Part shown: in pieces, positions 1 to 64,000 of the stretch
Layout: every line of letters begins with the position of its first letter
Numbering within the stretch: the first letter of the stretch is position 1
NCBI RefSeq assembly: GCF_020386635.1
Contig: NZ_CP081942.1
Location: 2,914,001-2,978,000, forward strand
DNA length: 64,000 bases
Origin: Pseudomonas sp. MM211
GTDB lineage: Bacteria > Pseudomonadota > Gammaproteobacteria > Pseudomonadales > Pseudomonadaceae
Direction of reading: 5' to 3'
Notes under the pieces: model-generated
What the model was told of the DNA's origin: nothing
Database searches by the model: none
Seen by the model: the letters and a program-made list of their open reading frames with translations, nothing else
Position numbers and translations under genes: made by a program

Positions 1-485
1 TGCGGCGCATTCTCGGTACCGCCCGCAACGAGGCGCTGTTCCAGCGCGTGAAGGATCTGGCCGCCCCTGGCCGTATCCAGATTCATACCCTGGGCAAGGG
101 CAGCACCGCGCAGTGGGTGAATGAGGTGACCCACGGTGAGGGCCTCGATGCAGTGATCGATGCGCTCGGCCCAGGCGCTCCGGCTGAAAGCCTGATCGAT
201 GCGTTCAAAGGCCTGCACCGCGGCGGCCATCTGATCAACATCGGTGCGGTGTCCGGGCCGGTGCCGCTGGATCTGCACTGGATGATGGACAACGACATTC
301 AGCTCAGCGGCTCCGCCTGGTTCACCACCGGGCAGGGGCAGGACATGGCCGACATGGTGGAGTCCGGTGCGCTGGATCTGTCGTTCTTCGAGCACAGCGT
401 ATTTTCGCTGGATGAAGTCAACCAGGCCATCAGCGGGATCGAAAACCGCAACGGTGGTTTCGGTAACTACGTCATCTGTCCTTGA
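1..485 (+). CDS. Zinc-type (MDR) alcohol dehydrogenase, C-terminal part only
   Basis: The reading frame is open from the left edge of the window (codons begin at base 3), so the gene starts upstream and only about 160 C-terminal residues are seen. They look like the NAD(P)-binding and C-terminal part of a medium-chain dehydrogenase/reductase: a Rossmann segment around DAVIDALGPGAPAESL, the strand HRGGHLINIGAVSGPVPLD, and the closing FSLDEVNQAISGIENR typical of zinc-containing alcohol dehydrogenases. The zinc-binding half is outside the window, so zinc dependence and substrate cannot be read. It is followed 69 bases later by a cupin gene and then a thiolase on the same strand, which suggests a catabolic operon. 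Family confidence is good; substrate is unknown. Confidence 0.8.
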   Translation, partial: RRILGTARNEALFQRVKDLAAPGRIQIHTLGKGSTAQWVNEVTHGEGLDAVIDALGPGAPAESLIDAFKGLHRGGHLINIGAVSGPVPLDLHWMMDNDIQLSGSAWFTTGQGQDMADMVESGALDLSFFEHSVFSLDEVNQAISGIENRNGGFGNYVICP

Positions 486-554
486 ATCGGTGACCGGGTG
501 TAGCGTTGCCGCCGCACCCGGTTCTTCACGCGTTGGATGTGGGAGGGGCTTTGC

Positions 555-1088
555 ATGCAGGTAAGAAGAATCGTCACCGGGCACGATGAGCAAGGTAAGG
601 CCGTATTCCTTGCCGATGGGCCAGCGCCACGCGCCAAGAATTTTCAGGACATGCCGGGCTACGGTATCGCGCAGTTATGGGCGACCCAGCCGGGCAGTGA
701 CGCAGGCCGCGATCTGACTCTGGCGGGTGGCTCGCTGGTTCCGGGGCCAGGCGGCACTTCGTTGCTGTTCGTCAGCCTGCCGCCGGATACGGTTATGGCA
801 GCGCCCATCGATCCGCAGCGCGCCGTAGCGGAAATGATCGAGAACCTACCAGGGTTGATCGACCTCTTCGAAGTTGACGATCCGGCCATGCACCGTTCGC
901 CAGCAATCGACTACGGCATATTGCTCGAAGGCGAGCTGTGGCTGGAGCTTGATGACGGCGAGCAGCGCCTGCTGCGGCCAGGTGATGTGGTTATTCAGCA
1001 GGGCACGCGACACGCCTGGCGCAATCGCTCACAGGCTGTCGCCAAAGCGGTATTTTTCATGGTGGGCGCGGTTCCTCCCGCTCGCTGA
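555..1088 (+). CDS. Cupin-domain protein
   Basis: A 177-residue protein. The in-frame ATG at 537 is possible, but ATG 555 has a strong Shine-Dalgarno sequence (GGGAGGGGC) just before it and gives the natural start MQVRRIVTG. The C-terminal 70 residues form a small cupin barrel: the segment IDYGILLEGELWLELDDGE, then LLRPGDVVIQQGTRHAWRN with a G-D-x-x-x-x-x-x-x-x-H pattern matching cupin motifs 1 and 2. The N-terminal half carries the 'AVFLADGPAP' opening seen in cupins encoded in aromatic or hydroxy-acid catabolic clusters. It lies between a dehydrogenase and a thiolase and is probably co-transcribed with them. Enzymatic role, or a role as a small-molecule sensor, cannot be decided. Confidence 0.82.
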   Translation: MQVRRIVTGHDEQGKAVFLADGPAPRAKNFQDMPGYGIAQLWATQPGSDAGRDLTLAGGSLVPGPGGTSLLFVSLPPDTVMAAPIDPQRAVAEMIENLPGLIDLFEVDDPAMHRSPAIDYGILLEGELWLELDDGEQRLLRPGDVVIQQGTRHAWRNRSQAVAKAVFFMVGAVPPAR

Positions 1089-1160
1089 CCCAAACCCTTT
1101 CAACGGCACGCCGACCCATTCGCTCGCGGATGTCGGTTCGCCGTGCCTGTGAGACTTGTT

Positions 1161-2357
1161 ATGAGCAACGCCGTAATCGTGGCAGCAGCGCGTACACCCA
1201 TCGGACGTTTTCAGGGGATTCTGGCCAGCGAGTCGGCCGTCGATCTGGGCGCGCTGGTCATCCGCGCGGTACTCGAACGCAGCGGCCTGGCGGCCGATCA
1301 GGTCAATGAAGTGATCATGGGCCAGGTACTGACCGCCGGCGCCGGGCAGAACCCGGCGCGGCAGAGCGCGATTCGCGGCGGGCTGCCTTACACCGTGCCG
1401 GCGATGACCATCAACAAGGTCTGCGGCTCCGGTCTGAAGGCCATACAGCTGGCGGCCCAGGCGATTCGTTGTGGTGATGCCGAGGTAGTGATTGCCGGTG
1501 GCCAGGAGAGCATGAGTAACGCGCCTTACTTGCTGGAAAACGCCCGCAGCGGGCTGCGCATGGGCCACGGCCAGTTGCGTGACAGCATGCTCCACGACGG
1601 TTTGTGGGATGCCTTCAACGATTACCACATGGGCATTACCGCCGAGAACCTGGCGGAGCAGTACGGCATTACCCGTGAGCAGCAGGATGCCTATGCGCTC
1701 GAGTCACAGCAGCGGGCTGTACGTGCGCAGAGCGATGGGCGCTTTCGCCAGGAGATTGTTCCGGTTCCGGTGAAGGGCAAACGTGGCGCGCGGTTGCTGG
1801 TCGACAGTGACGAGCAACCGATGTCGACCGCCTCGCTGGAAAGTCTGGCTCGCCTGCGTCCTACGTTCCAGGCCGAGGGCAGCGTGACCGCCGGCAATGC
1901 ATCACCGCTGAACGATGGCGCTGCAGCGGTGATCCTGATGAGCGAGGAAAAGGCCCGTGCCCTGGGGCTGCCAATCATGGCGCGCATCGTCGCGTTCGCC
2001 AGCGCCGGTGTCGACCCGACGGTGATGGGCATCGGCCCGGTGTTCGCCACCGACCTGTGCCTGCACAAGGCCGGCTGGAGCCTGGAACAGCTCGATCTGA
2101 TCGAAGCCAACGAAGCCTTCGCGGTGCAGGCCCTGGCCTTGCAGCGTGAGTTGGGCTGGGATCTGCAACGCGTCAACGTCAACGGTGGTGCCATCGCCCT
2201 GGGCCATCCACTGGGTGCATCCGGCTGCCGGGTGCTGGTCACCCTGTTACACGAAATGCACCGGCGTGACCTGCGTCGTGGGCTTGCCACGCTGTGTATC
2301 GGTGGCGGCCAGGGCGTGGCATTGGCAATAGAACGTGATCAGGAGCAACGACCATGA
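1161..2357 (+). CDS. Acetyl-CoA C-acyltransferase (thiolase)
   Basis: A 398-residue thiolase of normal family length. The start is ATG 1161 ([13 protein letters not shown]); the GTG at 1143 only adds six unlikely residues. The catalytic set is complete: nucleophile Cys88 in [11 protein letters not shown], His349 in [10 protein letters not shown], and Cys379 in [10 protein letters not shown]. The enzyme either condenses two acyl-CoA units or cleaves a 3-ketoacyl-CoA with CoA; sequence alone does not separate biosynthetic AtoB-like from degradative PcaF/FadA-like roles. Its neighbours (alcohol dehydrogenase, cupin, flavin reductase, and hydratase and hydroxyacid dehydrogenase on the other strand) favour a degradative role. 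The stop overlaps the next start by four bases (ATGA), indicating translational coupling. Confidence 0.93.
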
Positions 2358-2908
2358 CGACTATCCATCTGCTGGGGCTGTGCGGCAGCCTGCGCCGCGC
2401 CTCCAGCCATGAAATCATCCTGCGTACGGCAGCCGAAGAGCTGCTCCCGGCCGATGTACGCCTGCATCTGCATCCGCTGCACGACATCCCGCTGTACAAC
2501 GAAGACCATGATGGTGACGCCACGCCCGATGCCGTCCGCGCGCTGCGTGAGGCGGCGCGGCAGGCCGACGGCGTGTTGCTCGGTTCGCCGGAGTACAACC
2601 ATGGCATGTCGGGGGTGATGAATAACGCCCTGGACTGGCTCTCCCGCCCCCACGGTCGCTCCTCCCTAAAGGAAAAGCCGGTGCTCTGCTTCACCGCGTC
2701 GCCGGCGTTCACCGGTGGCGTACGTGCCCAGCAGCAGCTCAACGAATCGCTCTGGGCGATGCAGGCGCTGTTGGTGCCTTATCCGCAGATCGTCATCGGC
2801 AGCGTAGGCGCCAAACTCAGGGAAGGTCGCCTCGAGGATGAGGCCGCAAGGCAGTTTCTCAGGTTGGGAATCGAAACGATGGTGGCGCTGATTCGCCGCG
2901 AACGCTGA
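2354..2908 (+). CDS. NAD(P)H-dependent FMN reductase (flavodoxin-like)
   Basis: A 184-residue flavodoxin-fold reductase. The FMN phosphate loop is seen as [12 protein letters not shown] near residues 9-20, and the family signature [20 protein letters not shown] lies at about residues 75-94. This is the group of SsuE/ChrR/azoreductase-like flavin reductases. Such enzymes supply reduced flavin to a monooxygenase or reduce quinones and metals; no partner oxygenase lies next to it, so the physiological electron acceptor is unknown. The gene overlaps the thiolase by four bases and is the last of the plus-strand cluster. It converges with the next gene: its stop and the stop of the opposite-strand hydratase abut. 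Confidence 0.88.
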
Positions 2909-3694
2909 TCAGCATGACAGCGTCAGTTCGTTGCCTAGGTAACGCGCCGCCAGTTCATGGCCGCTACCGCTGATATCGAAGGGTTCGCACAGCGCGCCGG
3001 TGGACACGATGTCGCCTGCGCGCAGCGTCTCGCCCCGTTCGGCGGCGTGGGCGTAGAGGGCGGCCAGTGAGTTCAGCGGATCGGTGGCGGCATCGCCGTG
3101 CAGCGTCCGAGCTTTGGGCTCGCCGTTCAGGTGCACCACGGTCGTTTGCGCGAGTTCGCGCAGCACCTGCAGGTTGAGGCCTGTGCAGGCGGGTGGGCCG
3201 ATGATCAGTGCTTCGAAACCGACGTTGTCCGCCGTGAAGCTTGGCCAGCCGACGCTTTTGCGGTCGATGAAGCGTGAGCGCACCACTTCGAAGGTCAGGC
3301 AGGTATGGCTGATGTCATCGGGCTGCACGCCACGGCCCGGCAGCGGTTCGATATCCCGGGCGAGCACGAAGGCGATCTCGCATTCGATGGTCAGTGGCCC
3401 GTTCATGGGCAGATGCAGCCGTGCACCGCTGGGGTGGCAGCGAGCCGCTTCCAGCTGGCCTATCAGAGGCCGCGACAGTTGCGCCGCACGCATGGCTGCG
3501 GGGCTGCCGACGCCCAGCTTCCAGCCGGCTCGGGTACCGCCCGCTGCCTTGAACAGGCAGTCCTGCGCGTCGTAGCCCTGCTGCACCGTATGCGGGCGCA
3601 GTGCTGCGGGCAAGCTGTCGAGCAGCGTTGCGGCGCGCCAGGTTTTCAGCAGTAGTGCAGCGGTAGCAACGGGGTCGAATGCATCGTTTTGCAT
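2909..3694 (-). CDS. 2-keto-4-pentenoate hydratase-like protein (FAH superfamily)
   Basis: A 261-residue member of the fumarylacetoacetate hydrolase superfamily, closest in style to MhpD/XylJ/DmpE 2-hydroxypenta-2,4-dienoate hydratases and 4-oxalocrotonate decarboxylases. Visible signatures are RAGWKLGVGSPAAM, the acidic metal-binding stretch TIECEIAFVLARDIEPLP, and the C-terminal AGDIVSTGALCEPF. Such enzymes use a divalent metal to hydrate or decarboxylate short 2-keto acids late in meta-cleavage pathways. It is preceded, 25 bases upstream on the same strand, by a hydroxyacid dehydrogenase, so the two probably form an operon controlled by the divergent LysR gene. Hydratase versus decarboxylase activity cannot be told apart here. 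Confidence 0.85.
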   Translation of the reverse strand: MQNDAFDPVATAALLLKTWRAATLLDSLPAALRPHTVQQGYDAQDCLFKAAGGTRAGWKLGVGSPAAMRAAQLSRPLIGQLEAARCHPSGARLHLPMNGPLTIECEIAFVLARDIEPLPGRGVQPDDISHTCLTFEVVRSRFIDRKSVGWPSFTADNVGFEALIIGPPACTGLNLQVLRELAQTTVVHLNGEPKARTLHGDAATDPLNSLAALYAHAAERGETLRAGDIVSTGALCEPFDISGSGHELAARYLGNELTLSC

Positions 3695-3719
3695 GGGGGT
3701 TCCTGGTGGGTAATGAAAG

Positions 3720-4640
3720 TCAATGAGGCAGAGTGGGCGCTACGTGCGCGGTCGCAGGCGCGGCGCGAAATTCCACGTTCAGCAGTCGTTCGTAGACCTT
3801 GATCATGGCGCCCTTGTCGTCGCTGCCATGGCCCTGCAGCAAAGCCGTCTGGTAGATCGCTGTGGCAGCCGAGAGCAGCGGCAGCGGAATGCCCAGATCC
3901 GCGCTGAGGCGTGCTGCACTGGTGAGATCCTTGTAGGCGTGATCGAGCGGGTAGGCGCTGTCGAAGCGGCCGGCGAGGATGTGTGGCAGAAAATAGCTGG
4001 ACGCATGGCTACGCCCGGTGCCGTTGTTGACCACGGCGCTGACCTTCTCGGCATCCAGGCCAAGCTTGACCGCCATGGGCAGAATTTCCGCCAGCGCCGC
4101 GCAATTGATGTCGTAGAGCAATTGGTTGATCAGCTTGGTCAGTTGCCCGCTACCCGCTACGCCCATGTGCATGATGGTCGTGGCCATGCTCTGCAGGTAC
4201 GGCTGCACATCCGCGAACAAAGCCTCGCTGCCGCCGCACATGATTGTCAGGCTGCCGTCGGCCGCCCGTGACGGCATGCCGGATACCGGCGCATCCATGA
4301 AGTGGATGCCACGCGTCGCCAGCTCGCTTTCGATCGCCAGGGTTTGCTGGTAATCGACGGTGCTGGTGTCGACGACGATGCTTCCCGGGCGCATCCACTG
4401 TACAAGGCCGTCTGCCGCGAACAGCAGTTCCCTGATCACTGTTGCATTGGGTAGGGACAGAAAGACCAGATCGCATTGCGCCAGGCGCCGCCGATCATCG
4501 GTGGCTTGTGCGCCCAGGTCGATCAACTCGGGGTAGGCGCGGCCACTGGCGGAACTGACCAGCAGGCCGGGGTGATCGTGGAGCAGGTTGATGGCCATCG
4601 GCCGACCCATCTGTCCGAGACCGATAAAGGCGATAGGCAT
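3720..4640 (-). CDS. NAD(P)-dependent 3-hydroxyisobutyrate dehydrogenase-family oxidoreductase
   Basis: A 306-residue beta-hydroxyacid dehydrogenase. The N-terminus is a Rossmann nucleotide site, IAFIGLGQMGRPMA; the substrate loop FMDAPVSGMPSRAADGSLT lies near residues 115-132; and the catalytic lysine is Lys169 in GSGQLTKLINQLL. The family covers 3-hydroxyisobutyrate dehydrogenase and tartronate semialdehyde (2-hydroxy-3-oxopropionate) reductase; the exact substrate cannot be assigned. It is the first gene of a minus-strand pair with the hydratase and is divergent from the LysR regulator at 4750, the classic arrangement for a LysR-controlled pathway. Confidence 0.88.
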   Translation of the reverse strand: MPIAFIGLGQMGRPMAINLLHDHPGLLVSSASGRAYPELIDLGAQATDDRRRLAQCDLVFLSLPNATVIRELLFAADGLVQWMRPGSIVVDTSTVDYQQTLAIESELATRGIHFMDAPVSGMPSRAADGSLTIMCGGSEALFADVQPYLQSMATTIMHMGVAGSGQLTKLINQLLYDINCAALAEILPMAVKLGLDAEKVSAVVNNGTGRSHASSYFLPHILAGRFDSAYPLDHAYKDLTSAARLSADLGIPLPLLSAATAIYQTALLQGHGSDDKGAMIKVYERLLNVEFRAAPATAHVAPTLPH

Positions 4641-4706
4641 GGCGGGAGCTCCTGACCGATGGACTGGCGGCCATGCTAGGAGGGTCGGGTCATCATGAGA
4701 AATATA

Positions 4707-4739
4707 TTGTTATGATGCTTTGCATCACAAATTGTTATG
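4707..4739. promoter_or_regulatory. Inverted and direct repeats between divergent genes (candidate LysR operator)
   Basis: The 109-base divergent intergenic region holds a perfect inverted repeat TGATGC-TTT-GCATCA at 4713-4727. It is flanked by two direct copies of ATTGTTATG at 4707-4715 and 4731-4739. The patch is much more AT-rich than its surroundings. LysR-type regulators usually bind dyad sequences between themselves and a divergent target, so this is the best operator candidate for the LysR protein at 4750. The repeats are seen directly; binding is inferred. Confidence 0.5.
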
Positions 4740-4749
4740 GGTCTGTGCC

Positions 4750-5640
4750 GTGAACCTGAGAGCGTTGAAGTGCTGTGTGGAAATTGCCAGGCTGGGCAGC
4801 TTCACCAGAGCGGCCGAGGCGATGCATATCGCCCAGCCAGCACTGAGCATGGCCGTGACCCGCCTCGAAGAAGAGCTGGGTGTGGTGCTCTTCAACCGCG
4901 CCGCGCGGCAGATCACCGTTACCGCCGAAGGCCAGGTGTTTCTGGAACGTGTCGCCAAGGCGCTGCTGGAGCTGGATATGGCGCGCCAGGAGCTGGGTGA
5001 CATGGCCGACCTGCAGCGCGGCGAGATACGCCTCGGCGTGCCACCCATGTTCGGCATCCATTACATGCCGGAGCTGCTCAGCGCCTTTCGTCAGGCGTAT
5101 CCGGGCATCGTCATGAGCGTGTTCGAAGGCAGTGCCGACGAAATCGGTCGGCTGCTCGAGGCGCGGCAGATCGACCTCGCCCTGCTCGAATCACGGCGGG
5201 TGAGCAGCGCCTGGGAATCGGTGCTGCTCGGCACTGACGAAATGGTGCTGTGCATGAACGAACAGCATCCCCTCGCCGGTGAGGCACGACTGCCGGCAGG
5301 GCGTCTGCAGGATGTGGATATGGTGGTGTTCGACCAGAGCTTTCTGCAGCGCCACCTGCTCGATGCATTTTGCGCTGAGGGTGGAGTGACCTACCGCATC
5401 GCCCTGCAAAGCAACTTCGTGTCCCTGGTGACCCGGGCGACCTTCGATGGACTGGGCATTTCCACCCTGTTGCGCTCGGTGCAGCAGGGCGAGCCCGGTA
5501 TCGTCGGTGTGCCCTTCGAACCAGCGCTGAGCATGAGTTTCAGGTTGTGCTGGCGAGCCAACGAATACCTGTCGCTGGCCAACCGACGCTTCGTCGAGTT
5601 CGCCCAGCATGCAGGCTTTTTCGGGCGTGCGGCAGGTTGA
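4750..5640 (+). CDS. LysR-family transcriptional regulator
   Basis: A 296-residue LysR-type regulator. The GTG at 4750 gives the typical N-terminus (MNLRALKCCVEIARLGSFT); the longer frame from 4720 adds ten atypical residues and starts inside the dyad. The winged helix-turn-helix spans roughly residues 1-60 (FTRAAEAMHIAQPALSMAVT, then LEEELGVVLFNR), followed by a type 2 periplasmic-binding-protein-like effector domain from about residue 90. It is divergent from the hydroxyacid dehydrogenase and hydratase pair and is likely their regulator. The inducer is probably a pathway acid, but nothing in the sequence names it. Confidence 0.93.
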   Translation: MNLRALKCCVEIARLGSFTRAAEAMHIAQPALSMAVTRLEEELGVVLFNRAARQITVTAEGQVFLERVAKALLELDMARQELGDMADLQRGEIRLGVPPMFGIHYMPELLSAFRQAYPGIVMSVFEGSADEIGRLLEARQIDLALLESRRVSSAWESVLLGTDEMVLCMNEQHPLAGEARLPAGRLQDVDMVVFDQSFLQRHLLDAFCAEGGVTYRIALQSNFVSLVTRATFDGLGISTLLRSVQQGEPGIVGVPFEPALSMSFRLCWRANEYLSLANRRFVEFAQHAGFFGRAAG

Positions 5641-5769
5641 GCGGATTGCCGATAGGTCGCGCCGTTGCGCCTGCCCGGGAAACCGCTTGCAGGAGTGGCA
5701 AAAAGTAGCGAGACAGGATTCAATGGCGCTTCGCTTGGCTCCCATTTCCCTGCCTGCTCGGTTCCTATC

Positions 5770-8232
<2,463 letters not shown>

Positions 8233-8247
8233 GGCTACCTGCACGTT

Positions 8248-8304
8248 CCTTCCATAGGTATATTGGCCGATAACCAGATATCTATACGTTTTACCTATGG
8301 AAGG
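8248..8304. promoter_or_regulatory. 13-bp perfect inverted repeat spanning the Shine-Dalgarno sequence of the LysR gene
   Basis: The arms are CCTTCCATAGGTA at 8248-8260 and its exact reverse complement at 8292-8304, separated by 31 AT-rich bases. The right arm contains the GGAAGG Shine-Dalgarno sequence of the LysR gene starting at 8308. This could be a two-half-site operator for autoregulation, or an mRNA hairpin that hides the ribosome site. The repeat itself is certain from the sequence; its function is inferred. Confidence 0.6.
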
Positions 8305-8307
8305 GCA

Positions 8308-9195
8308 ATGATCAACTTTCGCCTGATCAGGCACCTCTGGCTGTTCCAGGCGGTCGCCGAGGAGCAGAGCTTCAGCCGTGCCGCCAAGCGCCTGGGCATG
8401 TCCCAGCCGCCGTTGACCGAGCAGATCCAGACGCTCGAACACGCACTGAAGGTCAAGCTGTTCGAGCGCTCGCGCCGGGGTGTCACGCTGACGCCGGCGG
8501 GTGCGGCCATTCTGCCGGCCGTGCGCAAATTCGCCGATCAGCTCGAACGCCTCGAACTGGCGGTGCTCGAAGCGGTGTCCGGCCAGGCTGGGGTGCTGAC
8601 CATCGGCGCCATCACCGCGGCGATGACCGACGTGCTGCCGCCATTGATCGAGCGCTTCAAGCTCGACCATCCACAGATCACCGTGGCCGTCAGGGAAATC
8701 GACAGCGCCGAAGCCATTACCGCCCTCGAAGCCGGTGATATCGATCTGGCCTTCGCGCGCTTGGAGGGCAACCTGGGCGCCACTATCAGTTGTCTGCCGC
8801 TGACCGAAGAACGCCTAGCAGTTGCCGTACCTCGCGATCACCCGCTTGCCGCACGACAGCGGCTGAGCTTCGCCAGCCTGGCGGATGAGCCGCTGGTGAT
8901 GTCTTCCCGGCAGGTAAGCCCGAGCTACTTCGATCACCTGATCGGTGCCTGCAAGGCCAATGGCCTCAACCCTCGGGTGTTGCACGAGGTGCGTTCGGTG
9001 GCTTCGCAGATCGCCTTCGTCAGTTGTGGTCAGGGGCTGGCGCTGGTTCCCGCATCGACCCGCAAGCTGGTGCCCGACAACGTGGTCTTGAAGCCGCTGA
9101 CGCCCAAGCTCAGCGTGGTCACCACCGCGGTGGTGTGGAGTACGGTGCGCAGAAACCCGCTGGTGGACGCCTTGCTGGAGCAAATCCAGCCATAG
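8308..9195 (+). CDS. LysR-family transcriptional regulator
   Basis: A 295-residue LysR-type regulator. ATG 8308 follows GGAAGGG at good spacing and gives MINFRLIRHLWLFQAVAEEQ; the upstream TTG at 8263 would start within the inverted repeat. The helix-turn-helix (SFSRAAKRLGMSQPPLTEQI) lies in the first 45 residues, and the effector-binding domain begins near residue 85. It is followed, same strand, by an alpha/beta hydrolase and an EamA transporter that may be its targets. The long dyad at its 5' end suggests autoregulation. Effector unknown. Confidence 0.93.
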   Translation: MINFRLIRHLWLFQAVAEEQSFSRAAKRLGMSQPPLTEQIQTLEHALKVKLFERSRRGVTLTPAGAAILPAVRKFADQLERLELAVLEAVSGQAGVLTIGAITAAMTDVLPPLIERFKLDHPQITVAVREIDSAEAITALEAGDIDLAFARLEGNLGATISCLPLTEERLAVAVPRDHPLAARQRLSFASLADEPLVMSSRQVSPSYFDHLIGACKANGLNPRVLHEVRSVASQIAFVSCGQGLALVPASTRKLVPDNVVLKPLTPKLSVVTTAVVWSTVRRNPLVDALLEQIQP

Positions 9196-9287
9196 GTTGC
9201 GGCTATGACTGGCTTACCAGTTTCGGAATTTACAGATGGCTGACGCCGCGACACAGTGGCGCCTGCGTCCATCAGCGGAGTTCTGTC

Positions 9288-10103
9288 TTGTCCACGTTCC
9301 AGCCCTTTACCCAGGCCCGGGTGCCCTTGAGCATCGACGGCGTCGACCTGGGTGTTGCTGCTCTTTACCGCAGCGGTGAAAAAGCGCCCATCGTCTTTCT
9401 GCACGGCTTCGGTTCCACCAAGGAGGACTACGCCGACATCCTGCTTCAGCCGCGTTTCGATGGGCATGCGGTGCTCGCCTACGATGCACCGGGCTGCGGT
9501 GAAAGTACCTGTTCGTATCTGTCGCGACTGTCGATTCCGTCGCTGGTGCAGACCGCTGTGGCGATGCTCGAACATTTCGCTATCGAGCGCTTTCATCTGG
9601 TCGGCCATTCCATGGGCGGGCTGACGGGGTTGATGCTGGCGCATCGGTATCCGCAGCGCGTGCTGAGCTTCGTCGATATCGAGGGCAATATCGCACCGGA
9701 GGACTGCTTTCTCAGCCGGCAGATTCACGATTACCCGCAGGAGGATGCCGAGGGTTTCTTCACCGACTTCATCGAGCGCACCCGCCGTGCCCCTGCCTAC
9801 GCCAGCGCGCTGTATGCCGCCAGCCTGCGCCACAAGGTGCGGGCCGGGGCGGTGCGGGGGATCTTCGAGTCGATGGTCGAGCTGTCTGATCAGGGGAAAC
9901 TGATGGATAAATTCCTCGGCTTGCCGCTGCCGAAAATGTTCATGTACGGCGACCAGAACGCCTCGTTGTCGTACCTGGCGCATATCCAGCGCCATGGCGT
10001 GGTGCTGGCGCAGATTCCCGATTGCGGGCACTTCCCGATGTACTCCAACCCGCAGGTGATGTGGGCGCGTATCGCCCATCTGCAGGGCCTCGCCGCCGAT
10101 TGA
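9288..10103 (+). CDS. Alpha/beta-fold hydrolase
   Basis: A 271-residue alpha/beta hydrolase beginning with TTG 9288 (MSTFQPFTQARVPL), which has a GGAG ribosome site seven bases upstream; no better ATG exists near the domain start. The oxyanion segment FLHGFGSTKEDY lies near residue 35, the nucleophile elbow is GHSMGG with Ser108, and the catalytic His is probably His248 in PDCGHFPMY. The lid region and substrate are unidentified; lipase, esterase, C-C hydrolase or dehalogenase-like chemistry are all possible. It lies between a LysR regulator and a drug/metabolite transporter, seven bases from the latter, so it is probably co-transcribed with that exporter. Confidence 0.88.
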   Translation: MSTFQPFTQARVPLSIDGVDLGVAALYRSGEKAPIVFLHGFGSTKEDYADILLQPRFDGHAVLAYDAPGCGESTCSYLSRLSIPSLVQTAVAMLEHFAIERFHLVGHSMGGLTGLMLAHRYPQRVLSFVDIEGNIAPEDCFLSRQIHDYPQEDAEGFFTDFIERTRRAPAYASALYAASLRHKVRAGAVRGIFESMVELSDQGKLMDKFLGLPLPKMFMYGDQNASLSYLAHIQRHGVVLAQIPDCGHFPMYSNPQVMWARIAHLQGLAAD

Positions 10104-10110
10104 GTGACTG

Positions 10111-11037
10111 ATGAACCCACTGTACAGCCTCTATTCCCGCAGCCTGGCCAACGGCAGCCTGTTCGCCGTGCTGGCAGCGGCTGGCTTCAGCCTCAAGGCG
10201 ATCTTCGTGAAACTGTCCTACGCGGCGGGCAATGTCGATGCGCTCAGCCTGCTGGCCATGCGCATGGGCCTGGCACTGCCGCTGTTTCTGTTGCTCGGCT
10301 GGTTGAGCCGCCGGGAAGGGCGCAGCGCGCTCACGGTGCAGGATGCACTGCGGGTGCTGTGGCTGGGGCTAGTCGGCTATTACTTGTCGAGCCTGTTCGA
10401 CTTCTATGGCCTGGAGTACATCAGTGCCGGACTCGAACGACTGATTCTCTTCACCTACCCGACCCTCGTTCTGCTGTTCCAGATGATCGCCCTGCGCGAG
10501 CGGCCGACCCGCCGTACGCTGCTGGCATCGGCCATTTGCTATGCGGGGTTGGGCGTTGCGTTCGTGCATGACATCGGTACGGTTGGCTTCAGCGTGGAGG
10601 TCATCAAGGGCGTAGCCTGGGTGTTCGCCAGTGCCGTGACCTATGCGCTGTATTATCTGGGCGCCGGCCTGATGGTCGGCCGCCTGGGTTCCATGCGCCT
10701 CGCCGCGCTGGCTGGCAGCACCTCGGCGGTGATGGTGTTGGTGCATTTCAGCATCAGTGCCGACGCGTCCTCGTTGGCCGAGCTGCCGTTGGCGATCTGG
10801 GGCTATGCGGCGCTGATGGCGTTGCTATCGACGGTATTGCCGATCTACTGGATGGCACTGGCCATTCAACGCCTCGGCGCGACCCAGACAGCAGCGATTG
10901 GCAATCTGGGGCCGTTGCTGACGGTGCTGGTGTCGTGGGCAGTGTTGAGCGAGGCGATTTCGCTGTACCAACTGGCGGGGCTGGCGCTGGTGCTGTTTGG
11001 TGTGTCCCAGCTCAAGTCGTCTCAGGCAGGCAGGTGA
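10111..11037 (+). CDS. EamA/DMT-family transporter
   Basis: A 308-residue integral membrane protein with about ten hydrophobic segments in two repeats of five, the EamA (drug/metabolite transporter) arrangement. The first repeat starts at GSLFAVLAAAGFSLKAIFVK and the second near FSVEVIKGVAWVFASAVTYA. EamA proteins export amino acids, metabolites or drugs across the inner membrane; specificity cannot be read. It starts seven bases after the hydrolase stop and likely shares its transcript. It converges with the Nudix gene with about 20 bases between stops. Confidence 0.88.
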   Translation: MNPLYSLYSRSLANGSLFAVLAAAGFSLKAIFVKLSYAAGNVDALSLLAMRMGLALPLFLLLGWLSRREGRSALTVQDALRVLWLGLVGYYLSSLFDFYGLEYISAGLERLILFTYPTLVLLFQMIALRERPTRRTLLASAICYAGLGVAFVHDIGTVGFSVEVIKGVAWVFASAVTYALYYLGAGLMVGRLGSMRLAALAGSTSAVMVLVHFSISADASSLAELPLAIWGYAALMALLSTVLPIYWMALAIQRLGATQTAAIGNLGPLLTVLVSWAVLSEAISLYQLAGLALVLFGVSQLKSSQAGR

Positions 11038-11056
11038 TCGCCGCAGGCTGTCACGC

Positions 11057-11437
11057 CTATTGCTGGTAGCTCTCGGCAAAATACAGTTCGAGCAGCTTGC
11101 GCGAGGGCTTCTTGACGTCCTTGCCCAGGTCGACCGAGGAGAACCAGCGGCAGTCAGCGATCTCGTTCTGCGGTCTGGCGTCCAGGGCTTCTGGCACCGT
11201 CACGCGGAAAACATGATGCGGGCGGCTGTCGAACTCGTGCAGGGCGAGGAACTCCAGCGCCTGGCTATCCAGCCCGGTTTCTTCGAACAGTTCGCGAAGC
11301 GCTGCTTGCGCCGGGTATTCGTTGGCTTCGATCTTGCCGCCCGGCAGTGTCCATTTCGCTTCTGCCTTACGCACCAGCAGAACCTTGCCGTGCTGGTGGC
11401 AGATGACGGTAGCGCGATGTTTGGCGGATTTGATCAT
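11057..11437 (-). CDS. Nudix hydrolase
   Basis: A 126-residue single-domain Nudix protein. The Nudix box is complete (pattern G-x5-E-x7-R-E-U-x-E-E-x-G-U): it begins GGKIEANEYP, continues AQAALRELFEETGLD, and gives the metal-binding glutamates of the loop-helix-loop. It hydrolyses a nucleoside diphosphate linked to another group. The short length resembles MutT-like or diadenosine/ADP-ribose-type enzymes, but the specificity residues are not diagnostic. It is transcribed alone, convergent with the EamA gene. Confidence 0.9.
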   Translation of the reverse strand: MIKSAKHRATVICHQHGKVLLVRKAEAKWTLPGGKIEANEYPAQAALRELFEETGLDSQALEFLALHEFDSRPHHVFRVTVPEALDARPQNEIADCRWFSSVDLGKDVKKPSRKLLELYFAESYQQ

Positions 11438-11677
11438 GGGTATTCCAGACTTCGTGTGCAGTGTTCATACAGGGCGCCGAAACGCTAAAAAGTTCGGACT
11501 GTTTCTGCAGCCTACTCTTTAATTGCGCTCGTGTGATAACCGCATGGCAGACGCTTGCGACGATGATTTCAGAAATATCGTCACGTGCACGTCGAATGCA
11601 TCACGCTTGTCATCTGTCGGTATCGGATTTCGTGCGCAGCAAGTGATATCCATCCTGCACCGACAGGTACGTGCGGG
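11438..11677. other. Intergenic region between Nudix hydrolase and chemoreceptor
   Basis: About 240 bases with short open frames in several frames but no ribosome site plus conserved-looking protein. It should hold the Nudix promoter and the 3' end of the chemoreceptor transcript. I see no clear terminator. Confidence 0.4.
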
Positions 11678-13303
11678 TCAGACCCGGAAGCGCGACACCA
11701 TCGAATTGAGCTCAACGGCCAGGCGCGACAGTTCCTGACTGGAGGCGCTGGTTTGGTTGGCCCCTGCTGCGCTCTGCATGGACAGATCACGGATGTTCAC
11801 CAGGTTGCGATCCACTTCCCGGGCGACCTGGGCTTGCTCTTCGGCGGCACTGGCGATGATCAGGTTGCGTTCGTTGATCTGGGTGATCGATGCGGTGATC
11901 TGTTCCAGCGCGGCGCCGGCATTACCGGCGGACTGCAGGGTGTGCTGCGCCTGCTCGGCGCTGGTCAGCAGGGCCTCGACGGTGCTGCGGGTGCCGGTCT
12001 GGATATTCTCGATCATCACCTCGATCTCCTGGGTGGAGTTCTGGGTGCGCTGTGCCAGTGAACGCACTTCGTCGGCAACCACCGCGAAACCGCGCCCAGC
12101 CTCACCCGCACGGGCCGCTTCGATGGCCGCGTTGAGTGCCAGCAGGTTGGTTTGCCCGGCAATGCCACGGATCACATCCAGCACCTTGCTGATGTCCTGG
12201 GTCTGGCTGGCCAGGCCAGCGGCCTGAGTGGACGCTTGGGTGACCTGATCGGCCAGGGTGCGGATCGAGTTGATCGTCTCGTTGACCTGGCTCTGTCCCT
12301 GGCGACCCTGAGCGTCGCTGGCTTCGGAGGCGGCAGCGGTGCTCACCGCGTTTCTCGCCACTTCTTCGACCGCTGCGGTCATTTCGTTGACGGCGGTAGC
12401 GGCTTGGTCGATCTCGGTGCTCTGCTGATGCAGGCCGCGGTTGGCGTCTTCGGTGACCGCATGCAGCTCCTCGGACGCCGAGGCCAGTTGGTCGGAAGAG
12501 TTGGCGATCTGCTGGATGGTGCCGCGCAGGCTGTTCTGCATGCTGTTCAGCGCGCCGAGCAGCAGTGCCGGCTCATCCTGGCCGCTGACGTGAATGTCCT
12601 TTGTCAGATCACCACTGGCCACGCGTTCGGCAACGATCACCGCTTCGCTCAGCGGAGTAACGATGCTGCGGGTGAGCACGATGGCGGCGCCGATCATGAC
12701 CACCAGAATCACACCCAAGGCCACGAACAGCACCACGAAGGCTTCTTCTGCTGTCGCGCTACTGATCTCGGCAGCTTCGAACGCGCCATCGGCGTTGAAT
12801 TTGATCAGGTCGCCCAGTGCGCTGGTCATCGCTTTGGCGTACTCGACCAGCGGGCCGTTCGCCAGGCGATCAGCCTCGCTGATCTTGCCCGCTTCCACTG
12901 CACTGACGATCTGCTGCTGCAGGCCTTCATAGGTGTTATAGGCGCTGATCAGGTGATCATAGAGTTCGCGATCCTGCGCCGAGACAATGGTGCGTTCATA
13001 GGTGGCGAATTGCTGCGGCAGCGCTTGCTGGATGCCGCGGATGGTGGCGGCGCTACGCTGCTGTTGCACCACGTCATCAACCAGCACACTTCGCAGTGTC
13101 GCCGCGCGTGCGTCGCCGATATGTGCACCGATCTCGTTGAGGGCGATCACGGCTGGCAGCCAGGTGCCCTGAACCTCGTCCGTTGCCGCATCCATTCGGT
13201 CGGTTTGATAGAGGTTGATGAGGCCCATGGTGACAATCAGTGCGGCCAACAGGGTGAAGATGAGCCCGGCCCGCTTTCCAATCTTGAGATTCCTCAACTG
13301 CAT
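11678..13303 (-). CDS. Methyl-accepting chemotaxis protein with periplasmic four-helix-bundle sensor
   Basis: A 541-residue chemoreceptor. Transmembrane helix 1 lies at about residues 11-30 ([17 protein letters not shown]). A periplasmic all-helical domain of about 155 residues follows, of the 4HB type ([20 protein letters not shown] is a typical opening). Transmembrane helix 2 is near 188-208, then HAMP and the long cytoplasmic coiled coil. The CheA/CheW-contacting tip is canonical: [20 protein letters not shown] and [15 protein letters not shown]. There is no C-terminal CheR/CheB pentapeptide. The ligand of the 4HB domain cannot be predicted. It is monocistronic; its start is ATG 13303. Confidence 0.94.
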
Positions 13304-13692
13304 AACTCCTTGATGTGGCAGTTTCGTTGCTGATCAGCCATGCGCCCGGCTAACTCCAATGGAGCGCGGGTGCTGGCGGTATGAGAATTGGAAGGTCACC
13401 GCGGGCAAGCCGGGAGGCAGGCGTCGGTATGACGCTGCAGGCTCCGGTAAATGGCCATTGCGCAGGGTGATGGCATATTGACGTCAATATTTTCTTTCGG
13501 GTCACTGGAAAGCCGAAAAGAAGGCTCAAGAATGGGCTTCTTGGCCGTTTTCGAGAGATGAGTCGTAGTGGCTTGAGGGCCATTGCGGAGTAACGAACAG
13601 ATCGGGAGGCTATGTTTTTCGAGGGGCTATCGCCGAAGGGGCTCATGCCCTTTGGCTGGCCGCGACTGGCGCGACAGCCAGAATCGTGGGCG
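13304..13692. other. Non-coding region with a 16-bp perfect palindrome
   Basis: About 390 bases without a convincing gene; the 124-residue minus-strand open frame here lacks a ribosome site and any recognisable domain. It holds a perfect 16-bp palindrome, ATATTGACGTCAATAT, at 13475-13490, in a locally AT-rich patch. This could be a regulator operator, possibly for the chemoreceptor whose start lies 172 bases away. No function is shown. Confidence 0.45.
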
Positions 13693-14094
13693 TTACTGGA
13701 AGGGCAGTTGCCTTCCCAGGGCAAAGCGGCCAGGACCGCTGATCGCCAACGTGGTGAAGATAATCGCCAGCAGCCAAGCGAACTGCCCCTCGGCCAGACT
13801 CCATTCGGGATGCACCAACACCAGAGAAACCAGCAGTACTGCCAGGATCGGCAAGCTGGCGAGGCGCGTGAACGGCCCGAGGATGATCAGCAGCGGGCAC
13901 ACCACTTCGGCGAACAGCGCCAGGCTCAGAGTAACGACCGGGCCCAGACCCAGCGGATCTTCGATCAAATCGAGTTCTGTCTGAATGTTCAGCAGCTTCG
14001 GTAAACCGTGTACTGCCAGCAAAAGCAGGCTGCCAGCGACACGCAGAAAGAGCAGCGCCCAGTCGCTGCGCTTATGTACCAGGGTAGGGTGCAT
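13693..14094 (-). CDS. DoxX-family membrane protein
   Basis: A 133-residue protein with four hydrophobic helices, matching the small DoxX/DoxD-like family. The family opening is WALLFLRVAGSLLLLAVHGL with the HGxxKL motif (HGLPKLLN); the later segments are ALFAEVVCPLLIILGPFTRL and LPILAVLLVSLVLVHPEW, ending with AWLLAIIFTTLAISGPGRF. DoxX proteins are inner-membrane proteins linked to redox or thiol stress in some bacteria, but the function of this subgroup is not settled. It is transcribed alone on the minus strand. Confidence 0.85.
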   Translation of the reverse strand: MHPTLVHKRSDWALLFLRVAGSLLLLAVHGLPKLLNIQTELDLIEDPLGLGPVVTLSLALFAEVVCPLLIILGPFTRLASLPILAVLLVSLVLVHPEWSLAEGQFAWLLAIIFTTLAISGPGRFALGRQLPFQ

Positions 14095-14216
14095 GGCAAA
14101 CCTCCAGTGAAAAGAGGCGCCACTTTGAGCCGGGCCGGGGGCGGCGTCTTGTATGGATGTGCGCTTCTTGACCCGTTGGCTTTGTTTCGGTTGGCAAGTT
14201 GCCGGGGGAGGTATCG

Positions 14217-14357
14217 ATGCTTTTTAATGAGCTGCTTTTTAAGGCTGCGTATGCATTGTTTTCCATAAACAACGATATCCAACAGGATATGTTGTTTATG
14301 GAAAACGGCAGGCTTTCAGAGCTTCATGGTTTGATTGAGGCCATGAAGCCAAAATAG
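14217..14357 (+). CDS. Small ORF, 46 residues, no known family
   Basis: ATG 14217 is preceded by an excellent Shine-Dalgarno sequence (GGGGGAGG, five bases before the start) and runs to TAG 14357. The peptide starts MLFNELLFKAAYALFSINND and ends EAMKPK; the first half is amphipathic and hydrophobic, the second polar. A 22-bp hairpin lies inside the coding sequence (14258-14306). The local base composition is AT-rich compared with the neighbouring genes, hinting at transfer. The N-terminus faintly resembles that of the convergent 73-residue ORF (both have an A-x-YAL core). It could be a small membrane-active peptide or the remnant of a mobile element; I do not recognise it. Confidence 0.45.
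   Translation: MLFNELLFKAAYALFSINNDIQQDMLFMENGRLSELHGLIEAMKPK
14258..14306. repeat. Near-perfect 22-bp hairpin inside a small ORF
   Basis: The outer arms GTTTTCCATAAACAAC (14258-14273) and GTTGTTTATGGAAAAC (14291-14306) are exact reverse complements. Inside them ATATCC (14275-14280) pairs with GGATAT (14285-14290), leaving only G14274 bulged and a four-base AACA loop. There is no T-tract, so it is not an ordinary terminator. It may be a protein-binding dyad, an RNA stem controlling translation of the small ORF, or a relic of a transposable element. Confidence 0.7.
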
Positions 14358-14368
14358 ATAGAGGCGGC

Positions 14369-14590
14369 TTACATAGCGCGCGTTTCGAGGGGTGTCAGAA
14401 CTTCCAGGATTTCCAGGGCGTCTTTATTTTCGAAACAAGGGGTGCCGGTGATGGTGAGCGATTCCATTGTTAGTGGATTGGTGAGCTCGATTGTCATCAG
14501 GTAGGGTGTTTCAATCGATTTCTGTTCAGTCATCGGGTTGATTAAGTTGTAGAGTGCGTAAATTGCGTCCAAGCAGAGTGTCTTGATCAT
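14369..14590 (-). CDS. Small conserved-looking hypothetical protein, 73 residues
   Basis: The protein begins MIKTLCLDAIYALYNLIN and ends LEVLTPLETRAM, with an amphipathic N-terminal helix and a beta-rich middle (YLMTIELTNPLTMESLTITG). A weak purine stretch (GAAGAA) lies about 11 bases before ATG 14590. It converges with the 46-residue ORF, their stops being 11 bases apart. Composition is AT-rich for this chromosome. I recognise no family; coding status is supported only by reasonable residue composition and the absence of a competing frame. Confidence 0.45.
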   Translation of the reverse strand: MIKTLCLDAIYALYNLINPMTEQKSIETPYLMTIELTNPLTMESLTITGTPCFENKDALEILEVLTPLETRAM

Positions 14591-14801
14591 TTTTGTTTAT
14601 TCTTCGGTTGCGGTAGCTGTAAGGGGTGTTCAGGTTAAAATGACCTGGGTATAAAAGTGCCGTGGTAAATCGGTTGCTGGGTTGGCGATACGGTCACTGA
14701 TAACCCTGGTTAGCCAAACCTGCCAGCAGGCTTCATGTCGGCTTTGGTCGAGCAAGCGCCAAAGGCTAGGCCCGCATGTGGTGGGCCTTTACCGCCCTCA
14801 A

Positions 14802-14978
14802 TTAGGACGAGCGCTTACCGCCGCCGCCATGGCTGTTCTGCCCACCCTTACGGCCTGCTTCTGCCGCCTTTACACGATCATTGGCAAAGTTGCCGCCACT
14901 TTGCTGGCCACCTTTGCGGCCGGCTTCCGATGCTTTTGCGCGATCATTCGCGAAGTTGCCAGGGTTGCTATTGGTCAT
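14802..14978 (-). CDS. KGG-repeat general stress protein (YciG/con-10 type)
   Basis: A 58-residue hydrophilic protein beginning MTNSNPGNFANDRAKASEAG. It consists of two near-identical tandem units of about 22 residues, each N-F-A-N-D-R-x-K-A-x-E-A-G-R-K-G-G-Q, followed by a glycine-rich tail (HGGGGKRSS). This is the stress-induced KGG motif of YciG-like proteins and fungal con-10, small unstructured proteins made under general or desiccation stress. The start has a perfect GAGGAGA ribosome site. It is easily missed because it is short. It sits among other small genes in an AT-richer patch. Molecular function of the family is unknown. Confidence 0.9.
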   Translation of the reverse strand: MTNSNPGNFANDRAKASEAGRKGGQQSGGNFANDRVKAAEAGRKGGQNSHGGGGKRSS

Positions 14979-15366
14979 TGTTATCTCCTCATGCGTGGGT
15001 TGAGAGGACTGGCCTCATGAGTACTAAGCAACTTTCAAGCGCTTCGTTCTAGCTAAATATTTCACTATAAGACAGGCGGTCGATGTGCCAGGAAGTGGCG
15101 ACACTTTGCAGGTAAATAAAGCGTTACAGGTGATCGTGCAAAAAGCCGGAGCAGGTGCTGTTCTCCTTGCAAAGTGCATGAGTAGTTTTTCGAGGCATGT
15201 TGTTTTTATTGGGAAAGTTTCTGGCATTGCTGATGCACTAACCTAGTTGCCTGAAATATACCAAGTGTCCTAAGCATTTTTTGCCGCTTCGTTATCAAAC
15301 CGACAAAAAAATAGCGCCGGCTTATTTGCGCAGAACAAAAGCCATTTAATCGAGAGGTGAACGTTG
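14979..15366. other. AT-richer intergenic region between KGG and DUF1652 genes
   Basis: About 390 bases. It should carry the promoters of the two divergent small genes. A plus-strand frame is open from about 15020 to a TAG near 15245, but it has no ATG and no ribosome site, and a 67-residue minus-strand frame (15024-15227) is equally unconvincing. I see no terminator or RNA gene. Confidence 0.35.
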
Positions 15367-15657
15367 ATGATGTCCATTTTGGAACAACGGCAGATCGTTG
15401 AATCTGCTTTTTTGCCTTTGGATTGCCGATGCAGCATTGAGGCTGGCGACACCGTGTCGATCCAGATCCGTGCGCCTGACGATGAGCGGGTGCTGTTGAA
15501 TGCGGCGGGTATTGATCGCTCGGAGCTGTCCAGCTCGCGAAGCATTTCGCAATTGGTGCTACGTCTGCGGCGTGAGCTCGAGTCCGCCAATGCGGCTGAC
15601 AAGCCAACGGTTGGAAGCGATCCGCTTCCAGGTGTGGGCGCTCGTTATCAGCCCTGA
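15367..15657 (+). CDS. DUF1652-domain protein
   Basis: A 96-residue protein. ATG 15367 lies nine bases after a GAGAGG ribosome site. The body matches the Pseudomonas DUF1652 pattern: an ILEQRQIVESAFLPLDCRC opening, a short beta segment (SIEAGDTVSIQIRAPDDERV), and the closing helix SSSRSISQLVLRLRRELES. DUF1652 proteins are small, cytoplasmic, Pseudomonas-restricted and of unknown function. The C-terminal 20 residues after the domain look unstructured. It is monocistronic and converges with the binding-protein gene. Confidence 0.8.
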   Translation: MMSILEQRQIVESAFLPLDCRCSIEAGDTVSIQIRAPDDERVLLNAAGIDRSELSSSRSISQLVLRLRRELESANAADKPTVGSDPLPGVGARYQP

Positions 15658-15719
15658 AAGGTCAGGTCAGACGGCTGAGTTGTCTGCACGCGTGCTTCAG
15701 TCAGCGAAACTTGCCGTTA

Positions 15720-16499
15720 TCAATCCGCCGCCTTGCTGCGTTTCTCGTTCTGGTTAAGCAGGTAACTGCGCCGGATACGCTCGACCTCACCGCTGCGGAT
15801 CAGCGTCTGCAAGGCCGCGTTCAATCCAGGCAATTGATTCGCATGTTGGCGCTGCAGCTTGATGACCAGTGGCGCGTCGCTGAGTTTTGCCCCGCGTACG
15901 AAGCGCTTGTGTTCGAGATGGCGAGCGGTGAGCAGTTCGGCGAACACGTCGTCCACCACTACGATGGCGTCGACCCGGCCAAGCATCAGCAAATCCAGCA
16001 AGGCAGGCTCTCGTGACGTTTCCACCTTCACCAGCCGCTTGTCTTTCAGGGGCGCTTCCAGGCTCTGGTAGGCATACCCGCGCACAATGCCAATGCGCAG
16101 CCCTTGCAGCTTTTCAAGTGGCAACAGGCGTGCCGGGTGGTCGCTCAGAAAGTACAGGTACTCACGAATCTGCAAATACGGCTGCGAATACACGAAGCGT
16201 TCGCCGGCATCCGCCGTGTTCCATAGCGGTGAGTCGGCGTAATTGAGATCCAGGCGGCCTTCATCAAGAAGCCGGTTGAGGCGGTTGGCCGGGTAGAAAA
16301 CGAAATTCACCTCGTGGCCGTTCTGCGCCATGACCTTGCGCACAATGTCGACAGCGATGCCCTTGGCCTGTCCGTCATCATCCTGATAACTGTAGGGATA
16401 CCACTGCGCGCCGCCGCCTAACAGGGGTTGCGCCAGGCTCGCGCTACACCACAGCACCATCGGCAAAACGCAGCTATAGAGCACGCTGCAAAGCCTCAT
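15720..16499 (-). CDS. Periplasmic substrate-binding protein (SBP family 3)
   Basis: A 259-residue protein with a cleavable signal peptide (MRLCSVLYSCVLPMVLWCSASLAQ). A family 3 extracellular solute-binding fold follows: WYPYSYQDDDGQAKGIAVDI is the usual opening, with GLRIGIVRGYAYQS in lobe 2. Proteins of this kind bind polar amino acids or act as orphan sensors. No ABC permease or ATPase is adjacent, so it is an orphan; its ligand is unknown. It is monocistronic and reads toward the DUF1652 gene. A second orphan of the same family lies at 48685. Confidence 0.86.
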   Translation of the reverse strand: MRLCSVLYSCVLPMVLWCSASLAQPLLGGGAQWYPYSYQDDDGQAKGIAVDIVRKVMAQNGHEVNFVFYPANRLNRLLDEGRLDLNYADSPLWNTADAGERFVYSQPYLQIREYLYFLSDHPARLLPLEKLQGLRIGIVRGYAYQSLEAPLKDKRLVKVETSREPALLDLLMLGRVDAIVVVDDVFAELLTARHLEHKRFVRGAKLSDAPLVIKLQRQHANQLPGLNAALQTLIRSGEVERIRRSYLLNQNEKRSKAAD

Positions 16500-16784
16500 A
16501 GGAACCTCATGAACATCCGTGTTGAGAAGGGCGCGAGTTTAAACCAGCGCCATGCTGGATTACTGCCGACTGACACCCGATAAGGTAGTAATGACAGCAC
16601 GTCGCCCGTCATGTGTGAACCAAGTAACCGATGGATTACTGATGCGTATCGTTCCTAACCGCCCAACGGTCGCTTACTTAATCGCAACTCTATACGAGTT
16701 GTGATGTCATTTCGTTATCATCTGTCGTGCTGTTTGTGTAAACGAACCACGGCCACGTTTTAAGCAGCAAGCGAGAAAAGAACG
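16500..16784. other. Divergent intergenic region upstream of the GAF-EAL gene
   Basis: About 285 bases between two divergent genes. The stretch near 16680-16745 is AT-rich and likely holds the promoter of the GAF-EAL gene. No terminator, RNA or repeat was recognised. Confidence 0.35.
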
Positions 16785-18605
16785 ATGCTGGCACCCAACC
16801 CACCCCTTCCCTTGAATGAGTTGAGCCGGCAGGCACTGCTCGATAAGCATCCGTGCCTCCTCGAACAGAACACTGATCCCTTTCTCGACGAAGTGGTGAA
16901 GATGGCCGCGATGTACTTCAAGGCGCCCATCTCGCTGATCACCATCCTCGACCGCAAGCGCCAGTGGTTCCGCGCTCGAGTAGGCACCGAGCTGCAGGAA
17001 ACGCCGCGCACTGATTCCTTCTGTGCCTACAGCGTGGCGATCGGCGAGAGCGTGGAAGTGTGCGACGCCACGCGGGACGAGCGGTTTCGCTACAACCCGC
17101 TGGTCACCGGCGACCCTGGTATTCGCTATTACGCGGGTGTGCCTCTGGCCCTCGATAACGGCCTTATTCTCGGCAACCTGTGTGTGATCGATACCCAGCC
17201 ACGGCCGCCGATGTCGGCGGACGACATGGCCATGCTGCAGCAGATGGGCCGCCTGGCGATGAGCCGCCTCAATGAGATGCGGGCGGCAGCCTACACCGAT
17301 GGCGCGACGGGTTTGTTCAATCACGCCAAACTCGATGAAGACATCAGCGATGCGCTGAGCAGGGGTGAAAGCTCGCTTGCCGTGGCCATCGAGCTGGTTT
17401 CGCCAGCACAGCTCAATGACATGCTCAAATCCCTTGGCTTTGGTTTTCTCACCGACTTCACCCTGGCGGTAAGAGACACCCTGCGTACATTGCTGCCGCC
17501 CGGCTGGGAACTCTACAAGATCAGCGCGCTGCGCTTCGCCTGCAGCGTACCTGCTAGCCAGCATGAGCAGGCCGAGGCCGTGTTTGCGCAACTGATCGAA
17601 GCATTCAGCAAGCCGATTCACTGCCAGGGGCTACCGGTATTGCCGCAGATCGGCGTGGGTGTGCTGCGCATGAGCGCCGATGAGCAGCCTGCTGACTGGA
17701 TGCGCCTGATCGTCTGTGCGGCGGACGAAGCGCGCACCTCGGGCTGCGGCTGGGCCTATTACGATCAGCAGATGGATGCCGCGCAGCAACGTAGCACCCG
17801 CCTGCTCAACGACCTGGCTGATGCAGTGCGCGCTGACGATCAACTGCGCCTGGTGTTCCAGCCGCGTGTTGACCTGCACAGCGGTGCCTGCCTGTCCGTC
17901 GAGGCGTTATTGCGCTGGTCGCATCCGACGCTGGGCGAGATCGGCCCTGCCGAATTCATTCCCCTTGCCGAGAAAACCGCGTTGATCCACGCCGTCAGTT
18001 TCTGGGTCATCAACCAGGCGATTAGCCAGATCATCAGCTGGCGTCAGAGTGGCCTCGACCTCAAGGTGGCGATCAACGTTTCCGCTGCGGATCTCAACAA
18101 CGATCACCTTGCCGACGAAATCATCCGCCTCCTGGCTCGCCATGAGCTGCATGGCTCCTGCCTGGAAGTGGAATTCACCGAGAGCGCGCTGGTCGGTGAT
18201 TTCTCGGTGGTGATCTCGCAGCTCGAACGTCTCAAGGCGATTGGTGTGGAGATCGCCATCGACGATTTCGGCAGCGGCTACAGCAACTGGTCGTACCTGC
18301 GCGACATTCCAGCCGACACGGTAAAACTCGACCGTTCGTTCATGGATGATCTACGCCCTGGGCAGAAGGACTGGAACATCGTTCGCGCGCTGATCAGCCT
18401 GGCCACCGAACTGGGCCAGCGCGTAGTCGCCGAAGGTATTGAAACCGAGCAGACCTTGCAGGTTCTGCGTGAGTGGGGGTGTCAGGAAGCTCAGGGCTAC
18501 TTCATCTCACGGCCGCTGGAGGCGCCTGCATTGATCGCCTGGCTGGATGTGAAGGCGGGCAGGGCGGGAGAGGCGGCCGCTAACGACATCGAGTGTCTGG
18601 TCTAG
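16785..18605 (+). CDS. GAF - degenerate GGDEF - EAL protein (probable c-di-GMP phosphodiesterase)
   Basis: A 606-residue cytoplasmic protein. The GAF domain lies at about residues 25-165 (APISLITILDRKRQWFRARV, then YYAGVPLALDNGLILGNLCV). A GGDEF-fold region at about 170-335 starts with the usual DGATGLFNHAKLDED, but its active-site signature is lost: the position reads ISALRFAC, so cyclase activity is unlikely. The EAL domain at about 345-595 keeps VEALLRWSHP, the metal-binding IDDFGSGYSNWSYL and the closing AQGYFISRPL, so it should hydrolyse c-di-GMP. A GAF sensor input plus a dead GGDEF that may bind GTP allosterically is a known design. It is monocistronic. The start ATG 16785 has only a weak ribosome site (GAAAAG). 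Confidence 0.9.
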   Translation: MLAPNPPLPLNELSRQALLDKHPCLLEQNTDPFLDEVVKMAAMYFKAPISLITILDRKRQWFRARVGTELQETPRTDSFCAYSVAIGESVEVCDATRDERFRYNPLVTGDPGIRYYAGVPLALDNGLILGNLCVIDTQPRPPMSADDMAMLQQMGRLAMSRLNEMRAAAYTDGATGLFNHAKLDEDISDALSRGESSLAVAIELVSPAQLNDMLKSLGFGFLTDFTLAVRDTLRTLLPPGWELYKISALRFACSVPASQHEQAEAVFAQLIEAFSKPIHCQGLPVLPQIGVGVLRMSADEQPADWMRLIVCAADEARTSGCGWAYYDQQMDAAQQRSTRLLNDLADAVRADDQLRLVFQPRVDLHSGACLSVEALLRWSHPTLGEIGPAEFIPLAEKTALIHAVSFWVINQAISQIISWRQSGLDLKVAINVSAADLNNDHLADEIIRLLARHELHGSCLEVEFTESALVGDFSVVISQLERLKAIGVEIAIDDFGSGYSNWSYLRDIPADTVKLDRSFMDDLRPGQKDWNIVRALISLATELGQRVVAEGIETEQTLQVLREWGCQEAQGYFISRPLEAPALIAWLDVKAGRAGEAAANDIECLV

Positions 18606-18732
18606 GTCGCCACAGCACAGCGTCTCGCTTCGCTGCCATCGCCGCTATAGGCAAAGATAGTTGCGCGCCTGGCTAGCGCGGGATGGGGGAGCTGATAGCA
18701 TCGACCGGGCGTCCCACTACGAGCGTCTGCCC

Positions 18733-19365
18733 ATGGCCTTGCACCTCTGGTTCACCTTCTTTCTGGCCTATCTGGCCACCACGCTGACGCCTGGGCCGAA
18801 CGTGCTGCTGGTGGTGCGCAATGCGCTGCGCCACGGGCCGGCTGCCATGGGCGCGACCCTGGTTGGCAACCTGGCTGCCCAGCTGCTGGTCGTCACTGGG
18901 GTTGCACTCGGTGTTGGCGCACTGCTGGTCGCCATGCCCACGGCGTTTCTGGCCCTGAAAATCCTCGGTGCCGGTTACCTGATCTACCTGGGTATGCGCC
19001 AACTGTTCAGCCGCAAGATGGCCGTTAGTGCGCCCGTGGCGGTGGTGCCAGGCAGCCCGCTGGCGAAATGGCGTATAGCTGGCGAGGCGTTTCTGGTCTC
19101 GGTCAGCAATCCCAAGGCGATGATTTTTCTGTGTGCCTTTCTGCCGCAGTTTCTGCAGCCGGATCGCTCCGTGCCGATGCAATTCATCATCATGTACCTG
19201 ACCATCGCCGCAGTGGTGATCAGCGTGCACTCGTTCTACTGCTATACCGCCTTTCGCTTCAGCAAACGGCTCAGCGCTGCGTATTGGGTTGTGCTCATCA
19301 AGCGCCTGAGCGGCGCGCTGTTTATCGGCCTGGGCCTTCGCTTGCTCACGGCCCGGGCGGTGTAG
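18733..19365 (+). CDS. LysE-family translocator
   Basis: A 210-residue membrane protein. ATG 18733 (MALHLWFTFFLAYLATTLTP) is the natural start; the longer frame from TTG 18661 adds 24 hydrophilic residues without family support. The LysE/RhtB signature TLTPGPNVLLVVRNALRHG lies at about residues 15-33, followed by five further hydrophobic segments; SNPKAMIFLCAFLPQFL is also typical. These proteins export amino acids such as lysine, threonine or homoserine lactone by proton exchange. Substrate unknown. It ends at a strong terminator shared with the opposite-strand symporter. Confidence 0.92.
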   Translation: MALHLWFTFFLAYLATTLTPGPNVLLVVRNALRHGPAAMGATLVGNLAAQLLVVTGVALGVGALLVAMPTAFLALKILGAGYLIYLGMRQLFSRKMAVSAPVAVVPGSPLAKWRIAGEAFLVSVSNPKAMIFLCAFLPQFLQPDRSVPMQFIIMYLTIAAVVISVHSFYCYTAFRFSKRLSAAYWVVLIKRLSGALFIGLGLRLLTARAV

Positions 19366-19395
19366 TCCGCCGACTTTTGCCGGAGGCTGGATAGC

Positions 19396-19427
19396 AAAAC
19401 GCCGACCTGGGCAGGTCGGCGTTTTTT
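19396..19427. terminator. Bidirectional intrinsic terminator
   Basis: The stem GCCGACCT / AGGTCGGC (19401-19408 and 19413-19420) has a four-base loop, a leading run of A and a trailing run of six T. It lies between the convergent LysE and AGCS genes and can stop transcription from both sides. Confidence 0.9.
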
Positions 19428-19468
19428 AGGCAGGCGCTGTGGTGCTGTCAGCGCATGGCTTGCAGTGC

Positions 19469-20935
19469 CTAGTCCTTCAGCGCTTTGCCCTCGGACTCTC
19501 GATAGGTTTCTGCGCAGGTGGTGCGGTCGCTGCCGTCCCAGCATTCGATGTTCTTCAGATCCGGCATGTCGTCACGGTGGAACACCGGCTCCACGCCCTG
19601 GCGACGCTGCGCGTTGTAATGGCTGAGCAGGCGCGCGGCGATGCCGGCCAGCGGCACGATGGCGACCAGGTTGGTCAGCGCCAGCAGCGGCATGAACACA
19701 TCGGCCATCGCCCAGACCACCGACACCTTGGCCACCGAGCCGATCAGCACGAAGGCCATCACCAGCACGCGGAACAAGTTCAGGAACAGCTTGCTGCCGA
19801 ACATGTACTGGATGTTCGACTCGCCGTAGTAGTAATTGCCGATCACCGACGTGAAGGCAAACAGCAGAATGGCGAAGGTCAGGTAATGAATCGCCCAACT
19901 GCCGAGCTGCTCGGCTAGCGCCCACTGAGTCAGGCTGGCGCCTACAGCAGCATCGCCGTAAGCGTGACCAGGGTCGGCGAGGAGGATGATCATCGCTGTC
20001 ATGGTGCAGATGACCAAGGTGTCGAAGTACACGCCCAGGGTCTGTACCAGGCCCTGTTTGACCGGATGCGAGACCGATGCGGTGGCGCTGGCATTGGGTA
20101 CCGAGCCCATGCCCGCTTCGTTGGAGAACAGGCCGCGGCGCACACCCATCATGATTGCTGCACCGATACCACCGCCGGCGACTTCGCGCCAGCCGAAGGC
20201 GTGGGCGACGATATCGGCGAATACTGCCGGCACCTGACCGATATTCAGCACGATCACCACCAGGCCGATACCCAGGTACATCAGCGCCATCACCGGTACT
20301 ACGGTGACCGACACCTTGGAGATGGTCTGCACGCCGCCAAAAATGATCAGGCCAGTCATGATCGTCAGCGCGATACCGACACCCCAGGCCAGCGTCTGGC
20401 TGCCGCCTTCGCCGCCGAACGACGTCTGCATGGCATCAACGATCGAGTTTGCCTGAACCGAGTTGAACACCAGGCCATAGGTGATGCTGATCATCACCGC
20501 GAACACCACTGCCAGCCAGCGCCAGCCCAGGGCACGCTGGATGTAGTAGGCAGGGCCGCCGTGGTAGCGGTACTGCTTGTCGGACTTGTACAGCTGCCCC
20601 AGCGTCGACTCCACGAACGAGGTCGCGCCACCTACCAGTGCCACCATCCACATCCAGAACACCGCACCCGGCCCACCGAGGGCAATCGCCGTGGCCACCC
20701 CGGCGATATTGCCGGTACCGACCCGCGACGCGGCTGAAATGGTGAAGGCCTTGAAGGAGGAAATCGCCTCCTTGTCGCCATGGTTGCGCTCGAGGATGAC
20801 CCGAAACATCTCGGGGATCATCCGCAGCTGCACGCCACGACACACGTAGGTCAGATAGACGCCGCTAAGCAGCAGCATGGGAATGGCAAGGTAAGTCCAG
20901 AGCAGGCCGGAGAAGGCATCGAGCAACGCAGACAC
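19469..20935 (-). CDS. AGCS-family sodium:alanine/glycine symporter
   Basis: A 488-residue inner-membrane protein with ten or more hydrophobic segments. Family signatures are SRVGTGNIAGVATAIALGGP and FWMWMVALVGGATSFVESTL near residues 75-115, and VRRGLFSNEAGMGSVPNASA in the second half. Proteins of the amino acid:cation symporter family take up alanine or glycine with Na+. It has a normal start and length and is monocistronic. Specificity between alanine and glycine cannot be read by eye. Confidence 0.93.
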   Translation of the reverse strand: MSALLDAFSGLLWTYLAIPMLLLSGVYLTYVCRGVQLRMIPEMFRVILERNHGDKEAISSFKAFTISAASRVGTGNIAGVATAIALGGPGAVFWMWMVALVGGATSFVESTLGQLYKSDKQYRYHGGPAYYIQRALGWRWLAVVFAVMISITYGLVFNSVQANSIVDAMQTSFGGEGGSQTLAWGVGIALTIMTGLIIFGGVQTISKVSVTVVPVMALMYLGIGLVVIVLNIGQVPAVFADIVAHAFGWREVAGGGIGAAIMMGVRRGLFSNEAGMGSVPNASATASVSHPVKQGLVQTLGVYFDTLVICTMTAMIILLADPGHAYGDAAVGASLTQWALAEQLGSWAIHYLTFAILLFAFTSVIGNYYYGESNIQYMFGSKLFLNLFRVLVMAFVLIGSVAKVSVVWAMADVFMPLLALTNLVAIVPLAGIAARLLSHYNAQRRQGVEPVFHRDDMPDLKNIECWDGSDRTTCAETYRESEGKALKD

Positions 20936-21214
20936 AGGCGTCTTCCTTTGGTCGTCTTATTCGAAGGGGCGCGAGGATAGGGCAATACGCCCAAATTCCC
21001 AAACCCGACGCCGCTGACGGCAGGCCGATAAGCCCATTTCCCTTACCCGCAGCGGTAGTGCTTAGGGCAGGGAAGGGCGGGATGGTTCAGGTAAACGAAG
21101 CGGCGAGGGAGGGTACAGTCGCTGGCGAGTGTGCTTTCGATGATGTGGGGGTGGACAAGCTTCGCGTTGTCCACCCTACAAAAACGGGCAAAACGTTCTA
21201 TGAATGGCGTCGAG
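20936..21214. other. Intergenic region with a GTGGACAA inverted repeat
   Basis: About 280 bases. At 21149-21158 and 21167-21176 lie the arms GGGTGGACAA and TTGTCCACCC, separated by GCTTCGCG. This type of motif is widespread between genes in Pseudomonas of this group. No gene was recognised. Confidence 0.5.
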
Positions 21215-21673
21215 CTATTGAGCAATCAACACTTTGTCGAGCAGCTCGTAGCCGGATCTGTCGGCGTAGCCACGGCTGCGGTAGAACCTGCGCGCAGACT
21301 CGTTATCCCGTGACAGTTGCAGCGCGATTTTGGTGTAGCCCCGGCGTGTGAATTCGGCCTCGGCGGCGGCCAGCAGTTCTACGCCAACTCCGCTGCCACG
21401 CTGAGATGACAGCACGAAGAACTCGTCGATCTCTGCGGTTAGCCCCAGGTATTCGAGGCTGAATACCTGAACGGCCAGCAGATAACCCACCGCGGCACCG
21501 TCCACCACCGCAATCCAGCCGGCCCCCAGTTCCGGGGTCGAGAGTAGGCGAGTGAGCTGGGTGGTGACGCCCGATTGATTGAAGCCGGTAATGCCCTCGA
21601 AGTCCCAATAGCTGGCTACCAGAGGAAGCAGGGCTGGCACGTCGTTTGGCGTCGCTTGCTGTATGCGCGTCAT
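21215..21673 (-). CDS. GNAT-family N-acetyltransferase
   Basis: A 152-residue acetyltransferase. The acetyl-CoA binding motif A is SQRGSGVGVELLAAAEAEFT near residues 90-109 (R-G-x-G-V-G-x-x-L), followed by GYTKIALQLSRDNESARRFY and RSRGYADRS, the classic GNAT C-terminal beta-bulge pattern. The N-terminal part (IQQATPNDVPALLPLVASYW) is the usual opening. The acceptor could be a small amine, an antibiotic or a protein N-terminus; nothing decides this. It is monocistronic. Confidence 0.92.
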   Translation of the reverse strand: MTRIQQATPNDVPALLPLVASYWDFEGITGFNQSGVTTQLTRLLSTPELGAGWIAVVDGAAVGYLLAVQVFSLEYLGLTAEIDEFFVLSSQRGSGVGVELLAAAEAEFTRRGYTKIALQLSRDNESARRFYRSRGYADRSGYELLDKVLIAQ

Positions 21674-21888
21674 GTTCGGGATCCGCCTGCTGAATGTGGC
21701 ACGTGGGGCCTCAGGCGAAATGCGGCATGACAGGTTGTCACTTGCGCTTTATTCGCCCACGGTCTGGATATCGGCAGGATGATAGCTTCGTATGGACGTA
21801 GTGCGCACTCTGCCGGGTAGGTTGGTTGGATCGTGACGAGTTTTACCTCGTGCAGTCGATGGCTCCCAACTTACCCGCAGATCCAGGC

Positions 21889-22950
21889 TCAGGGAATCAG
21901 CTTGGCTTCGCGCAGGTGCTCGAATACGGCGAAGAAGGCTTCGTCGCTGGCCTGATAGTCGAGGAAGCCCAGCTTGCGGCTTTTCGACATGTCGGTGACC
22001 ACTTCGATGGGCCGGCCAAGGTCGGCATCGGTGTGCCATGGGGAGATGAGGCGGGTGATGTCGGCTTCGGCCAGATCGTGTTTGGCAACCAGCTTCAGCC
22101 AGGTTGCGGCATCGTCAGCCATCTGTTCTTCCAGTAGTGCTGGCTGCCCTTCGAAAGCGGCGGCTTCGATGCCGAACCACTCGGCGATGCGCTGCCACAT
22201 CCAGCTCCAGCGGAACACGTCACCGTTGACGATGTTGAAGGCCTGGTTGGCGGCTGCCGGCGTTGTCGAAGCCCAGTGCAGTTGCTTGGCCAACTGGCGG
22301 GCGTCGGTCATGTCGGTCAGGCTGTTCCACTGCACGGCCGAGCCAGGGAAGCGGAACGGGCGGCCGGTTTCGCGGCATACCGAGGCGTAGACGGCGAGGG
22401 TGGTCGCCATGTTCATGGCGTTGCCGACTGCCGCACCGGTGATGGTGTGCGGGCGGTGTACGCTCCAGGTGAAGCCATCGCGCTTGGCGGCGGCGAACAC
22501 TTCGTCTTCCTGGGCGTAGTAGAAGTTTTCCACGTCCAGGCGGCCCTGTTCCTCGCGGAACGGCGTCTGTGGCAGGCTGCCCTTGCCGTAGGCTTCGAAT
22601 GGGCCAAGGTAGTGCTTGAGCCCGGTGACCAGCGCGACATGCTTGACGCTGCCGGCAGCGCGCAAGGCGTCGAGCACGTTGCGGATCATCGCTGAGTTGA
22701 TGCGGATGTTCTCCGCTTCGGTGGCCTGGCGCGCCCAGGTGGTCAGGTAGACGTGGCTGGGCTTGAGCCCCTCGAGGGCGCTTACCAGCGAGGCTGGGTC
22801 GAGCAGGTCGGCGGCCAGCGGGGTGATGTTCTCGGTGGCCTTGGGGTTACGGGCCAGGCCGGTGACCTGCCAACCTTGATCGGCCAGCAGGCGGGAGGTG
22901 GCGCTGCCAACGATGCCGCTAGCGCCAACAACCAGTGCGTGATGTGTCAT
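21889..22950 (-). CDS. SDR-family (PRISE/5-beta-reductase-like) NAD(P)-dependent oxidoreductase
   Basis: A 353-residue extended short-chain dehydrogenase/reductase. The start at 22950 (MTHHALVVGASGIVGSATSR) follows an AAGGAA ribosome site; the frame runs further upstream, but that part overlaps the divergent regulator. The Rossmann motif is VGASGIVG. The sequence HYLGPFEAYGKGSLPQTPFRE and the NFYYAQED motif (in place of YxxxK) resemble the plant progesterone 5-beta-reductase/iridoid synthase (PRISE) group, which reduces activated enones. It is divergent from an HxlR regulator 85 bases away, which very likely controls it in response to an electrophile. Confidence 0.9.
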   Translation of the reverse strand: MTHHALVVGASGIVGSATSRLLADQGWQVTGLARNPKATENITPLAADLLDPASLVSALEGLKPSHVYLTTWARQATEAENIRINSAMIRNVLDALRAAGSVKHVALVTGLKHYLGPFEAYGKGSLPQTPFREEQGRLDVENFYYAQEDEVFAAAKRDGFTWSVHRPHTITGAAVGNAMNMATTLAVYASVCRETGRPFRFPGSAVQWNSLTDMTDARQLAKQLHWASTTPAAANQAFNIVNGDVFRWSWMWQRIAEWFGIEAAAFEGQPALLEEQMADDAATWLKLVAKHDLAEADITRLISPWHTDADLGRPIEVVTDMSKSRKLGFLDYQASDEAFFAVFEHLREAKLIP

Positions 22951-23035
22951 TAGAGATTCCTTCGCAGATAGAGCATTGGCACCATAGCGATGCTGAAGAC
23001 TCAAACCAAGACGGCACCAAAAGGTAACCACCCCG

Positions 23036-23416
23036 ATGCAAACCGGATCTCCCGAAGAACAATGGCGCGAGGACTGTGCGCCGCGCCGTGTGCTGGAACT
23101 GTTTTCCACCAAGTGGACGAGCATGATCCTGCATACCTTGCACGCTCGCCACGGCGGTAACGCCCGTGCGGGTGTGCTGCACCGCAGCCTGCCGGGCATC
23201 TCTAAGAAAATGCTGGTGCAGACCCTGCGCGAGCTGGAAGCCAGCGGGCTGGTGAATCGGCAGGTGTACGACAGCGTGCCACCGGCTGTCGATTACTCGC
23301 TCACCGAGCTGGGCCAGCGGCTGGTCGAGCCCATCGAACTGATCTACGACTGGGCCCGTGACAATGCTCCGGCCCTCGATGCGCTGCAGCCCAGACAGTC
23401 ATCGCGCAGGCGTTGA
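23036..23416 (+). CDS. HxlR-family transcriptional regulator
   Basis: A 126-residue winged-helix regulator. The family opening is CAPRRVLELFSTKWTSMILH; the recognition region is LHRSLPGISKKMLVQTLREL and the wing NRQVYDSVPPAVDYSLTELG. HxlR regulators are dimers that sense electrophiles, quinones or aldehydes, often through a cysteine; one cysteine (Cys16) sits at the start of helix 1, where redox-sensing cysteines occur in this family. It is divergent from the enone-reductase-like gene, so control of that gene is likely. Confidence 0.93.
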   Translation: MQTGSPEEQWREDCAPRRVLELFSTKWTSMILHTLHARHGGNARAGVLHRSLPGISKKMLVQTLRELEASGLVNRQVYDSVPPAVDYSLTELGQRLVEPIELIYDWARDNAPALDALQPRQSSRRR

Positions 23417-23652
23417 GCGGATTGTTGCTCTTTCACCGTCCACACTGCTGCGTGCCAATGATGCGTTTGCCGCGGGAACCCGTGCCTCAGAGCGGCCTGC
23501 CAAACGATCAGACGCCGCCGCTCGACGGGTGTTAATAATCAGGCATGAATTAATCTCGATTGGAAACTGTATGGTGCTCGCTAAATTTATTTCTCCGAAA
23601 TCACTAGATTAGCTGTGTGAAGAGCGCTTTACCCCATTCCATTCGAGTGCTT

Positions 23653-24129
23653 TTAGCTGAATTTTTTCCTACTGGGCTTCGTGTGCTTTAGAAACCACTT
23701 GTGTGTTTCAACTAGCCCGAACCCGAATAATGCCAATAAAAAAGCCATGAAAAAATAAATATTACGATCAAGAACGGAAAGCGACGGAAATGAACTTGAG
23801 TGGTAGACCTTTATTGATGGTCGGGAATAGCCGTTGATGGGTTTTAGCGTTGAAGCTCCGCCGGAAAAGCGGATGCTGTGGGCTGTATGTTGAGTGTTGT
23901 TGACGCTGAATTGATAAGTGATATATGCGAGCTCCGTAGCTCCGTCCCTATAAGTCGCGCCCCTAGCTGCCATACCTCCGTTTCCAGCGTAAGTTCTTGA
24001 CAGTGTTTTATATTCAGTTATTTCGCCGGAGACCTCCTCCCAGAGTAAAGTAGTAAGGCCGCCTAAAAAAATTAAAGCAGCCAATAGGGTAAGTGTCTTG
24101 CCGATTGTCTTCATGCTGGCCGTAAACAT
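23653..24129 (-). CDS. DUF3592-like membrane protein
   Basis: A 158-residue protein with a hydrophobic helix near each end (TLTLLAALIFLGGLTTLLWE and IYFFMAFLLALFGFGLVETH) and a beta-rich extracytoplasmic segment between them (EVSGEITEYKTLSRTY, then AYITYQFSVNNTQHTAHSIRF). This topology and the 'Y-x-Y-x-V-N' strand match the DUF3592 group. The codon use and AT content differ from the core genes around it, suggesting acquisition. Neither ATG 24129 nor the in-frame ATG 24114 has a good ribosome site. No function is known. Confidence 0.65.
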   Translation of the reverse strand: MFTASMKTIGKTLTLLAALIFLGGLTTLLWEEVSGEITEYKTLSRTYAGNGGMAARGATYRDGATELAYITYQFSVNNTQHTAHSIRFSGGASTLKPINGYSRPSIKVYHSSSFPSLSVLDRNIYFFMAFLLALFGFGLVETHKWFLKHTKPSRKKFS

Positions 24130-24437
24130 AGGTGGGTTGAGGGGCAGGCTTCAGTGCATTTCGCAGTAAGCGAAGTGAGAAGTCTGAACTATTTTTTTGC
24201 GAATTTTAGCTGATTAGTGCGCGCTTTATTCTTCTTATTTATTGTCCGTGGATAGGTTCCAGATCAGTAGCGATAGGGCACCTAGCACTAGTGCTGATGA
24301 GAAAACGGGCCATAATCGCCATCGTTTCGCGCCGAGGGTGCTGTTTCTACGGATTGTGTTTCTCCGTGGCTCCCACGCAGAGTGTGGGAGCCATCAAAAG
24401 TTAGCAGGTCAGCCGATGGAGAATGTCAGGCGGCCTG
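24130..24437. other. Non-coding region with a 9-bp hairpin
   Basis: About 310 bases of AT-richer sequence. Near its right end is a hairpin with arms GGCTCCCAC (24368-24376) and GTGGGAGCC (24384-24392) around a seven-base loop. It lacks a T-tract, so it resembles a REP-type hairpin more than a terminator. No gene was recognised. Confidence 0.5.
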
Positions 24438-24854
24438 TTAAGCGTTTTCCACTTCGATAAACCACTTGGGTTGCATGGCATCGAAATCCTGACGGATATT
24501 GGAAGGCAGGTAACTGGCCGAATCCAGTACGAAAGGTTTGTCATTCACGCGCTTGAACACAACCCAGTGCCAGAAGTTCTTGCCGTCTTCCTGATGGAAC
24601 TTGATGGCCAATAATGCCTGGTCGGGTAACGCATCCCAGGATTCGAACGGTATTTCACCATCCGACGTTTTCACCCCGGCGCTGGACAGCATGCGCCGCA
24701 CATACTGGGTATCCGACCACAGCGATTCATCCTCGGCGTGGATGCCCATGGCGTTGGCAATGGCCTTCATTTCTGAATAGCTTTTACCCAGGATGTTGGC
24801 CGCCGAGGCGATCCCGCATCCGCTGATTTCTTCCTGTATTACTGGCTTGAGCAT
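24438..24854 (-). CDS. Peptidase C39-like (papain-fold) protein
   Basis: A 138-residue protein resembling a stand-alone C39-like cysteine peptidase domain. The catalytic cysteine would be Cys13 in QEEISGCGIASAANILG, with the usual Q before it at residue 7. The histidine lies in NFWHWVVFKRVN and the aspartate in FVLDSAS, giving a Cys-His-Asp order as in C39 bacteriocin-leader peptidases. There is no signal peptide and no ABC transporter fused or adjacent, so it is not a normal bacteriocin exporter. A lipoprotein gene lies just upstream on the same strand. Substrate unknown. Confidence 0.75.
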   Translation of the reverse strand: MLKPVIQEEISGCGIASAANILGKSYSEMKAIANAMGIHAEDESLWSDTQYVRRMLSSAGVKTSDGEIPFESWDALPDQALLAIKFHQEDGKNFWHWVVFKRVNDKPFVLDSASYLPSNIRQDFDAMQPKWFIEVENA

Positions 24855-24885
24855 GGCGTTGCCTTATACATAACGTTTGAAAGGC

Positions 24886-25233
24886 TCAGCCGCCAGTGGG
24901 TGCTGTCTTGCTCTTCACGGGTTGAGGCTGAGCCATACCTTGCGGCCAGTAAACGATGCAACCGGCAGGGGCATTGCCATAGCAGTTATGCGGGTTGTAG
25001 CTGGAAAAATCCGGTTCGAAGCCCAGGTCACGCATGCACATGGCCTGTTCCTGGATTTTTTGCACGCCTGCACTCATCTGATCGATGAAGTCGCACTGCT
25101 CGAGCGCCGTATCGACATCGGTTGTCGCTTGTCGGGTGGGTTCCCACATCACCCGCGCAGGCTGTGCCGGCTGGTAGTACGAGGCACAGCCAGCAAGGCC
25201 GGCGGCGATCATCCCTGCAATTAATTTCTTCAT
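24886..25233 (-). CDS. Small lipoprotein, 115 residues
   Basis: With ATG 25233 the protein begins MKKLIAGMIAAGLAGCASYY, a clear type II signal with lipobox LAGC; an in-frame ATG five codons upstream is less likely. The mature part has six cysteines including the lipidated one, and a PHNCYGNAPAGCIVYW segment suggesting a disulfide in the periplasm. The C-terminus is proline- and lysine-rich. It is 31 bases upstream of the C39-like gene on the same strand, so a shared transcript is plausible. No known family was recognised. Confidence 0.8.
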   Translation of the reverse strand: MKKLIAGMIAAGLAGCASYYQPAQPARVMWEPTRQATTDVDTALEQCDFIDQMSAGVQKIQEQAMCMRDLGFEPDFSSYNPHNCYGNAPAGCIVYWPQGMAQPQPVKSKTAPTGG

Positions 25234-25283
25234 ACGTCTGTCTTCCATGTTGTGATTTGGGGGCGGGCGTGGCGCTCAGGTAA

Positions 25284-26729
25284 TCAGGCTGGCTGCATGC
25301 CCGCGCGCTTGAGCAGTTGCTTGCAGCGCTCCGAGAGGTGCACCACGCGCAGGTGCTTGCCGGCCTTGTTGTAGCGCTCGCGCAGGGTCATCAGGGCGGC
25401 GATGGCCGAGTAGTCGACGAAGCTCAGGTGACGGCAATCAATGGTCACTTCGGCGGGGTCGTTGGCGGCGTCGAACAGGTTGAGAAACGGCGCGGTGGAG
25501 GCGAAGAACAGGGTGCCATGGGGCACGTAAAGTCTGCTGCCGTCTGCCTCCAGGCGGCTGTCGACGTAGAGTTCGCGGGCGTGCTGCCAGGCGAAGTTCA
25601 GGGCGGCGATGACGATCCCGCACATCACCGCCATGGCCAGATCCGTGAGTACAGTGATGATGGTCACTGCAACGATGACCAGCACGTCGTTGAGCGGCAC
25701 TTTGCCCAGCACCCGCAGAGACGCCCAGGCGAAGGTCTGCTGAGCGACCACGAACATCACGCCGACTAGCGCGGCCAGTGGAATGAGCTCGATCAGCGGC
25801 GACAGGAACAGCACGTAAAGCAGGATCATCACCCCGGCGACGATGCCGGAAAGCCGGCCGCGGCCGCCGGAGCTGAGGTTGATCATGGTCTGGCCGATCA
25901 TCGCGCAACCGCCCATGCCGCCGCACATGCCGGAGGCGATATTGGCTGCGCCTAGGGCCACGCATTCGCGATCCGGGTGGCCACGGCTTTCGGTGATTTC
26001 ATCGGTAAGGTTGAGGGTCAGCAGGGTTTCCAGCAGGCCGACCATGGCCATCAGCACCGCGTAGGGCAGGATGATCCACAGGGTTTCCAGGTTCCAGGGG
26101 ATCTGCGGTAGCGCCGGCACGGGCAGACCACCGGCGATTTTCGCCATGTCGCCAAGGGTGTGAGTGGGCAGGTGCAGGAAATAGGTGAGCAGGCCGACGC
26201 TGAGGATCGCCGCCAGGGCTGGCGGGATGGCGCGGGTCAGCTTCGGCAGGATATAGACGATGGCCATGGTCAGCGCCACCAGGCCGAGCATCAGGTACAG
26301 CTCGTTACCCTTGATCCAGTGGCCATCGCGCTGAAAGTGCTCCAGTTGCGCCATGGCGATGACGATGGCCAGGCCGTTGACGAAGCCGAGCATCACCGGG
26401 TGCGGCACCATGCGCACCAGCTTGCCGAGTCGCAACAAGCCGAACGCCAGCATGATCACACCGCCAAGCAGCACCGTGGCCAGCAGATACTCGACGCCGT
26501 GCTGCACCACCAGGGCGACGATGACCACGGCCATGGAGCCGGCAGCACCGGAAATCATCCCGGGGCGGCCACCGAACAGGGCGGTGATCAGGCAGATGAA
26601 GAAGGCGCCATAAAGGCCCATCAGCGGATTGACCTGGGCCACCAGGGCGAAGGCGATGCACTCCGGCACCAGTGCGAACGATGACGTGAGACCGGCCAGG
26701 ACATCGGCGCGCAGACGAGCGATTTTCAT
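25284..26729 (-). CDS. SulP-family anion transporter with STAS domain
   Basis: A 481-residue SulP transporter. Residues 1-380 are hydrophobic with the family opening LTSSFALVPECIAFALVAQV and the motif GAAGSMAVVIVALVV; residues 395-481 form a STAS domain (EVTIDCRHLSFVDYSAIAAL), with Y where many have S. SulP proteins move sulfate, bicarbonate, dicarboxylates or other anions, driven by Na+ or H+. No sulfur-assimilation or carbonic anhydrase gene is adjacent, so the anion is unknown. It is monocistronic and divergent from fabV. Confidence 0.92.
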   Translation of the reverse strand: MKIARLRADVLAGLTSSFALVPECIAFALVAQVNPLMGLYGAFFICLITALFGGRPGMISGAAGSMAVVIVALVVQHGVEYLLATVLLGGVIMLAFGLLRLGKLVRMVPHPVMLGFVNGLAIVIAMAQLEHFQRDGHWIKGNELYLMLGLVALTMAIVYILPKLTRAIPPALAAILSVGLLTYFLHLPTHTLGDMAKIAGGLPVPALPQIPWNLETLWIILPYAVLMAMVGLLETLLTLNLTDEITESRGHPDRECVALGAANIASGMCGGMGGCAMIGQTMINLSSGGRGRLSGIVAGVMILLYVLFLSPLIELIPLAALVGVMFVVAQQTFAWASLRVLGKVPLNDVLVIVAVTIITVLTDLAMAVMCGIVIAALNFAWQHARELYVDSRLEADGSRLYVPHGTLFFASTAPFLNLFDAANDPAEVTIDCRHLSFVDYSAIAALMTLRERYNKAGKHLRVVHLSERCKQLLKRAGMQPA

Positions 26730-27129
26730 GGGTTACCTGATCGAACAAGACAAACGCCCCGTGGAGAGTGCAGGGCATTGCACGGCCGTGTGGCCTTGGA
26801 GTTGGAAGGCTGTCGATGGTAAGGAATCGTCGGGGCGAAGGCCAGTGCCGGGGATCTGGATGGCGGCGACTTTCCCGGGTTTCGCTACGCTCTACGCCGG
26901 GCTACGGAACAAGGCCATGCGCCCGTAGCCTGGGTTGAGCAACGCGATAGCCAGGGGCTTGGATGGTGTAAATGGCAACGCCGCCGAGGCCCTGCGACAA
27001 AACAACCAGCCGCCGAAATGTGGCCTGGCTGGCATTTGGAGCGACCAATAGGTCTAATCTCCTTTTTCTCCGGCGACCAATCGACATTACACTGTCGCCT
27101 GCCCAAAAAACGATGACGAGGTAAACACG
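26730..27129. other. Intergenic region upstream of fabV
   Basis: About 400 bases containing the start regions of divergent sulP and fabV. The central part (about 26875-26960) carries imperfect repeats of the TTTCGCTACGCTC...GAGCAACGCGAT type that occur between genes in this group. The 60 bases before fabV are AT-richer and probably hold its promoter. The fabV ribosome site (GACGAGG) lies just before the TTG start. No gene was recognised. Confidence 0.45.
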
Positions 27130-28338
27130 TTGATTATTCACCCTAAAGTTCGTGGCTTCATCTGTACCACCACCCACCCGCTGGGTTGCGAGCGCAACGT
27201 GGCCGAGCAGATCGAGGCCACGCGCAAACTGGGCGTGCGTAACGACGGTCCGAAGAAGGTGCTGGTTATCGGCGCCTCCAGCGGTTACGGCCTGGCCGCG
27301 CGCATCACGTCTGCATTCGGCTTTGGCGCCGACACCCTGGGTGTGTTCTTCGAGAAGCCGGGTACCGAAACCAAGGCCGGCACCGCTGGCTGGTACAACT
27401 CGGCTGCGTTCGACAAGTTCGCCAAGGCCGAAGGCCTGTACAGCAAGTCGATCAATGGCGATGCCTTCTCCGACGAAGCGCGCGCCAAGGTCATCGAGCT
27501 GATCAAGAACGAAATGGGCGGCAAGATCGACCTGGTGATCTACTCCCTGGCTTCGCCGGTGCGCAAGCTGCCGCAAAGCGGTGAAGTAATCCGTTCGGCG
27601 CTCAAGCCTATCGGCCAGCCGTACAAGTCGACCGCCATCGATACCAACAAAGACGTGATCATCGAGGCCGCCATCGAGCCGGCCAACGAGCAGGAAATCG
27701 CTGACACCATCACCGTCATGGGCGGCCAGGACTGGGAACTGTGGATCAACGCTCTGGAGCAGGCCGACGTGTTGGCCGAAGGCGCGCGTACAGTGGCCTT
27801 CAGCTACATCGGCACCGAAATCACCTGGCCTATCTACTGGCACGGTGCGCTGGGCAAGGCAAAGCAGGATCTGGACGAAACCGCCCTGCGCCTGGACCAG
27901 AAACTGGCCGGTGAAGTCAAAGGCGGCGCCAACGTGGCCGTGCTCAAGTCGGTCGTCACCCAGGCCAGCTCGGCCATCCCGGTGATGCCGCTGTACCTGT
28001 CGATGGTCTTCAAGATCATGCAGGAAAAGGGCATCCACGAAGGCACCCAGAACCAGCTCGACCGCCTGTTCCGTGACCGTCTGTTCCGCGCCGACGGCGC
28101 CCCGGCTGAGGTCGACGAAAAAGCCCGCCTGCGCCTGGACGATTGGGAGCTGCGTGACGACGTACAGGACGCCTGCAAGGCCATGTGGCCACAGGTGACC
28201 ACCGAGAACCTGTTCGAACTGACCGACTATGCCGGTTACAAGAAGCAGTTCCTCAACCTGTTCGGCTTCGAGCGCAGCGACGTGGACTACGACGCTGACG
28301 TGGCTACCGACGTCGAGTTCGACGTGGTTCAGCTGTAA
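27130..28338 (+). CDS. fabV: Enoyl-[acyl-carrier-protein] reductase FabV (NADH)
   Basis: A 402-residue FabV, which catalyses the last reduction of the fatty-acid elongation cycle (trans-2-enoyl-ACP to acyl-ACP). The start is TTG 27130 with an upstream GAGG site, giving the canonical [20 protein letters not shown]. The nucleotide-binding motif is [16 protein letters not shown] at about residues 50-65. The active-site Y-x8-K pair is Tyr236/Lys245 in [11 protein letters not shown]. FabV is larger than FabI, and family members are known to be intrinsically insensitive to triclosan. No other fab gene is nearby. A strong terminator follows the stop. Confidence 0.97.
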
Positions 28339-28358
28339 CCGCTCTTTCAGCGGTTGTG

Positions 28359-28386
28359 AAAAAGGGACGCCTCGGCGTCCCTTTTT
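28359..28386. terminator. Bidirectional intrinsic terminator after fabV
   Basis: The stem GGGACGC / GCGTCCC (28364-28370 and 28375-28381) with a four-base loop is flanked by five A on the left and five T on the right. It serves fabV and the convergent oxidoreductase gene. Confidence 0.92.
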
Positions 28387-28405
28387 GCTTTCCGGCCTGG
28401 GCCTG

Positions 28406-29512
28406 TCAGCCCACCGGCTCATCGGTGTTTATATAACGAGGCACTTTCGCCAATGGCAGCCGGCGTGCCTGTTCGACGCTGATGCCTGGCCGCTTGGGCA
28501 GCGATTCCAGGCGCTGCGGCTGGCCAGTCTCCAGTGCTCGCTCGATGGCGGCGAGGATGCGCACGTCGCGCCAGCCTTCATCACCGTCCGGTTCCGGCTC
28601 GCGGTTTTGCAAGATGCAGTCGGAGAAGTACTGGGTCTGGCCGCCGAACTGATCGACCACCGGATGGCTGTGTTCCTTGGTCTCGTCACCGATGATGGCG
28701 CGGTAGCTGATCCCTACGCCTTCACCGAAACCGAAGCAGGGCGAGGCTTCGAATTCGCCTTCGCTGCCGATCACCTGCAGGCGTTGGCTACCGGGCAGGC
28801 TGTAGCTGACGGTGAACACCGCCAGGCGCTCGTCGGCGAAGCGCAAGGTGACGGTCACGGTGTCCGGTGTGTTGATCTCGCGGCCGGGTGTCTGGATGGC
28901 CACGGCACGCACTTCCAGCGGCTCATCGTCGAACAGGTTGCGTACCGCATTGATCGGGTACGGGCCCATATCGGTCACCGGCCCGGCCCAATAGCCGCTC
29001 TGCATGCGGTGGTTGGCCGGATCGACAGTCTGCGTGAAGGTCGCGGTGAACAGGCGCGGATCGCCAATATCGCCCGAACGGATGCGGTGAATCATCTCCA
29101 CGGTGCCAGGTTCGAAATGCAGACGATAGGCGATCATCAGCTTGGCGCCGGAGCGTTCGGCCGCGGCGGTGATGGCCTTGCAGTCTTCTTCGCTGGTTGC
29201 CATGGGCTTTTCCAGCAGCACATGGATACCAGCTTCCAGGGCTGGCTCGGCGAACTCGCGGTGGCGGAAGTTCGGCGTGGCCAGGTAGATGGCATCGATC
29301 TCGCCCGAGGCGAGCAGCGTGGGGAATTCTTCGTAGCTGTAGCTCTTGATGTCGTACAGCGCAGCCAGCTCGTCGGCTTTGATGGGGTCACCAGTCACCA
29401 GTGCGGTGATCACCGAATTGTCGGTCTGGCCAACGCCGGGCATGAACGCCCCCTGGGAAATCCAGCCACCTGCGACCACTGCATAACGAACCTTGCCTTG
29501 AGCATCGGGCAT
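28406..29512 (-). CDS. Gfo/Idh/MocA-family oxidoreductase
   Basis: A 368-residue NAD(P)-dependent oxidoreductase. ATG 29512 (MPDAQGKVRYAVVAGGWISQ) has an AGGAG site eight bases upstream and is preferred over the ATG 22 codons earlier. The N-terminal Rossmann domain has AVVAGGWISQGAF, and the family motif LLEKPMATSEEDC is near residue 100 (E-K-P, lysine catalytic or structural). The C-terminal alpha/beta domain has YWAGPVTDMGPYPINAVRNL. Substrates of this family are sugars, inositols or related polyols; none can be named. It is monocistronic and convergent with fabV. Confidence 0.9.
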   Translation of the reverse strand: MPDAQGKVRYAVVAGGWISQGAFMPGVGQTDNSVITALVTGDPIKADELAALYDIKSYSYEEFPTLLASGEIDAIYLATPNFRHREFAEPALEAGIHVLLEKPMATSEEDCKAITAAAERSGAKLMIAYRLHFEPGTVEMIHRIRSGDIGDPRLFTATFTQTVDPANHRMQSGYWAGPVTDMGPYPINAVRNLFDDEPLEVRAVAIQTPGREINTPDTVTVTLRFADERLAVFTVSYSLPGSQRLQVIGSEGEFEASPCFGFGEGVGISYRAIIGDETKEHSHPVVDQFGGQTQYFSDCILQNREPEPDGDEGWRDVRILAAIERALETGQPQRLESLPKRPGISVEQARRLPLAKVPRYINTDEPVG

Positions 29513-29714
29513 TTTATCGACTCCTGTGCAACACCGGACAGCATTGTCCGGCTTGTAGTAGTCGGCAGGTATCGGCACTTGAAGTTCAGTAAAAGCGCTT
29601 GCCGGTCTTGATGTATCGGGGCGCTTGAGTGACGCGGGAAATCATCCGACTATTCTGTGGTCAGTATTGGCGCCATCCAAGGCGTACCCGTTATGTTGTT
29701 TATGGAGAGTTGCA

Positions 29715-30113
29715 ATGAAAGCCCTGATTTCCAGCCTGTTGCTCGTCGCCGCACTGCCGGCACTGGCCGACAACGCGTCCAACCCACGTTGCGAGGCGAA
29801 GGCGGCGGACATCCAGCAACAGATCGAGGCTGCCAAGACTGCTGGCCATGACGGCAAAGTAAAAGGGTTGAACACCGCGCTGGAAAAGGTTCGTGACAAC
29901 TGTACCGACAAAGAGCTGCTGCGCGAGCTGGAAGGCAAGGTAAGCGAGGCTCGAGAGGAGGTGCGTGAGCGTGAGGCGGATCTGCGTGAGGCCGAATTGA
30001 GCGGCGACGCCAGCAAGATCGCCAAGCGCCAGGCCAAGCTGGAAGAAGCCCGCGAGGAATTGCAGCAGGCCGAGGCTGAGCTGAGTCCGGCAGCCAAGCA
30101 GCAGCCGGAATGA
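29715..30113 (+). CDS. DUF1090-family periplasmic protein
   Basis: A 132-residue secreted protein. ATG 29715 follows GGAGAG and starts a clear signal peptide (MKALISSLLLVAALPALAD). The mature protein is highly charged and helical (VREREADLREAELSGDASKI), with two cysteines (PRCEAKAAD and RDNCTDKEL), the DUF1090 pattern seen in enterobacterial YqjC. A coiled-coil role in the periplasm is likely; function is unknown. It is monocistronic with a strong terminator at its stop codon. Confidence 0.88.
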   Translation: MKALISSLLLVAALPALADNASNPRCEAKAADIQQQIEAAKTAGHDGKVKGLNTALEKVRDNCTDKELLRELEGKVSEAREEVREREADLREAELSGDASKIAKRQAKLEEAREELQQAEAELSPAAKQQPE

Positions 30114-30149
30114 AAAAAGGGAGGATGGCCGAACGGCTATCCTCCCTTT
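30114..30149 (+). terminator. Intrinsic terminator after the DUF1090 gene
   Basis: The outer stem GGGAGGAT / ATCCTCCC (30119-30126 and 30139-30146) is extended by an inner GGCCG/CGGCT pairing, with As before and TTT after. It begins right at the stop codon and probably also serves the convergent chemoreceptor gene. Confidence 0.9.
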
Positions 30150-30185
30150 CTCAAACTGCGGCGCCGGATTGCCCGGCGCCTACCG

Positions 30186-32129
30186 TCAGGTTCTGAAACG
30201 CCCCACCAATCCATTCAATTCACCGGACAGCGACTCCAGGCGCTGTGAGTCGCTGCGCGCCGAATGCGCCAGTTCCTCGACCAATTGTGCATCGGTCTGA
30301 ATCTGCGCGATGTGGCGGTTGATGTCTTCGGCCACGTGGTGCTGTTCTTCGGCTGCCGTGGCGATCTGATTGTTCTGATCGCGGATCTCGTCCACCGAGG
30401 TGCGGATCTGCTCGAAGCTGTCGCGAGCCTGCTGAATCCGTTCGACGCTCTGCTGCGACATGCTCAGGCTGCTCTGCATCTGCTTGGTCACGTCCTGAGT
30501 GCGTTTGGCCAAGCCGCCTAACAGGCTGTCGATCTCGCCCGTTGAGTCCGCCGTGCGCTTCGCCAGTGCGCGTACTTCGTCGGCGACCACGGCGAACCCC
30601 CGACCCTGCTCACCGGCACGTGCGGCCTCGATGGCGGCGTTGAGGGCCAGCAGGTTGGTCTGCTCGGCGATCGAGCGGATGGTGTCGAGGATGGCGTTGA
30701 TGTTCTTGCTGTCCTGCTCCAGCACCTGCATGGCCTGGGCCGACTTCTGCAGGTTCTCGCTTAGCCGCGAGACGCTGCCGGTTGCTTCGTCGATCTGCAA
30801 CTGACCATCGTGTACCTGACGCTGGCCGGAGTCGGCCGAGGAGGCTGCATGGCTGCAGGAACGGGCCACTTCGTTGGCGGTGGCGACCATCTCGTTGAAA
30901 GCGGTGGACACCAGCTCCACGGCCTCGCGCTGACGGCCTGCGGCGTCGTTCATGTCGCGGGCCACCCGGGTGCTGGCATCCGAGGCGGTTTGCAGATCCG
31001 CCGAAGCGCTGCCGATGCGTTGCACCAGGGTGCGGATGGCACCGAGGAACTGGTTGAACCAGCGTGCCAGCAGCGCGGTTTCGTCATTGCCGCGCACGTC
31101 GAGATTGCGGGTCAGGTCGCCTTCGCCCTGGGCGATGCCTTCCAGGCCACCGGCCACGCTGCGGATCGGTTTGACAATCAGGCCGGCGAAGCTGGCACCT
31201 ACGATGGCGAACAGCACGGCCAACACAGCCGCGATGATCGCGATCTGCCAGGTCAGGCTGGTGGCCTTGGCCATGACTTCACTGCGCTCGATCAGGCCGA
31301 TAAAGCGCCAGCCCAGAGTGCTCGACGACCAGACGTTGGCCATGTACGGCACGCCGCCCAGTTCTACCTCGACCAAGCCATTCTGTACGCCGGCCAACTG
31401 TGTGTAGCCGTCGCCCAGCTCGCTGATCAGCTTGAAACCATGGGCGGGGTCGCGGGGGTCGACCAGCACGTTGCCGTTGCTTTCCAGCAGCATCAGGTAG
31501 CCGCTATCGCCGAGCTTGATCTGCTTGACCAGCTCGGTGAGCTGCTTGAGCGAAACGTCCAGGCCTAGCACGCCGGCCGGTTGACCCTGCTGATTTTCGA
31601 TGGTGTGCACGGTGCCCATCAGCACCACATCGTCCGGCGCCCAGTAGTAGGCCGAGGTGCGTACGGTCTTGCCCGGCGAGGCCATGGCGGCCTTGTACCA
31701 GGGGCGTACGCGCGGGTCGTAATTGCTCAACTTGGTATCGTCCGGCCAGGACGCGTAACCGCCGTCGGGCTTGCCGATCGACAGGTAAGCGGTGCTCGGG
31801 TGGCTGGCAGCGAACTGGCCAAACATCTGCAGAAACCTCTGATTTTCTTCGGTCAGCGGTATCTGTGCGGCATTTGCACCGGAATAATCCTTCAATTCCC
31901 CCGCGTTGCGTACGTCAGGATGTTTGGCCAGGTACTCGACGTTCTGCGCGATGGCGTCGAGGAACTGAGTCATGGCGTTCTCGATCTGGCGGATCTCGCG
32001 GCTGCTGCTGTCGAGGAAGTCGTCCTGCGCCTGAGCGCGCAGATTGACCACCACCACAACGGCGACCAGTACGACGGGCACACAGGCGATGGCCGCGAAG
32101 GCCCAGGTGAGTTTCTGTTTGATGTTCAC
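30186..32129 (-). CDS. Methyl-accepting chemotaxis protein with dCache domain (amino-acid type)
   Basis: A 647-residue chemoreceptor of PctA/PctB/PctC style. Transmembrane helix 1 lies at about residues 10-30; the periplasmic dCache_1 domain at 35-275; transmembrane helix 2 near 285-310; then HAMP and the signalling coiled coil with tip [19 protein letters not shown]. In the membrane-distal pocket Tyr137, Arg142, Trp144 and Tyr145 in YDPRVRPWY, with Tyr161 and Asp191 (GLDVSL), reproduce the published dCache_1AA amino-acid-binding motif with the same spacing at the first four positions. So binding of L-amino acids is predicted; which ones is open. It is monocistronic. Confidence 0.94.
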
Positions 32130-32335
32130 GGTGGTTCCTGCTCGAGCGAGAGATATTGTTTTGATGCGAGGGCAGTAGAAGAAAGAACCTTCAGGCCTTA
32201 TGCCGGCCTATGAGTAGTGAATCGGCATGACAGAAAGGAACTTGAGCGCTGCAAGCCTGGTGCTGCGTATATCTCTACAAAGCCCTCACTGGAGCATCGA
32301 GTGCTCGAGAGTTGAAGGTGATTGTGCCGTGACGA

Positions 32336-33166
32336 TCAGTGTTGCGCGGTGCTTTTGCGCTCGCGCCTTCCGGCATAGATGAACACCACCACGAACACCG
32401 CACTGAGCAGCAGCACAATGGTCGGGCCGGGTGCGCTGTCGATGAAGAAACTCAGGTACACGCCGCCGAGTGCGGCGCCGACAGCGATGCCCACGGCGGT
32501 GAAGAGCATGGCGCCCATGGTGCGGGTGAGCAGGAAGGCGATGGCGCCAGGGGCGATCAGCAGCGCCACGGTGAGTACGATGCCGATCGCCTTGAGGGCG
32601 CCGACGATGGTCAGCGACATCACCGCCAGCAGGCCATAGTGCAGCAGGCGCACCGGCAGCCCGACGGTGCGTGCCTGCACCGGGTCGAAGGCGTGCAGCA
32701 GCAGGTCGCGCCATTTCAGGCCGATAAAGGCCGTGACCGCCAGGGCGATCAGGCCGCTTTCCAGCAGGTCGGCCCAGCCGATGCCGAGCATGTCGCCAAA
32801 CAGGATGTGATCCAGGTGCACGTCGCTGTGAATCTGCGTGTACAGCAGCAGGCCAAAGCCGAACATGCCGGAGAACACCACGCCCATCAGGGTGTCCTGC
32901 TTGATCCGGCTGTTTTCCTTGAGGTAGCCCGAGGCGACCGCGCACAGCATGCCGGCCACGAAGGCGCCGAGCGAGTAGGGCAGGCCGACGATGTAGGCAA
33001 TGACCACGCCGGGAAATACCGCGTGGGCGGTGGCGTCGCCCATCAGCGCCCAGCCCTTGAGCACCAGGAAGCACGACAGCAGTGCGGCAGGAATGGCCAC
33101 CAGCACGGCGATCAGCAGGGCGTATTGCATGAAGTCGATTTGCAGCGGTTGCAGCAACGTCTCCAT
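32336..33166 (-). CDS. Metal ABC transporter permease (Mn/Fe type), second subunit
   Basis: A 276-residue permease of the ABC-3 (zinc/manganese/iron) family. ATG 33166 (METLLQPLQIDFMQYALLIA) starts two bases after the stop of the preceding permease; the longer frame reads through that gene out of frame. It has eight or nine hydrophobic segments; family motifs are GWALMGDATAHAVFPGVVIA near residue 48 and GALKAIGIVLTVALLIAPGA. It is paralogous to the adjacent permease, so the importer is probably a heterodimeric channel of SitC/SitD or YfeC/YfeD type. It is the last gene of a four-gene operon. Confidence 0.92.
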   Translation of the reverse strand: METLLQPLQIDFMQYALLIAVLVAIPAALLSCFLVLKGWALMGDATAHAVFPGVVIAYIVGLPYSLGAFVAGMLCAVASGYLKENSRIKQDTLMGVVFSGMFGFGLLLYTQIHSDVHLDHILFGDMLGIGWADLLESGLIALAVTAFIGLKWRDLLLHAFDPVQARTVGLPVRLLHYGLLAVMSLTIVGALKAIGIVLTVALLIAPGAIAFLLTRTMGAMLFTAVGIAVGAALGGVYLSFFIDSAPGPTIVLLLSAVFVVVFIYAGRRERKSTAQH

Positions 33167-33168
33167 GG

Positions 33169-34023
33169 TCACATCTCCAGCCGGGCTTGGGCGGCACGGC
33201 GGCGGGCGGCGAGCAGGCCATGCTTGGGCGCGAAGACGAAGGCCACCAGGAACACACAGGTCTGCAGCACGATGATGATCGCCCCGGTGGCGCCATCGAG
33301 AAAGTAGCTGGCGTAAGCGCCGATGAAACTGCTCAGGCCGCCGATGCAAGCGGCAATCAGCAACAGCCGGTCGAAACGGTCGCTGAGCAGGTAGGCGGTG
33401 GCGCCTGGGGTGACGACCATGGCGATGACCAGAAAGGCGCCCACGGTCTGCATCGCCGCTACGGTGCAGGCGGACAGGAGAATGAAGAAGATCGCCTTGA
33501 GGCGCGTTGGGCTGAGGCCGATGGAGCGGGCGTGGTTTTCGTCGAAGAACACCACCATCAGATCTTTCCAGCGCACTGCCAGCACGGCCATGGTGATGCC
33601 GGCGATAAGCAGTAACTGCAGTGTGTCACCGGGCGTGATGGCGAGTATGTTGCCGAGCACGATGGTCTGGATGTTCACCGAGGTCGGTGACAGCGACACC
33701 ATGAACAACCCGAGGCCGAAGAACGACGAGAAGATCAAACCGATGATCACGTCTTCCTTGAGCTTGCTGCGTTGGTTGAGGAACAGCATGGCACCCGCCG
33801 CCAGCGTACCGGCGCCGAAGGCGCCGAGGGCGAAGGGCAGGCCGAGCATGTAGGCCCCGGCGACGCCGGGCACGATGGAGTGCGCCAGGGCGTCGCCGAT
33901 CAGCGACCAGCCCTTGAGCATCAGGTACACCGACAACAGTGCGCAGACCATACCGACCAGGGTCGAGACCCACATGGCATTGACCATGTAGCCGTAGGAA
34001 AAGGGTTCGAGCAGGGTGTGCAC
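33169..34023 (-). CDS. Metal ABC transporter permease (Mn/Fe type), first subunit
   Basis: A 284-residue ABC-3 family permease. The motif GWSLIGDALAHSIVPGVAGA occurs near residue 38, and MQTVGAFLVIAMVVTPGATA in the second half, both matching its downstream paralogue. The C-terminal 25 residues are cytoplasmic and basic. Its start overlaps the ATPase stop by a base, so translation is coupled. Together with the ATPase and binding protein it forms a divalent-metal importer in the inner membrane; manganese or ferrous iron is the likely cargo, zinc being less favoured by the ligand set of the binding protein. Confidence 0.92.
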   Translation of the reverse strand: MHTLLEPFSYGYMVNAMWVSTLVGMVCALLSVYLMLKGWSLIGDALAHSIVPGVAGAYMLGLPFALGAFGAGTLAAGAMLFLNQRSKLKEDVIIGLIFSSFFGLGLFMVSLSPTSVNIQTIVLGNILAITPGDTLQLLLIAGITMAVLAVRWKDLMVVFFDENHARSIGLSPTRLKAIFFILLSACTVAAMQTVGAFLVIAMVVTPGATAYLLSDRFDRLLLIAACIGGLSSFIGAYASYFLDGATGAIIIVLQTCVFLVAFVFAPKHGLLAARRRAAQARLEM

Positions 34024-34907
34024 TATTGATCCTTTTCGTCGACGCGGCCACGGATGGTCGATTTGCCGTCATAGAGCACCAGCGGGCGCTCGTCGTCGGT
34101 GATGATGCCGATCAGTGGGGATGTACTGTTGTGCCCTTCACCCGGCAGCTCGAAATGGCGCAGCACGCCGCCAAAGGTGCGCTCGAGGTTCTCGCGGGTG
34201 AACACCGATTGAGTCGGGCCGTAGGCGAGCACGGTACGCGCCAGCAGTACCGTACGGTCGCAGAACTCCGGCACACTGCCCAGGTTGTGCGTGGAGACCA
34301 GCATCACCCGGCCTTCGTCGCGCAGTTCGCCGAGCAGCCGCACGATGGCGTCCTCGGTTTTCACGTCGACTCCGGTGAAGGGTTCGTCGAGCAGGATGAC
34401 CCGCGAATCCTGGGCTAGGGCGCGCGCCAGAAACACGCGCTTTTTCTGCCCGCCGGACAGCTCGCCGATCTGCCGTTTGCGCAGGTCGCTCATGCCGACT
34501 CGCGTCAGCGCTGTTTCAACCGCTTGGCGATCGGCGGCTTTGGGGCGACGCAGCATGCCCATGTGGCCGTAGCGACCCATCATCACCACGTCTTCGACCA
34601 GTACCGGGAAATTCCAGTCGACGTCTTCACTCTGCGGCACGTAGGCAATCAGGTTGCGTTTCAGGGCATCGCGCACCGGCATGCCGAGCACGCTGATGCT
34701 GCCCTGAGCCACGTTCACGAAGCCCATGATGGCCTTGAACAGGGTCGACTTGCCGCTGCCGTTGACGCCCACCAGCGCAGTGATGCTGCCGCCTGGGCTG
34801 CCGAAGCTGGCATTGCGCAAGGCGGTATGGCCGTTGCGGTAGGTCACGCTGATGTTATCGACACGAATGCCGTCGAGGCTGTCCTCTTCGTGCAGGGTGT
34901 GTGGCAT
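34023..34907 (-). CDS. Metal ABC transporter ATP-binding protein
   Basis: A 294-residue ABC ATPase. Walker A is [10 protein letters not shown] near residue 47; the signature [18 protein letters not shown] lies near 147-164; and Walker B is [12 protein letters not shown]. The family is MntB/SitB/YfeB-like. The C-terminal about 45 residues after the ATPase core (from [20 protein letters not shown]) are longer than in many homologues. It overlaps the binding-protein gene at its start and the permease at its end. It powers the importer encoded by this operon. Confidence 0.94.
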
Positions 34908-35812
34908 TATTCGGCCAGCCCGTCAGCGATGGTCTGCGAGGTGACGCGCAGCAGGTCGAGGTAGGTCGGTACCGGGCCGCTCGGTTCGCTGAGTGAATCG
35001 ACGTACAGCACACCGCCGTATTTGGCGCCGGTTTCTCTGGCGACCTGCTGGGCTGGCGAAGCGGAAATGGTGCTTTCGCTGAACACGGCGGGAATCTTGT
35101 TGGCGCGTACCGCATCGATCACCTTGCGCACCTGTTGCGGCGTGCCTTGCTGATCGGCGTTGATCGGCCACAGGTACAGCTCCTTGAGGCCGAAGTCGCG
35201 TGCCAAGTAGCTGAACGCGCCTTCGCTGGAAACCAGCCAGCGGCGGTTCTCCGGAATGGACTGCAGGCGTTCACGAATCGGTGCCACGGTGGCTTGGATG
35301 CGAGCCTTGTAGGCCTCGGCGTTAGCTTTGTAAGTCTCGGCATTGGCCGCGTCGTGTTCGACCAGCGCATCACGGATGTTGTCGATGTAGATCATCGCCG
35401 AGTCCGGCGACATCCAGGCATGCGGGTTGGGCTTGCCGCTGTAAGGGCCTTCGGCGATACCCATCGGTTCGATACCGTCGGTGAGGGTTGCCGCTGGCAC
35501 GTTCTGTAAACGCTGCAGAAAACGCTCGAACCATTGTTCCAGATTCATGCCGTTGCGCAGGATCAACTGTGCGTCTCGGGCCTTGAGGATATCGCCCGGC
35601 GTCGGCTGGTAATTGTGAATTTCCGCCCCCGGTTTGGTGATCGACTCGACCACGGCCGCGTCGCCAGCTACCTCGCGAGCCATGTCGGCGAGAACGGTGA
35701 AGGTGGTGACGACCTTGAACTTGCCTTCGGCGGTGGCCAATTGTGGCAGCAGGGTCAGAAGGAGGGCGGCGAGCAGGGGAGCACAGGTGCGCGAGCGGAT
35801 CCGATTGAACAT
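34907..35812 (-). CDS. Metal ABC transporter substrate-binding protein (SitA/YfeA type)
   Basis: A 301-residue periplasmic cluster A-I binding protein. ATG 35812 (MFNRIRS) is six bases after a GAGG site; two further ATGs (35818, 35824) are in frame and cannot be excluded. A signal peptide ends near ATAEG. The metal ligands can be read: His in [12 protein letters not shown], His in [10 protein letters not shown], Glu in [12 protein letters not shown], and Asp in [12 protein letters not shown] His-His-Glu-Asp set is that of Mn/Fe-binding SitA and YfeA, not of zinc-binding ZnuA with its His-rich loop, which is absent here. It is the first gene of the operon behind a Fur-like box. Confidence 0.92.
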
Positions 35813-35881
35813 CTTCATCCTCATATGGCTTGACCGGTCAAATCACCGGGATGGTCATGACCCCGGACAGGGCTGCCACTC

Positions 35882-35915
35882 TAGCGATAATTTGTCGCTA
35901 ATGAAAACTATTGTC
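35882..35915 (-). promoter_or_regulatory. Fur-family box and adjacent dyad upstream of the metal importer
   Basis: GCTAATGAAAACTATTGTC at 35897-35915 matches 14 of 19 positions of the classical Fur-box consensus GATAATGATAATCATTATC. Partly overlapping it is a second dyad, TAGCGA-N7-TCGCTA at 35882-35900. Both lie 70-105 bases upstream of the binding-protein start, in a promoter position. Fur or the related manganese regulator Mur could bind; the sequence does not tell them apart. Confidence 0.6.
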
Positions 35916-36080
35916 ATTAGAGATTTGTTCAATGTGTGCCGCCTGTTATCGCATTGCGGCAGCGAACGATGAATGCGCTCAGCGTAGCTGCTGCAGCGTA
36001 TGCATGTGAGCGGTCGCGTGCTCGGCAGGTTCCGCCAACCTGCTTTTTGCAACCCGAAGCAGCTGCGGCTGGAAATGCAA

Positions 36081-36247
36081 AACCCCGCGACTGCAGGCCG
36101 TGTGAAAACGTAGCGAGCGAAGGTCAGGCAAGGCAAAAGCCGGCGAAAAAGCGCAGTTTACGAGTTGTAAATGAGCATTTTGAGCTGGTTTTTAACGCCG
36201 CATGACCGAGCGCAGTAGTTTTCACACAGCCTGACTGGCGCGGGGTT
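36081..36247 (-). terminator. Intrinsic terminator split by an inserted element
   Basis: The arms AACCCCGCG (36081-36089) and CGCGGGGTT (36239-36247) are perfect reverse complements, but 149 bases apart. If the 139-bp element and one GACTG copy are removed, the arms close into a nine-base-pair stem with a five-base loop, followed on the minus strand by GGTTTTG. This is the right place and direction to end the polyamine-binding-protein transcript, whose stop is at 36266. Confidence 0.75.
36094..36232. mobile_element. 139-bp MITE-like element with terminal inverted repeats and 5-bp target duplication
   Basis: The ends read AGGCCGTGTGAAAAC on the left (from 36095) and, inverted, AGGCTGTGTGAAAAC on the right, identical in 14 of 15 positions. 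GACTG flanks it on both sides (36089-36093 and 36233-36237). It has no coding capacity, so it would be mobilised in trans by a transposase elsewhere. It sits in the loop of a terminator. Confidence 0.75.
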
Positions 36248-36265
36248 GTGTGCACGAAGACCGGC

Positions 36266-37366
36266 TCAGCTGCCGCTTTTTATCTTCGTCCAGGCGCGGG
36301 TGCGTACCCGTTCGACTTTCTGCGGCAGCGGCTCGACGCTGTAGAGGGTTTTCTGCCCCTCGGCGGTCGGGGTCAGGTCGGCGTTATCACTGATCGCCTT
36401 GTCCACCAGCAGCATGCCGGGCTTGTTGGGGTTCGGGTAACCGAGGAAATCGCTGATCGGTGCAATGACTTTCGGGTCGAGCAGGTTGTTGAGAAATTCA
36501 TGGGCTTCCTCGACGTTCTTGGCGCTGACCGGAATGGCGAAGGTGTCGAACCAGATCGGCGCACCTTCCTTCGGCAGGCGCCATTCGACCTTCACGCCGT
36601 TGCCCGCTTCCTTGGCGCGGTTGGCGAACTGGTAGAAGCTGCCCGAATAGCCGATGGCCACGCAGATGTCGCCGTTGGCGATGTCGGTCATGTACTTGGC
36701 CGAGTGGAAATAGGTCACGTACGGGCGGATGCTCATCATCAACTCGGTGGCCTTGTCGTAGTCCGCCGGGTTGGTGCTGTTCGGCGGTAAACCCAGGTAG
36801 TGCAGCGCCAGCGGCAGGATCTCGTTCGGCGCATCGAGCATGGCGACGCCGCATTGCTTGAGCTTCTCCATGTTCTCGGGTTTGAACACCAGATCCCAGC
36901 TGTCCACCGGGGCGTCGGCGCCGAGGGCTGCCTTGACCTTGTCCGGGTTGAAGCCGATCAGCACGGTGCCGTACATGTAGGGCACGCCGTACTGGTTGCC
37001 GGGATCGTTGGTTTCCAGCAGCTTGAGCAACGCGGGGTCGAGGTTCTTCCAGTTGGGCAGCTTGCTCTTGTCGAGCTTCTGGAACACGCCGGCCTTGATC
37101 TGGGTGTCGAGGAACATGTTGGATGGCACCACCAGGTCGTAGCCCGAGTTGCCGGTGAGCAGTTTGGCCTCCAGCGCCTCGTTGGTTTCGAAAGTGTCCC
37201 AGGTCAGCTTGACGCCGCTTTTCTGCTCGAAGTCCTTGAGGGTCTGCGGCAGGATGTAGTCGGCCCAGTTGTAGACCCGCAGTTCCCGGGCCTCGACCAT
37301 GGCACTGCCGACCAACAGGGCCGCGCCGCAGAGGGTGGTGCCGAACAGACGGTGGAGATTTTTCAT
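36266..37366 (-). CDS. Polyamine ABC transporter substrate-binding protein (PotF/SpuD type)
   Basis: A 366-residue periplasmic protein with a signal peptide ending near AMVEA. The mature start RELRVYNWADYILPQTLKDF is the hallmark of PotF/SpuD/SpuE polyamine-binding proteins. YDLVVPSNMFLDTQIKAGVF and the late IWFDTFAIPVSAKNVEEAHE also fit. It binds putrescine, spermidine or, given its partner gene, acetylated polyamines. It lies 41 bases downstream of an acetylpolyamine amidohydrolase gene, the same pairing as aphA and its neighbour in P. aeruginosa. No permease or ATPase is next to it, so it must use a transporter encoded elsewhere. Its terminator has been interrupted by a MITE-like element. 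Confidence 0.92.
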   Translation of the reverse strand: MKNLHRLFGTTLCGAALLVGSAMVEARELRVYNWADYILPQTLKDFEQKSGVKLTWDTFETNEALEAKLLTGNSGYDLVVPSNMFLDTQIKAGVFQKLDKSKLPNWKNLDPALLKLLETNDPGNQYGVPYMYGTVLIGFNPDKVKAALGADAPVDSWDLVFKPENMEKLKQCGVAMLDAPNEILPLALHYLGLPPNSTNPADYDKATELMMSIRPYVTYFHSAKYMTDIANGDICVAIGYSGSFYQFANRAKEAGNGVKVEWRLPKEGAPIWFDTFAIPVSAKNVEEAHEFLNNLLDPKVIAPISDFLGYPNPNKPGMLLVDKAISDNADLTPTAEGQKTLYSVEPLPQKVERVRTRAWTKIKSGS

Positions 37367-37407
37367 CGTTATGTGCTCCGTTGAATGCGTAATTATCGGC
37401 AGTAGGC

Positions 37408-38436
37408 TCAGGCGCCCTCGAAACCTTCCAGTACGTTTACCGCGTTGACGCCGATCTCCTCGACGGCATAGCCGCCCTCCATCACGAACAGAGTGGGCTT
37501 GCCGAGGCGGGCGATGCGTTCGCCCATGCGCAGGTAGTCGGGGCTATCGAGCTTGAACTGGGAAATTGGGTCTTCCTTGAAGGTGTCCACGCCCAGGGAC
37601 ACCACGATTACGTCCGCTGCGTAATCGTCGATACGTGCACAGGCGCTCTCCAGCGCCGCGCTCCATTGCTCCCAGCCGCTGCCGGCAGCCAGCGGCAGAT
37701 TGAGGTTGAAGCCTTCGCCGGCGCCCTCGCCAGGTTCATCGGCATAGCCGAGGAAGAACGGGAATTCGAAGGCTGGGTGGCCGTGGATGGAGACGAACAG
37801 CACGTCGCTGCGGTCGTAGAAGATCGACTGGGTGCCATTGCCGTGGTGATAGTCCACGTCGAGAATGGCGACCCGTTTGCAGCCCTGATCGAGAAAGGCC
37901 TGAGCGGCGATGGCGGCATTGTTCAGGTAGCAGTAGCCGCCCATCAGGTCGGCCGCGGCGTGGTGGCCGGGCGGGCGGCATAAGGCGAAGGCGCTGTTGG
38001 CGCCATCGCTGATCAGCTTTTGCCCGGTAAGGGCGACTTGGGCGGCACTCCAGGCGGCCTGCCAGGTGCCGGCGGTGATCGGTGCGCCGCCGTCGAAACT
38101 GTAATAACCGAGCTGACCATGCAGGTTGTCCGGCACCACGCTGCGCAGGGTGCGGGCGGGCCAGGTGAAGGGCATCAGGTCGCCGTCACGGCCCATGGCC
38201 GCCCAGCGTGCCCAGGCGCCTTCGAAAAAGCTCAGGTAGTCGCGGTGATGAATACGTTCGATCGGCGCTCGGCCGAAGTCGCTGGGAGCGATGACCTCGC
38301 CCAGTTGCTGTTGGCGTACACGGGCGAGCACATGGTCGGCCCGCGACGGCATTTCGAAACAGGGCTTGAGCTCCCCGTCGATGATTTCGCAGCGACCATG
38401 ATGCAGGTGATGGTCATCGCTGTAGATCGTACGCAT
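37408..38436 (-). CDS. aphA: Acetylpolyamine amidohydrolase (HDAC family)
   Basis: A 342-residue class II-like histone deacetylase fold enzyme that removes acetyl groups from acetylputrescine, acetylcadaverine or related amines. ATG 38436 (MRTIYSDDHHLHHGRCEIID) has a GGAGG site; the frame upstream is unlikely. The active site is complete: CRPPGHHAAADLMGGYCYLN gives the tandem histidines, and DVDYHHGNGTQSIFYDRSDV gives the zinc ligands. The N-terminal H-L-H-H-G-R and the substrate loop match bacterial APAH proteins. It allows growth on acetylated polyamines. It is followed by the binding protein and preceded by an AraC-type regulator, a self-contained uptake and use unit. Confidence 0.92.
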   Translation of the reverse strand: MRTIYSDDHHLHHGRCEIIDGELKPCFEMPSRADHVLARVRQQQLGEVIAPSDFGRAPIERIHHRDYLSFFEGAWARWAAMGRDGDLMPFTWPARTLRSVVPDNLHGQLGYYSFDGGAPITAGTWQAAWSAAQVALTGQKLISDGANSAFALCRPPGHHAAADLMGGYCYLNNAAIAAQAFLDQGCKRVAILDVDYHHGNGTQSIFYDRSDVLFVSIHGHPAFEFPFFLGYADEPGEGAGEGFNLNLPLAAGSGWEQWSAALESACARIDDYAADVIVVSLGVDTFKEDPISQFKLDSPDYLRMGERIARLGKPTLFVMEGGYAVEEIGVNAVNVLEGFEGA

Positions 38437-38565
38437 GGCTGAGCCTCCGACTTGGACACCTGCATTCTTGGCCCGAGTCTGGCTCTGGCGAAATGAGCGT
38501 AATGGCCAAAAGGGGATAGATATGGCCACGAAATGGCGCAGCAGCGATCCGTATCGGTGCAGGTT

Positions 38566-39573
38566 CTATGCGCTGAGCGGGCGCCGATAGCGGCTCGGTG
38601 ACACACCGCTCCAGCGCTGGAAGGCGTGGCGGAAACTGGCGGTTTCGCTGTAGCCGAGCTCCTCGGCGATACGGGCGATGGGCAGCCGCTCCTGATCCAG
38701 CAGATGGCGTGCCTGCTCGAAGCGCAACTCATCGAGTAGCGTCTGGTAGCTGGTGCCGACCTCCTGCAACTGCCTGCGCAGGGTGCGCGACGAACAGCGT
38801 AGTTGGCGCGCCAGACCATCGAGCCCTGGCGCGGTCGGCAACTGGCTGGCGAGCAACTGGCGCACCCGGGAAATCAGCGCCAGATGGGAGATGAACTCGC
38901 GATTCAGATGGCGGCAGCGTTCCAGAGTGTCGCGGTGAGTCACCGGGTCTGCCAGGGGTAGGCGTCGATCCAGCCACTGGCTGTCGAAAACGATGGCGTT
39001 GTCGGCGGCATTGAAGCGCACCGGGCAGGCGAAGTCGCGGCTGTACTGACGCTGGTAGCGCGGCGCTCTGTGGCTGAAACGGGCTGCTTCGAGGGGCAGG
39101 GGGCGGCCGAGCAGGTCATCGCAGATCAGCTTTAGCGAGGCCAGGCAGAACTCGGTGTTGAAGGTTTCCAGCTCGGCTGTATCCCGATAGTGGCTGGCTT
39201 CGATCCAGGCGTGCGAGCCGTCGCGGCGCAGACGCAGGTCGAAGAGGGTGCCGAGCAAGGCGGGAAAGCTGAAGGCCACTTCCAATGCGTCGCCTAGCGT
39301 TGCGGCCGAAAGCAGGCTGAAACCCAGCAGGCCATAGGACGATACGTGCATACGCCTGCCGAGCAGCAGTCCGAGATCCTGCCGCCTGGCGGTGGCGTTG
39401 CGAAACACCTGGCGTTCCTGGGCGATGCTGATGCGCATCTCCGGACGCTGCAGATCCGCTGCGTCGATGCCACTGCCGGCCAGGAGTTCGTGGGCGTTGC
39501 AGTCGCCATTCTGGCAAAGGGTATCGAGGGCCAGAACGACGGCATGCAGGGTGGTCAGGTGGGAGTGCAGCAT
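38566..39573 (-). CDS. AraC-family transcriptional regulator (Arabinose_bd N-terminal domain)
   Basis: A 335-residue regulator. The N-terminal domain, residues about 15-200, is the Arabinose_bd type (SSYGLLGFSLLSAATLGDAL, then FALGTLFDLRL-like strands). The C-terminal double helix-turn-helix, residues 235-335, has GLDGLARQLRCSSRTLRRQL and the second signature ARIAEELGYSETASFRHAFQ with closing SGVSPSRYRR. Such OruR/ArgR-like regulators often control amine or amino-acid catabolism. It is upstream of aphA on the same strand with a 129-base gap, which fits control of the acetylpolyamine unit. Confidence 0.92.
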   Translation of the reverse strand: MLHSHLTTLHAVVLALDTLCQNGDCNAHELLAGSGIDAADLQRPEMRISIAQERQVFRNATARRQDLGLLLGRRMHVSSYGLLGFSLLSAATLGDALEVAFSFPALLGTLFDLRLRRDGSHAWIEASHYRDTAELETFNTEFCLASLKLICDDLLGRPLPLEAARFSHRAPRYQRQYSRDFACPVRFNAADNAIVFDSQWLDRRLPLADPVTHRDTLERCRHLNREFISHLALISRVRQLLASQLPTAPGLDGLARQLRCSSRTLRRQLQEVGTSYQTLLDELRFEQARHLLDQERLPIARIAEELGYSETASFRHAFQRWSGVSPSRYRRPLSA

Positions 39574-39746
39574 GGGGGCACGCCTTCTCGGGGCAGACCC
39601 GAGAGTCAGGCAATAAGCGTGCCTTGTGCGCGTTTACCCAGAATGCCGCCTGCCCGCGGAGCCTGGCGATGCAGAGCGGCATTTCTGCTTACTTGTTTGT
39701 GAAGGGTTGTGGGGGATGGTAACGCCCAGCAGTTCCTGGGAAGGCT

Positions 39747-40622
39747 CTAGCCCGCTTCAACGGCAGTCAGCTCGCTTTCGTCGTTTTCCTGCCTGGACGG
39801 CAGCGCAGGGCAGGTGGCGACTTCATTGCTCATCTGTCGCTTCGCCCAGTTTTCCAGGCGTGTGTACCAAGCGGTATTGCTTTCATCCAGCCAGGTCAGC
39901 GCTTCTTCATGGCCATTATCGCCCGCACGGGTTAGCCACAGGTGGCGCTGAATACTGCTGGGGGGGACACCACGGCCAATGCTGTAGGCCTCGGAAATGG
40001 CGAACTGAGCCTGCGCGTCGCCTTGCTCGGCAGCCTTGCATACCCAGTACGCGCCCAGTTCTTCGTCACGGCCAAAGCGCATTGCCAACTGATCATCACC
40101 GGCAAAACCCTCAACCCCACGATCAGCCCAGTAACCCTCGCCAAGCAGGTACTGGCCCTGGGTATTCCCCTGGCTTGCAGCCTGCTCGAACCAGTACATC
40201 GCCTGGTAGAGCTGCTGATGGTCGTCGCGTTGTTCCCAGTGATCGATACCCAGTTCAATCTGCGCCAGATCCGCACCCAATTCGGCAGATTTTTCCATCC
40301 ACTGCCGGCGTTGCCCAGCGTTGTCTTCGAGCAAACCGTCGCGGTACAGGATGGCGATCTCGAATGCCGCGCGCGCATTACCCTGCTCTGCTGCAAGGGC
40401 GTACATGCGCTCTGCCGCGTCATAGGACTGATGGGTGTAGTGGTAGAAACCAAGATTGAACTGGGCGCATAGATCACCGGACTCGGCTTTGTCGCGCTCC
40501 ATGCCCACACTGTCCGGGGTATCGGCTATATCGTAGACCGGGCAGGGTGGGGAGGAGTCGGCCTGCGCTGCAAGGGTGCAGGCGACGAGTAGCGGGGCTG
40601 CGAGCAATGCCAGTGAACGCAT
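39747..40622 (-). CDS. Secreted Sel1-repeat protein
   Basis: A 291-residue protein with a signal peptide (MRSLALLAAPLLVACTLAAQA). Residues about 40-240 contain four or five Sel1-like (TPR-related) repeats, for example AQFNLGFYHYTHQSYDAAER, AAFEIAILYRDGLLEDNAGQ and AQFAISEAYSIGRGVPP. Repeats of this kind form a helical solenoid for protein contacts. A type II lipid signal (LVAC, followed by T) is possible but not typical. The acidic C-terminal tail is likely disordered. Monocistronic; function unknown. Confidence 0.85.
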   Translation of the reverse strand: MRSLALLAAPLLVACTLAAQADSSPPCPVYDIADTPDSVGMERDKAESGDLCAQFNLGFYHYTHQSYDAAERMYALAAEQGNARAAFEIAILYRDGLLEDNAGQRRQWMEKSAELGADLAQIELGIDHWEQRDDHQQLYQAMYWFEQAASQGNTQGQYLLGEGYWADRGVEGFAGDDQLAMRFGRDEELGAYWVCKAAEQGDAQAQFAISEAYSIGRGVPPSSIQRHLWLTRAGDNGHEEALTWLDESNTAWYTRLENWAKRQMSNEVATCPALPSRQENDESELTAVEAG

Positions 40623-40721
40623 GAAAACGATCCTTGTATGTCTGTGTATGGCGAGCCCCGAGCAGGGTGTCCGTGGGTGGCACGTTATGTCAGTTCTGCC
40701 TGTAGCGGCAAGACGATCCGA

Positions 40722-41519
40722 TTACAGCGCCACGAACAGCAGGAAGGTGCCGAGGATCAGGCGGTAGATCACGAACGGCAGCATGCCGATGCGATCCAGT
40801 GCCGCCAGGAACAGCTTGATGCACAGGAACGCCGACACGAACGACAGGCCGATGCCCCAAGCCATGTCGCCCCAGTGGGCACCGTTGCCTTCTTCGATCA
40901 GGTGCAGGGTCTTCAGGCTGCCGGCGGCGAGAATCAGCGGGATCGACAGCAGGAAGGAGAAGCCCGCAGCGCTCTTGCGGTCGAAACCGAGCATCAGTGC
41001 GGCGGTCATGGTGATGCCCGAGCGCGAGGTGCCGGGAATCAGTGCGAGCATCTGCGCGAGGCCGATCAGCAGGGCGTGGCGCCAGGTCATGCGGCTCATG
41101 TCGGCGTCACGGCTGCCTGTCACGTCGGCCCACCAGAGCACCAGGCCGAAGACGATGGTGGTGGTGCCGATCACCAGCATCGAGCGGGTGTATTGCTCGA
41201 TCACCGATTCGAAGAGCAGCCCCGCTAGTGCAGCCGGGATGGTCGCCAGGATGATCATCCAGCCCATGCGGCTTTCCGGGCTGGCGCGGCGGTGCAGCAC
41301 GTGGCCCAGCCAGCCGCTGACGATTGCCGCGATCTGCTGGCGGAACGCGAGCACCACCGCCATCAGGGTACCGACGTGCACGGCGACGTCGAACGCCTGA
41401 CCCTGATCGGGCCAGCCCAGCAACTGCGAGGGCAGAATCAGGTGCGCGGAGGAGGAGACGGGAATGAATTCGGTAATGCCCTGGATGAGCGACAGGGTTA
41501 GCAAGTGGAGCCAGTCCAT
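40722..41519 (-). CDS. uppP: Undecaprenyl-diphosphatase (UppP/BacA)
   Basis: A 265-residue integral membrane phosphatase that recycles the undecaprenyl pyrophosphate carrier for peptidoglycan and O-antigen synthesis. The two catalytic regions are intact: GITEFIPVSSSAHLILPSQL near residue 15 and LIPGTSRSGITMTAALMLGF near residue 160. The protein has about eight transmembrane segments and normal length. Overexpression of the family confers bacitracin tolerance. Monocistronic; it is divergent from a MFS gene. Confidence 0.95.
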   Translation of the reverse strand: MDWLHLLTLSLIQGITEFIPVSSSAHLILPSQLLGWPDQGQAFDVAVHVGTLMAVVLAFRQQIAAIVSGWLGHVLHRRASPESRMGWMIILATIPAALAGLLFESVIEQYTRSMLVIGTTTIVFGLVLWWADVTGSRDADMSRMTWRHALLIGLAQMLALIPGTSRSGITMTAALMLGFDRKSAAGFSFLLSIPLILAAGSLKTLHLIEEGNGAHWGDMAWGIGLSFVSAFLCIKLFLAALDRIGMLPFVIYRLILGTFLLFVAL

Positions 41520-41745
41520 GGGTTTCCTTATGAGGGAGCTAACGAATGTGAACTGCGGGTATGACCCGGCGCGGGCCCATTTTCTCCCTGCGAACCTGTC
41601 TATAAGCTGAAATCTTTACACACAATTTCGCTGTAAACCCTGACTCTGCTGGGTTGCGGCGCTGCCTTAGGGCCGCGAATTTGCTATCGTGAGCGCCCCG
41701 CAGGCCCTGCCTGTGGGGCTCCGTAGACCTCCGAGAATTCCCTCC

Positions 41746-43029
41746 ATGCAATCTGCAGCCTCGTCGGCACCTGGCCGGCCATTGACCCGTAGCGATTACA
41801 AGACCTTGTCCCTGTCAGCGCTTGGCGGCGCGCTGGAATTTTACGACTTCATCATCTACGTATTCTTCGCCACCGTGGTCGGCAAGCTGTTCTTCCCGCC
41901 GGATATGCCCGACTGGCTGCGCATGCTGCAGACCTTCGGCATCTTTGCCGCGGGCTATCTGGCGCGCCCGTTGGGCGGCATCATCATGGCGCATTTTGGC
42001 GACCTGATCGGCCGCAAGCGCATGTTCACGTTGAGCATCCTGATGATGGCGGTGCCGACGCTGATCATGGGCCTGCTGCCGACCTACGCGCAGATCGGCA
42101 TCTTCGCACCGCTGCTGTTGCTGCTCATGCGCATGATCCAGGGCGCGGCGATTGGCGGTGAAGTGCCCGGTGCCTGGGTATTCGTGTCCGAGCACGTGCC
42201 GGCGCGCCATATCGGTTATGCCTGCGGCACGCTGACCTGCGGTTTGACCACCGGCATCCTGCTCGGCTCGTTGATGGCCACGCTGATCAACAGCGTCTTC
42301 ACCGCCGAGGAAGTGCTCGACTGGGCCTGGCGCGTGCCGTTCCTGATCGGCGGCGTGTTCGGTCTGTTCGCCATGTACCTGCGCCAGTGGTTGCACGAGA
42401 CGCCGGTGTTCACCGAGATGCAGCAGCGCAAGGCCCTGGCCGAGGAGCTGCCGCTGAAAACCGTGGTGCGCGACCATCGCGGCAGCGTGGTGATTTCCGC
42501 GCTGCTGACCTGGCTGCTCTCGGCCGGCATCGTGGTGGCGATCCTGATGACGCCGACCTTCCTGCAGACCCTCTATGGCTTCGATGCGGTCACTTCGCTG
42601 CAGGCCAACAGCCTGGCCATCATCATGCTGAGCATCGGCTGCATCATCAGCGGCGCTCTGTGCGACCGCATCGGTGCCGGTCGGGTGCTGGTGGTTGGCT
42701 GCAGTGCGCTGGCGGTCAGCGTATGGCTGTTCTACAGCGGCCTGCACGCCAACCCGCAGTGGCTGTTCCCGCTGTATGCGTTGGTCGGCCTGTTCGTCGG
42801 CACCATCGGCGCGGTGCCGTTCGTGATGGTGCATGCTTTCCCGGCGCCAGTGCGCTTCAGCGGCCTGTCGTTCTCCTACAACATGTCCTATGCGGTGTTC
42901 GGCGGCCTGACTCCGGTGGCCGTCTCGCTGCTGGTGAAGTGGAGCCCGCTGGGCCCGGCCTATTACCTGATCGCCCTTTGTGGTGTCGGCGTGGTCGTCG
43001 GACTGGGCTTGCTGCGCAAGGGCCGCTGA
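41746..43029 (+). CDS. MFS transporter, metabolite:H+ symporter (MHS) type
   Basis: A 427-residue major facilitator with twelve hydrophobic segments. The ATG at 41746 is preferred over GTG 41689, which would add a proline-rich leader. The MHS opening is LSALGGALEFYDFIIYVFFA, and motif A between helices 2 and 3 is HFGDLIGRKRMF. The GEVPGAWVFVSEHVP segment is also a family hallmark. Members import citrate, proline/betaine, alpha-ketoglutarate or shikimate with protons; substrate not decided. Monocistronic. The HIT gene follows after about 70 bases. Confidence 0.9.
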   Translation: MQSAASSAPGRPLTRSDYKTLSLSALGGALEFYDFIIYVFFATVVGKLFFPPDMPDWLRMLQTFGIFAAGYLARPLGGIIMAHFGDLIGRKRMFTLSILMMAVPTLIMGLLPTYAQIGIFAPLLLLLMRMIQGAAIGGEVPGAWVFVSEHVPARHIGYACGTLTCGLTTGILLGSLMATLINSVFTAEEVLDWAWRVPFLIGGVFGLFAMYLRQWLHETPVFTEMQQRKALAEELPLKTVVRDHRGSVVISALLTWLLSAGIVVAILMTPTFLQTLYGFDAVTSLQANSLAIIMLSIGCIISGALCDRIGAGRVLVVGCSALAVSVWLFYSGLHANPQWLFPLYALVGLFVGTIGAVPFVMVHAFPAPVRFSGLSFSYNMSYAVFGGLTPVAVSLLVKWSPLGPAYYLIALCGVGVVVGLGLLRKGR

Positions 43030-43102
43030 GCATTCGAGTGTTTTGCACCAGCCGGCCGAGCCGGTATGGTGCGTGCACGTTCACAACGCGATGGAGAAGC
43101 TC

Positions 43103-43543
43103 ATGAGCCTTTACGGCGACTACGATTCGCAGAACATCTTCGCCAAGATCATTCGCGGTGAGATGCCCTGCTACAAGCTGTACGAAGACGAAGACGTGCT
43201 GGTGTTCCTCGACCTGTTTCCGCAGTCCTTCGGGCACACCCTGGTGATCCCCAAGCGCGCCGAGGCTCGCAATATCCTCGAGATCGACGCCGACAACCTG
43301 ACCAAACTGACCCTGGGCGTGCAAAAGGTCGCCCGTGTGCTGGCCGACGAACTCAAGCCCGATGGCGTACAGGTCACCCAGTTCAACGGCGCGCCGGCAG
43401 GGCAGACAGTCTATCACATCCACGTGCATGTGATTCCGCGCTTCACCGAACAGGGCTTGCAGAACCACGCCAGCGGCAAGGCCGATCCGGCCGAGCTGGA
43501 GAAACTGCAGGCCAGACTGGTGAAGCGATTCCAGAGCGTTTGA
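43103..43543 (+). CDS. HIT-family protein
   Basis: A 146-residue histidine-triad protein. ATG 43103 (MSLYGDYDSQNIFAKIIRGE) follows a GGAG site. The triad is HIHVHVIPRF in GQTVYHIHVHVIPRF, near residues 108-116, giving the H-x-H-x-H-x-x motif of nucleotide hydrolases and transferases. Length and IFAKIIRGEMPCYKLYEDED opening match the Hint/HinT-like branch that hydrolyses nucleoside phosphoramidates. Role in the cell is not established. It is followed by a REP pair. Confidence 0.93.
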   Translation: MSLYGDYDSQNIFAKIIRGEMPCYKLYEDEDVLVFLDLFPQSFGHTLVIPKRAEARNILEIDADNLTKLTLGVQKVARVLADELKPDGVQVTQFNGAPAGQTVYHIHVHVIPRFTEQGLQNHASGKADPAELEKLQARLVKRFQSV

Positions 43544-43556
43544 TTGGTATAGGCAC

Positions 43557-43627
43557 TTGGTGGGCTGAAGCCCACCCTACATGCGATCACCGCCACTTCA
43601 CCCGTAGGGTAGGCTTTAGCCCACCAA
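43557..43627. repeat. Inverted pair of 24-bp REP-like sequences
   Basis: Left arm 43557-43580 begins TTGGTGGGCTGAAG and right arm 43604-43627 ends TTTAGCCCACCAA; they are reverse complements in 22 of 24 positions around a 23-base spacer. Each arm also folds on itself (GTGGGCT-GAA-AGCCCAC type). The doublet form resembles a REPIN. It lies between HIT and EamA genes, just outside both. Confidence 0.8.
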
Positions 43628-43712
43628 CGCTCTTAAAGATCCGACTCGGCCGCGGGGTGAATCAGGGTCGTGCGCCGAACCCTCGATGGGTATCGCTTCG
43701 CTCAACGCTATC

Positions 43713-44642
43713 CTACGAGAGTCGTCGCTTCAGCCATTGGCTCAACCATTCGTAACCGCTGACCATCAGGATGCCGCATAGCACCAGCAATGCGCCGGCG
43801 ATGAAGTTGACTTCCAGTGGCTCGTCGAGCAGCCACACGCCAAACACGATGCCGAACATCGGCGTCATGAACGACAGCACGCCGAGGCGCGAGGCGAGGT
43901 AGTTGCGCAGCAGCCAGAACCAGGCGAGAAAACTCGCGAAGGACACCAGTAGCGCCTGGAATGCCAGGCCGCCCAATGCCACCGGTGTTGGGTTGAAATA
44001 CAGTTGGCCAGTTAGCGCACAGGCCGCCATCAGCAGCAAGAAACCGCCAAGCAATTGGTAGAGCAGTGTCTGCGTGACCGGTGCGCTGGACAGTCGCGAG
44101 CAGCGCACCACCACCGTGGTCGCTCCCCAGGCCACCGCGCCGAGCAGGCCAAGGATGTCGCCGAACATCTGCTGGCTGGTGTCTCGCGCTTCGAGGTCGG
44201 GCGCCCCCCCAGCGAAAGACACCACGATACCGATGAAGGCCACGCCGATACCCAGCCACTGCAGGGGTTTCAGGCGTTCGCTAGGCTGCAGCCAATGCAA
44301 CCCGAGCGCGGCGAAGATCGGCGCGGTGTAGAGGAAAATCACCATATGCGAGGCACTGGTATGGCGCAGGCCTTCGCCGACCAGCATGAACTCCAGTGCG
44401 AACAGAAAGCCGACCATCAGGCCTGGCCGCCAGTTGCCTTCGCGCAGCGAGAGACCGTCGCGGCGCCAGAGCATCAGCAGTGCCACCAGCATGGCGGCCA
44501 CCCCGGAGCGAAGGGCGAGCATCATCATCGGCGTTACGTCGTCTGCTGCCGCTTTGAGTACGACTTGCTGCAGCCCCCAGATCATGCACAGCACGACCAT
44601 CATTGCCCCGGCCAGCCCGTCGATGTTCTTGCGCGTGTCCAT
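43713..44642 (-). CDS. EamA/DMT-family transporter
   Basis: A 309-residue membrane protein with ten hydrophobic helices in two EamA repeats, starting MDTRKNIDGLAGAMMVVLCM. The repeats begin at VLCMIWGLQQVVLKAAADDV and FGDILGLLGAVAWGATTVVV. The C-terminal residues are basic (WLSQWLKRRLS), as usual for the cytoplasmic end. It is divergent from an AraC-type regulator at 44742 with 99 bases between, so it is a likely target of that regulator. Substrate unknown. Confidence 0.88.
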   Translation of the reverse strand: MDTRKNIDGLAGAMMVVLCMIWGLQQVVLKAAADDVTPMMMLALRSGVAAMLVALLMLWRRDGLSLREGNWRPGLMVGFLFALEFMLVGEGLRHTSASHMVIFLYTAPIFAALGLHWLQPSERLKPLQWLGIGVAFIGIVVSFAGGAPDLEARDTSQQMFGDILGLLGAVAWGATTVVVRCSRLSSAPVTQTLLYQLLGGFLLLMAACALTGQLYFNPTPVALGGLAFQALLVSFASFLAWFWLLRNYLASRLGVLSFMTPMFGIVFGVWLLDEPLEVNFIAGALLVLCGILMVSGYEWLSQWLKRRLS

Positions 44643-44741
44643 GAAGGAGCCTGCCAGTGAAGTAGGTCACCATTATGGTGCTGGCGATTTCTACTGATAT
44701 AGTTCAAACCCGACAGCGCATAGCGGTTATCCGCCAGAGCG

Positions 44742-45542
44742 ATGAACACTGACGCCCCGCGACTGCAGATCCCTCCATTCAGCGATGCCTTGCCGGCCCC
44801 GCTGTTCTTCCGAACCGCCAGCGTACCGGCGCATGCGACCTATCCGCGCCATCGCCACGCCTGGGGCGAATTCGTCTATGCCTTCAGCGGTGTGATGGAA
44901 ATCGAAGTCGCCGGGCGCCATTACCTGGCGCCGCCGCAATATGGCATCTGGCTGCCGCCGGATCTGGAGCACATCGGCTTCAATCGTCACGAGGCCTGCC
45001 ACTGCTCGGTGTATGTCGCCCCTGAGCATTGTGTCGAGCTGCCCGCCGAACCCTGTGCGTTGAGCCTGACCCCCTTGGTGCGTGCCTTGCTCGACGACCT
45101 GCGCGAATCGCCGCCTGACGCCTCGCGGCAGGCCGAGAACGAGCGACAGTTGCAGTTGCTGCTCGACAAGCTGGCTCGGGCACCCAAGGTCGGCAGCTAC
45201 CTGCCCAGCTCCAGCGATCCGCTGCTGGAACCGGTGTTGCGGCAATTGACGGCCAACCCCGCGGATACGCGCTCGCTGGCGCAACTGTCCAGTCAGGCCA
45301 ACACCACCGAGCGCACGCTGATGCGCCGCTGCCAGCGCGACCTAGGCATGTCCTTCGCGCAATGGCGTCAGCGCCTGCGTGTGGTCGCGGCGCTGGCGCA
45401 GCTGGAGCGTGGCCGTACCGTGGAAAGCATCGCGCTGGATCTGGGTTACAGCAGTGCGTCGGCATTCATTGGCATGTTCCGCCGGCTGATGGGCGTGTCG
45501 CCCGATGAATACCGCAAGGGCAACTTGCCGCGACAGCAGTAG
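44742..45542 (+). CDS. AraC-family transcriptional regulator with cupin N-terminus
   Basis: A 266-residue regulator. The N-terminal cupin (AraC_binding) has YPRHRHAWGEFVYAFSG, where the HxH-x4-E set matches a cupin pocket, and ends near residue 100. The C-terminal double helix-turn-helix has LAQLSSQANTTERTLMRRCQ and AAL-type IALDLGYSSASAFIGMFRRL with closing MGVSPDEYRKG. It is divergent from an EamA transporter, the usual layout of regulator and exporter. Inducer unknown. Confidence 0.92.
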   Translation: MNTDAPRLQIPPFSDALPAPLFFRTASVPAHATYPRHRHAWGEFVYAFSGVMEIEVAGRHYLAPPQYGIWLPPDLEHIGFNRHEACHCSVYVAPEHCVELPAEPCALSLTPLVRALLDDLRESPPDASRQAENERQLQLLLDKLARAPKVGSYLPSSSDPLLEPVLRQLTANPADTRSLAQLSSQANTTERTLMRRCQRDLGMSFAQWRQRLRVVAALAQLERGRTVESIALDLGYSSASAFIGMFRRLMGVSPDEYRKGNLPRQQ

Positions 45543-45648
45543 TCGGTGGTGAAAATATCCCGGTGAGTCGTGCCAGGATTTATGGCACTGTCATGGCAGT
45601 GTGCTGGTCATAACGGGCACTTCACTATGATTCCCATGGAGGGAACCC

Positions 45649-46077
45649 ATGCGTTCGATCTTCGCCGTACTGCCGCTGCTGGCTTTGGTTGGTTGCTCTT
45701 CGTACCAGGCCGACCCCGATAAGGTCACGGCCGTGCCGGCCGAGCGCCTGCTGGCGTATCAGACGCCGGTCAGTGGTGGCGGTGAGGTAGTGGTCAACCG
45801 TGATCTGGGCTTGATGGGCGGCGGTTGCTACGTCGCTGTGCTGGTCGACCGCAAGGTCGCGGCGCGCATCGCCGTGGGCGAGGAGGCGCGCTTCCAGGTG
45901 CCTGCGGGTAATCGCATTCTGGGCATCACTGCCGATAAGCAGGATGAAACCCTGTGTGGCAAGGGGCGCCTCAATCGCGAGGTGGCGGTGAAAGTCGAGG
46001 CGGGCGGCAGTGCTGATTTGCGTATCGTCAGCCAAAACCGTGGCGGCTTCGATATCCAACTCAGCGAGCCGAGGTAG
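45649..46077 (+). CDS. Small lipoprotein
   Basis: A 142-residue protein starting MRSIFAVLPLLALVGCSSYQ, a type II signal peptide with lipobox LVGC, so it should be attached to a membrane from the periplasmic side. The ribosome site is GGAGG. The mature part is rich in beta strands (GGGEVVVNRDLGLMGGGCYV, then ARFQVPAGNRILGI), recalling the DUF2846-like fold of small periplasmic lipoproteins. Two further cysteines could pair. It is followed by a flavin monooxygenase 35 bases later. Function unknown. Confidence 0.82.
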   Translation: MRSIFAVLPLLALVGCSSYQADPDKVTAVPAERLLAYQTPVSGGGEVVVNRDLGLMGGGCYVAVLVDRKVAARIAVGEEARFQVPAGNRILGITADKQDETLCGKGRLNREVAVKVEAGGSADLRIVSQNRGGFDIQLSEPR

Positions 46078-46112
46078 AATCCGCCTCACGAACTACTGCA
46101 CAGGAAGTGCCC

Positions 46113-47402
46113 GTGAAAGATCTACCCATTGCCATCGTCGGGGCTGGTACCGCAGGGCTGGCCAGTGCCATTCTGCTGGCTCGCCAGGGCTGGGCTGTCA
46201 GCGTTTTCGACCGCGTCGCCGAATTGCAGCCGGTCGGTGCGGGCATTCTCCTGCAGCCCTCCGGCCTGGCCGCTCTGCGCAGCCTCGGCTTGCTCGATGA
46301 GTGCGCTGCGCTCGGTGCGCCGGTAAGCCGCCTGTATGGGACTTCCGCCTGCGCGGGACGAGTGATTCTCGACACCCGTTATCAGCACTGGCAAGCCGAC
46401 TCCTTCGGCCTCGGCATCCATCGCGGTGTGCTGATGACGGCGCTGCTCAATGCGGCGCGCGCGGCCGGCGTGAACATCTGCACGGGTATCTCCATCAACC
46501 GTTTCCAGCAGTCGCCCACCCATGTGAGCCTGCTCGCCGCTGATGGCCAGGGCGGCGAGATCGCACTCGGTGACCACGCGGCGTTGATTCTGGCCGATGG
46601 CACCCGCTCGCAGTTGCGCGCGCAGATGCAGGTACGTCAGTGGGTCAAGCCCTATCCCTGGGGGGCGCTATGGAGCATCGTGCCGACTCCAGATGGGGCC
46701 GATTCCACCGATTTGCGCCAGTGGTACCGGGGCTGTTCGCAGATGTTCGGCATCATGCCGACCGGCGCTACCCATACCGACCGAGATATGCGCCTGAGCA
46801 GTCTGTTCTGGAGCCTGCCGGTGGCGACCCATGGTGCGTGGCAGCAGGATGGCCTGCCCGCGTGGAAGGATTCGGTAAGACAGCTTGCCGGCAAACCGGC
46901 TGAAGCCTTTTTGCAATCGATCGACTCGGCGCAGCGTCTGATGCTCGCCACCTATGCCGATGTGCGCATGTCGCAGTGGCACGACGGTCGGGTGCTGGCA
47001 ATCGGTGACTGTGCCCATGCCATGAGCCCGCAGCTGGGGCAGGGCGCGAACATGGCGCTGATCGATGCTGTTGCGCTGGCCAATGCGCTGGGGCCTGCAG
47101 ACCATGGCAGGGCGCCGAATTTTCCTGACCGTTTTGCCGCCTACGCCGATCTGCGTCGCGCTCACCTGCGTTATTACCGCCAGGCCAGTCGCTTGCTGAC
47201 GCCCTTGTTCCAGTCGGACAGCGCATGGCTGGCGGTCATCCGTGATACCGCGCTGTTCATGGCGCGGCACTTGCCGATGGGTCGCCAGCATGCCGTTTCC
47301 ACGTTGGTCGGTGCGCGTACTGGCTGGTTGTTGTCCGGCAAGGGCACGGCCGAATTGTATGCCTGGCGCAAGCCAACGGTGGAGCCGGTGGCCTCTACTT
47401 AG
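46113..47402 (+). CDS. FAD-dependent monooxygenase/oxidoreductase (class A flavoprotein)
   Basis: A 429-residue flavoprotein. GTG 46113 is six bases after AGGAA; the GTG two codons earlier touches the ribosome site. The FAD dinucleotide motif IAIVGAGTAGLASAILLARQ is at the N-terminus, and the second FAD motif is GDCAHAMSPQLGQGANMALI near residues 297-316, as in class A aromatic hydroxylases of the UbiH/PHBH/salicylate hydroxylase type. Substrate is not predictable; a ring hydroxylation is plausible. It overlaps the stop of the opposite-strand MFS gene by four bases. Confidence 0.9.
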   Translation: MKDLPIAIVGAGTAGLASAILLARQGWAVSVFDRVAELQPVGAGILLQPSGLAALRSLGLLDECAALGAPVSRLYGTSACAGRVILDTRYQHWQADSFGLGIHRGVLMTALLNAARAAGVNICTGISINRFQQSPTHVSLLAADGQGGEIALGDHAALILADGTRSQLRAQMQVRQWVKPYPWGALWSIVPTPDGADSTDLRQWYRGCSQMFGIMPTGATHTDRDMRLSSLFWSLPVATHGAWQQDGLPAWKDSVRQLAGKPAEAFLQSIDSAQRLMLATYADVRMSQWHDGRVLAIGDCAHAMSPQLGQGANMALIDAVALANALGPADHGRAPNFPDRFAAYADLRRAHLRYYRQASRLLTPLFQSDSAWLAVIRDTALFMARHLPMGRQHAVSTLVGARTGWLLSGKGTAELYAWRKPTVEPVAST

Positions 47403-48595
47403 ACGACTGCCCGCGCCTGCTGCACTTTCCAGGCCCAGAAGAAAATCAGCAGGCCACCCGCCGCCGTTATTGCGCCGATATAACCCGTCGATGTCCAGCC
47501 AAAACCGGCACTGATCGCCAGGCCGCCTAGCCATGGGCCCAGTGCGTTGGCAATGTTGAATGCGGCGTGGTTGGAGGCGGCTGCCAAGGTCTGGGCGCCA
47601 GTGGCCACGTCCATCAGGTGGGTCTGCAGGGCAGGTGACAGGGCGGCGATGGTGCCCAGAGCGAGGATCGCAGGCAGCATCGTCCAGATCGAATGGGTGG
47701 CCATAGGTAGCAATAGCAGCACCAGCGCGCTCCACAGCAGAATCCAGGCCACCGACTTGAACTGCAGGCGGTCGAACAGCCAGCCGCCCGCCATGTTGCC
47801 GAGGATGCAGCCGACACCAAATATCGCCATGGCCACCGGGATCATGCCAGGGCTGACCTGGGTGACTTCCAGCAGCGTCGGAGCCATGTAGCTGAACACG
47901 CAGAACATCCCGGCGAAGCCGATCGAACCGATGCCCAGTGCCAGCCATATAGGCGCGCGGTTGAAGGCGCGCAGCTCGTTGATCGGGCTGCTGCGTACTT
48001 CGTTACGATCGACCGGCAGGAATATCGCAACCATCGCCACGGTCAGCAGCGCAATCACGCTGACCAGTGCGAAGGCATAGCGCCAACTGACGCTCTGGCC
48101 TAGCCAGGTGGCCAGCGGGTTGCCGACCAGAATGGCCACGCTCAGCCCCATCAGTACTCGACTCACCGCCTTGGCGCGCTTGTGCGGTGGCGCCATCGAG
48201 GCAGCAACCAGCATGGCGACGCCGAAGTAGGCACCGTGAGGCAGGCCGGCGAAGAAGCGGAATATCAGCAGCGAGGAGTAGTCGGGTGCCAGGGCGCTGG
48301 CCAGGTTGCCGACGGCGAATACGCCCATCAGCAACAGCAGCAGCGTCTTGCGCATCAGGCGTGCGCCGAGCAGGGCCAGGATCGGCGCACCGACCACCAC
48401 GCCAAGCGCGTAACTGCTGATCACGTGACCGACCTGTGGCTCGCTGACGCCCAGATCCTCGGCTACGTTGGGCATCAAACCCATGATCGAAAATTCACTG
48501 GTGCCGATGGCGAAACCGCCAAGTGCCAGGGCCAGTTCGATCAAAAGGATCGCCCCCGCGCTCAGGCGCGTGGCGTCGTGGGCTGGGCCACTCAT
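47399..48595 (-). CDS. MFS transporter, DHA1 (AraJ/YdhP-like) type
   Basis: A 398-residue major facilitator with twelve hydrophobic helices. The opening LALALGGFAIGTSEFSIMGL and LMPNVAEDLGVSEPQVGHVI is that of the AraJ/NepI/YdhP efflux group, and the helix 2-3 loop is GARLMRKTLLL-like (degenerate motif A). FAGLPHGAYFGVAMLVAASM is the group's typical helix 4. It exports drugs, sugars or nucleosides. It is convergent with the flavin monooxygenase by a four-base overlap of stops. Substrate unknown. Confidence 0.9.
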   Translation of the reverse strand: MSGPAHDATRLSAGAILLIELALALGGFAIGTSEFSIMGLMPNVAEDLGVSEPQVGHVISSYALGVVVGAPILALLGARLMRKTLLLLLMGVFAVGNLASALAPDYSSLLIFRFFAGLPHGAYFGVAMLVAASMAPPHKRAKAVSRVLMGLSVAILVGNPLATWLGQSVSWRYAFALVSVIALLTVAMVAIFLPVDRNEVRSSPINELRAFNRAPIWLALGIGSIGFAGMFCVFSYMAPTLLEVTQVSPGMIPVAMAIFGVGCILGNMAGGWLFDRLQFKSVAWILLWSALVLLLLPMATHSIWTMLPAILALGTIAALSPALQTHLMDVATGAQTLAAASNHAAFNIANALGPWLGGLAISAGFGWTSTGYIGAITAAGGLLIFFWAWKVQQARAVV

Positions 48596-48684
48596 GTGTT
48601 TACCTCGATAACGTGCGGCGAATCAGGCGGGGCATTATTCACGCAATGAGCCGTCGAGAGAACCGCTTTATTGCGCGGCTTCGT

Positions 48685-49413
48685 TCAGCGGTAGCGCTTG
48701 AGAATGGCATCGAATTCGCCGTCCTGTTTCATCTGTACCATGGCGCGCAGCAACTGCATGGTGGGTACATCAGGTTCGTCGCGAACCAGGCAGGCTGCCA
48801 GGTCACTGGCCAGTTCGTGTACCTCGTAGAGTTTTTGGGTTTCGTCGTTGTGGCGGTTGTACCACTGCAGGGCGAGTTCGTTGCTGATCGCATAATCGTA
48901 ACGTCCGGCAGCGAGCTTGGTCAGAACCAGGCCCTGGGTGCGGCCATCGTCGCGCAGCAACTTGCCGCTCATGAACAGCGGATGCAGGGTCGGGTAATAG
49001 AAACCCAACACCGTACCTATGGATTGTTTGGGCAGTTTTTCCGGGTTGACCGGCTGAGGGCTGCGACCTACCAGCAGATCACGCTGCACCATGAAGGGGA
49101 TGCTCCACACGTACTCGGGATAAGCTTCACTCAGCCACGCCGGATTAACGTAGCAGCGCACGTCGACCTCTTTGTGCAAGAGGGCGCGCTGTACGCGTAG
49201 GCGCGGCAACACCAGCATTTCAGCGCGACGGCCGAGCTTTTCTGCCAGGCGCATGTGCAGGTCGTAGAGAATGCCCGCGACGGCCTTGCCGTCGCGGATG
49301 TCGACCAGTGGCATGACGCCGCTTTCGGTGATCGAGAAGCGTATCGGGCGTTCCTCCGCGATGCAGCAGAAACTGAGCAAGGCGAGCACTGCGGCACACA
49401 GGCGAGGAGACAT
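48685..49413 (-). CDS. Periplasmic substrate-binding protein (SBP family 3), orphan
   Basis: The protein has 242 residues if started at ATG 49413, where a signal peptide (MSPRLCAAVLALLSFCCIAE) begins at once. The in-frame ATG at 49485 has a better spaced GGAG but gives a 24-residue polar leader in front of the signal. The mature part RPIRFSITESGVMPLVDIRD is the binding-protein opening; LVGRSPQPVNPEKLPKQSIG and DYAISNELALQWYNRH belong to lobe 2. No permease or ATPase is nearby. Its ligand is unknown; orphan proteins like it can act as sensors. It resembles, loosely, the orphan at 15720. Confidence 0.82.
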   Translation of the reverse strand: MSPRLCAAVLALLSFCCIAEERPIRFSITESGVMPLVDIRDGKAVAGILYDLHMRLAEKLGRRAEMLVLPRLRVQRALLHKEVDVRCYVNPAWLSEAYPEYVWSIPFMVQRDLLVGRSPQPVNPEKLPKQSIGTVLGFYYPTLHPLFMSGKLLRDDGRTQGLVLTKLAAGRYDYAISNELALQWYNRHNDETQKLYEVHELASDLAACLVRDEPDVPTMQLLRAMVQMKQDGEFDAILKRYR

Positions 49414-49580
49414 GGCACGAACCAGGCAGGATTGAGCGTTGTCGTAAAGCGTAGGCCGTCTGGAGCCGGTACGCTGCTGGCTCATGCTGATAAGACTCCA
49501 TCATCGGTTGCGGTATACGAAAACTTCAGATTATTGTTTTAAAAGGCTTTTTATATGGGTCGATTGACTGAGCTTATTGG

Positions 49581-49628
49581 ATTGATGGTTTCAATCAATG
49601 GGCTCTTTGATCCATATGGGGCTACTAT
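49581..49628 (+). promoter_or_regulatory. Candidate OxyR-type dyad and -10 element of ahpC
   Basis: The dyad ATTGA-TGGTT-TCAAT at 49581-49595 (with CAAT after it) is followed by a possible -10 box TACTAT at 49623-49628, about 40 bases before ahpC. Peroxide-responsive ahpC genes are commonly OxyR-activated, with the operator overlapping a poor -35 region, as here. The dyad is seen; the regulator is inferred. Confidence 0.35.
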
Positions 49629-49667
49629 CCCTCCTGTAAATTTTTCAACCCTCCTAAGGAGTTACTG

Positions 49668-50231
49668 ATGTCTTTGATTAACACTCAAGTTCAGCCGTTC
49701 AAGGTCAATGCATTTCACAATGGCAAATTCATCGAAGTCACCGAACAAAGCCTGAAGGGCAAGTGGTCGGTACTGATCTTCATGCCGGCAGCTTTCACCT
49801 TCAACTGCCCGACCGAGATCGAAGACGCCGCCAACAACTACGAAGCCTTCCAGAAGGCTGGTGCCGAGGTTTACATCGTCACCACCGACACCCACTTCTC
49901 CCACAAGGTATGGCACGAAACTTCCCCTGCCGTTGGCAAGGCTCGTTTCCCGCTGATTGGTGACCCGACTCACCAGCTGACCAACGCTTTCGGCGTGCAC
50001 ATCGCCGAAGAAGGTCTGGCACTGCGCGGTACCTTCGTGATCAACCCGGAAGGCCAGATCAAGACCGTCGAAATCCACTCCAACGAGATCGCTCGTGACG
50101 TGGCCGAGACCCTGCGCAAGCTGCAAGCTGCTCAGTACACTGCCGCTCACCCGGGTGAAGTCTGCCCAGCCAAGTGGAAAGAAGGTGCACAGACTCTGGC
50201 TCCTTCCCTGGACCTGGTCGGCAAGATCTAA
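49668..50231 (+). CDS. ahpC: Alkyl hydroperoxide reductase subunit C (2-Cys peroxiredoxin)
   Basis: A 187-residue typical 2-Cys peroxiredoxin. The peroxidatic Cys47 lies in FTFNCPTEIED, and the resolving Cys166 in HPGEVCPAKW; the C-terminal end with LDLVGKI is intact. It reduces hydrogen peroxide and organic hydroperoxides to water and alcohols in the cytoplasm and is re-reduced by AhpF. A TAAGGAG ribosome site lies seven bases before ATG 49668. Codon use is strongly biased, as for a highly expressed gene. ahpF follows after a terminator-like hairpin. Confidence 0.98.
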   Translation: MSLINTQVQPFKVNAFHNGKFIEVTEQSLKGKWSVLIFMPAAFTFNCPTEIEDAANNYEAFQKAGAEVYIVTTDTHFSHKVWHETSPAVGKARFPLIGDPTHQLTNAFGVHIAEEGLALRGTFVINPEGQIKTVEIHSNEIARDVAETLRKLQAAQYTAAHPGEVCPAKWKEGAQTLAPSLDLVGKI

Positions 50232-50298
50232 AAACGACCCGGAAGCCTCGCTTCCAGATGGTCAGCCGCGGGGATGTAACCCATCCCTGACGGCTCGG

Positions 50299-50327
50299 CG
50301 CCCGGGCGTAACCCGTCCGGGCGTTTT
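50299..50327 (+). terminator. Terminator-like hairpin between ahpC and ahpF
   Basis: The arms CGCCCGG (50299-50305) and CCGGGCG (50317-50323) are followed by TTTTATT. It lies 68 bases after the ahpC stop and before ahpF, so most transcripts may end here, giving more AhpC than AhpF. Confidence 0.8.
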
Positions 50328-50359
50328 ATTGCCCGAATTTCGTCATTGAGGACACGTTT

Positions 50360-51913
50360 ATGTTGGACGCCACGCTTAAAACCCAGTTGAAGGCCTACCT
50401 GGAAAAGGTCATCCAGCCGTTCGAGATCGTCGCGTCCCTCGATGACAGCGACAAATCTCAGGAGCTCAAAGGTCTGCTCGACGACATCGTCAGCCTGACC
50501 GATAAGATCACCCTGAAAACCGATGGCAGCGACGCCCGTGTGCCGTCGTTCGCCCTGAATCGCCCGAACGGCAACATCAGCCTGCGTTTTGCCGGCCTGC
50601 CGATGGGCCACGAGTTCACTTCGCTGGTGCTGGCCCTGCTGCAAGTCGGTGGCCACCCCTCGAAGCTGGCGGCTGAAGTGATCGAGCAGATCAGCAGCCT
50701 CGAAGGCGAATTCAACTTCGAGACTTATTACTCGCTGTCGTGCCAGAACTGCCCGGACGTCGTCCAGGCGCTGAACCTGATGGCCGTGCTCAACCCGAAC
50801 ATCCGCCATGTCGCCATCGACGGCGCGCTGTTCCAGGACGAAGTCGAGTCCCGTCAGATCATGTCGGTACCGAGCATCTACCTGAACGGCGAGCTGTTCG
50901 GCCAGGGACGTATGGACGCCGAGCAAATCCTCGCCAAGATCGACACCGGCGCTTCTGCCCGTGATGCGGCCAAGCTGAACGGCAAGGAAGCCTTCGACGT
51001 GCTGGTCATCGGTGGTGGCCCGGCCGGTGCTGCGGCAGCCATCTACGCTGCCCGTAAAGGCATCCGTACCGGCGTCGCAGCCGAGCGTTTCGGCGGTCAG
51101 GTGCTGGACACCATGGCCATCGAGAACTTCATCTCGGTACAGGAAACCGAAGGCCCGAAACTGGCCCGCGCCCTGGAAGAGCACGTCAAGCAGTACGACG
51201 TCGACATCATGAACCTGCAACGTGCCAGCGCACTGATTCCAGCTTCCAGCGCTGGCGGCCTGCACGAAGTGAAGTTCGAGAGCGGTGCGAGCCTGAAAGC
51301 CAAGACCGTGATTCTGTCCACCGGCGCACGCTGGAGAGAGATGAACGTGCCGGGCGAGAAGGAATACCGCAACAAGGGCGTTGCTTACTGCCCGCACTGT
51401 GACGGCCCGCTGTTCAAGGGCAAGCGTGTGGCGGTGGTCGGTGGTGGTAACTCCGGCGTGGAAGCGGCCATCGACCTGGCCGGTATCGTTTCAGAGGTCA
51501 CGCTGCTGGAATATGACAGCAAGCTGCGCGCTGACGCCGTACTGCAGAAGAAGCTCTACAGCCTGCCCAACGTCAAGGTGATCACCAGCGCCCTGACCAG
51601 CGAAGTGAAAGGCGATGGCCAGAAGGTCACCGGTCTGGTCTACAAGGATCGCAACTCCGATGAGTTCGTCCCGCTAGCACTGGAGGGTATCTTCGTGCAG
51701 ATCGGCCTGCTGCCGAACTCCGAGTGGCTGAAGGGCTCGGTGGAGCTGTCGGATCGTGGCGAAATCATCGTCGACGCTCGCGGTGAAACCTCGTTGCCCG
51801 GCATCTTCGCCGCGGGTGACGTGACCACCGTGCCGTACAAGCAGATCGTCATCGCCATGGGCGAGGGCTCGAAAGCGTCGCTGAGCGCCTTCGATCACCT
51901 GATCCGCAGCTGA
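50360..51913 (+). CDS. ahpF: Alkyl hydroperoxide reductase subunit F
   Basis: A 517-residue flavoprotein that transfers electrons from NADH to AhpC. The N-terminal tandem thioredoxin-fold region carries the redox pair Cys128-Cys131 (SCQNCPDV). The FAD/NADH thioredoxin-reductase-like part has [18 protein letters not shown] at about 214-231, the second redox pair Cys344-Cys347 in [10 protein letters not shown], and the NADH motif [18 protein letters not shown]. Length and all four cysteines match the E. coli type. It is downstream of ahpC and ends at a strong terminator. Confidence 0.98.
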
Positions 51914-51933
51914 TGCGCTAAGCCAGAAGCACG

Positions 51934-51961
51934 AAAGGCGGGCCTGATGGCCCGCCTTTTT
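51934..51961 (+). terminator. Intrinsic terminator after ahpF
   Basis: The stem GGCGGGCC / GGCCCGCC (51937-51944 and 51949-51956), a four-base TGAT loop and five T follow the ahpF stop by 20 bases. Confidence 0.93.
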
Positions 51962-52025
51962 CATTTCTGTTTTTCAGAAAGTGTGGCAACCAGCCAGGAT
52001 CGACAGATATCTCCCCGAACCAATT

Positions 52026-52098
52026 GATCGCCGGCAAGCCGGCTCCTACGGGGAGGACGATGACAGTCGCTACATCTGTAGGAGCCCGCTTGCGGGCG
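52026..52098. repeat. Pseudomonas REP doublet
   Basis: GCCGGCAAGCCGGCTCCTAC lies at 52030-52049, and an inverted, related copy GTAGGAGCCCGCTTGCGGGC at 52078-52097. This is the classic pair of Pseudomonas repetitive extragenic palindromes (core GTAGGAGC plus hairpin), inverted to one another across a short spacer. Confidence 0.88.
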
Positions 52099-52141
52099 GT
52101 TCGGCTGGGCGCTGCATGTCGCTATCGCCGGGTTGAGTCAC

Positions 52142-52540
52142 TCAGTCGGTTTCTTCATCGCGAATCAGCACGAAGCTGGGGCCTTGTTCATCGTCCAGGC
52201 GCTCGCAGACGAAGTACATCTCTACCTTGCCAGCACTGGACATGGTCGCCAGATAATCACCGGCCTGTGGGGTGAAGAAGGCCTTGGAGCCCGGCTTGGC
52301 TTCGCAGGCGACCAGTGCGGTGAAGAACAACGCCGGATCGCTGCCATCGAAATAATCGTCACGCTCGGCAGCATCCCATTCGTGAGGCGGCTCGAACGGG
52401 CCGGTGAACAGGACTTTGGCATCACCCATGTCCCGTTCTTCAGCGTCGGTATCGTCTTCATCCGGGCGATAGACCGTGCAGTCCTGTGACTCGGCGGCAT
52501 CCAGCACGCGCTGGCGTTGTTGATCATCGATTAGGGACAC
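52142..52540 (-). CDS. Acidic hypothetical protein, 132 residues
   Basis: The frame is open to 52774, but the start GTG 52540 (MSLIDDQQRQRVLDAAESQD) has a GGAG site six bases upstream and is where the protein-like sequence begins; the upstream part covers the intergenic region. The protein is very acidic (RPDEDDTDAEERDMGDAKVL, then EWDAAERDDYFDGSDPALF) with no membrane segment or signal. The C-terminal half suggests an alpha/beta domain (YLATMSSAGKVEMYFVCERL). I recognise no family. It is divergent from the M14 peptidase. Confidence 0.7.
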   Translation of the reverse strand: MSLIDDQQRQRVLDAAESQDCTVYRPDEDDTDAEERDMGDAKVLFTGPFEPPHEWDAAERDDYFDGSDPALFFTALVACEAKPGSKAFFTPQAGDYLATMSSAGKVEMYFVCERLDDEQGPSFVLIRDEETD

Positions 52541-52679
52541 GGTGGCTCCGACTATCAGAAAAAATCGAGGTGTGCAGTGTGAGCTGCGCCACGGTGGCCT
52601 GCAATCACCCGCGTGCGATTTCCCCCGAGCCCGGAAACTGCGATGCTGGTACGACCGTGAAGCAGTATTGAGAACAATC

Positions 52680-53810
52680 ATGAAGATCAGCTCGGATTTC
52701 GACAGCGGCAACATCCTCGTGCAGGACGCCAGCGACCCGCACAACGTGCTGCTGGCCATGCGCAAGGATCTCAATAGCCACCATTTCCAGTGGTTTCATT
52801 TCCAGGTCGAGGGCCTGACACCTGGTGCGCGCCACGATTTCAGCATCACCAACGCCGGGCAGTCAGCCTATAGCCATGCCTGGACGGGCTACAACGCAGT
52901 GGCCTCTTACGATCAGCGCACCTGGTTCCGTGTGCCAAGCCGCTTCGAGGATGGCGCCCTGCATTTCGGCCTGGAGCCCGAGCAGGCGCAGATCTGGTTC
53001 GCCTACTTCGAGCCCTACAGCCGCGAGCGGCACAGTGACCTGATCGCTCAGGCGCTGGCCTTGCCGGGTGTCGAGCTGCATGGCAGCGGGCGCAGCATCG
53101 AGGGGCGGGATATCGAGCTGCTGCGTGTGCACCGCCATGCGCAGGCGAGCCGAAAGGTGTGGATCATCGCCCAGCAGCATCCGGGTGAGCACATGGCCGA
53201 GTGGTTCATGGAGGGCATCGTTCGCCGTCTGCAGGACAGCAGCGACGTAATTCTCGATGCGCTGCTGCAGCAGGCCGATCTCTACCTGGTGCCAAACATG
53301 AACCCGGACGGCGCCTTCCGTGGCCATCTACGCACCAACGCCGCGGGCCAGGATCTCAATCGCGCCTGGCAGTCGGCCAGCGTCGAGCGCAGCCCGGAGG
53401 TATTCTTCGTGCAGCAGGCCATGCGTGAAGTGGGCGTTGATCTGTTTCTCGATATCCACGGGGACGAAGAAATCCCCCATGTGTTCACCGCCGGCTGCGA
53501 AGGCAATCCCGGATTCTCGCCACGGCTGGAGGCACTGGAAGATGAGTTCCGTAGCCGTCTGGTCGAGCGTGGCGCAGAGTTTCAGACACGCTTCGGTTAC
53601 CCACGCAGCGCACCGGGGCAGGCCAATACCGCTTTGGCCTGCAATTCAGTAGGGCTGGAGTTCGACTGCCTGTCATTTACCCTGGAGATGCCTTTCAAGG
53701 ATCACGACGACACGCCAAACCCGCTGACTGGCTGGGACGGCGAGCGCTCGATGAAGCTGGCCGGCGAGATGCTCGACGTAGTGGCAGAGATGGTCGATCG
53801 GCTGCGCTGA
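52680..53810 (+). CDS. M14-family zinc carboxypeptidase
   Basis: A 376-residue enzyme. The N-terminal about 120 residues form a beta-rich domain (NILVQDASDPHNVLLAMRKD, then FQWFHFQVEGLTPGARHDFS) as in cytosolic carboxypeptidase (CCP)-like proteins, followed by the M14 catalytic domain. The zinc ligands are H and E in IIAQQHPGEHMAEW and the later H in LFLDIHGDEEIPHV; the arginine pair for the substrate carboxylate is probably in RTNAAGQDLNRAW. The catalytic glutamate is near SLEMPFKD. No signal peptide is present, so it works in the cytoplasm. It shares an organisation with deglutamylase-like bacterial M14 enzymes. Substrate unknown. Confidence 0.88.
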   Translation: MKISSDFDSGNILVQDASDPHNVLLAMRKDLNSHHFQWFHFQVEGLTPGARHDFSITNAGQSAYSHAWTGYNAVASYDQRTWFRVPSRFEDGALHFGLEPEQAQIWFAYFEPYSRERHSDLIAQALALPGVELHGSGRSIEGRDIELLRVHRHAQASRKVWIIAQQHPGEHMAEWFMEGIVRRLQDSSDVILDALLQQADLYLVPNMNPDGAFRGHLRTNAAGQDLNRAWQSASVERSPEVFFVQQAMREVGVDLFLDIHGDEEIPHVFTAGCEGNPGFSPRLEALEDEFRSRLVERGAEFQTRFGYPRSAPGQANTALACNSVGLEFDCLSFTLEMPFKDHDDTPNPLTGWDGERSMKLAGEMLDVVAEMVDRLR

Positions 53811-54326
53811 TCAGGCATGCTCGTGCAGGGTGCCTTCCTCATCCTGCGCGGCCTGCAATTGCTGCAGGGTCTGCATCTTTTCGGCGATCTCCTTCTCGGC
53901 CGCGGCGCGCTGCTCAGGTGGCAGGCTCTCGAGCTCATCCTCGGTCATGCCGATTTCCTTGAGGATCTTGTCGCGCATCTTCTCGGCAGGCGACATGTCC
54001 ATGTAGGCCATGAACTGAGCAAGGGCACTGTCGGCGGCTGGCTTCTTGTCCGAGTTGACGCCTGGTGTGCTGTCGGACGTCTGCTGTGAATCCTCAGCGG
54101 TGCTGTACAGGTTGACCATCATCCGCGCGAAGGCTTCGTTGTAGGCCTGCTGGCTGGAGTCCGCCTGATCGCTCTTGAATCCCTTGGGTGCTGCATTGGC
54201 TTCCTGCGCTTTCTCTTGCTTGGCGAGCGACGCTTCGCTGCTTTGTTTGAAATCCAACGCTTCGACACGACTGCGCTGCAGTGGGCTGGTCGTTCCGTAG
54301 TGGGTGAGCGAACCGATGATGCTCAT
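53811..54326 (-). CDS. Hypothetical protein, helical and charged, 171 residues
   Basis: The start MSIIGSLTHYGTTSPLQRSR at 54326 has a GGAGG-like site (AAGGAGG) upstream. The protein is hydrophilic, rich in A, E, K and Q, with low-complexity segments (residues 30-100) and a helical C-terminus (SPAEKMRDKILKEIGMTEDE, then LPPEQRAAAEKEIAEKMQTL), a design seen in many uncharacterised Pseudomonas proteins. No signal peptide and no membrane helix. It is convergent with the peptidase gene with abutting stops. No function is recognised. Confidence 0.78.
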   Translation of the reverse strand: MSIIGSLTHYGTTSPLQRSRVEALDFKQSSEASLAKQEKAQEANAAPKGFKSDQADSSQQAYNEAFARMMVNLYSTAEDSQQTSDSTPGVNSDKKPAADSALAQFMAYMDMSPAEKMRDKILKEIGMTEDELESLPPEQRAAAEKEIAEKMQTLQQLQAAQDEEGTLHEHA

Positions 54327-54488
54327 GGCGAACCTCCTTGGCTTTAGGCCTTCAAAATAGCAAAGCCTGTGCCAGCCAATTGGTTGCTGCCAATTGTTTG
54401 ATTATGAAAGGATTTGTTTTTCATGCCAGGGCGCTTTGGGCAGCCCTTTGCCGCTCACGGCAAGTCGCTGCCGCCTGTCGTAATGTCC

Positions 54489-56852
54489 TCAGTTCGGCAG
54501 GTCGAACAGGCCTTGCTGTGGTGGCGTTGGTAATGTCGGCGTGGCAGTGCGCGATGGTAGCTGTCGGCTGACCTGCGCAACGGGCACCTGAGGTACGCGG
54601 CTGCGTTGCACTTGCCACCAGCCTGGTAGCAGGGCTCGTACTTCGGGCAGGGTGAAGCGGTCGTCCATCAGGTGCACCACGCCGCTGTCCTGCGGCGTGC
54701 GGATGACCCGGCCAGCGGCCTGTACCACTTTCTGCAGGCCGGGAAACAGGTAGGTGTAGTCGTAGCCACTGCCGAACATTTCGGCCATGCGTTGCTTGAT
54801 CTGCTCGTTGATCGGGTTGATCTGTGGCAGGCCCAGGGTGGCGATGAAGGCGCCGATCAGGCGGTCGCCCGGCAGGTCGATGCCTTCGCCGAACACCCCG
54901 CCCAATACCGCGAAGCCGATACCCTGGCCACCCGCTTTGAAGCGCTCGAGGAACTGCTGGCGCTCGGTCTCGTCCATTTGTCGTGCCTGTACCCAGCGTG
55001 GGATCTGCGGGTGGTCGCGGTCGAACAGCTCCAGCACCTGTTGCAGGTAGGCATAGCTGCTGAAAAAGGCCAGGTAATTGCCCGGGCGCTCGGCGAACTG
55101 TCGCGCCATCAGGGCGACGATGGGTGCCAGTGAACGCTCGCGGTGCTGATAGCGTGTCGACAGGTTGCTCACCGCCTGTACCTGCAACTGTGCGGCCTGG
55201 AATGGCGACTCGACGTCCAGCCAGGGCGTTTCTTCCGGCAGGCCGAGCAGGTCTGCGTAGTAGCCGGCCGGGCTCAGGGTGGCGGAGAACAGCGTGGTGC
55301 TGTGGCTGTTTTCGAAGCGCGGAGCGAGAAACGGCGCCGGCACGATATTACGCAGGCACAGCACCGAATGGTTGCGCCCACGAAGATCCGCCTTGCGGCT
55401 AATGTCGAACAGTGAATGGGGGCCGAAGGCTTCTGCCAGGCGGCAGAAGGCCATGGCGTCGAGGTAGAACTGCAGCAGTTCGCCATCGTTGCCGGTGGGC
55501 TGATCCGTCAGGTGATCGGTAAGCGCGCTGACCGCTTTCTGCAGGGACAGGAGAAGCAGATCCGGCGGTTGCGGGTAGGTCTGGTAGTCCTCGGGCAGTT
55601 CCTTGTGCAGCTGTTTCCAGTGCCGGCTGATGCGTGTCAGGACGGCGCTCAGGCCCTTGGGGGCATTGCTGCGCATGGCTTCGAAGCGACCCTGATCGAG
55701 CTCGGCGCTGTACATGCGCCGGGCCCGTTCGATCAGGTTGTGGGCTTCATCGACCAGCAGCGTCACGCGCCACTCGTTGATCAGGGTCAGGCTATAGAGC
55801 AGGGCGCTGAGGTCGAAGTAGTAGTTGTAATCGCACACCACCACGTCGGCCCAGCGGGTCAGTTCCTGGCTCAGGTAGTAGGGGCAGACCTGATGCTGGA
55901 GCGCGATATCGCGCACCGCAGTCTGATCCAGCCAGATGCAGTCGACAGCGGCCTGGCGCGCGGCGGGCAGGCGGTCATAGAAACCTCGGGCCAGCGGGCA
56001 GGATTCGCCGTGACAGGCTTTGTCCGGGTGTTCGCAGGCCTTGTCCCGGGCGACGTGTTCCAGCACGCGCAACGGCAGGGTCTCGCCACGCAAGATCTGC
56101 AGGGCGTGCAGTGCAAGTTGGCGTCCCGGCGTTTTCGCGGTGAGAAAGAACAGTCGGTCGAGGCCGTTTTCCGCGAAGGCCTTGAGCTGCGGGAATAGCG
56201 TGCCCAGCGTCTTGCCGATGCCGGTGGTGGCCTGCGCCATCAGGCAGTGGCCGTCGCGGGCTGCACGGTACACAGCCTCAGCCAGTTGTCGCTGGCCAAG
56301 ACGAAACTCGGCGTGGGGAAAGCGCAGTTCGCCCAAGGCAGCGTCACGCATCTGACGGTGAGCCTGCTCCTGCTCGGCCCAAATGATAAAGCGGCTGCAC
56401 AGTGCCTCGAAAAAGCTGCATAGCTCGGCAGCCGTGCAGGTTTCTTGGAAAACGCTTTCTTTCTGGGTCAGAACGTTGAAGTACACCACCGCCAGATCGA
56501 TCTCTGCCAAACCGCGGCTCTGGCAGAGCAACCAGCCGTACACCCGTGCCTGAGCCCAGTGCAGTTGTCGGTGGTTGTCAGGAATGCGGCTGATATCGCC
56601 ACGGTGGGTCTTTATTTCCTCGAGCAGGTTACTGTGCGGATCGAAACCGTCAGCCCGGCCACGCACTTGCAGGGAGCGGAACTCACCGGCTAGGGGCACC
56701 TCCGCTTCATAGTGCTCGCCTCGTCGGCTGACCACCGTGGCATGTCCGGCCATACCCTCCTGGGCGGTGGGCGAGGGCGTGAAACGCAGGTCGAGGTCGC
56801 CGCATTTGGCGGTGAACTCGCAGAGCGCGCGCACCGCCACGCGATAGCTCAC
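54489..56852 (-). CDS. XPD/DinG-like iron-sulfur helicase with N-terminal PD-(D/E)XK-like motif
   Basis: A 787-residue superfamily 2 helicase. GTG 56852 overlaps the FAN1 stop (GTGA), so translation is coupled. Walker A is TTGIGKT at about 209-215; the DEAH box is VDEAHNL near 367-373. Four cysteines for a 4Fe-4S cluster lie at about 273, 280, 285 and 323 (ACEHPDKACHGESCP and QVCPYYL), as in DinG, XPD and FANCJ. The C-terminal helicase domain is complete (GFAVLGGVFGEGIDLPGDRL, VVQAAGRVIRTPQD). In the first 110 residues a nuclease-like motif can be read: Asp68 in GRADGF, Glu79-x-Lys81 in LLEEIKTH, then Gln96 and Tyr105, as in Cas4/RecB-type PD-(D/E)XK folds. It probably opens DNA at damage, with FAN1 as nuclease partner. 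Confidence 0.88.
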   Translation of the reverse strand: MSYRVAVRALCEFTAKCGDLDLRFTPSPTAQEGMAGHATVVSRRGEHYEAEVPLAGEFRSLQVRGRADGFDPHSNLLEEIKTHRGDISRIPDNHRQLHWAQARVYGWLLCQSRGLAEIDLAVVYFNVLTQKESVFQETCTAAELCSFFEALCSRFIIWAEQEQAHRQMRDAALGELRFPHAEFRLGQRQLAEAVYRAARDGHCLMAQATTGIGKTLGTLFPQLKAFAENGLDRLFFLTAKTPGRQLALHALQILRGETLPLRVLEHVARDKACEHPDKACHGESCPLARGFYDRLPAARQAAVDCIWLDQTAVRDIALQHQVCPYYLSQELTRWADVVVCDYNYYFDLSALLYSLTLINEWRVTLLVDEAHNLIERARRMYSAELDQGRFEAMRSNAPKGLSAVLTRISRHWKQLHKELPEDYQTYPQPPDLLLLSLQKAVSALTDHLTDQPTGNDGELLQFYLDAMAFCRLAEAFGPHSLFDISRKADLRGRNHSVLCLRNIVPAPFLAPRFENSHSTTLFSATLSPAGYYADLLGLPEETPWLDVESPFQAAQLQVQAVSNLSTRYQHRERSLAPIVALMARQFAERPGNYLAFFSSYAYLQQVLELFDRDHPQIPRWVQARQMDETERQQFLERFKAGGQGIGFAVLGGVFGEGIDLPGDRLIGAFIATLGLPQINPINEQIKQRMAEMFGSGYDYTYLFPGLQKVVQAAGRVIRTPQDSGVVHLMDDRFTLPEVRALLPGWWQVQRSRVPQVPVAQVSRQLPSRTATPTLPTPPQQGLFDLPN

Positions 56853-58489
56853 GCTTCGGCCCACTGCACGTAGCAGACGTCCACCGGCATGCCGTGTTCC
56901 GCGCAAAATGCCAGCCAGCGGCGCTGGTTGTCCTGCAGGCGATCACCCGGGCCTTTGACCTCGATCATGCGGTAGCGTTTTTCCTCGGGCCAGAACTGGA
57001 TCAGGTCGGGCATGCCGGCGCGATTGGCCTGGATATCACCGAGCAGGCGGCGAAACCAGGCGCGTAGATGCGCCGCTGGCAGGCAATCGAGGGCTTGATC
57101 CAGCAGTGCTTCGCTGAGCACGCCCCAATGCACGAACGGTGACTGGATGCCGAACTTGTCGCGGTAGGTACGGCGGATGCTGTTGCGATAACTGCCATCA
57201 TCCAGTTGCCCCAGGCATGCCGCGAACAGCTCCTGACGGCGCGGGTAGAAGTCAGTGGTGAGCAGGTCTGCCGGGCCGTGCTGGAATGGATGGAAGAAGG
57301 CGCCCGGCACCGCGGCGAATACCGCTGGCCAGCACAGCAGGCCGAACAGGCTGCAGATCAGTGTGTTCTCGACGTAGTGCACCGGTGCTTCACTGCGTTG
57401 CAAATGCATCTGTACGAGTTGTTCCACCGCCAGCAATGGCAGCCTGGGCAGCTGCAGGTCGAGGCGCGCGGGTAGCGAAGCCTTGGCACGTTTTTGCGCA
57501 GGCAGCCCCAATTGTCGGGTCAGGCGCGCCAACGCACGTTCGGCCAGTTGCAGTTCGCCGTCGCTGTTCGGCGCAGCAATGGCCTGGCCGGCCAACTCGA
57601 AGGCTTCGCTGTAACGCAGCGTGCGCTCCAGTACGCGAATCTGCCGCTGCCGCGCGGCGCCATAACCGCTGCTGGCGTATACCTGCAAGGCCAGTTCGAA
57701 CTCGGCGCAACGCTCCAGGTGCTGACCGATGCGAAACAGCAACTTGGCGCGCCGTTCGGCAATGTAGGGATTGTCGTAACGGCGAGTGTCGATGCGTTCG
57801 AGTAACTCGGTACTCGCATCTCCGGCCTCGAACACTTCGCGACAGCGCTGCAGATGCAGGTAATCGTCGACATCCTCGCGACAGCGCAGCGCTCGGGAGT
57901 CAGGCGGAAAGTCGACGCTTTCGTAGCGGAAGATACCCAGGTCAGCGAGCACGAACTCCGACCACTCCTGATGCAAATTGCCGAAGAACATCAACCGCAG
58001 GCGTTCGCTCAGGTCATCGATGGTCAGGCTGTAGAGGGCATCATCGAGCGTTGGGCACCAGGTATCGAATGCCTGAGCGTCGTCGAATTGCGCGGCGAGC
58101 TGCTCCAGCAGGTCGCCTTTACGGGCGCGGCGGTCGATGAGCCGGGCGGCGAAGCAGTCAATAATCTCGCCTTTGCGCAGCAGTGCCAGGAGCTCATCTA
58201 TCTGCAACGCCGCGTCATCGACGACCCATCCGTTGGCAACAAGCGCCAAGACGGCCTGGCGGCAGCAGCCAATTTCATCGTAATTGAGCTTACTGGCACG
58301 AAAATGCACGCCTTTGCGCATGATCATGCGCACCAGCAGGGCTTGTGCCGGGCCTTCGAGCGTGCTGAATGTTTGCAAAAACGCCTGCTCACGGGCGTTC
58401 AGCAGATCGGCATGGCGCTCTTCGATCCACGCCAGAGCCTTGTGAAAGTTATTCAGGTAATAGAAGCGTGGGTCGTCGGTAAATGGCAT
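56849..58489 (-). CDS. Bacterial FAN1-type VRR-NUC nuclease
   Basis: About 546 residues from ATG 58489 (MPFTDDPRFYYLNNFHKALA); two ATGs 17 codons upstream are possible starts. The N-terminal half is helical and ends in TPR-like repeats (ERRAKLLFRIGQHLERCAEF, RYSEAFELAGQAI). The C-terminal VRR-NUC domain carries GMPDLIQFWPEE and, after it, MIEVKGPGDRLQDNQRRW, so the PD-x(n)-E-x-K catalytic set is complete. This is the FAN1 family, which in P. aeruginosa has been shown to cut 5' flaps and interstrand crosslinks. It is the first gene of an operon with the FeS helicase, a natural crosslink-repair pair. Confidence 0.92.
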   Translation of the reverse strand: MPFTDDPRFYYLNNFHKALAWIEERHADLLNAREQAFLQTFSTLEGPAQALLVRMIMRKGVHFRASKLNYDEIGCCRQAVLALVANGWVVDDAALQIDELLALLRKGEIIDCFAARLIDRRARKGDLLEQLAAQFDDAQAFDTWCPTLDDALYSLTIDDLSERLRLMFFGNLHQEWSEFVLADLGIFRYESVDFPPDSRALRCREDVDDYLHLQRCREVFEAGDASTELLERIDTRRYDNPYIAERRAKLLFRIGQHLERCAEFELALQVYASSGYGAARQRQIRVLERTLRYSEAFELAGQAIAAPNSDGELQLAERALARLTRQLGLPAQKRAKASLPARLDLQLPRLPLLAVEQLVQMHLQRSEAPVHYVENTLICSLFGLLCWPAVFAAVPGAFFHPFQHGPADLLTTDFYPRRQELFAACLGQLDDGSYRNSIRRTYRDKFGIQSPFVHWGVLSEALLDQALDCLPAAHLRAWFRRLLGDIQANRAGMPDLIQFWPEEKRYRMIEVKGPGDRLQDNQRRWLAFCAEHGMPVDVCYVQWAEA

Positions 58490-58642
58490 GAGAGGGTGCT
58501 GGATACTGGTTTTATATACAGATATCAGGCCGCTCATCATCTTGCAATGAGCAGGAGATGGGCGGGCCGCACGTCGCGCTGTCGCTTGGCGCCGATAGCG
58601 GACTACACTGCTGCACCTCCATTGCCGCTTGAGCGGGCCATC

Positions 58643-59803
58643 ATGAACAGCCAGTTAGCCCCACTCTCTGCGAGCACATTGACCGAGCGTCATTACGAGA
58701 TGCTGGTTCAGGCCGTTGCCGACTACGCGATCTTCATGCTCAACCCGGAAGGCTGCATCGTTTCCTGGAATGCCGGTGCTGCGCGTATCAAGGGCTACGA
58801 CGCCACTGAGGTGATTGGCCAGCACCTGTCGATCTTTTACTCCGACGAAGACCGGCATGACGGTAAACCCTGGCAGCTTATCGAGCGGGCACTGCGCGAC
58901 GGGCGCTCTCAGGATGAGGGTTGGCGTGTGCGCAAGGATGGCTCCCGCTTTTGGGCGCTGGTGGCCATTGAAGTGATTCGCAATGAAGAGGGTGTGATCA
59001 TCGGCTTGGCCAAGATCACCCGCGATATCACGGACCGTCACGAGGCGGACATGCGCTATGACGCTTTGCGTGCACAGCTATTTCAGGCGCAGAAACTCGA
59101 AGCTCTGGGTCAGTTGAGTGGTGGTATGGCCCACGATTTCAATAACCTGCTGACCATCATCCTGAGTGCTGCCAAGCTGGCTAGCCGCACCAGCAACCCG
59201 GAGCGCTTGGCAAGCCTGCTCGCCAGTATCCAGAACGCTGGTGAGCGCGGCGCGCAGATGACGCGTAATCTGCTGACCTTCGCTCGCTGCGAACAGATGC
59301 CAAGCCGCCTGGTCAACCTCAACGCGCTGCTCGATACCGCTCATACGTTCATGAGCCAGGTACTGCCCAAGGGCATGAGCCTGGAAATGCACTACGCCCC
59401 TGACTTGCATTGTGTCGAACTCGACCCGAGTCAATTGGAAATGGCGCTGCTTAACCTCATCCTCAATGCCCGTGACGCTATGCACGGTACAGGTGTCGTA
59501 CGGTTGCACGCGGAGAACCGCACACTTGCCGGGGAGTTTGACGATCTGAGCGGGGAGTTCGTGTTGATTTCGGTCATCGATCATGGCATTGGTATCGACC
59601 CAGCCATTCGCTCGCGGCTGTTCGAGCCGTTTTTCACGACCAAGGATGTGGGCAAGGGAACTGGACTGGGGCTCAGCCAGGTCTATGGCTTTGCCCGGCA
59701 GGCCGGTGGTGACGTGCACGTCGAGAGCGTGGCAGGGCAGGGGGCTACCATGATTCTCTGCTTGCCTGCGGCTGTCGGGGAATCAGCAGGTGCTCGGGCA
59801 TGA
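58643..59803 (+). CDS. PAS-domain sensor histidine kinase
   Basis: A 386-residue cytoplasmic kinase. ATG 58643 starts MNSQLAPLSASTLTERHYEM; the open frame upstream is only the antisense of FAN1. A PAS domain lies at about residues 20-140, with the PAC-like WALVAIEVIRNEEGVIIGLA. The phospho-acceptor is His164 in [13 protein letters not shown]; the ATPase domain has LILNARDAMHGTG and GKGTGLGLSQVYGFARQAGG. It is the first gene of a plus-strand series (this kinase, KaiC-like ATPase, receiver, hybrid kinase). The stand-alone receiver is its likely partner. No transmembrane helix; the PAS might bind a cofactor, but no flavin-binding cysteine motif of LOV domains is seen. Confidence 0.92.
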   Translation: MNSQLAPLSASTLTERHYEMLVQAVADYAIFMLNPEGCIVSWNAGAARIKGYDATEVIGQHLSIFYSDEDRHDGKPWQLIERALRDGRSQDEGWRVRKDGSRFWALVAIEVIRNEEGVIIGLAKITRDITDRHEADMRYDALRAQLFQAQKLEALGQLSGGMAHDFNNLLTIILSAAKLASRTSNPERLASLLASIQNAGERGAQMTRNLLTFARCEQMPSRLVNLNALLDTAHTFMSQVLPKGMSLEMHYAPDLHCVELDPSQLEMALLNLILNARDAMHGTGVVRLHAENRTLAGEFDDLSGEFVLISVIDHGIGIDPAIRSRLFEPFFTTKDVGKGTGLGLSQVYGFARQAGGDVHVESVAGQGATMILCLPAAVGESAGARA

Positions 59804-59912
59804 ACATGCTAGTATCCGCGAGTCGCTTTTCCCATCAGTGCGTTAACCCCTAGGAAAAGCATATTCAAGCGTGGGCTTTTACTGCGTATTTACGACTGAG
59901 GCAGACCATAAC

Positions 59913-61355
59913 TTGGAACAGCTACAACGCCTTCAAAGTGGGATTGATGGACTGGACGCACTGCTCAAGGGCGGTCTGGTAGCCGGCGCATCCTATATCG
60001 TTCAGGGGCGCCCTGGCTCGGGCAAGACCATCCTGGCTAACCAAATCGCGTTCAATCATGTGCGTGATGGTGGTCGTGTGCTGGTGGCCACCTTGCTGGC
60101 CGAATCCCATGAAAGGCTCTTTCAATTCCTTTCCACGATGACCTTCTTCGACCCGGCCAAGGTCGGTGCGGAAATCCAGTTTGTCAGTGCTTTTGACACC
60201 CTGGAGAATGAGGGCCTCGATGAGGTCGTCAAGTTGCTGCGCCGTGAAATCAGTCGTCAGAAGGCCACGCTGCTCATCGTCGATGGTCTGCTGAATGCCC
60301 GCTCCAAAGCGGAAAATCAGATCGATACCAAGAAATTCATTGCCGAGTTGCAGGGCCACGCCGCTTTCGCGGGTTGCACCGTGCTGTTCCTGACCAGTTC
60401 TCGACTGGATGACGGCAGCCCTGAACACACCATGGTCGATGGCGTGATCGAACTTGGCGAAGAGTTGTTCGGTGCGCGTTCGGTACGCCGCATTCATCTG
60501 CGCAAGACCCGTGGCAGCGGTGCGCTGTCCGGGCTGCACGAGTGCGAAATCACCGACGACGGGCTGGTCGTTCACCCACGTCTGGAAAGCCTGTACAGCA
60601 AACCGATTCACGACGATATCGACACGCTGGCTCGCGTTACCAGCGGCATTCCAAGCCTCGATAAGCTGATCGGCGGTGGCCTTTCGGAGTCTTCGGTTAC
60701 CTTGGTCATGGGGCCGTCTGGTGTCGGCAAGACTACGTTGGGGCTGAACTTTCTCGCGCAGTCCACGGTGGCAACGCCAGGTCTGCATTTCGGCTTTTAC
60801 GAAACGCCGCAGCGCCTGCGTATCAAGGCCGAAGCCATCGGTCTTGACCTGCGGTCACTGGAAGAAAGTGGCGCGTTGCACATCATGTGGCAGCCAACCA
60901 CCGAGGGATTGCTTGACGGTCTTGGTGCGCGGGTCATCAAGGCAGTCCAAGAGAAAGGCATAAAACGCCTGCATATTGACAGCCTGGGCGGCATGGCGCG
61001 CGTAGCCACTAGCAGCACACGCCTGATCGAATTTTTCAGTGCCCTGATGAGCCAACTGCGCTCCATGGGCGTCACCGTGTTCGCTACCTGGGAGATGCGT
61101 GACCTGTTTGCAGCTGAGATCAATGCGCCTGCTCCGGAGCTGTCGAGCATTGTCGATAATCTGGTGCTGATGCGTTTCGTGGAAAAGGACGCTGAACTAA
61201 AGCGGCTCTTTTCCATACTTAAGATGAGGGACAGTTATTACGATTCCTCACTCTTGGAAGTGGTGATCAGCGATCATGGTATTGAACTCAGCAAGGCATT
61301 CAAAAACCAGGCAGGCGCGTTGTCAGGGAACGCCGTTCCGGCGCAGGACGCCTGA
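59913..61355 (+). CDS. KaiC-like double-RecA ATPase
   Basis: 480 residues from TTG 59913 (MEQLQRLQSGIDGLDALLKG); the GTG at 59871 adds 14 unlikely residues. It is a tandem RecA protein: P-loop 1 GRPGSGKT (32-39) and Walker B LLIVDGL (120-126); P-loop 2 GPSGVGKT (267-274) and Walker B RLHIDSLGG (352-360). The region ELSSIVDNLVLMRFVE (from about 409) aligns with the KaiC phosphorylation loop, with Ser411-Ser412 where cyanobacterial KaiC has Ser431-Thr432; KMRDSYYDSSLLEVVISDHG follows, also KaiC-like. Each ATPase site keeps only one of the paired catalytic glutamates (LLAESHERL and FYETPQRL). It is encoded between two histidine kinases, so it is probably part of their pathway. No kaiA or kaiB is nearby. 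Confidence 0.9.
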   Translation: MEQLQRLQSGIDGLDALLKGGLVAGASYIVQGRPGSGKTILANQIAFNHVRDGGRVLVATLLAESHERLFQFLSTMTFFDPAKVGAEIQFVSAFDTLENEGLDEVVKLLRREISRQKATLLIVDGLLNARSKAENQIDTKKFIAELQGHAAFAGCTVLFLTSSRLDDGSPEHTMVDGVIELGEELFGARSVRRIHLRKTRGSGALSGLHECEITDDGLVVHPRLESLYSKPIHDDIDTLARVTSGIPSLDKLIGGGLSESSVTLVMGPSGVGKTTLGLNFLAQSTVATPGLHFGFYETPQRLRIKAEAIGLDLRSLEESGALHIMWQPTTEGLLDGLGARVIKAVQEKGIKRLHIDSLGGMARVATSSTRLIEFFSALMSQLRSMGVTVFATWEMRDLFAAEINAPAPELSSIVDNLVLMRFVEKDAELKRLFSILKMRDSYYDSSLLEVVISDHGIELSKAFKNQAGALSGNAVPAQDA

Positions 61356-61385
61356 GCCATGCGTGCCTGACCGAGCCTACTGATT

Positions 61386-61748
61386 ATGACAACCATCCTG
61401 ATAGTCGATGACGAATACCTGATCGCGGATATTCTCGGCTATGCCATGGAGGATGAAGGCTACATGGTGGTGAAGGCGAGCAATGGCCGTAGAGGCCTGG
61501 AAGTGCTCGACCGCGAACGCCCTGAGTTGGTCATCACGGATTTCATGATGCCGGTCATGGATGGCCTCGAATTCGCCCGTGCCATACGGGCGAGGCCTGC
61601 GTCTGCTGATCTGCCGATCATTCTGATGAGCGGTGCCCAAGGCAGTGTCGGGCGCGCCAGCCCTGAGCTGTTTGCTGCGGTATTCGACAAACCTTTCGAT
61701 ATCAATCAGGTCATCGCCACGGTAAGGGAACTGATCGGCTCGAGCTGA
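61386..61748 (+). CDS. Stand-alone response regulator receiver
   Basis: A 120-residue single-domain receiver. The acidic pocket is Asp8-Asp9 (ILIVDDEYL), phospho-acceptor Asp52 in LVITDFMMPVMDG, conserved Ser in IILMSGAQ and Lys in FDKPFDINQV. It has no output domain, like CheY or Spo0F-type relays. It is 30 bases downstream of the KaiC-like gene and close to two histidine kinases, so it likely takes phosphate from one of them and passes it on or signals by binding. Start ATG 61386. Confidence 0.95.
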   Translation: MTTILIVDDEYLIADILGYAMEDEGYMVVKASNGRRGLEVLDRERPELVITDFMMPVMDGLEFARAIRARPASADLPIILMSGAQGSVGRASPELFAAVFDKPFDINQVIATVRELIGSS

Positions 61749-62090
61749 TTAATTACCGCCTTTCAGCCTCCATTCCCGTTCCACTGATCTATTTCTTCGT
61801 CTGTTCTATTTCTGGAACGCCTTCGCGTGGGCGAATGTCGAATCCTGCGTATACGCCACCGTCGCCATCAGGTGACAAGGCAGTCCGTCGTGTCGAGAGC
61901 AGGTATCCATGGATGAGGTTGTAGTACGGGCGCCCGTTGATGCCCGGTGGTTGGAGGTCGCGTTGGCCGTTTTCCCATTGATGTGGAAGGTGGTTAAGGG
62001 TGACCCGACAACTTCATATCGGTGGTTACGAGCCCATTCTGCCAGCGTGCCTCGGTCTTGCGACGCGTTCATGAATCGCGGATGGTGCCC
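61749..62090. other. Intergenic region before the second kinase of the KaiC-like cluster
   Basis: About 340 bases. An 88-residue minus-strand frame (61806-62072) and a short plus-strand frame (from 61909) have no ribosome site and no family signature. The start of the kinase could be ATG 62082 or 62091. I see no terminator, so read-through from the receiver gene is possible. Confidence 0.4.
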
Positions 62091-63599
62091 ATGCGCGTAT
62101 TGATCTGTAGTGACGAAGCGAGCCTGTTGCTACCGTTGCTTGCACCCTTGGAGTTTACCTTCGAGCTATGCGACAGCTTTGCGATGTTGCTCGATGCCCT
62201 GGCAGGCAATGCCGATGCCGTTTTGATCGCCGAGGAGGTGCTGGCGGGCCAAGATGAGCGTGCATACGGCAGGCTTTTCCAATCCTCGCTTCCGCTTATT
62301 CTGCTCGGCGCTGCCACAGTCCAGGAGCCGTGCGCAGCATTAGGTGGCAGCGGTGCCGTCGTGCTGGAGCGCCCATTCACGTCGCGCTCACTGTGCAGTT
62401 GCCTGACGGCGCTCGTTAACCGTTCGCCAGGCGCCGTTCTGGAAGGGCATCGCAGCGAGGGCGAATTGGCGTTGCTGCAAAGCCAGAGGATGGATGCCGT
62501 TGGGTCGTTGACCAGCGGTATCGCACATGATTTCAACAACGTGCTTACCGGCATCATCGGCGCGCTGGATATCATGAAGCGTCGTGTTGCCAATGGCCGG
62601 TTGGAAGGAATAGGACGTTTTATCGAGGCCGCCAGCGTTTCTGCGGATCGGGCCAGTGCGCTGACCCAGCGGCTGTTGACCTTTTCCCATCGACAGCCGT
62701 TGGATGCCAGGCCCGTTGATGTGGATCCACTTCTCGAATCGCTGGAGTTGCTGATCAGGCGCACGATCAGTAAAGGTATTTCGCTGCAGGTCGATTACCG
62801 GCACGGCACGGCACGGGTTCTGGTGGATGCTCGGCAGCTGGAAAGCGCAATCCTCAACCTTGCCGTTAATGCCCGCGATGCCATGCCCAATGGCGGGCAA
62901 ATACGGCTGCACACAGCGCTGATCAGCCTGACACGGGAAGAAATGACGGCCTTGCCCGATCTGCTGCCGGGTGACTATCTGCTGATCGCCTTTTCGGATA
63001 CCGGTTATGGCATTAGCAGCGATGCGCTGGAGAAAGTTTTCGATCCGTTCTTTACCACCAAGTCCATCGGGCAGGGCAGTGGCCTGGGGCTGCCAATGGT
63101 GCATGGGTTTGCACGACAGAGCGGTGGTCAGGTCACCATTCACAGCGAGCCAGGCATTGGTACCACGGTGCGCTTGTACCTGCCCGTTGCCGCAGGCGAA
63201 CAGGATCCGGTTGCCAATCTCGTACCCGAGCATGCTTTAGGCCATCGGGTTCTGCTGGTTGAAAGCGATTCGGCGGTGCGGCTGCTGGTGTCCGAGGTGT
63301 TGGCACAGAGGCGCTGTGAAATCGTTAATGCTGCCGAACCCCAAGCGGCTATCGAGCTGCTCGCGTCCAGCGCGTCGTTCGACCTGCTGGTTTCGGATAT
63401 CAATCTGCCTGGTATCACGGCCTTGCAACTGGTCGGTTTAGCGCAACAGTGCAGGCCTGGCTTGCCTGTATTGCTGATCGCTGGCGATGCCGATGATGAG
63501 CCGCTTGCCTCGTTACCTGGCCTCAAGAGAATCAATAAACCCTTCTCCATGCGAGAGCTGAGCGAAACCATCGACGACATGTTGCCGTCGAGGCCTTGA
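62091..63599 (+). CDS. Hybrid histidine kinase with degenerate N-terminal receiver
   Basis: A 502-residue protein from ATG 62091 (MRVLICSDEASLLLPLLAPL). Residues 1-112 look like a receiver that has lost its phospho-acceptor: ADAVLIAEEVLAG has no Asp at the site, while the VVLERPFTSRSL helix keeps the fold. The kinase core has His146 in [29 protein letters not shown] and GSGLGLPMVHGFARQSGG. A C-terminal receiver carries Asp436 in LLVSDINLPGI with KPF. So it is a pseudo-receiver, kinase, receiver relay protein with no membrane helix. The input may be protein binding to the pseudo-receiver, for example the KaiC-like ATPase. It closes the signalling cluster. Confidence 0.9.
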   Translation: MRVLICSDEASLLLPLLAPLEFTFELCDSFAMLLDALAGNADAVLIAEEVLAGQDERAYGRLFQSSLPLILLGAATVQEPCAALGGSGAVVLERPFTSRSLCSCLTALVNRSPGAVLEGHRSEGELALLQSQRMDAVGSLTSGIAHDFNNVLTGIIGALDIMKRRVANGRLEGIGRFIEAASVSADRASALTQRLLTFSHRQPLDARPVDVDPLLESLELLIRRTISKGISLQVDYRHGTARVLVDARQLESAILNLAVNARDAMPNGGQIRLHTALISLTREEMTALPDLLPGDYLLIAFSDTGYGISSDALEKVFDPFFTTKSIGQGSGLGLPMVHGFARQSGGQVTIHSEPGIGTTVRLYLPVAAGEQDPVANLVPEHALGHRVLLVESDSAVRLLVSEVLAQRRCEIVNAAEPQAAIELLASSASFDLLVSDINLPGITALQLVGLAQQCRPGLPVLLIAGDADDEPLASLPGLKRINKPFSMRELSETIDDMLPSRP

Positions 63600-64000
63600 C
63601 GCTTTTTCTTGGTGCTTCCGGTCTGCCAGAGCCCGGTGTCGGTGCGCTCGCGTCAGGGGAAACGGCCTTCCGGCAACTTTTTCCCTCGATAGCATCCTGC
63701 TGCGGAATCAAAGCGTTGCTCCGTAGTCCTAAACCCTGACAACGAAAAGGCGGTAGCCCATACCGCCACCTCCAGCCTCTTGAAGTGCTGGTCTGGACGT
63801 CGATCCGTTTGCAGTACCAATGCCATTTTCCCTGCGTGCTCCCGTTGAGCAGGCAGAGCGGATTTGGTGATTGCGTTAGGGAAGGGATGCTGCTGTATGC
63901 GCCAGCCATGACGGGCTTCTGGTGGCGTGCAGGCGCTTGCGGTTGGGCTGATAACTGCCTGCGTCTATCAATTCAATGTCGCCGTACCACTATGGCGATT
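63600..64000. other. Right-edge region without a confident gene
   Basis: No recognised gene. The 125-residue minus-strand open frame (63532-63909) has no ribosome site or family signature. The hairpin at 63749-63767 could end a minus-strand gene that enters from beyond the right edge, or a small one whose start I cannot place. Confidence 0.35.
63749..63767 (-). terminator. Possible terminator, minus-strand direction
   Basis: The arms GGCGGTA (63749-63755) and TACCGCC (63761-63767) have a five-base loop and, on the minus strand, are followed by TTTTCG. It would serve a gene reading from the right. Confidence 0.5.

Follow-up and report, generated by a model that had tools for sequence, protein, structure and literature searches.

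A KaiC-like ATPase tied to a stand-alone receiver in Pseudomonas, a possible two-component switch rather than a clock

KaiC relatives without KaiA and KaiB are widespread in bacteria. What might such an ATPase do when it stands among two-component genes? A locus of this kind lies near the end of the window (the whole stretch of DNA analysed here, 64,000 nucleotides from Pseudomonas sp. MM211), where a sequence-only reading had proposed four same-strand genes for a PAS kinase, a KaiC-like ATPase, a receiver and a hybrid kinase. The open reading frames and Pfam domains of the window confirm this layout:

58643 to 59803, + strand: HK1, a histidine kinase with PAS, HisKA and HATPase_c domains (Pfam)
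59871 to 61355, + strand: KaiC-like double RecA ATPase (two PF06745 units, 202 bits)
61386 to 61748, + strand: RR, a stand-alone single receiver (PF00072)
62022 to 63599, + strand: HK2, a hybrid kinase made of a pseudo-receiver, HisKA, HATPase_c and a receiver (the last three by Pfam, the receiver being C-terminal)

The KaiC-like gene and RR are separated by 30 bases; between RR and HK2 there are 273 bases with one possible HK2 start and 333 with the other. A profile search of the genome returned no match for either KaiA (PF07688) or KaiB (PF07689), in line with their proposed absence, and KaiB was found in one of 50 genomes with a KaiC orthologue. About 1 Mb away (contig coordinate 1992471), the same genome carries a second KaiC-like gene with a hybrid kinase of its own.

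The ATPase is counted above from GTG 59871, and an alternative start is TTG 59913. The latter is likely the true one, because most of the listed relatives have ~480 aa and five of 173 loci show an in-frame stop within the first ~17 codons of the match, before or near TTG 59913. The predicted model matches full-length KaiC chains (TMt 0.78–0.84 among the 50 listed), and the tandem ATPase domains, with Walker A intact in both, place the protein in the KaiC/PF06745 double-domain superfamily. Its scores fall below the cut-offs of two further models, the NCBIfam clock-KaiC model TIGR02655 (133.8 bits versus 546.25) and PRK09302 (204.6 versus 408). For comparison, 124 orthologue places were located outside this genome (E<1e-90), of which 80 were fetched, leaving out fragments, matches with internal stops and some others; a second set kept 80 of 159 confirmed loci. 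The resulting 160 loci comprise 130 distinct KaiC sequences, and 56 of the 66 in-frame loci plus the window's own sequence served as input for structure prediction. Against these, the following sites were read, with the equivalent of E318 assigned by alignment to KaiC structures and by MAFFT:

60006 to 60029, + strand: CI P-loop GRPGSGKT, Lys retained in 130 of 130 orthologues
60099 to 60104, + strand: CI equivalents of KaiC E77-E78, Ala-Glu, catalytic E77 replaced
60711 to 60734, + strand: CII P-loop GPSGVGKT, Lys retained in 130 of 130 orthologues
60798 to 60803, + strand: CII equivalents of KaiC E318-E319, Tyr-Glu, the kinase catalytic Glu replaced by Tyr
61143 to 61148, + strand: Ser-Ser pair, aligned with KaiC S431/T432

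Both P-loops are thus intact, as had been noted from the sequence, and the trans-acting Lys/Arg pairs are retained. Circadian KaiC is marked by EE pairs in CI and CII, and here these read AE and YE. The missing residues are the Glu of CII that serves autophosphorylation in KaiC and the Glu of CI that activates water. The E77 equivalent is Ala in 64, Ser in 65 and Cys in one of the 130 orthologues, and one of these three residues also occupies it in all 11 distant relatives and 11 plasmid copies; the E78 equivalent is Glu throughout (130/130). This CI loss is common to the kinase-linked KaiC family and is therefore not special to the receiver-linked clade. In CII, the E318 equivalent is Tyr in 128 and His in two of the 130 orthologues, Tyr in seven of 11 distant relatives (the others having H, F, F and T) and Tyr in all 11 plasmid copies, and the E319 equivalent is always Glu (130/130). 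According to the accessible text of PMC2777353, the E318A form of cyanobacterial KaiC is arhythmic and has lost phosphoryl transfer. A literature search lying mostly outside subscription journals, with part of the sources accessible, returned no description of catalytic Glu loss in this clade.

The serine pair bears directly on timing. The sequence-only reading had named Ser411/Ser412 as the counterparts of the cyanobacterial phosphorylation sites; the alignment with S431/T432 holds, and the numbering is valid only from TTG 59913, the residues being 425/426 from GTG 59871. Among the 130 orthologues the pair reads SS in 116, SG in 11, and SN, SC and AS in one each. The second Ser is thus G, N or C in 13 orthologues, and it is A or G in nine of 11 distant relatives and G, P or A in three of 11 plasmid copies. 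The first Ser, present in 129 of 130 orthologues, is also lost at locus L211 and on two plasmids. An hourglass, in which S425 and S426 are autophosphorylated in order and a slow cycle times the phosphorelay without KaiA or KaiB, would fit the alignment and retention of the pair as well as the double-ring KaiC fold of the predicted model. A KaiB-less hourglass was put forward for another group in the accessible part of PMC3164672. Against an hourglass at this locus stand the replacement of the kinase Glu E318 by Tyr, the variation of the second Ser and occasional loss of the first, and the loss of the CI catalytic Glu; moreover, a Pseudomonas KaiC study yielded no evidence for circadian function, as relayed in the available text of a citing paper (PMC11832031). 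We take the system not to be a clock that sustains itself. Timing by autophosphorylation of the Ser-Ser pair is unlikely, and we consider the ordered hourglass very improbable; given E318 and the second Ser, the earlier suggestion of timing by autophosphorylation is not supported.

The most constant neighbour of the ATPase is RR. Immediately downstream of KaiC on the same strand, RR was found in 130 of 130 distinct orthologues, in all 11 relatives of 35–65% identity, which range from other genera to other classes, and on each of the 11 plasmids examined among 28 plasmid records, giving 152 of 152 loci checked; within the receiver-linked clade the two genes were never seen apart at the loci examined. 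The gap has a median of 21 bases (quartiles 12 and 24), stop and start overlap on three plasmids, and five gaps near 1460–1480 bases result from stops at the very start of the match. The plasmid copies suggest that the KaiC–RR pair travels as a unit. Asp9, Asp52 and Lys102 are retained in 138 of 138 distinct RRs. The phosphorylation sites of RR and the kinases, and the receiver-like parts of HK2, are as follows:

59132 to 59134, + strand: His of the HDFNN box of HK1, position read from the sequence
61539 to 61541, + strand: phospho-acceptor Asp codon of RR (PF00072 receiver)
62082 to 62474, + strand: N-terminal pseudo-receiver of HK2, without Asp (hhalign, predicted model)
63249 to 63572, + strand: C-terminal receiver of HK2, with Asp (PF00072, residues 410–517)

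We presume that the His of the HDFNN box is the phospho-acceptor of HK1. We propose that the KaiC-like ATPase and RR form a KaiC–receiver switch fed by two-component kinases, a reading to which we give an even chance, and a switch rather than a clock because the self-phosphorylation residues of KaiC are gone. HK1, together with HK2 in this lineage, would sense a signal and phosphorylate RR; in one phospho-state RR would dock on the ATP-bound KaiC-like hexamer and set its conformation or partner binding, occupying the place held in cyanobacteria by KaiA or KaiB; and the ring would hand this state on to partners, perhaps for stress or biofilm control. Precedents come from the single-polypeptide KaiC-REC fusions of six Methanosarcinaceae genera (accessible text of PMC5847659), from the pseudo-receiver of KaiA and from the receiver domain of KaiA3 (accessible text of PMC11372060). 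The archaeal KaiC-REC/iKaiC proteins, some of them possibly inactivated, resemble the present pair in tying a KaiC-family ATPase to a receiver and differ in being fused, as far as the available text of PMC5847659 goes, whereas here there are two genes. On the opposing side, a Rosetta-stone search for bacterial KaiC–receiver fusions found none in the best 120 of 1780 matches, and an AlphaFold2 model of KaiC and RR concatenated into one chain (pTM 0.69) folds well and shows no readable interface.

Two features of the ring sit awkwardly with a switch. The retained first Ser has no obvious need in a ring without phosphorylation there, and Tyr or another residue at E318 might still allow slow autokinase or ATPase activity.

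The kinase that would feed the receiver appears to vary. For each genome, the HK1 scan scored the nine candidates that ranked highest at first look and listed matches at E<=1e-95; all 41 HK1 orthologues found (at least 54% identity) lie directly upstream of KaiC, and none lies away from it. Together with the receiver linkage, this upholds the view of an ATPase linked to two-component partners in a genome that has no KaiA or KaiB match. Seen from KaiC, an HK1 orthologue is upstream at 71 of 130 loci and a more distant kinase at three more, and 59 loci are without an HK1 orthologue; kinase input is therefore not fixed. The neighbourhood comparison suggested with the sequence-only reading consequently splits, RR being constant and HK1 and HK2 missing from 59 and 122 of the 130 loci, respectively; such variation is one of the signs that this reading had named as speaking against itself. 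Could the ring then be a nucleotide sensor or scaffold with output outside two-component signalling, the receiver a general stabilising subunit, and HK1 and HK2 passengers? The loss of the catalytic Glu from both rings with P-loops retained, and the many loci without HK1 and HK2, point that way; the phosphorylation residues conserved in every RR would be needless in a mere structural subunit, and the confinement of HK1 orthologues to KaiC loci also tells against it, leaving this explanation improbable. The idea that the second Ser tends to disappear where HK1 is absent was considered and dropped: SS occurs in 74 of 74 loci with an HK1 match >150 bits versus 42 of 56 without, and the tree holds only 3 and 7 changes, without independent support.

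HK2 is much rarer than HK1. It occurs at eight of 130 KaiC loci, every one with a KaiC at least 85% identical; at one of them (L126) the matching region begins with residue 144 and is found 3 kb away. As a genus-wide module HK2 was rejected, since at E<=1e-110 it was found only in this genome and in G001 of 57 relatives. Its N-terminus has no Pfam match at E<=10, and its receiver nature comes from an AlphaFold2 model built on a 7-row alignment (pLDDT 76.5), for which the PDB structures listed as similar are receivers (best E 3.5e-6), and from a profile comparison with the domain of family-2 partner kinases (hhalign probability 97.3, E 1.9e-11). The phospho-acceptor Asp is missing from all seven aligned sequences (locus L130 was left out of this alignment), which bears out the earlier description of a receiver without Asp. 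Kinases with this N-terminal domain gave 68 strong matches in the genus, of which 30 had loci, and all 30 adjoin a KaiC. The HK2 pseudo-receiver probably contacts a KaiC directly.

CikA combines a pseudo-receiver and a GAF-type sensor on one kinase. HK2 has the pseudo-receiver and no GAF domain, and the parallel with CikA drawn earlier is confined to the few close species with HK2. Neither kinase has the build of SasA: HK1 begins with a PAS domain, HK2 with a receiver-like fold, and no KaiB-family match occurs in the genome. HK2 instead resembles the Nt_HK (RtaNt) partner kinases, sharing an N-terminal receiver-like domain with kinases directly after kaiC, and we infer by description only that its domain is the published RtaNt. 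This raises the possibility that KaiC acts upstream, HK1 and HK2 reading its nucleotide or conformational state (HK2 through its pseudo-receiver, in the manner of CikA or SasA) with RR as the phosphate target. Besides the domain match and the 30 KaiC-adjoining loci, such a domain was proposed as KaiC-interacting in 2011 (accessible part of PMC3164672), and HK1 orthologues keep to KaiC. A KaiC read only by kinases would be expected to have a kinase as its fixed partner, as in family 2; here the kinases vary by locus (HK1 71/130, HK2 8/130) and RR is constant, and around the plasmid pairs L300 and L303 the gene tables, which are incomplete, list no kinase within 3.5 kb. We therefore regard an upstream KaiC as doubtful.

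The KaiC tree separates the two arrangements, with 23 receiver-linked KaiC rows on one branch (SH-aLRT 99) and 14 kinase-linked rows on another (SH-aLRT 98), so that KaiCs group into clades by partner. Family 2, the kinase-linked one, includes the second KaiC of this genome (L228) and has Asp-Glu in the CII motif and S/T-Y at the P-site; a first BLAST-based read-out of Tyr-Glu in the second KaiC was discarded, MAFFT alignments giving Asp-Glu. Returning to the switch, we tentatively suggest that a KaiC clade of proteobacterial chromosomes and plasmids dropped autokinase chemistry and took a phosphorylatable receiver in place of KaiA/KaiB, that kinases drive the ring instead of reading it, and that a kinase with a pseudo-receiver of the other family's type was recruited here; as a whole this history falls short of an even chance.

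How much of this is new? The gene PSEEN2280, to be met below, we take to be from Pseudomonas entomophila, and Terrettaz et al. 2023 reportedly treated KaiC-like proteins of environmental Pseudomonas, a likeness in genus conveyed by citing papers. The accessible text of the 2011 Ramlibacter paper (PMC3164672) describes kaiC as often followed by a single-domain receiver gene in a 'black group' separate from kaiB-linked ones, with PSEEN2280 as an exception of SS profile. The present locus has the same form, a single-domain receiver after KaiC and kaiB not adjacent, and its kind, including an 'SS' Pseudomonas KaiC, was therefore already reported; the receiver link was 'frequent' there and is constant here, and that text names neither the gene after PSEEN2280 nor the loss of the catalytic Glu, and is silent on an HK1 dedicated to the pair, on copies carried by plasmids and on a kinase of the HK2 type at such a locus (PMC3164672). 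Added here are the catalytic-residue loss, the constant receiver linkage, the plasmid copies and the HK2 domain match. The kaiC–Nt_HK ('dark-blue') arrangement, our family 2, likewise sets a KaiC without KaiB beside a kinase whose N-terminal domain matches that of HK2, and differs in its separate clade, its Asp-Glu rather than Tyr-Glu, its P-site and its fixed partner, a kinase. Cyanobacterial KaiABC with SasA/CikA shares the double-ring fold and kinases with receiver-like parts; in contrast, this locus has no KaiA/KaiB match, has lost E77 and E318 and keeps a true stand-alone receiver as its constant partner.

If the clade is driven by a phospho-receiver, the role of KaiC outside clocks could be examined with HK1, RR and KaiC, all three of them soluble proteins. 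The Glu-to-Tyr signature offers a quick genome marker for clock-type versus switch-type KaiC. Of 119 Pseudomonas genomes, 15 have orphan kinases that carry the HK2 N-terminal domain in a weaker form, and 13 of these 15 carry a KaiC–receiver pair elsewhere, a possible association that is suggestive, not conclusive. Named P. putida strains, too, carry the receiver-linked KaiC.

The window spans G000:C1:2914001–2978000 of a closed 5.28-Mb genome whose host is close to Pseudomonas straminea and P. flavescens, species with KaiC orthologues that are 90–91% identical. As the sequence-only reading had it, the four genes lie on the same strand:

58643–59803, + strand, PAS kinase (HK1)
59871–61355, + strand, KaiC-like double RecA ATPase
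61386–61748, + strand, stand-alone receiver (RR)
62022–63599, + strand, pseudo-receiver hybrid kinase (HK2)

The claimed lack of KaiA and KaiB was borne out by a genome search that matched neither, while a Synechococcus control genome scored for both. The proposed Ser411/Ser412 numbering is correct if the ATPase starts at TTG 59913, but becomes 425/426 from GTG 59871. Divergent neighbours on the − strand (54489–58540) encode a FAN1-type nuclease (FAN1_HTH, FANC_SAP, VRR_NUC), with a frame overlapping that of a DEAD_2/Helicase_C_2 helicase.

To compare neighbourhoods, we assembled 130 distinct KaiC orthologues, 61–91% identical to the window copy, from 80 + 80 loci. The suggested four-gene cluster proved constant in one part and variable in others: RR directly follows KaiC in 130/130, whereas an HK1 orthologue precedes it in 71 (a more distant kinase in three more) and HK2 is present at eight loci, all within the nine whose KaiC is at least 85% identical. 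RR also directly follows KaiC in 11/11 relatives at 35–65% identity, which range from other genera to other classes. Among 20 fetched relatives at ≤32% identity, no stand-alone receiver lies directly downstream; a kinase does in 16, and one (L245) is followed by a longer protein with a receiver at its start. In a quick-search tree of 44 KaiCs, one branch (support 99) sets apart the 23 receiver-linked rows and another (support 98) the 14 kinase-linked rows (family 2); the kinase N-terminus was read in 13 of the latter, and L216 showed a kinase match only. KaiC and RR form a conserved pair. Two receiver-linked copies occur in 7 of 118 orthologue-bearing genomes (G166, G234, G217, G183, G181, G020 and G194), one G194 copy having a stop inside the match.

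Plasmids carry the pair as well. A KaiC relative (E ≤ 1e-60) was found in 28 of 72,556 plasmid records, and a receiver adjoins KaiC in all 11 copies examined, with otherwise differing neighbours (hybrid/PAS kinases, a HAMP kinase, an antitoxin gene, or none related). On one of them, the conjugative Cupriavidus pauculus plasmid NZ_CP044066.1 (L300), the KaiC and receiver genes overlap, an integrase gene (tyrosine recombinase) adjoins the pair downstream and no kinase is annotated nearby; this pair could be a mobile two-gene cassette.

In cyanobacterial KaiC, the parts of PMC2777353 consulted describe E318 as the glutamate activating S431/T432 and E77 as that activating water in the first ring (CI); E318A is arhythmic and without phosphate transfer. 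The E318 position is Tyr in 128/130 orthologues (His in two), in 7/11 distant relatives (otherwise H, F, F, T) and in 11/11 plasmid copies, and the E77 position is A, S or C in all three sets. The E319 and E78 equivalents and the P-loop Lys of both rings are kept in 130/130, and the trans Lys/Arg pairs in all 23 aligned clade members and 10/11 plasmid copies. Since aligned family-2 members have likewise lost E77 but read Asp-Glu in the second ring (CII), and a relative's KaiB-linked KaiC (L240) has Glu-Glu in both rings, it is the CII change, not that in CI, that marks the receiver-linked clade. Of the Ser pair, the first is kept in 129/130 orthologues and the second in 117/130, the latter position being A or G in 9/11 distant relatives and G, P or A in 3/11 plasmid copies. 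RR retains Asp9, Asp52 and Lys102 in 138/138, which places the system's conserved phospho-chemistry on the receiver; on KaiC it is not proven.

Each of the 41 HK1 orthologues (at least 54% identity) in 199 Pseudomonas genomes sits immediately before KaiC; matches one step lower, at 43–48%, belong to another kinase, usually within a longer reading frame. The HK2 N-terminus has no Pfam match and is predicted to adopt a receiver fold missing the Asp. In profile-profile comparison it matched the N-terminal domain of family-2 partner kinases (97.3%, E 1.9e-11) better than the neighbouring RR (59.4%, 9e-5); the partner domain itself matched RR (94.9%), so both are receiver-like. The HK2 link relies on this comparison because the partner-domain profile did not detect HK2 at E ≤ 1e-8. 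Run on 119 Pseudomonas genomes, that profile scored 68 matches as strong and 15 as weak; the best 30 of the strong ones all follow a KaiC, and the weak ones do not. The domain looks like the kinase domain named as a KaiC-interacting module in the portions seen of PMC3164672, matched by description rather than sequence. This likeness makes HK2 a plausible KaiC kinase, carried in this case by a few closely related species.

The system is best read as a receiver-gated KaiC ring, in which HK1, and in this strain HK2, would signal to RR, RR to KaiC, and KaiC to its partners; binding, signal direction and ring output are what we infer. Direct contact is plausible by analogy with the natural archaeal KaiC–receiver fusions (PMC5847659) and receiver-like domains of KaiA and KaiA3 (PMC11372060) described in the passages seen; here KaiC and RR are a gene pair rather than a fusion. 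The kaiC–receiver context is known: passages of PMC3164672 (2011) already report kaiC genes with a receiver gene next downstream, PSEEN2280 as an SS-type member, and the suggestion that KaiC without KaiB may act as an hourglass. According to papers that cite it, published Pseudomonas work ties KaiC to stress resistance and biofilm, with no circadian evidence. The literature passages and listings searched do not describe what is added here: that the kinase glutamate is lost across the clade, that the link to a receiver is constant and extends to plasmids, that HK1 is exclusive to KaiC loci, and that a pseudo-receiver of the family-2 type, on HK2, occurs at a locus of the receiver type.

The host has a second double KaiC (G000:C1:1992471–1993892; with its kinase, L228:5980–9577), of the other clade, with a Ser-Tyr site and a CII Asp-Glu; the gene of a hybrid kinase (pseudo-receiver/HisKA/HATPase/receiver, weak PAS match) has its start in overlap with the stop of this KaiC. 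KaiB occurs in 1 of 50 orthologue-bearing genomes, as a tandem pair of genes next to that genome's other KaiC, of Glu-Glu type, and not at the receiver-linked locus. This arrangement (L240, G165:C1:213707–226269; L229; L230), whose KaiC is Ser-Ser and whose genome also has a KaiC–receiver pair, is a clock-type set in the host's own genus. The weak partner-domain matches in 15/119 genomes are orphan hybrid kinases (L279–L293), 11 of them arranged tail to tail with a further kinase gene; a KaiC–receiver pair lies elsewhere in 13 of these genomes, about 5 kb off in L283.
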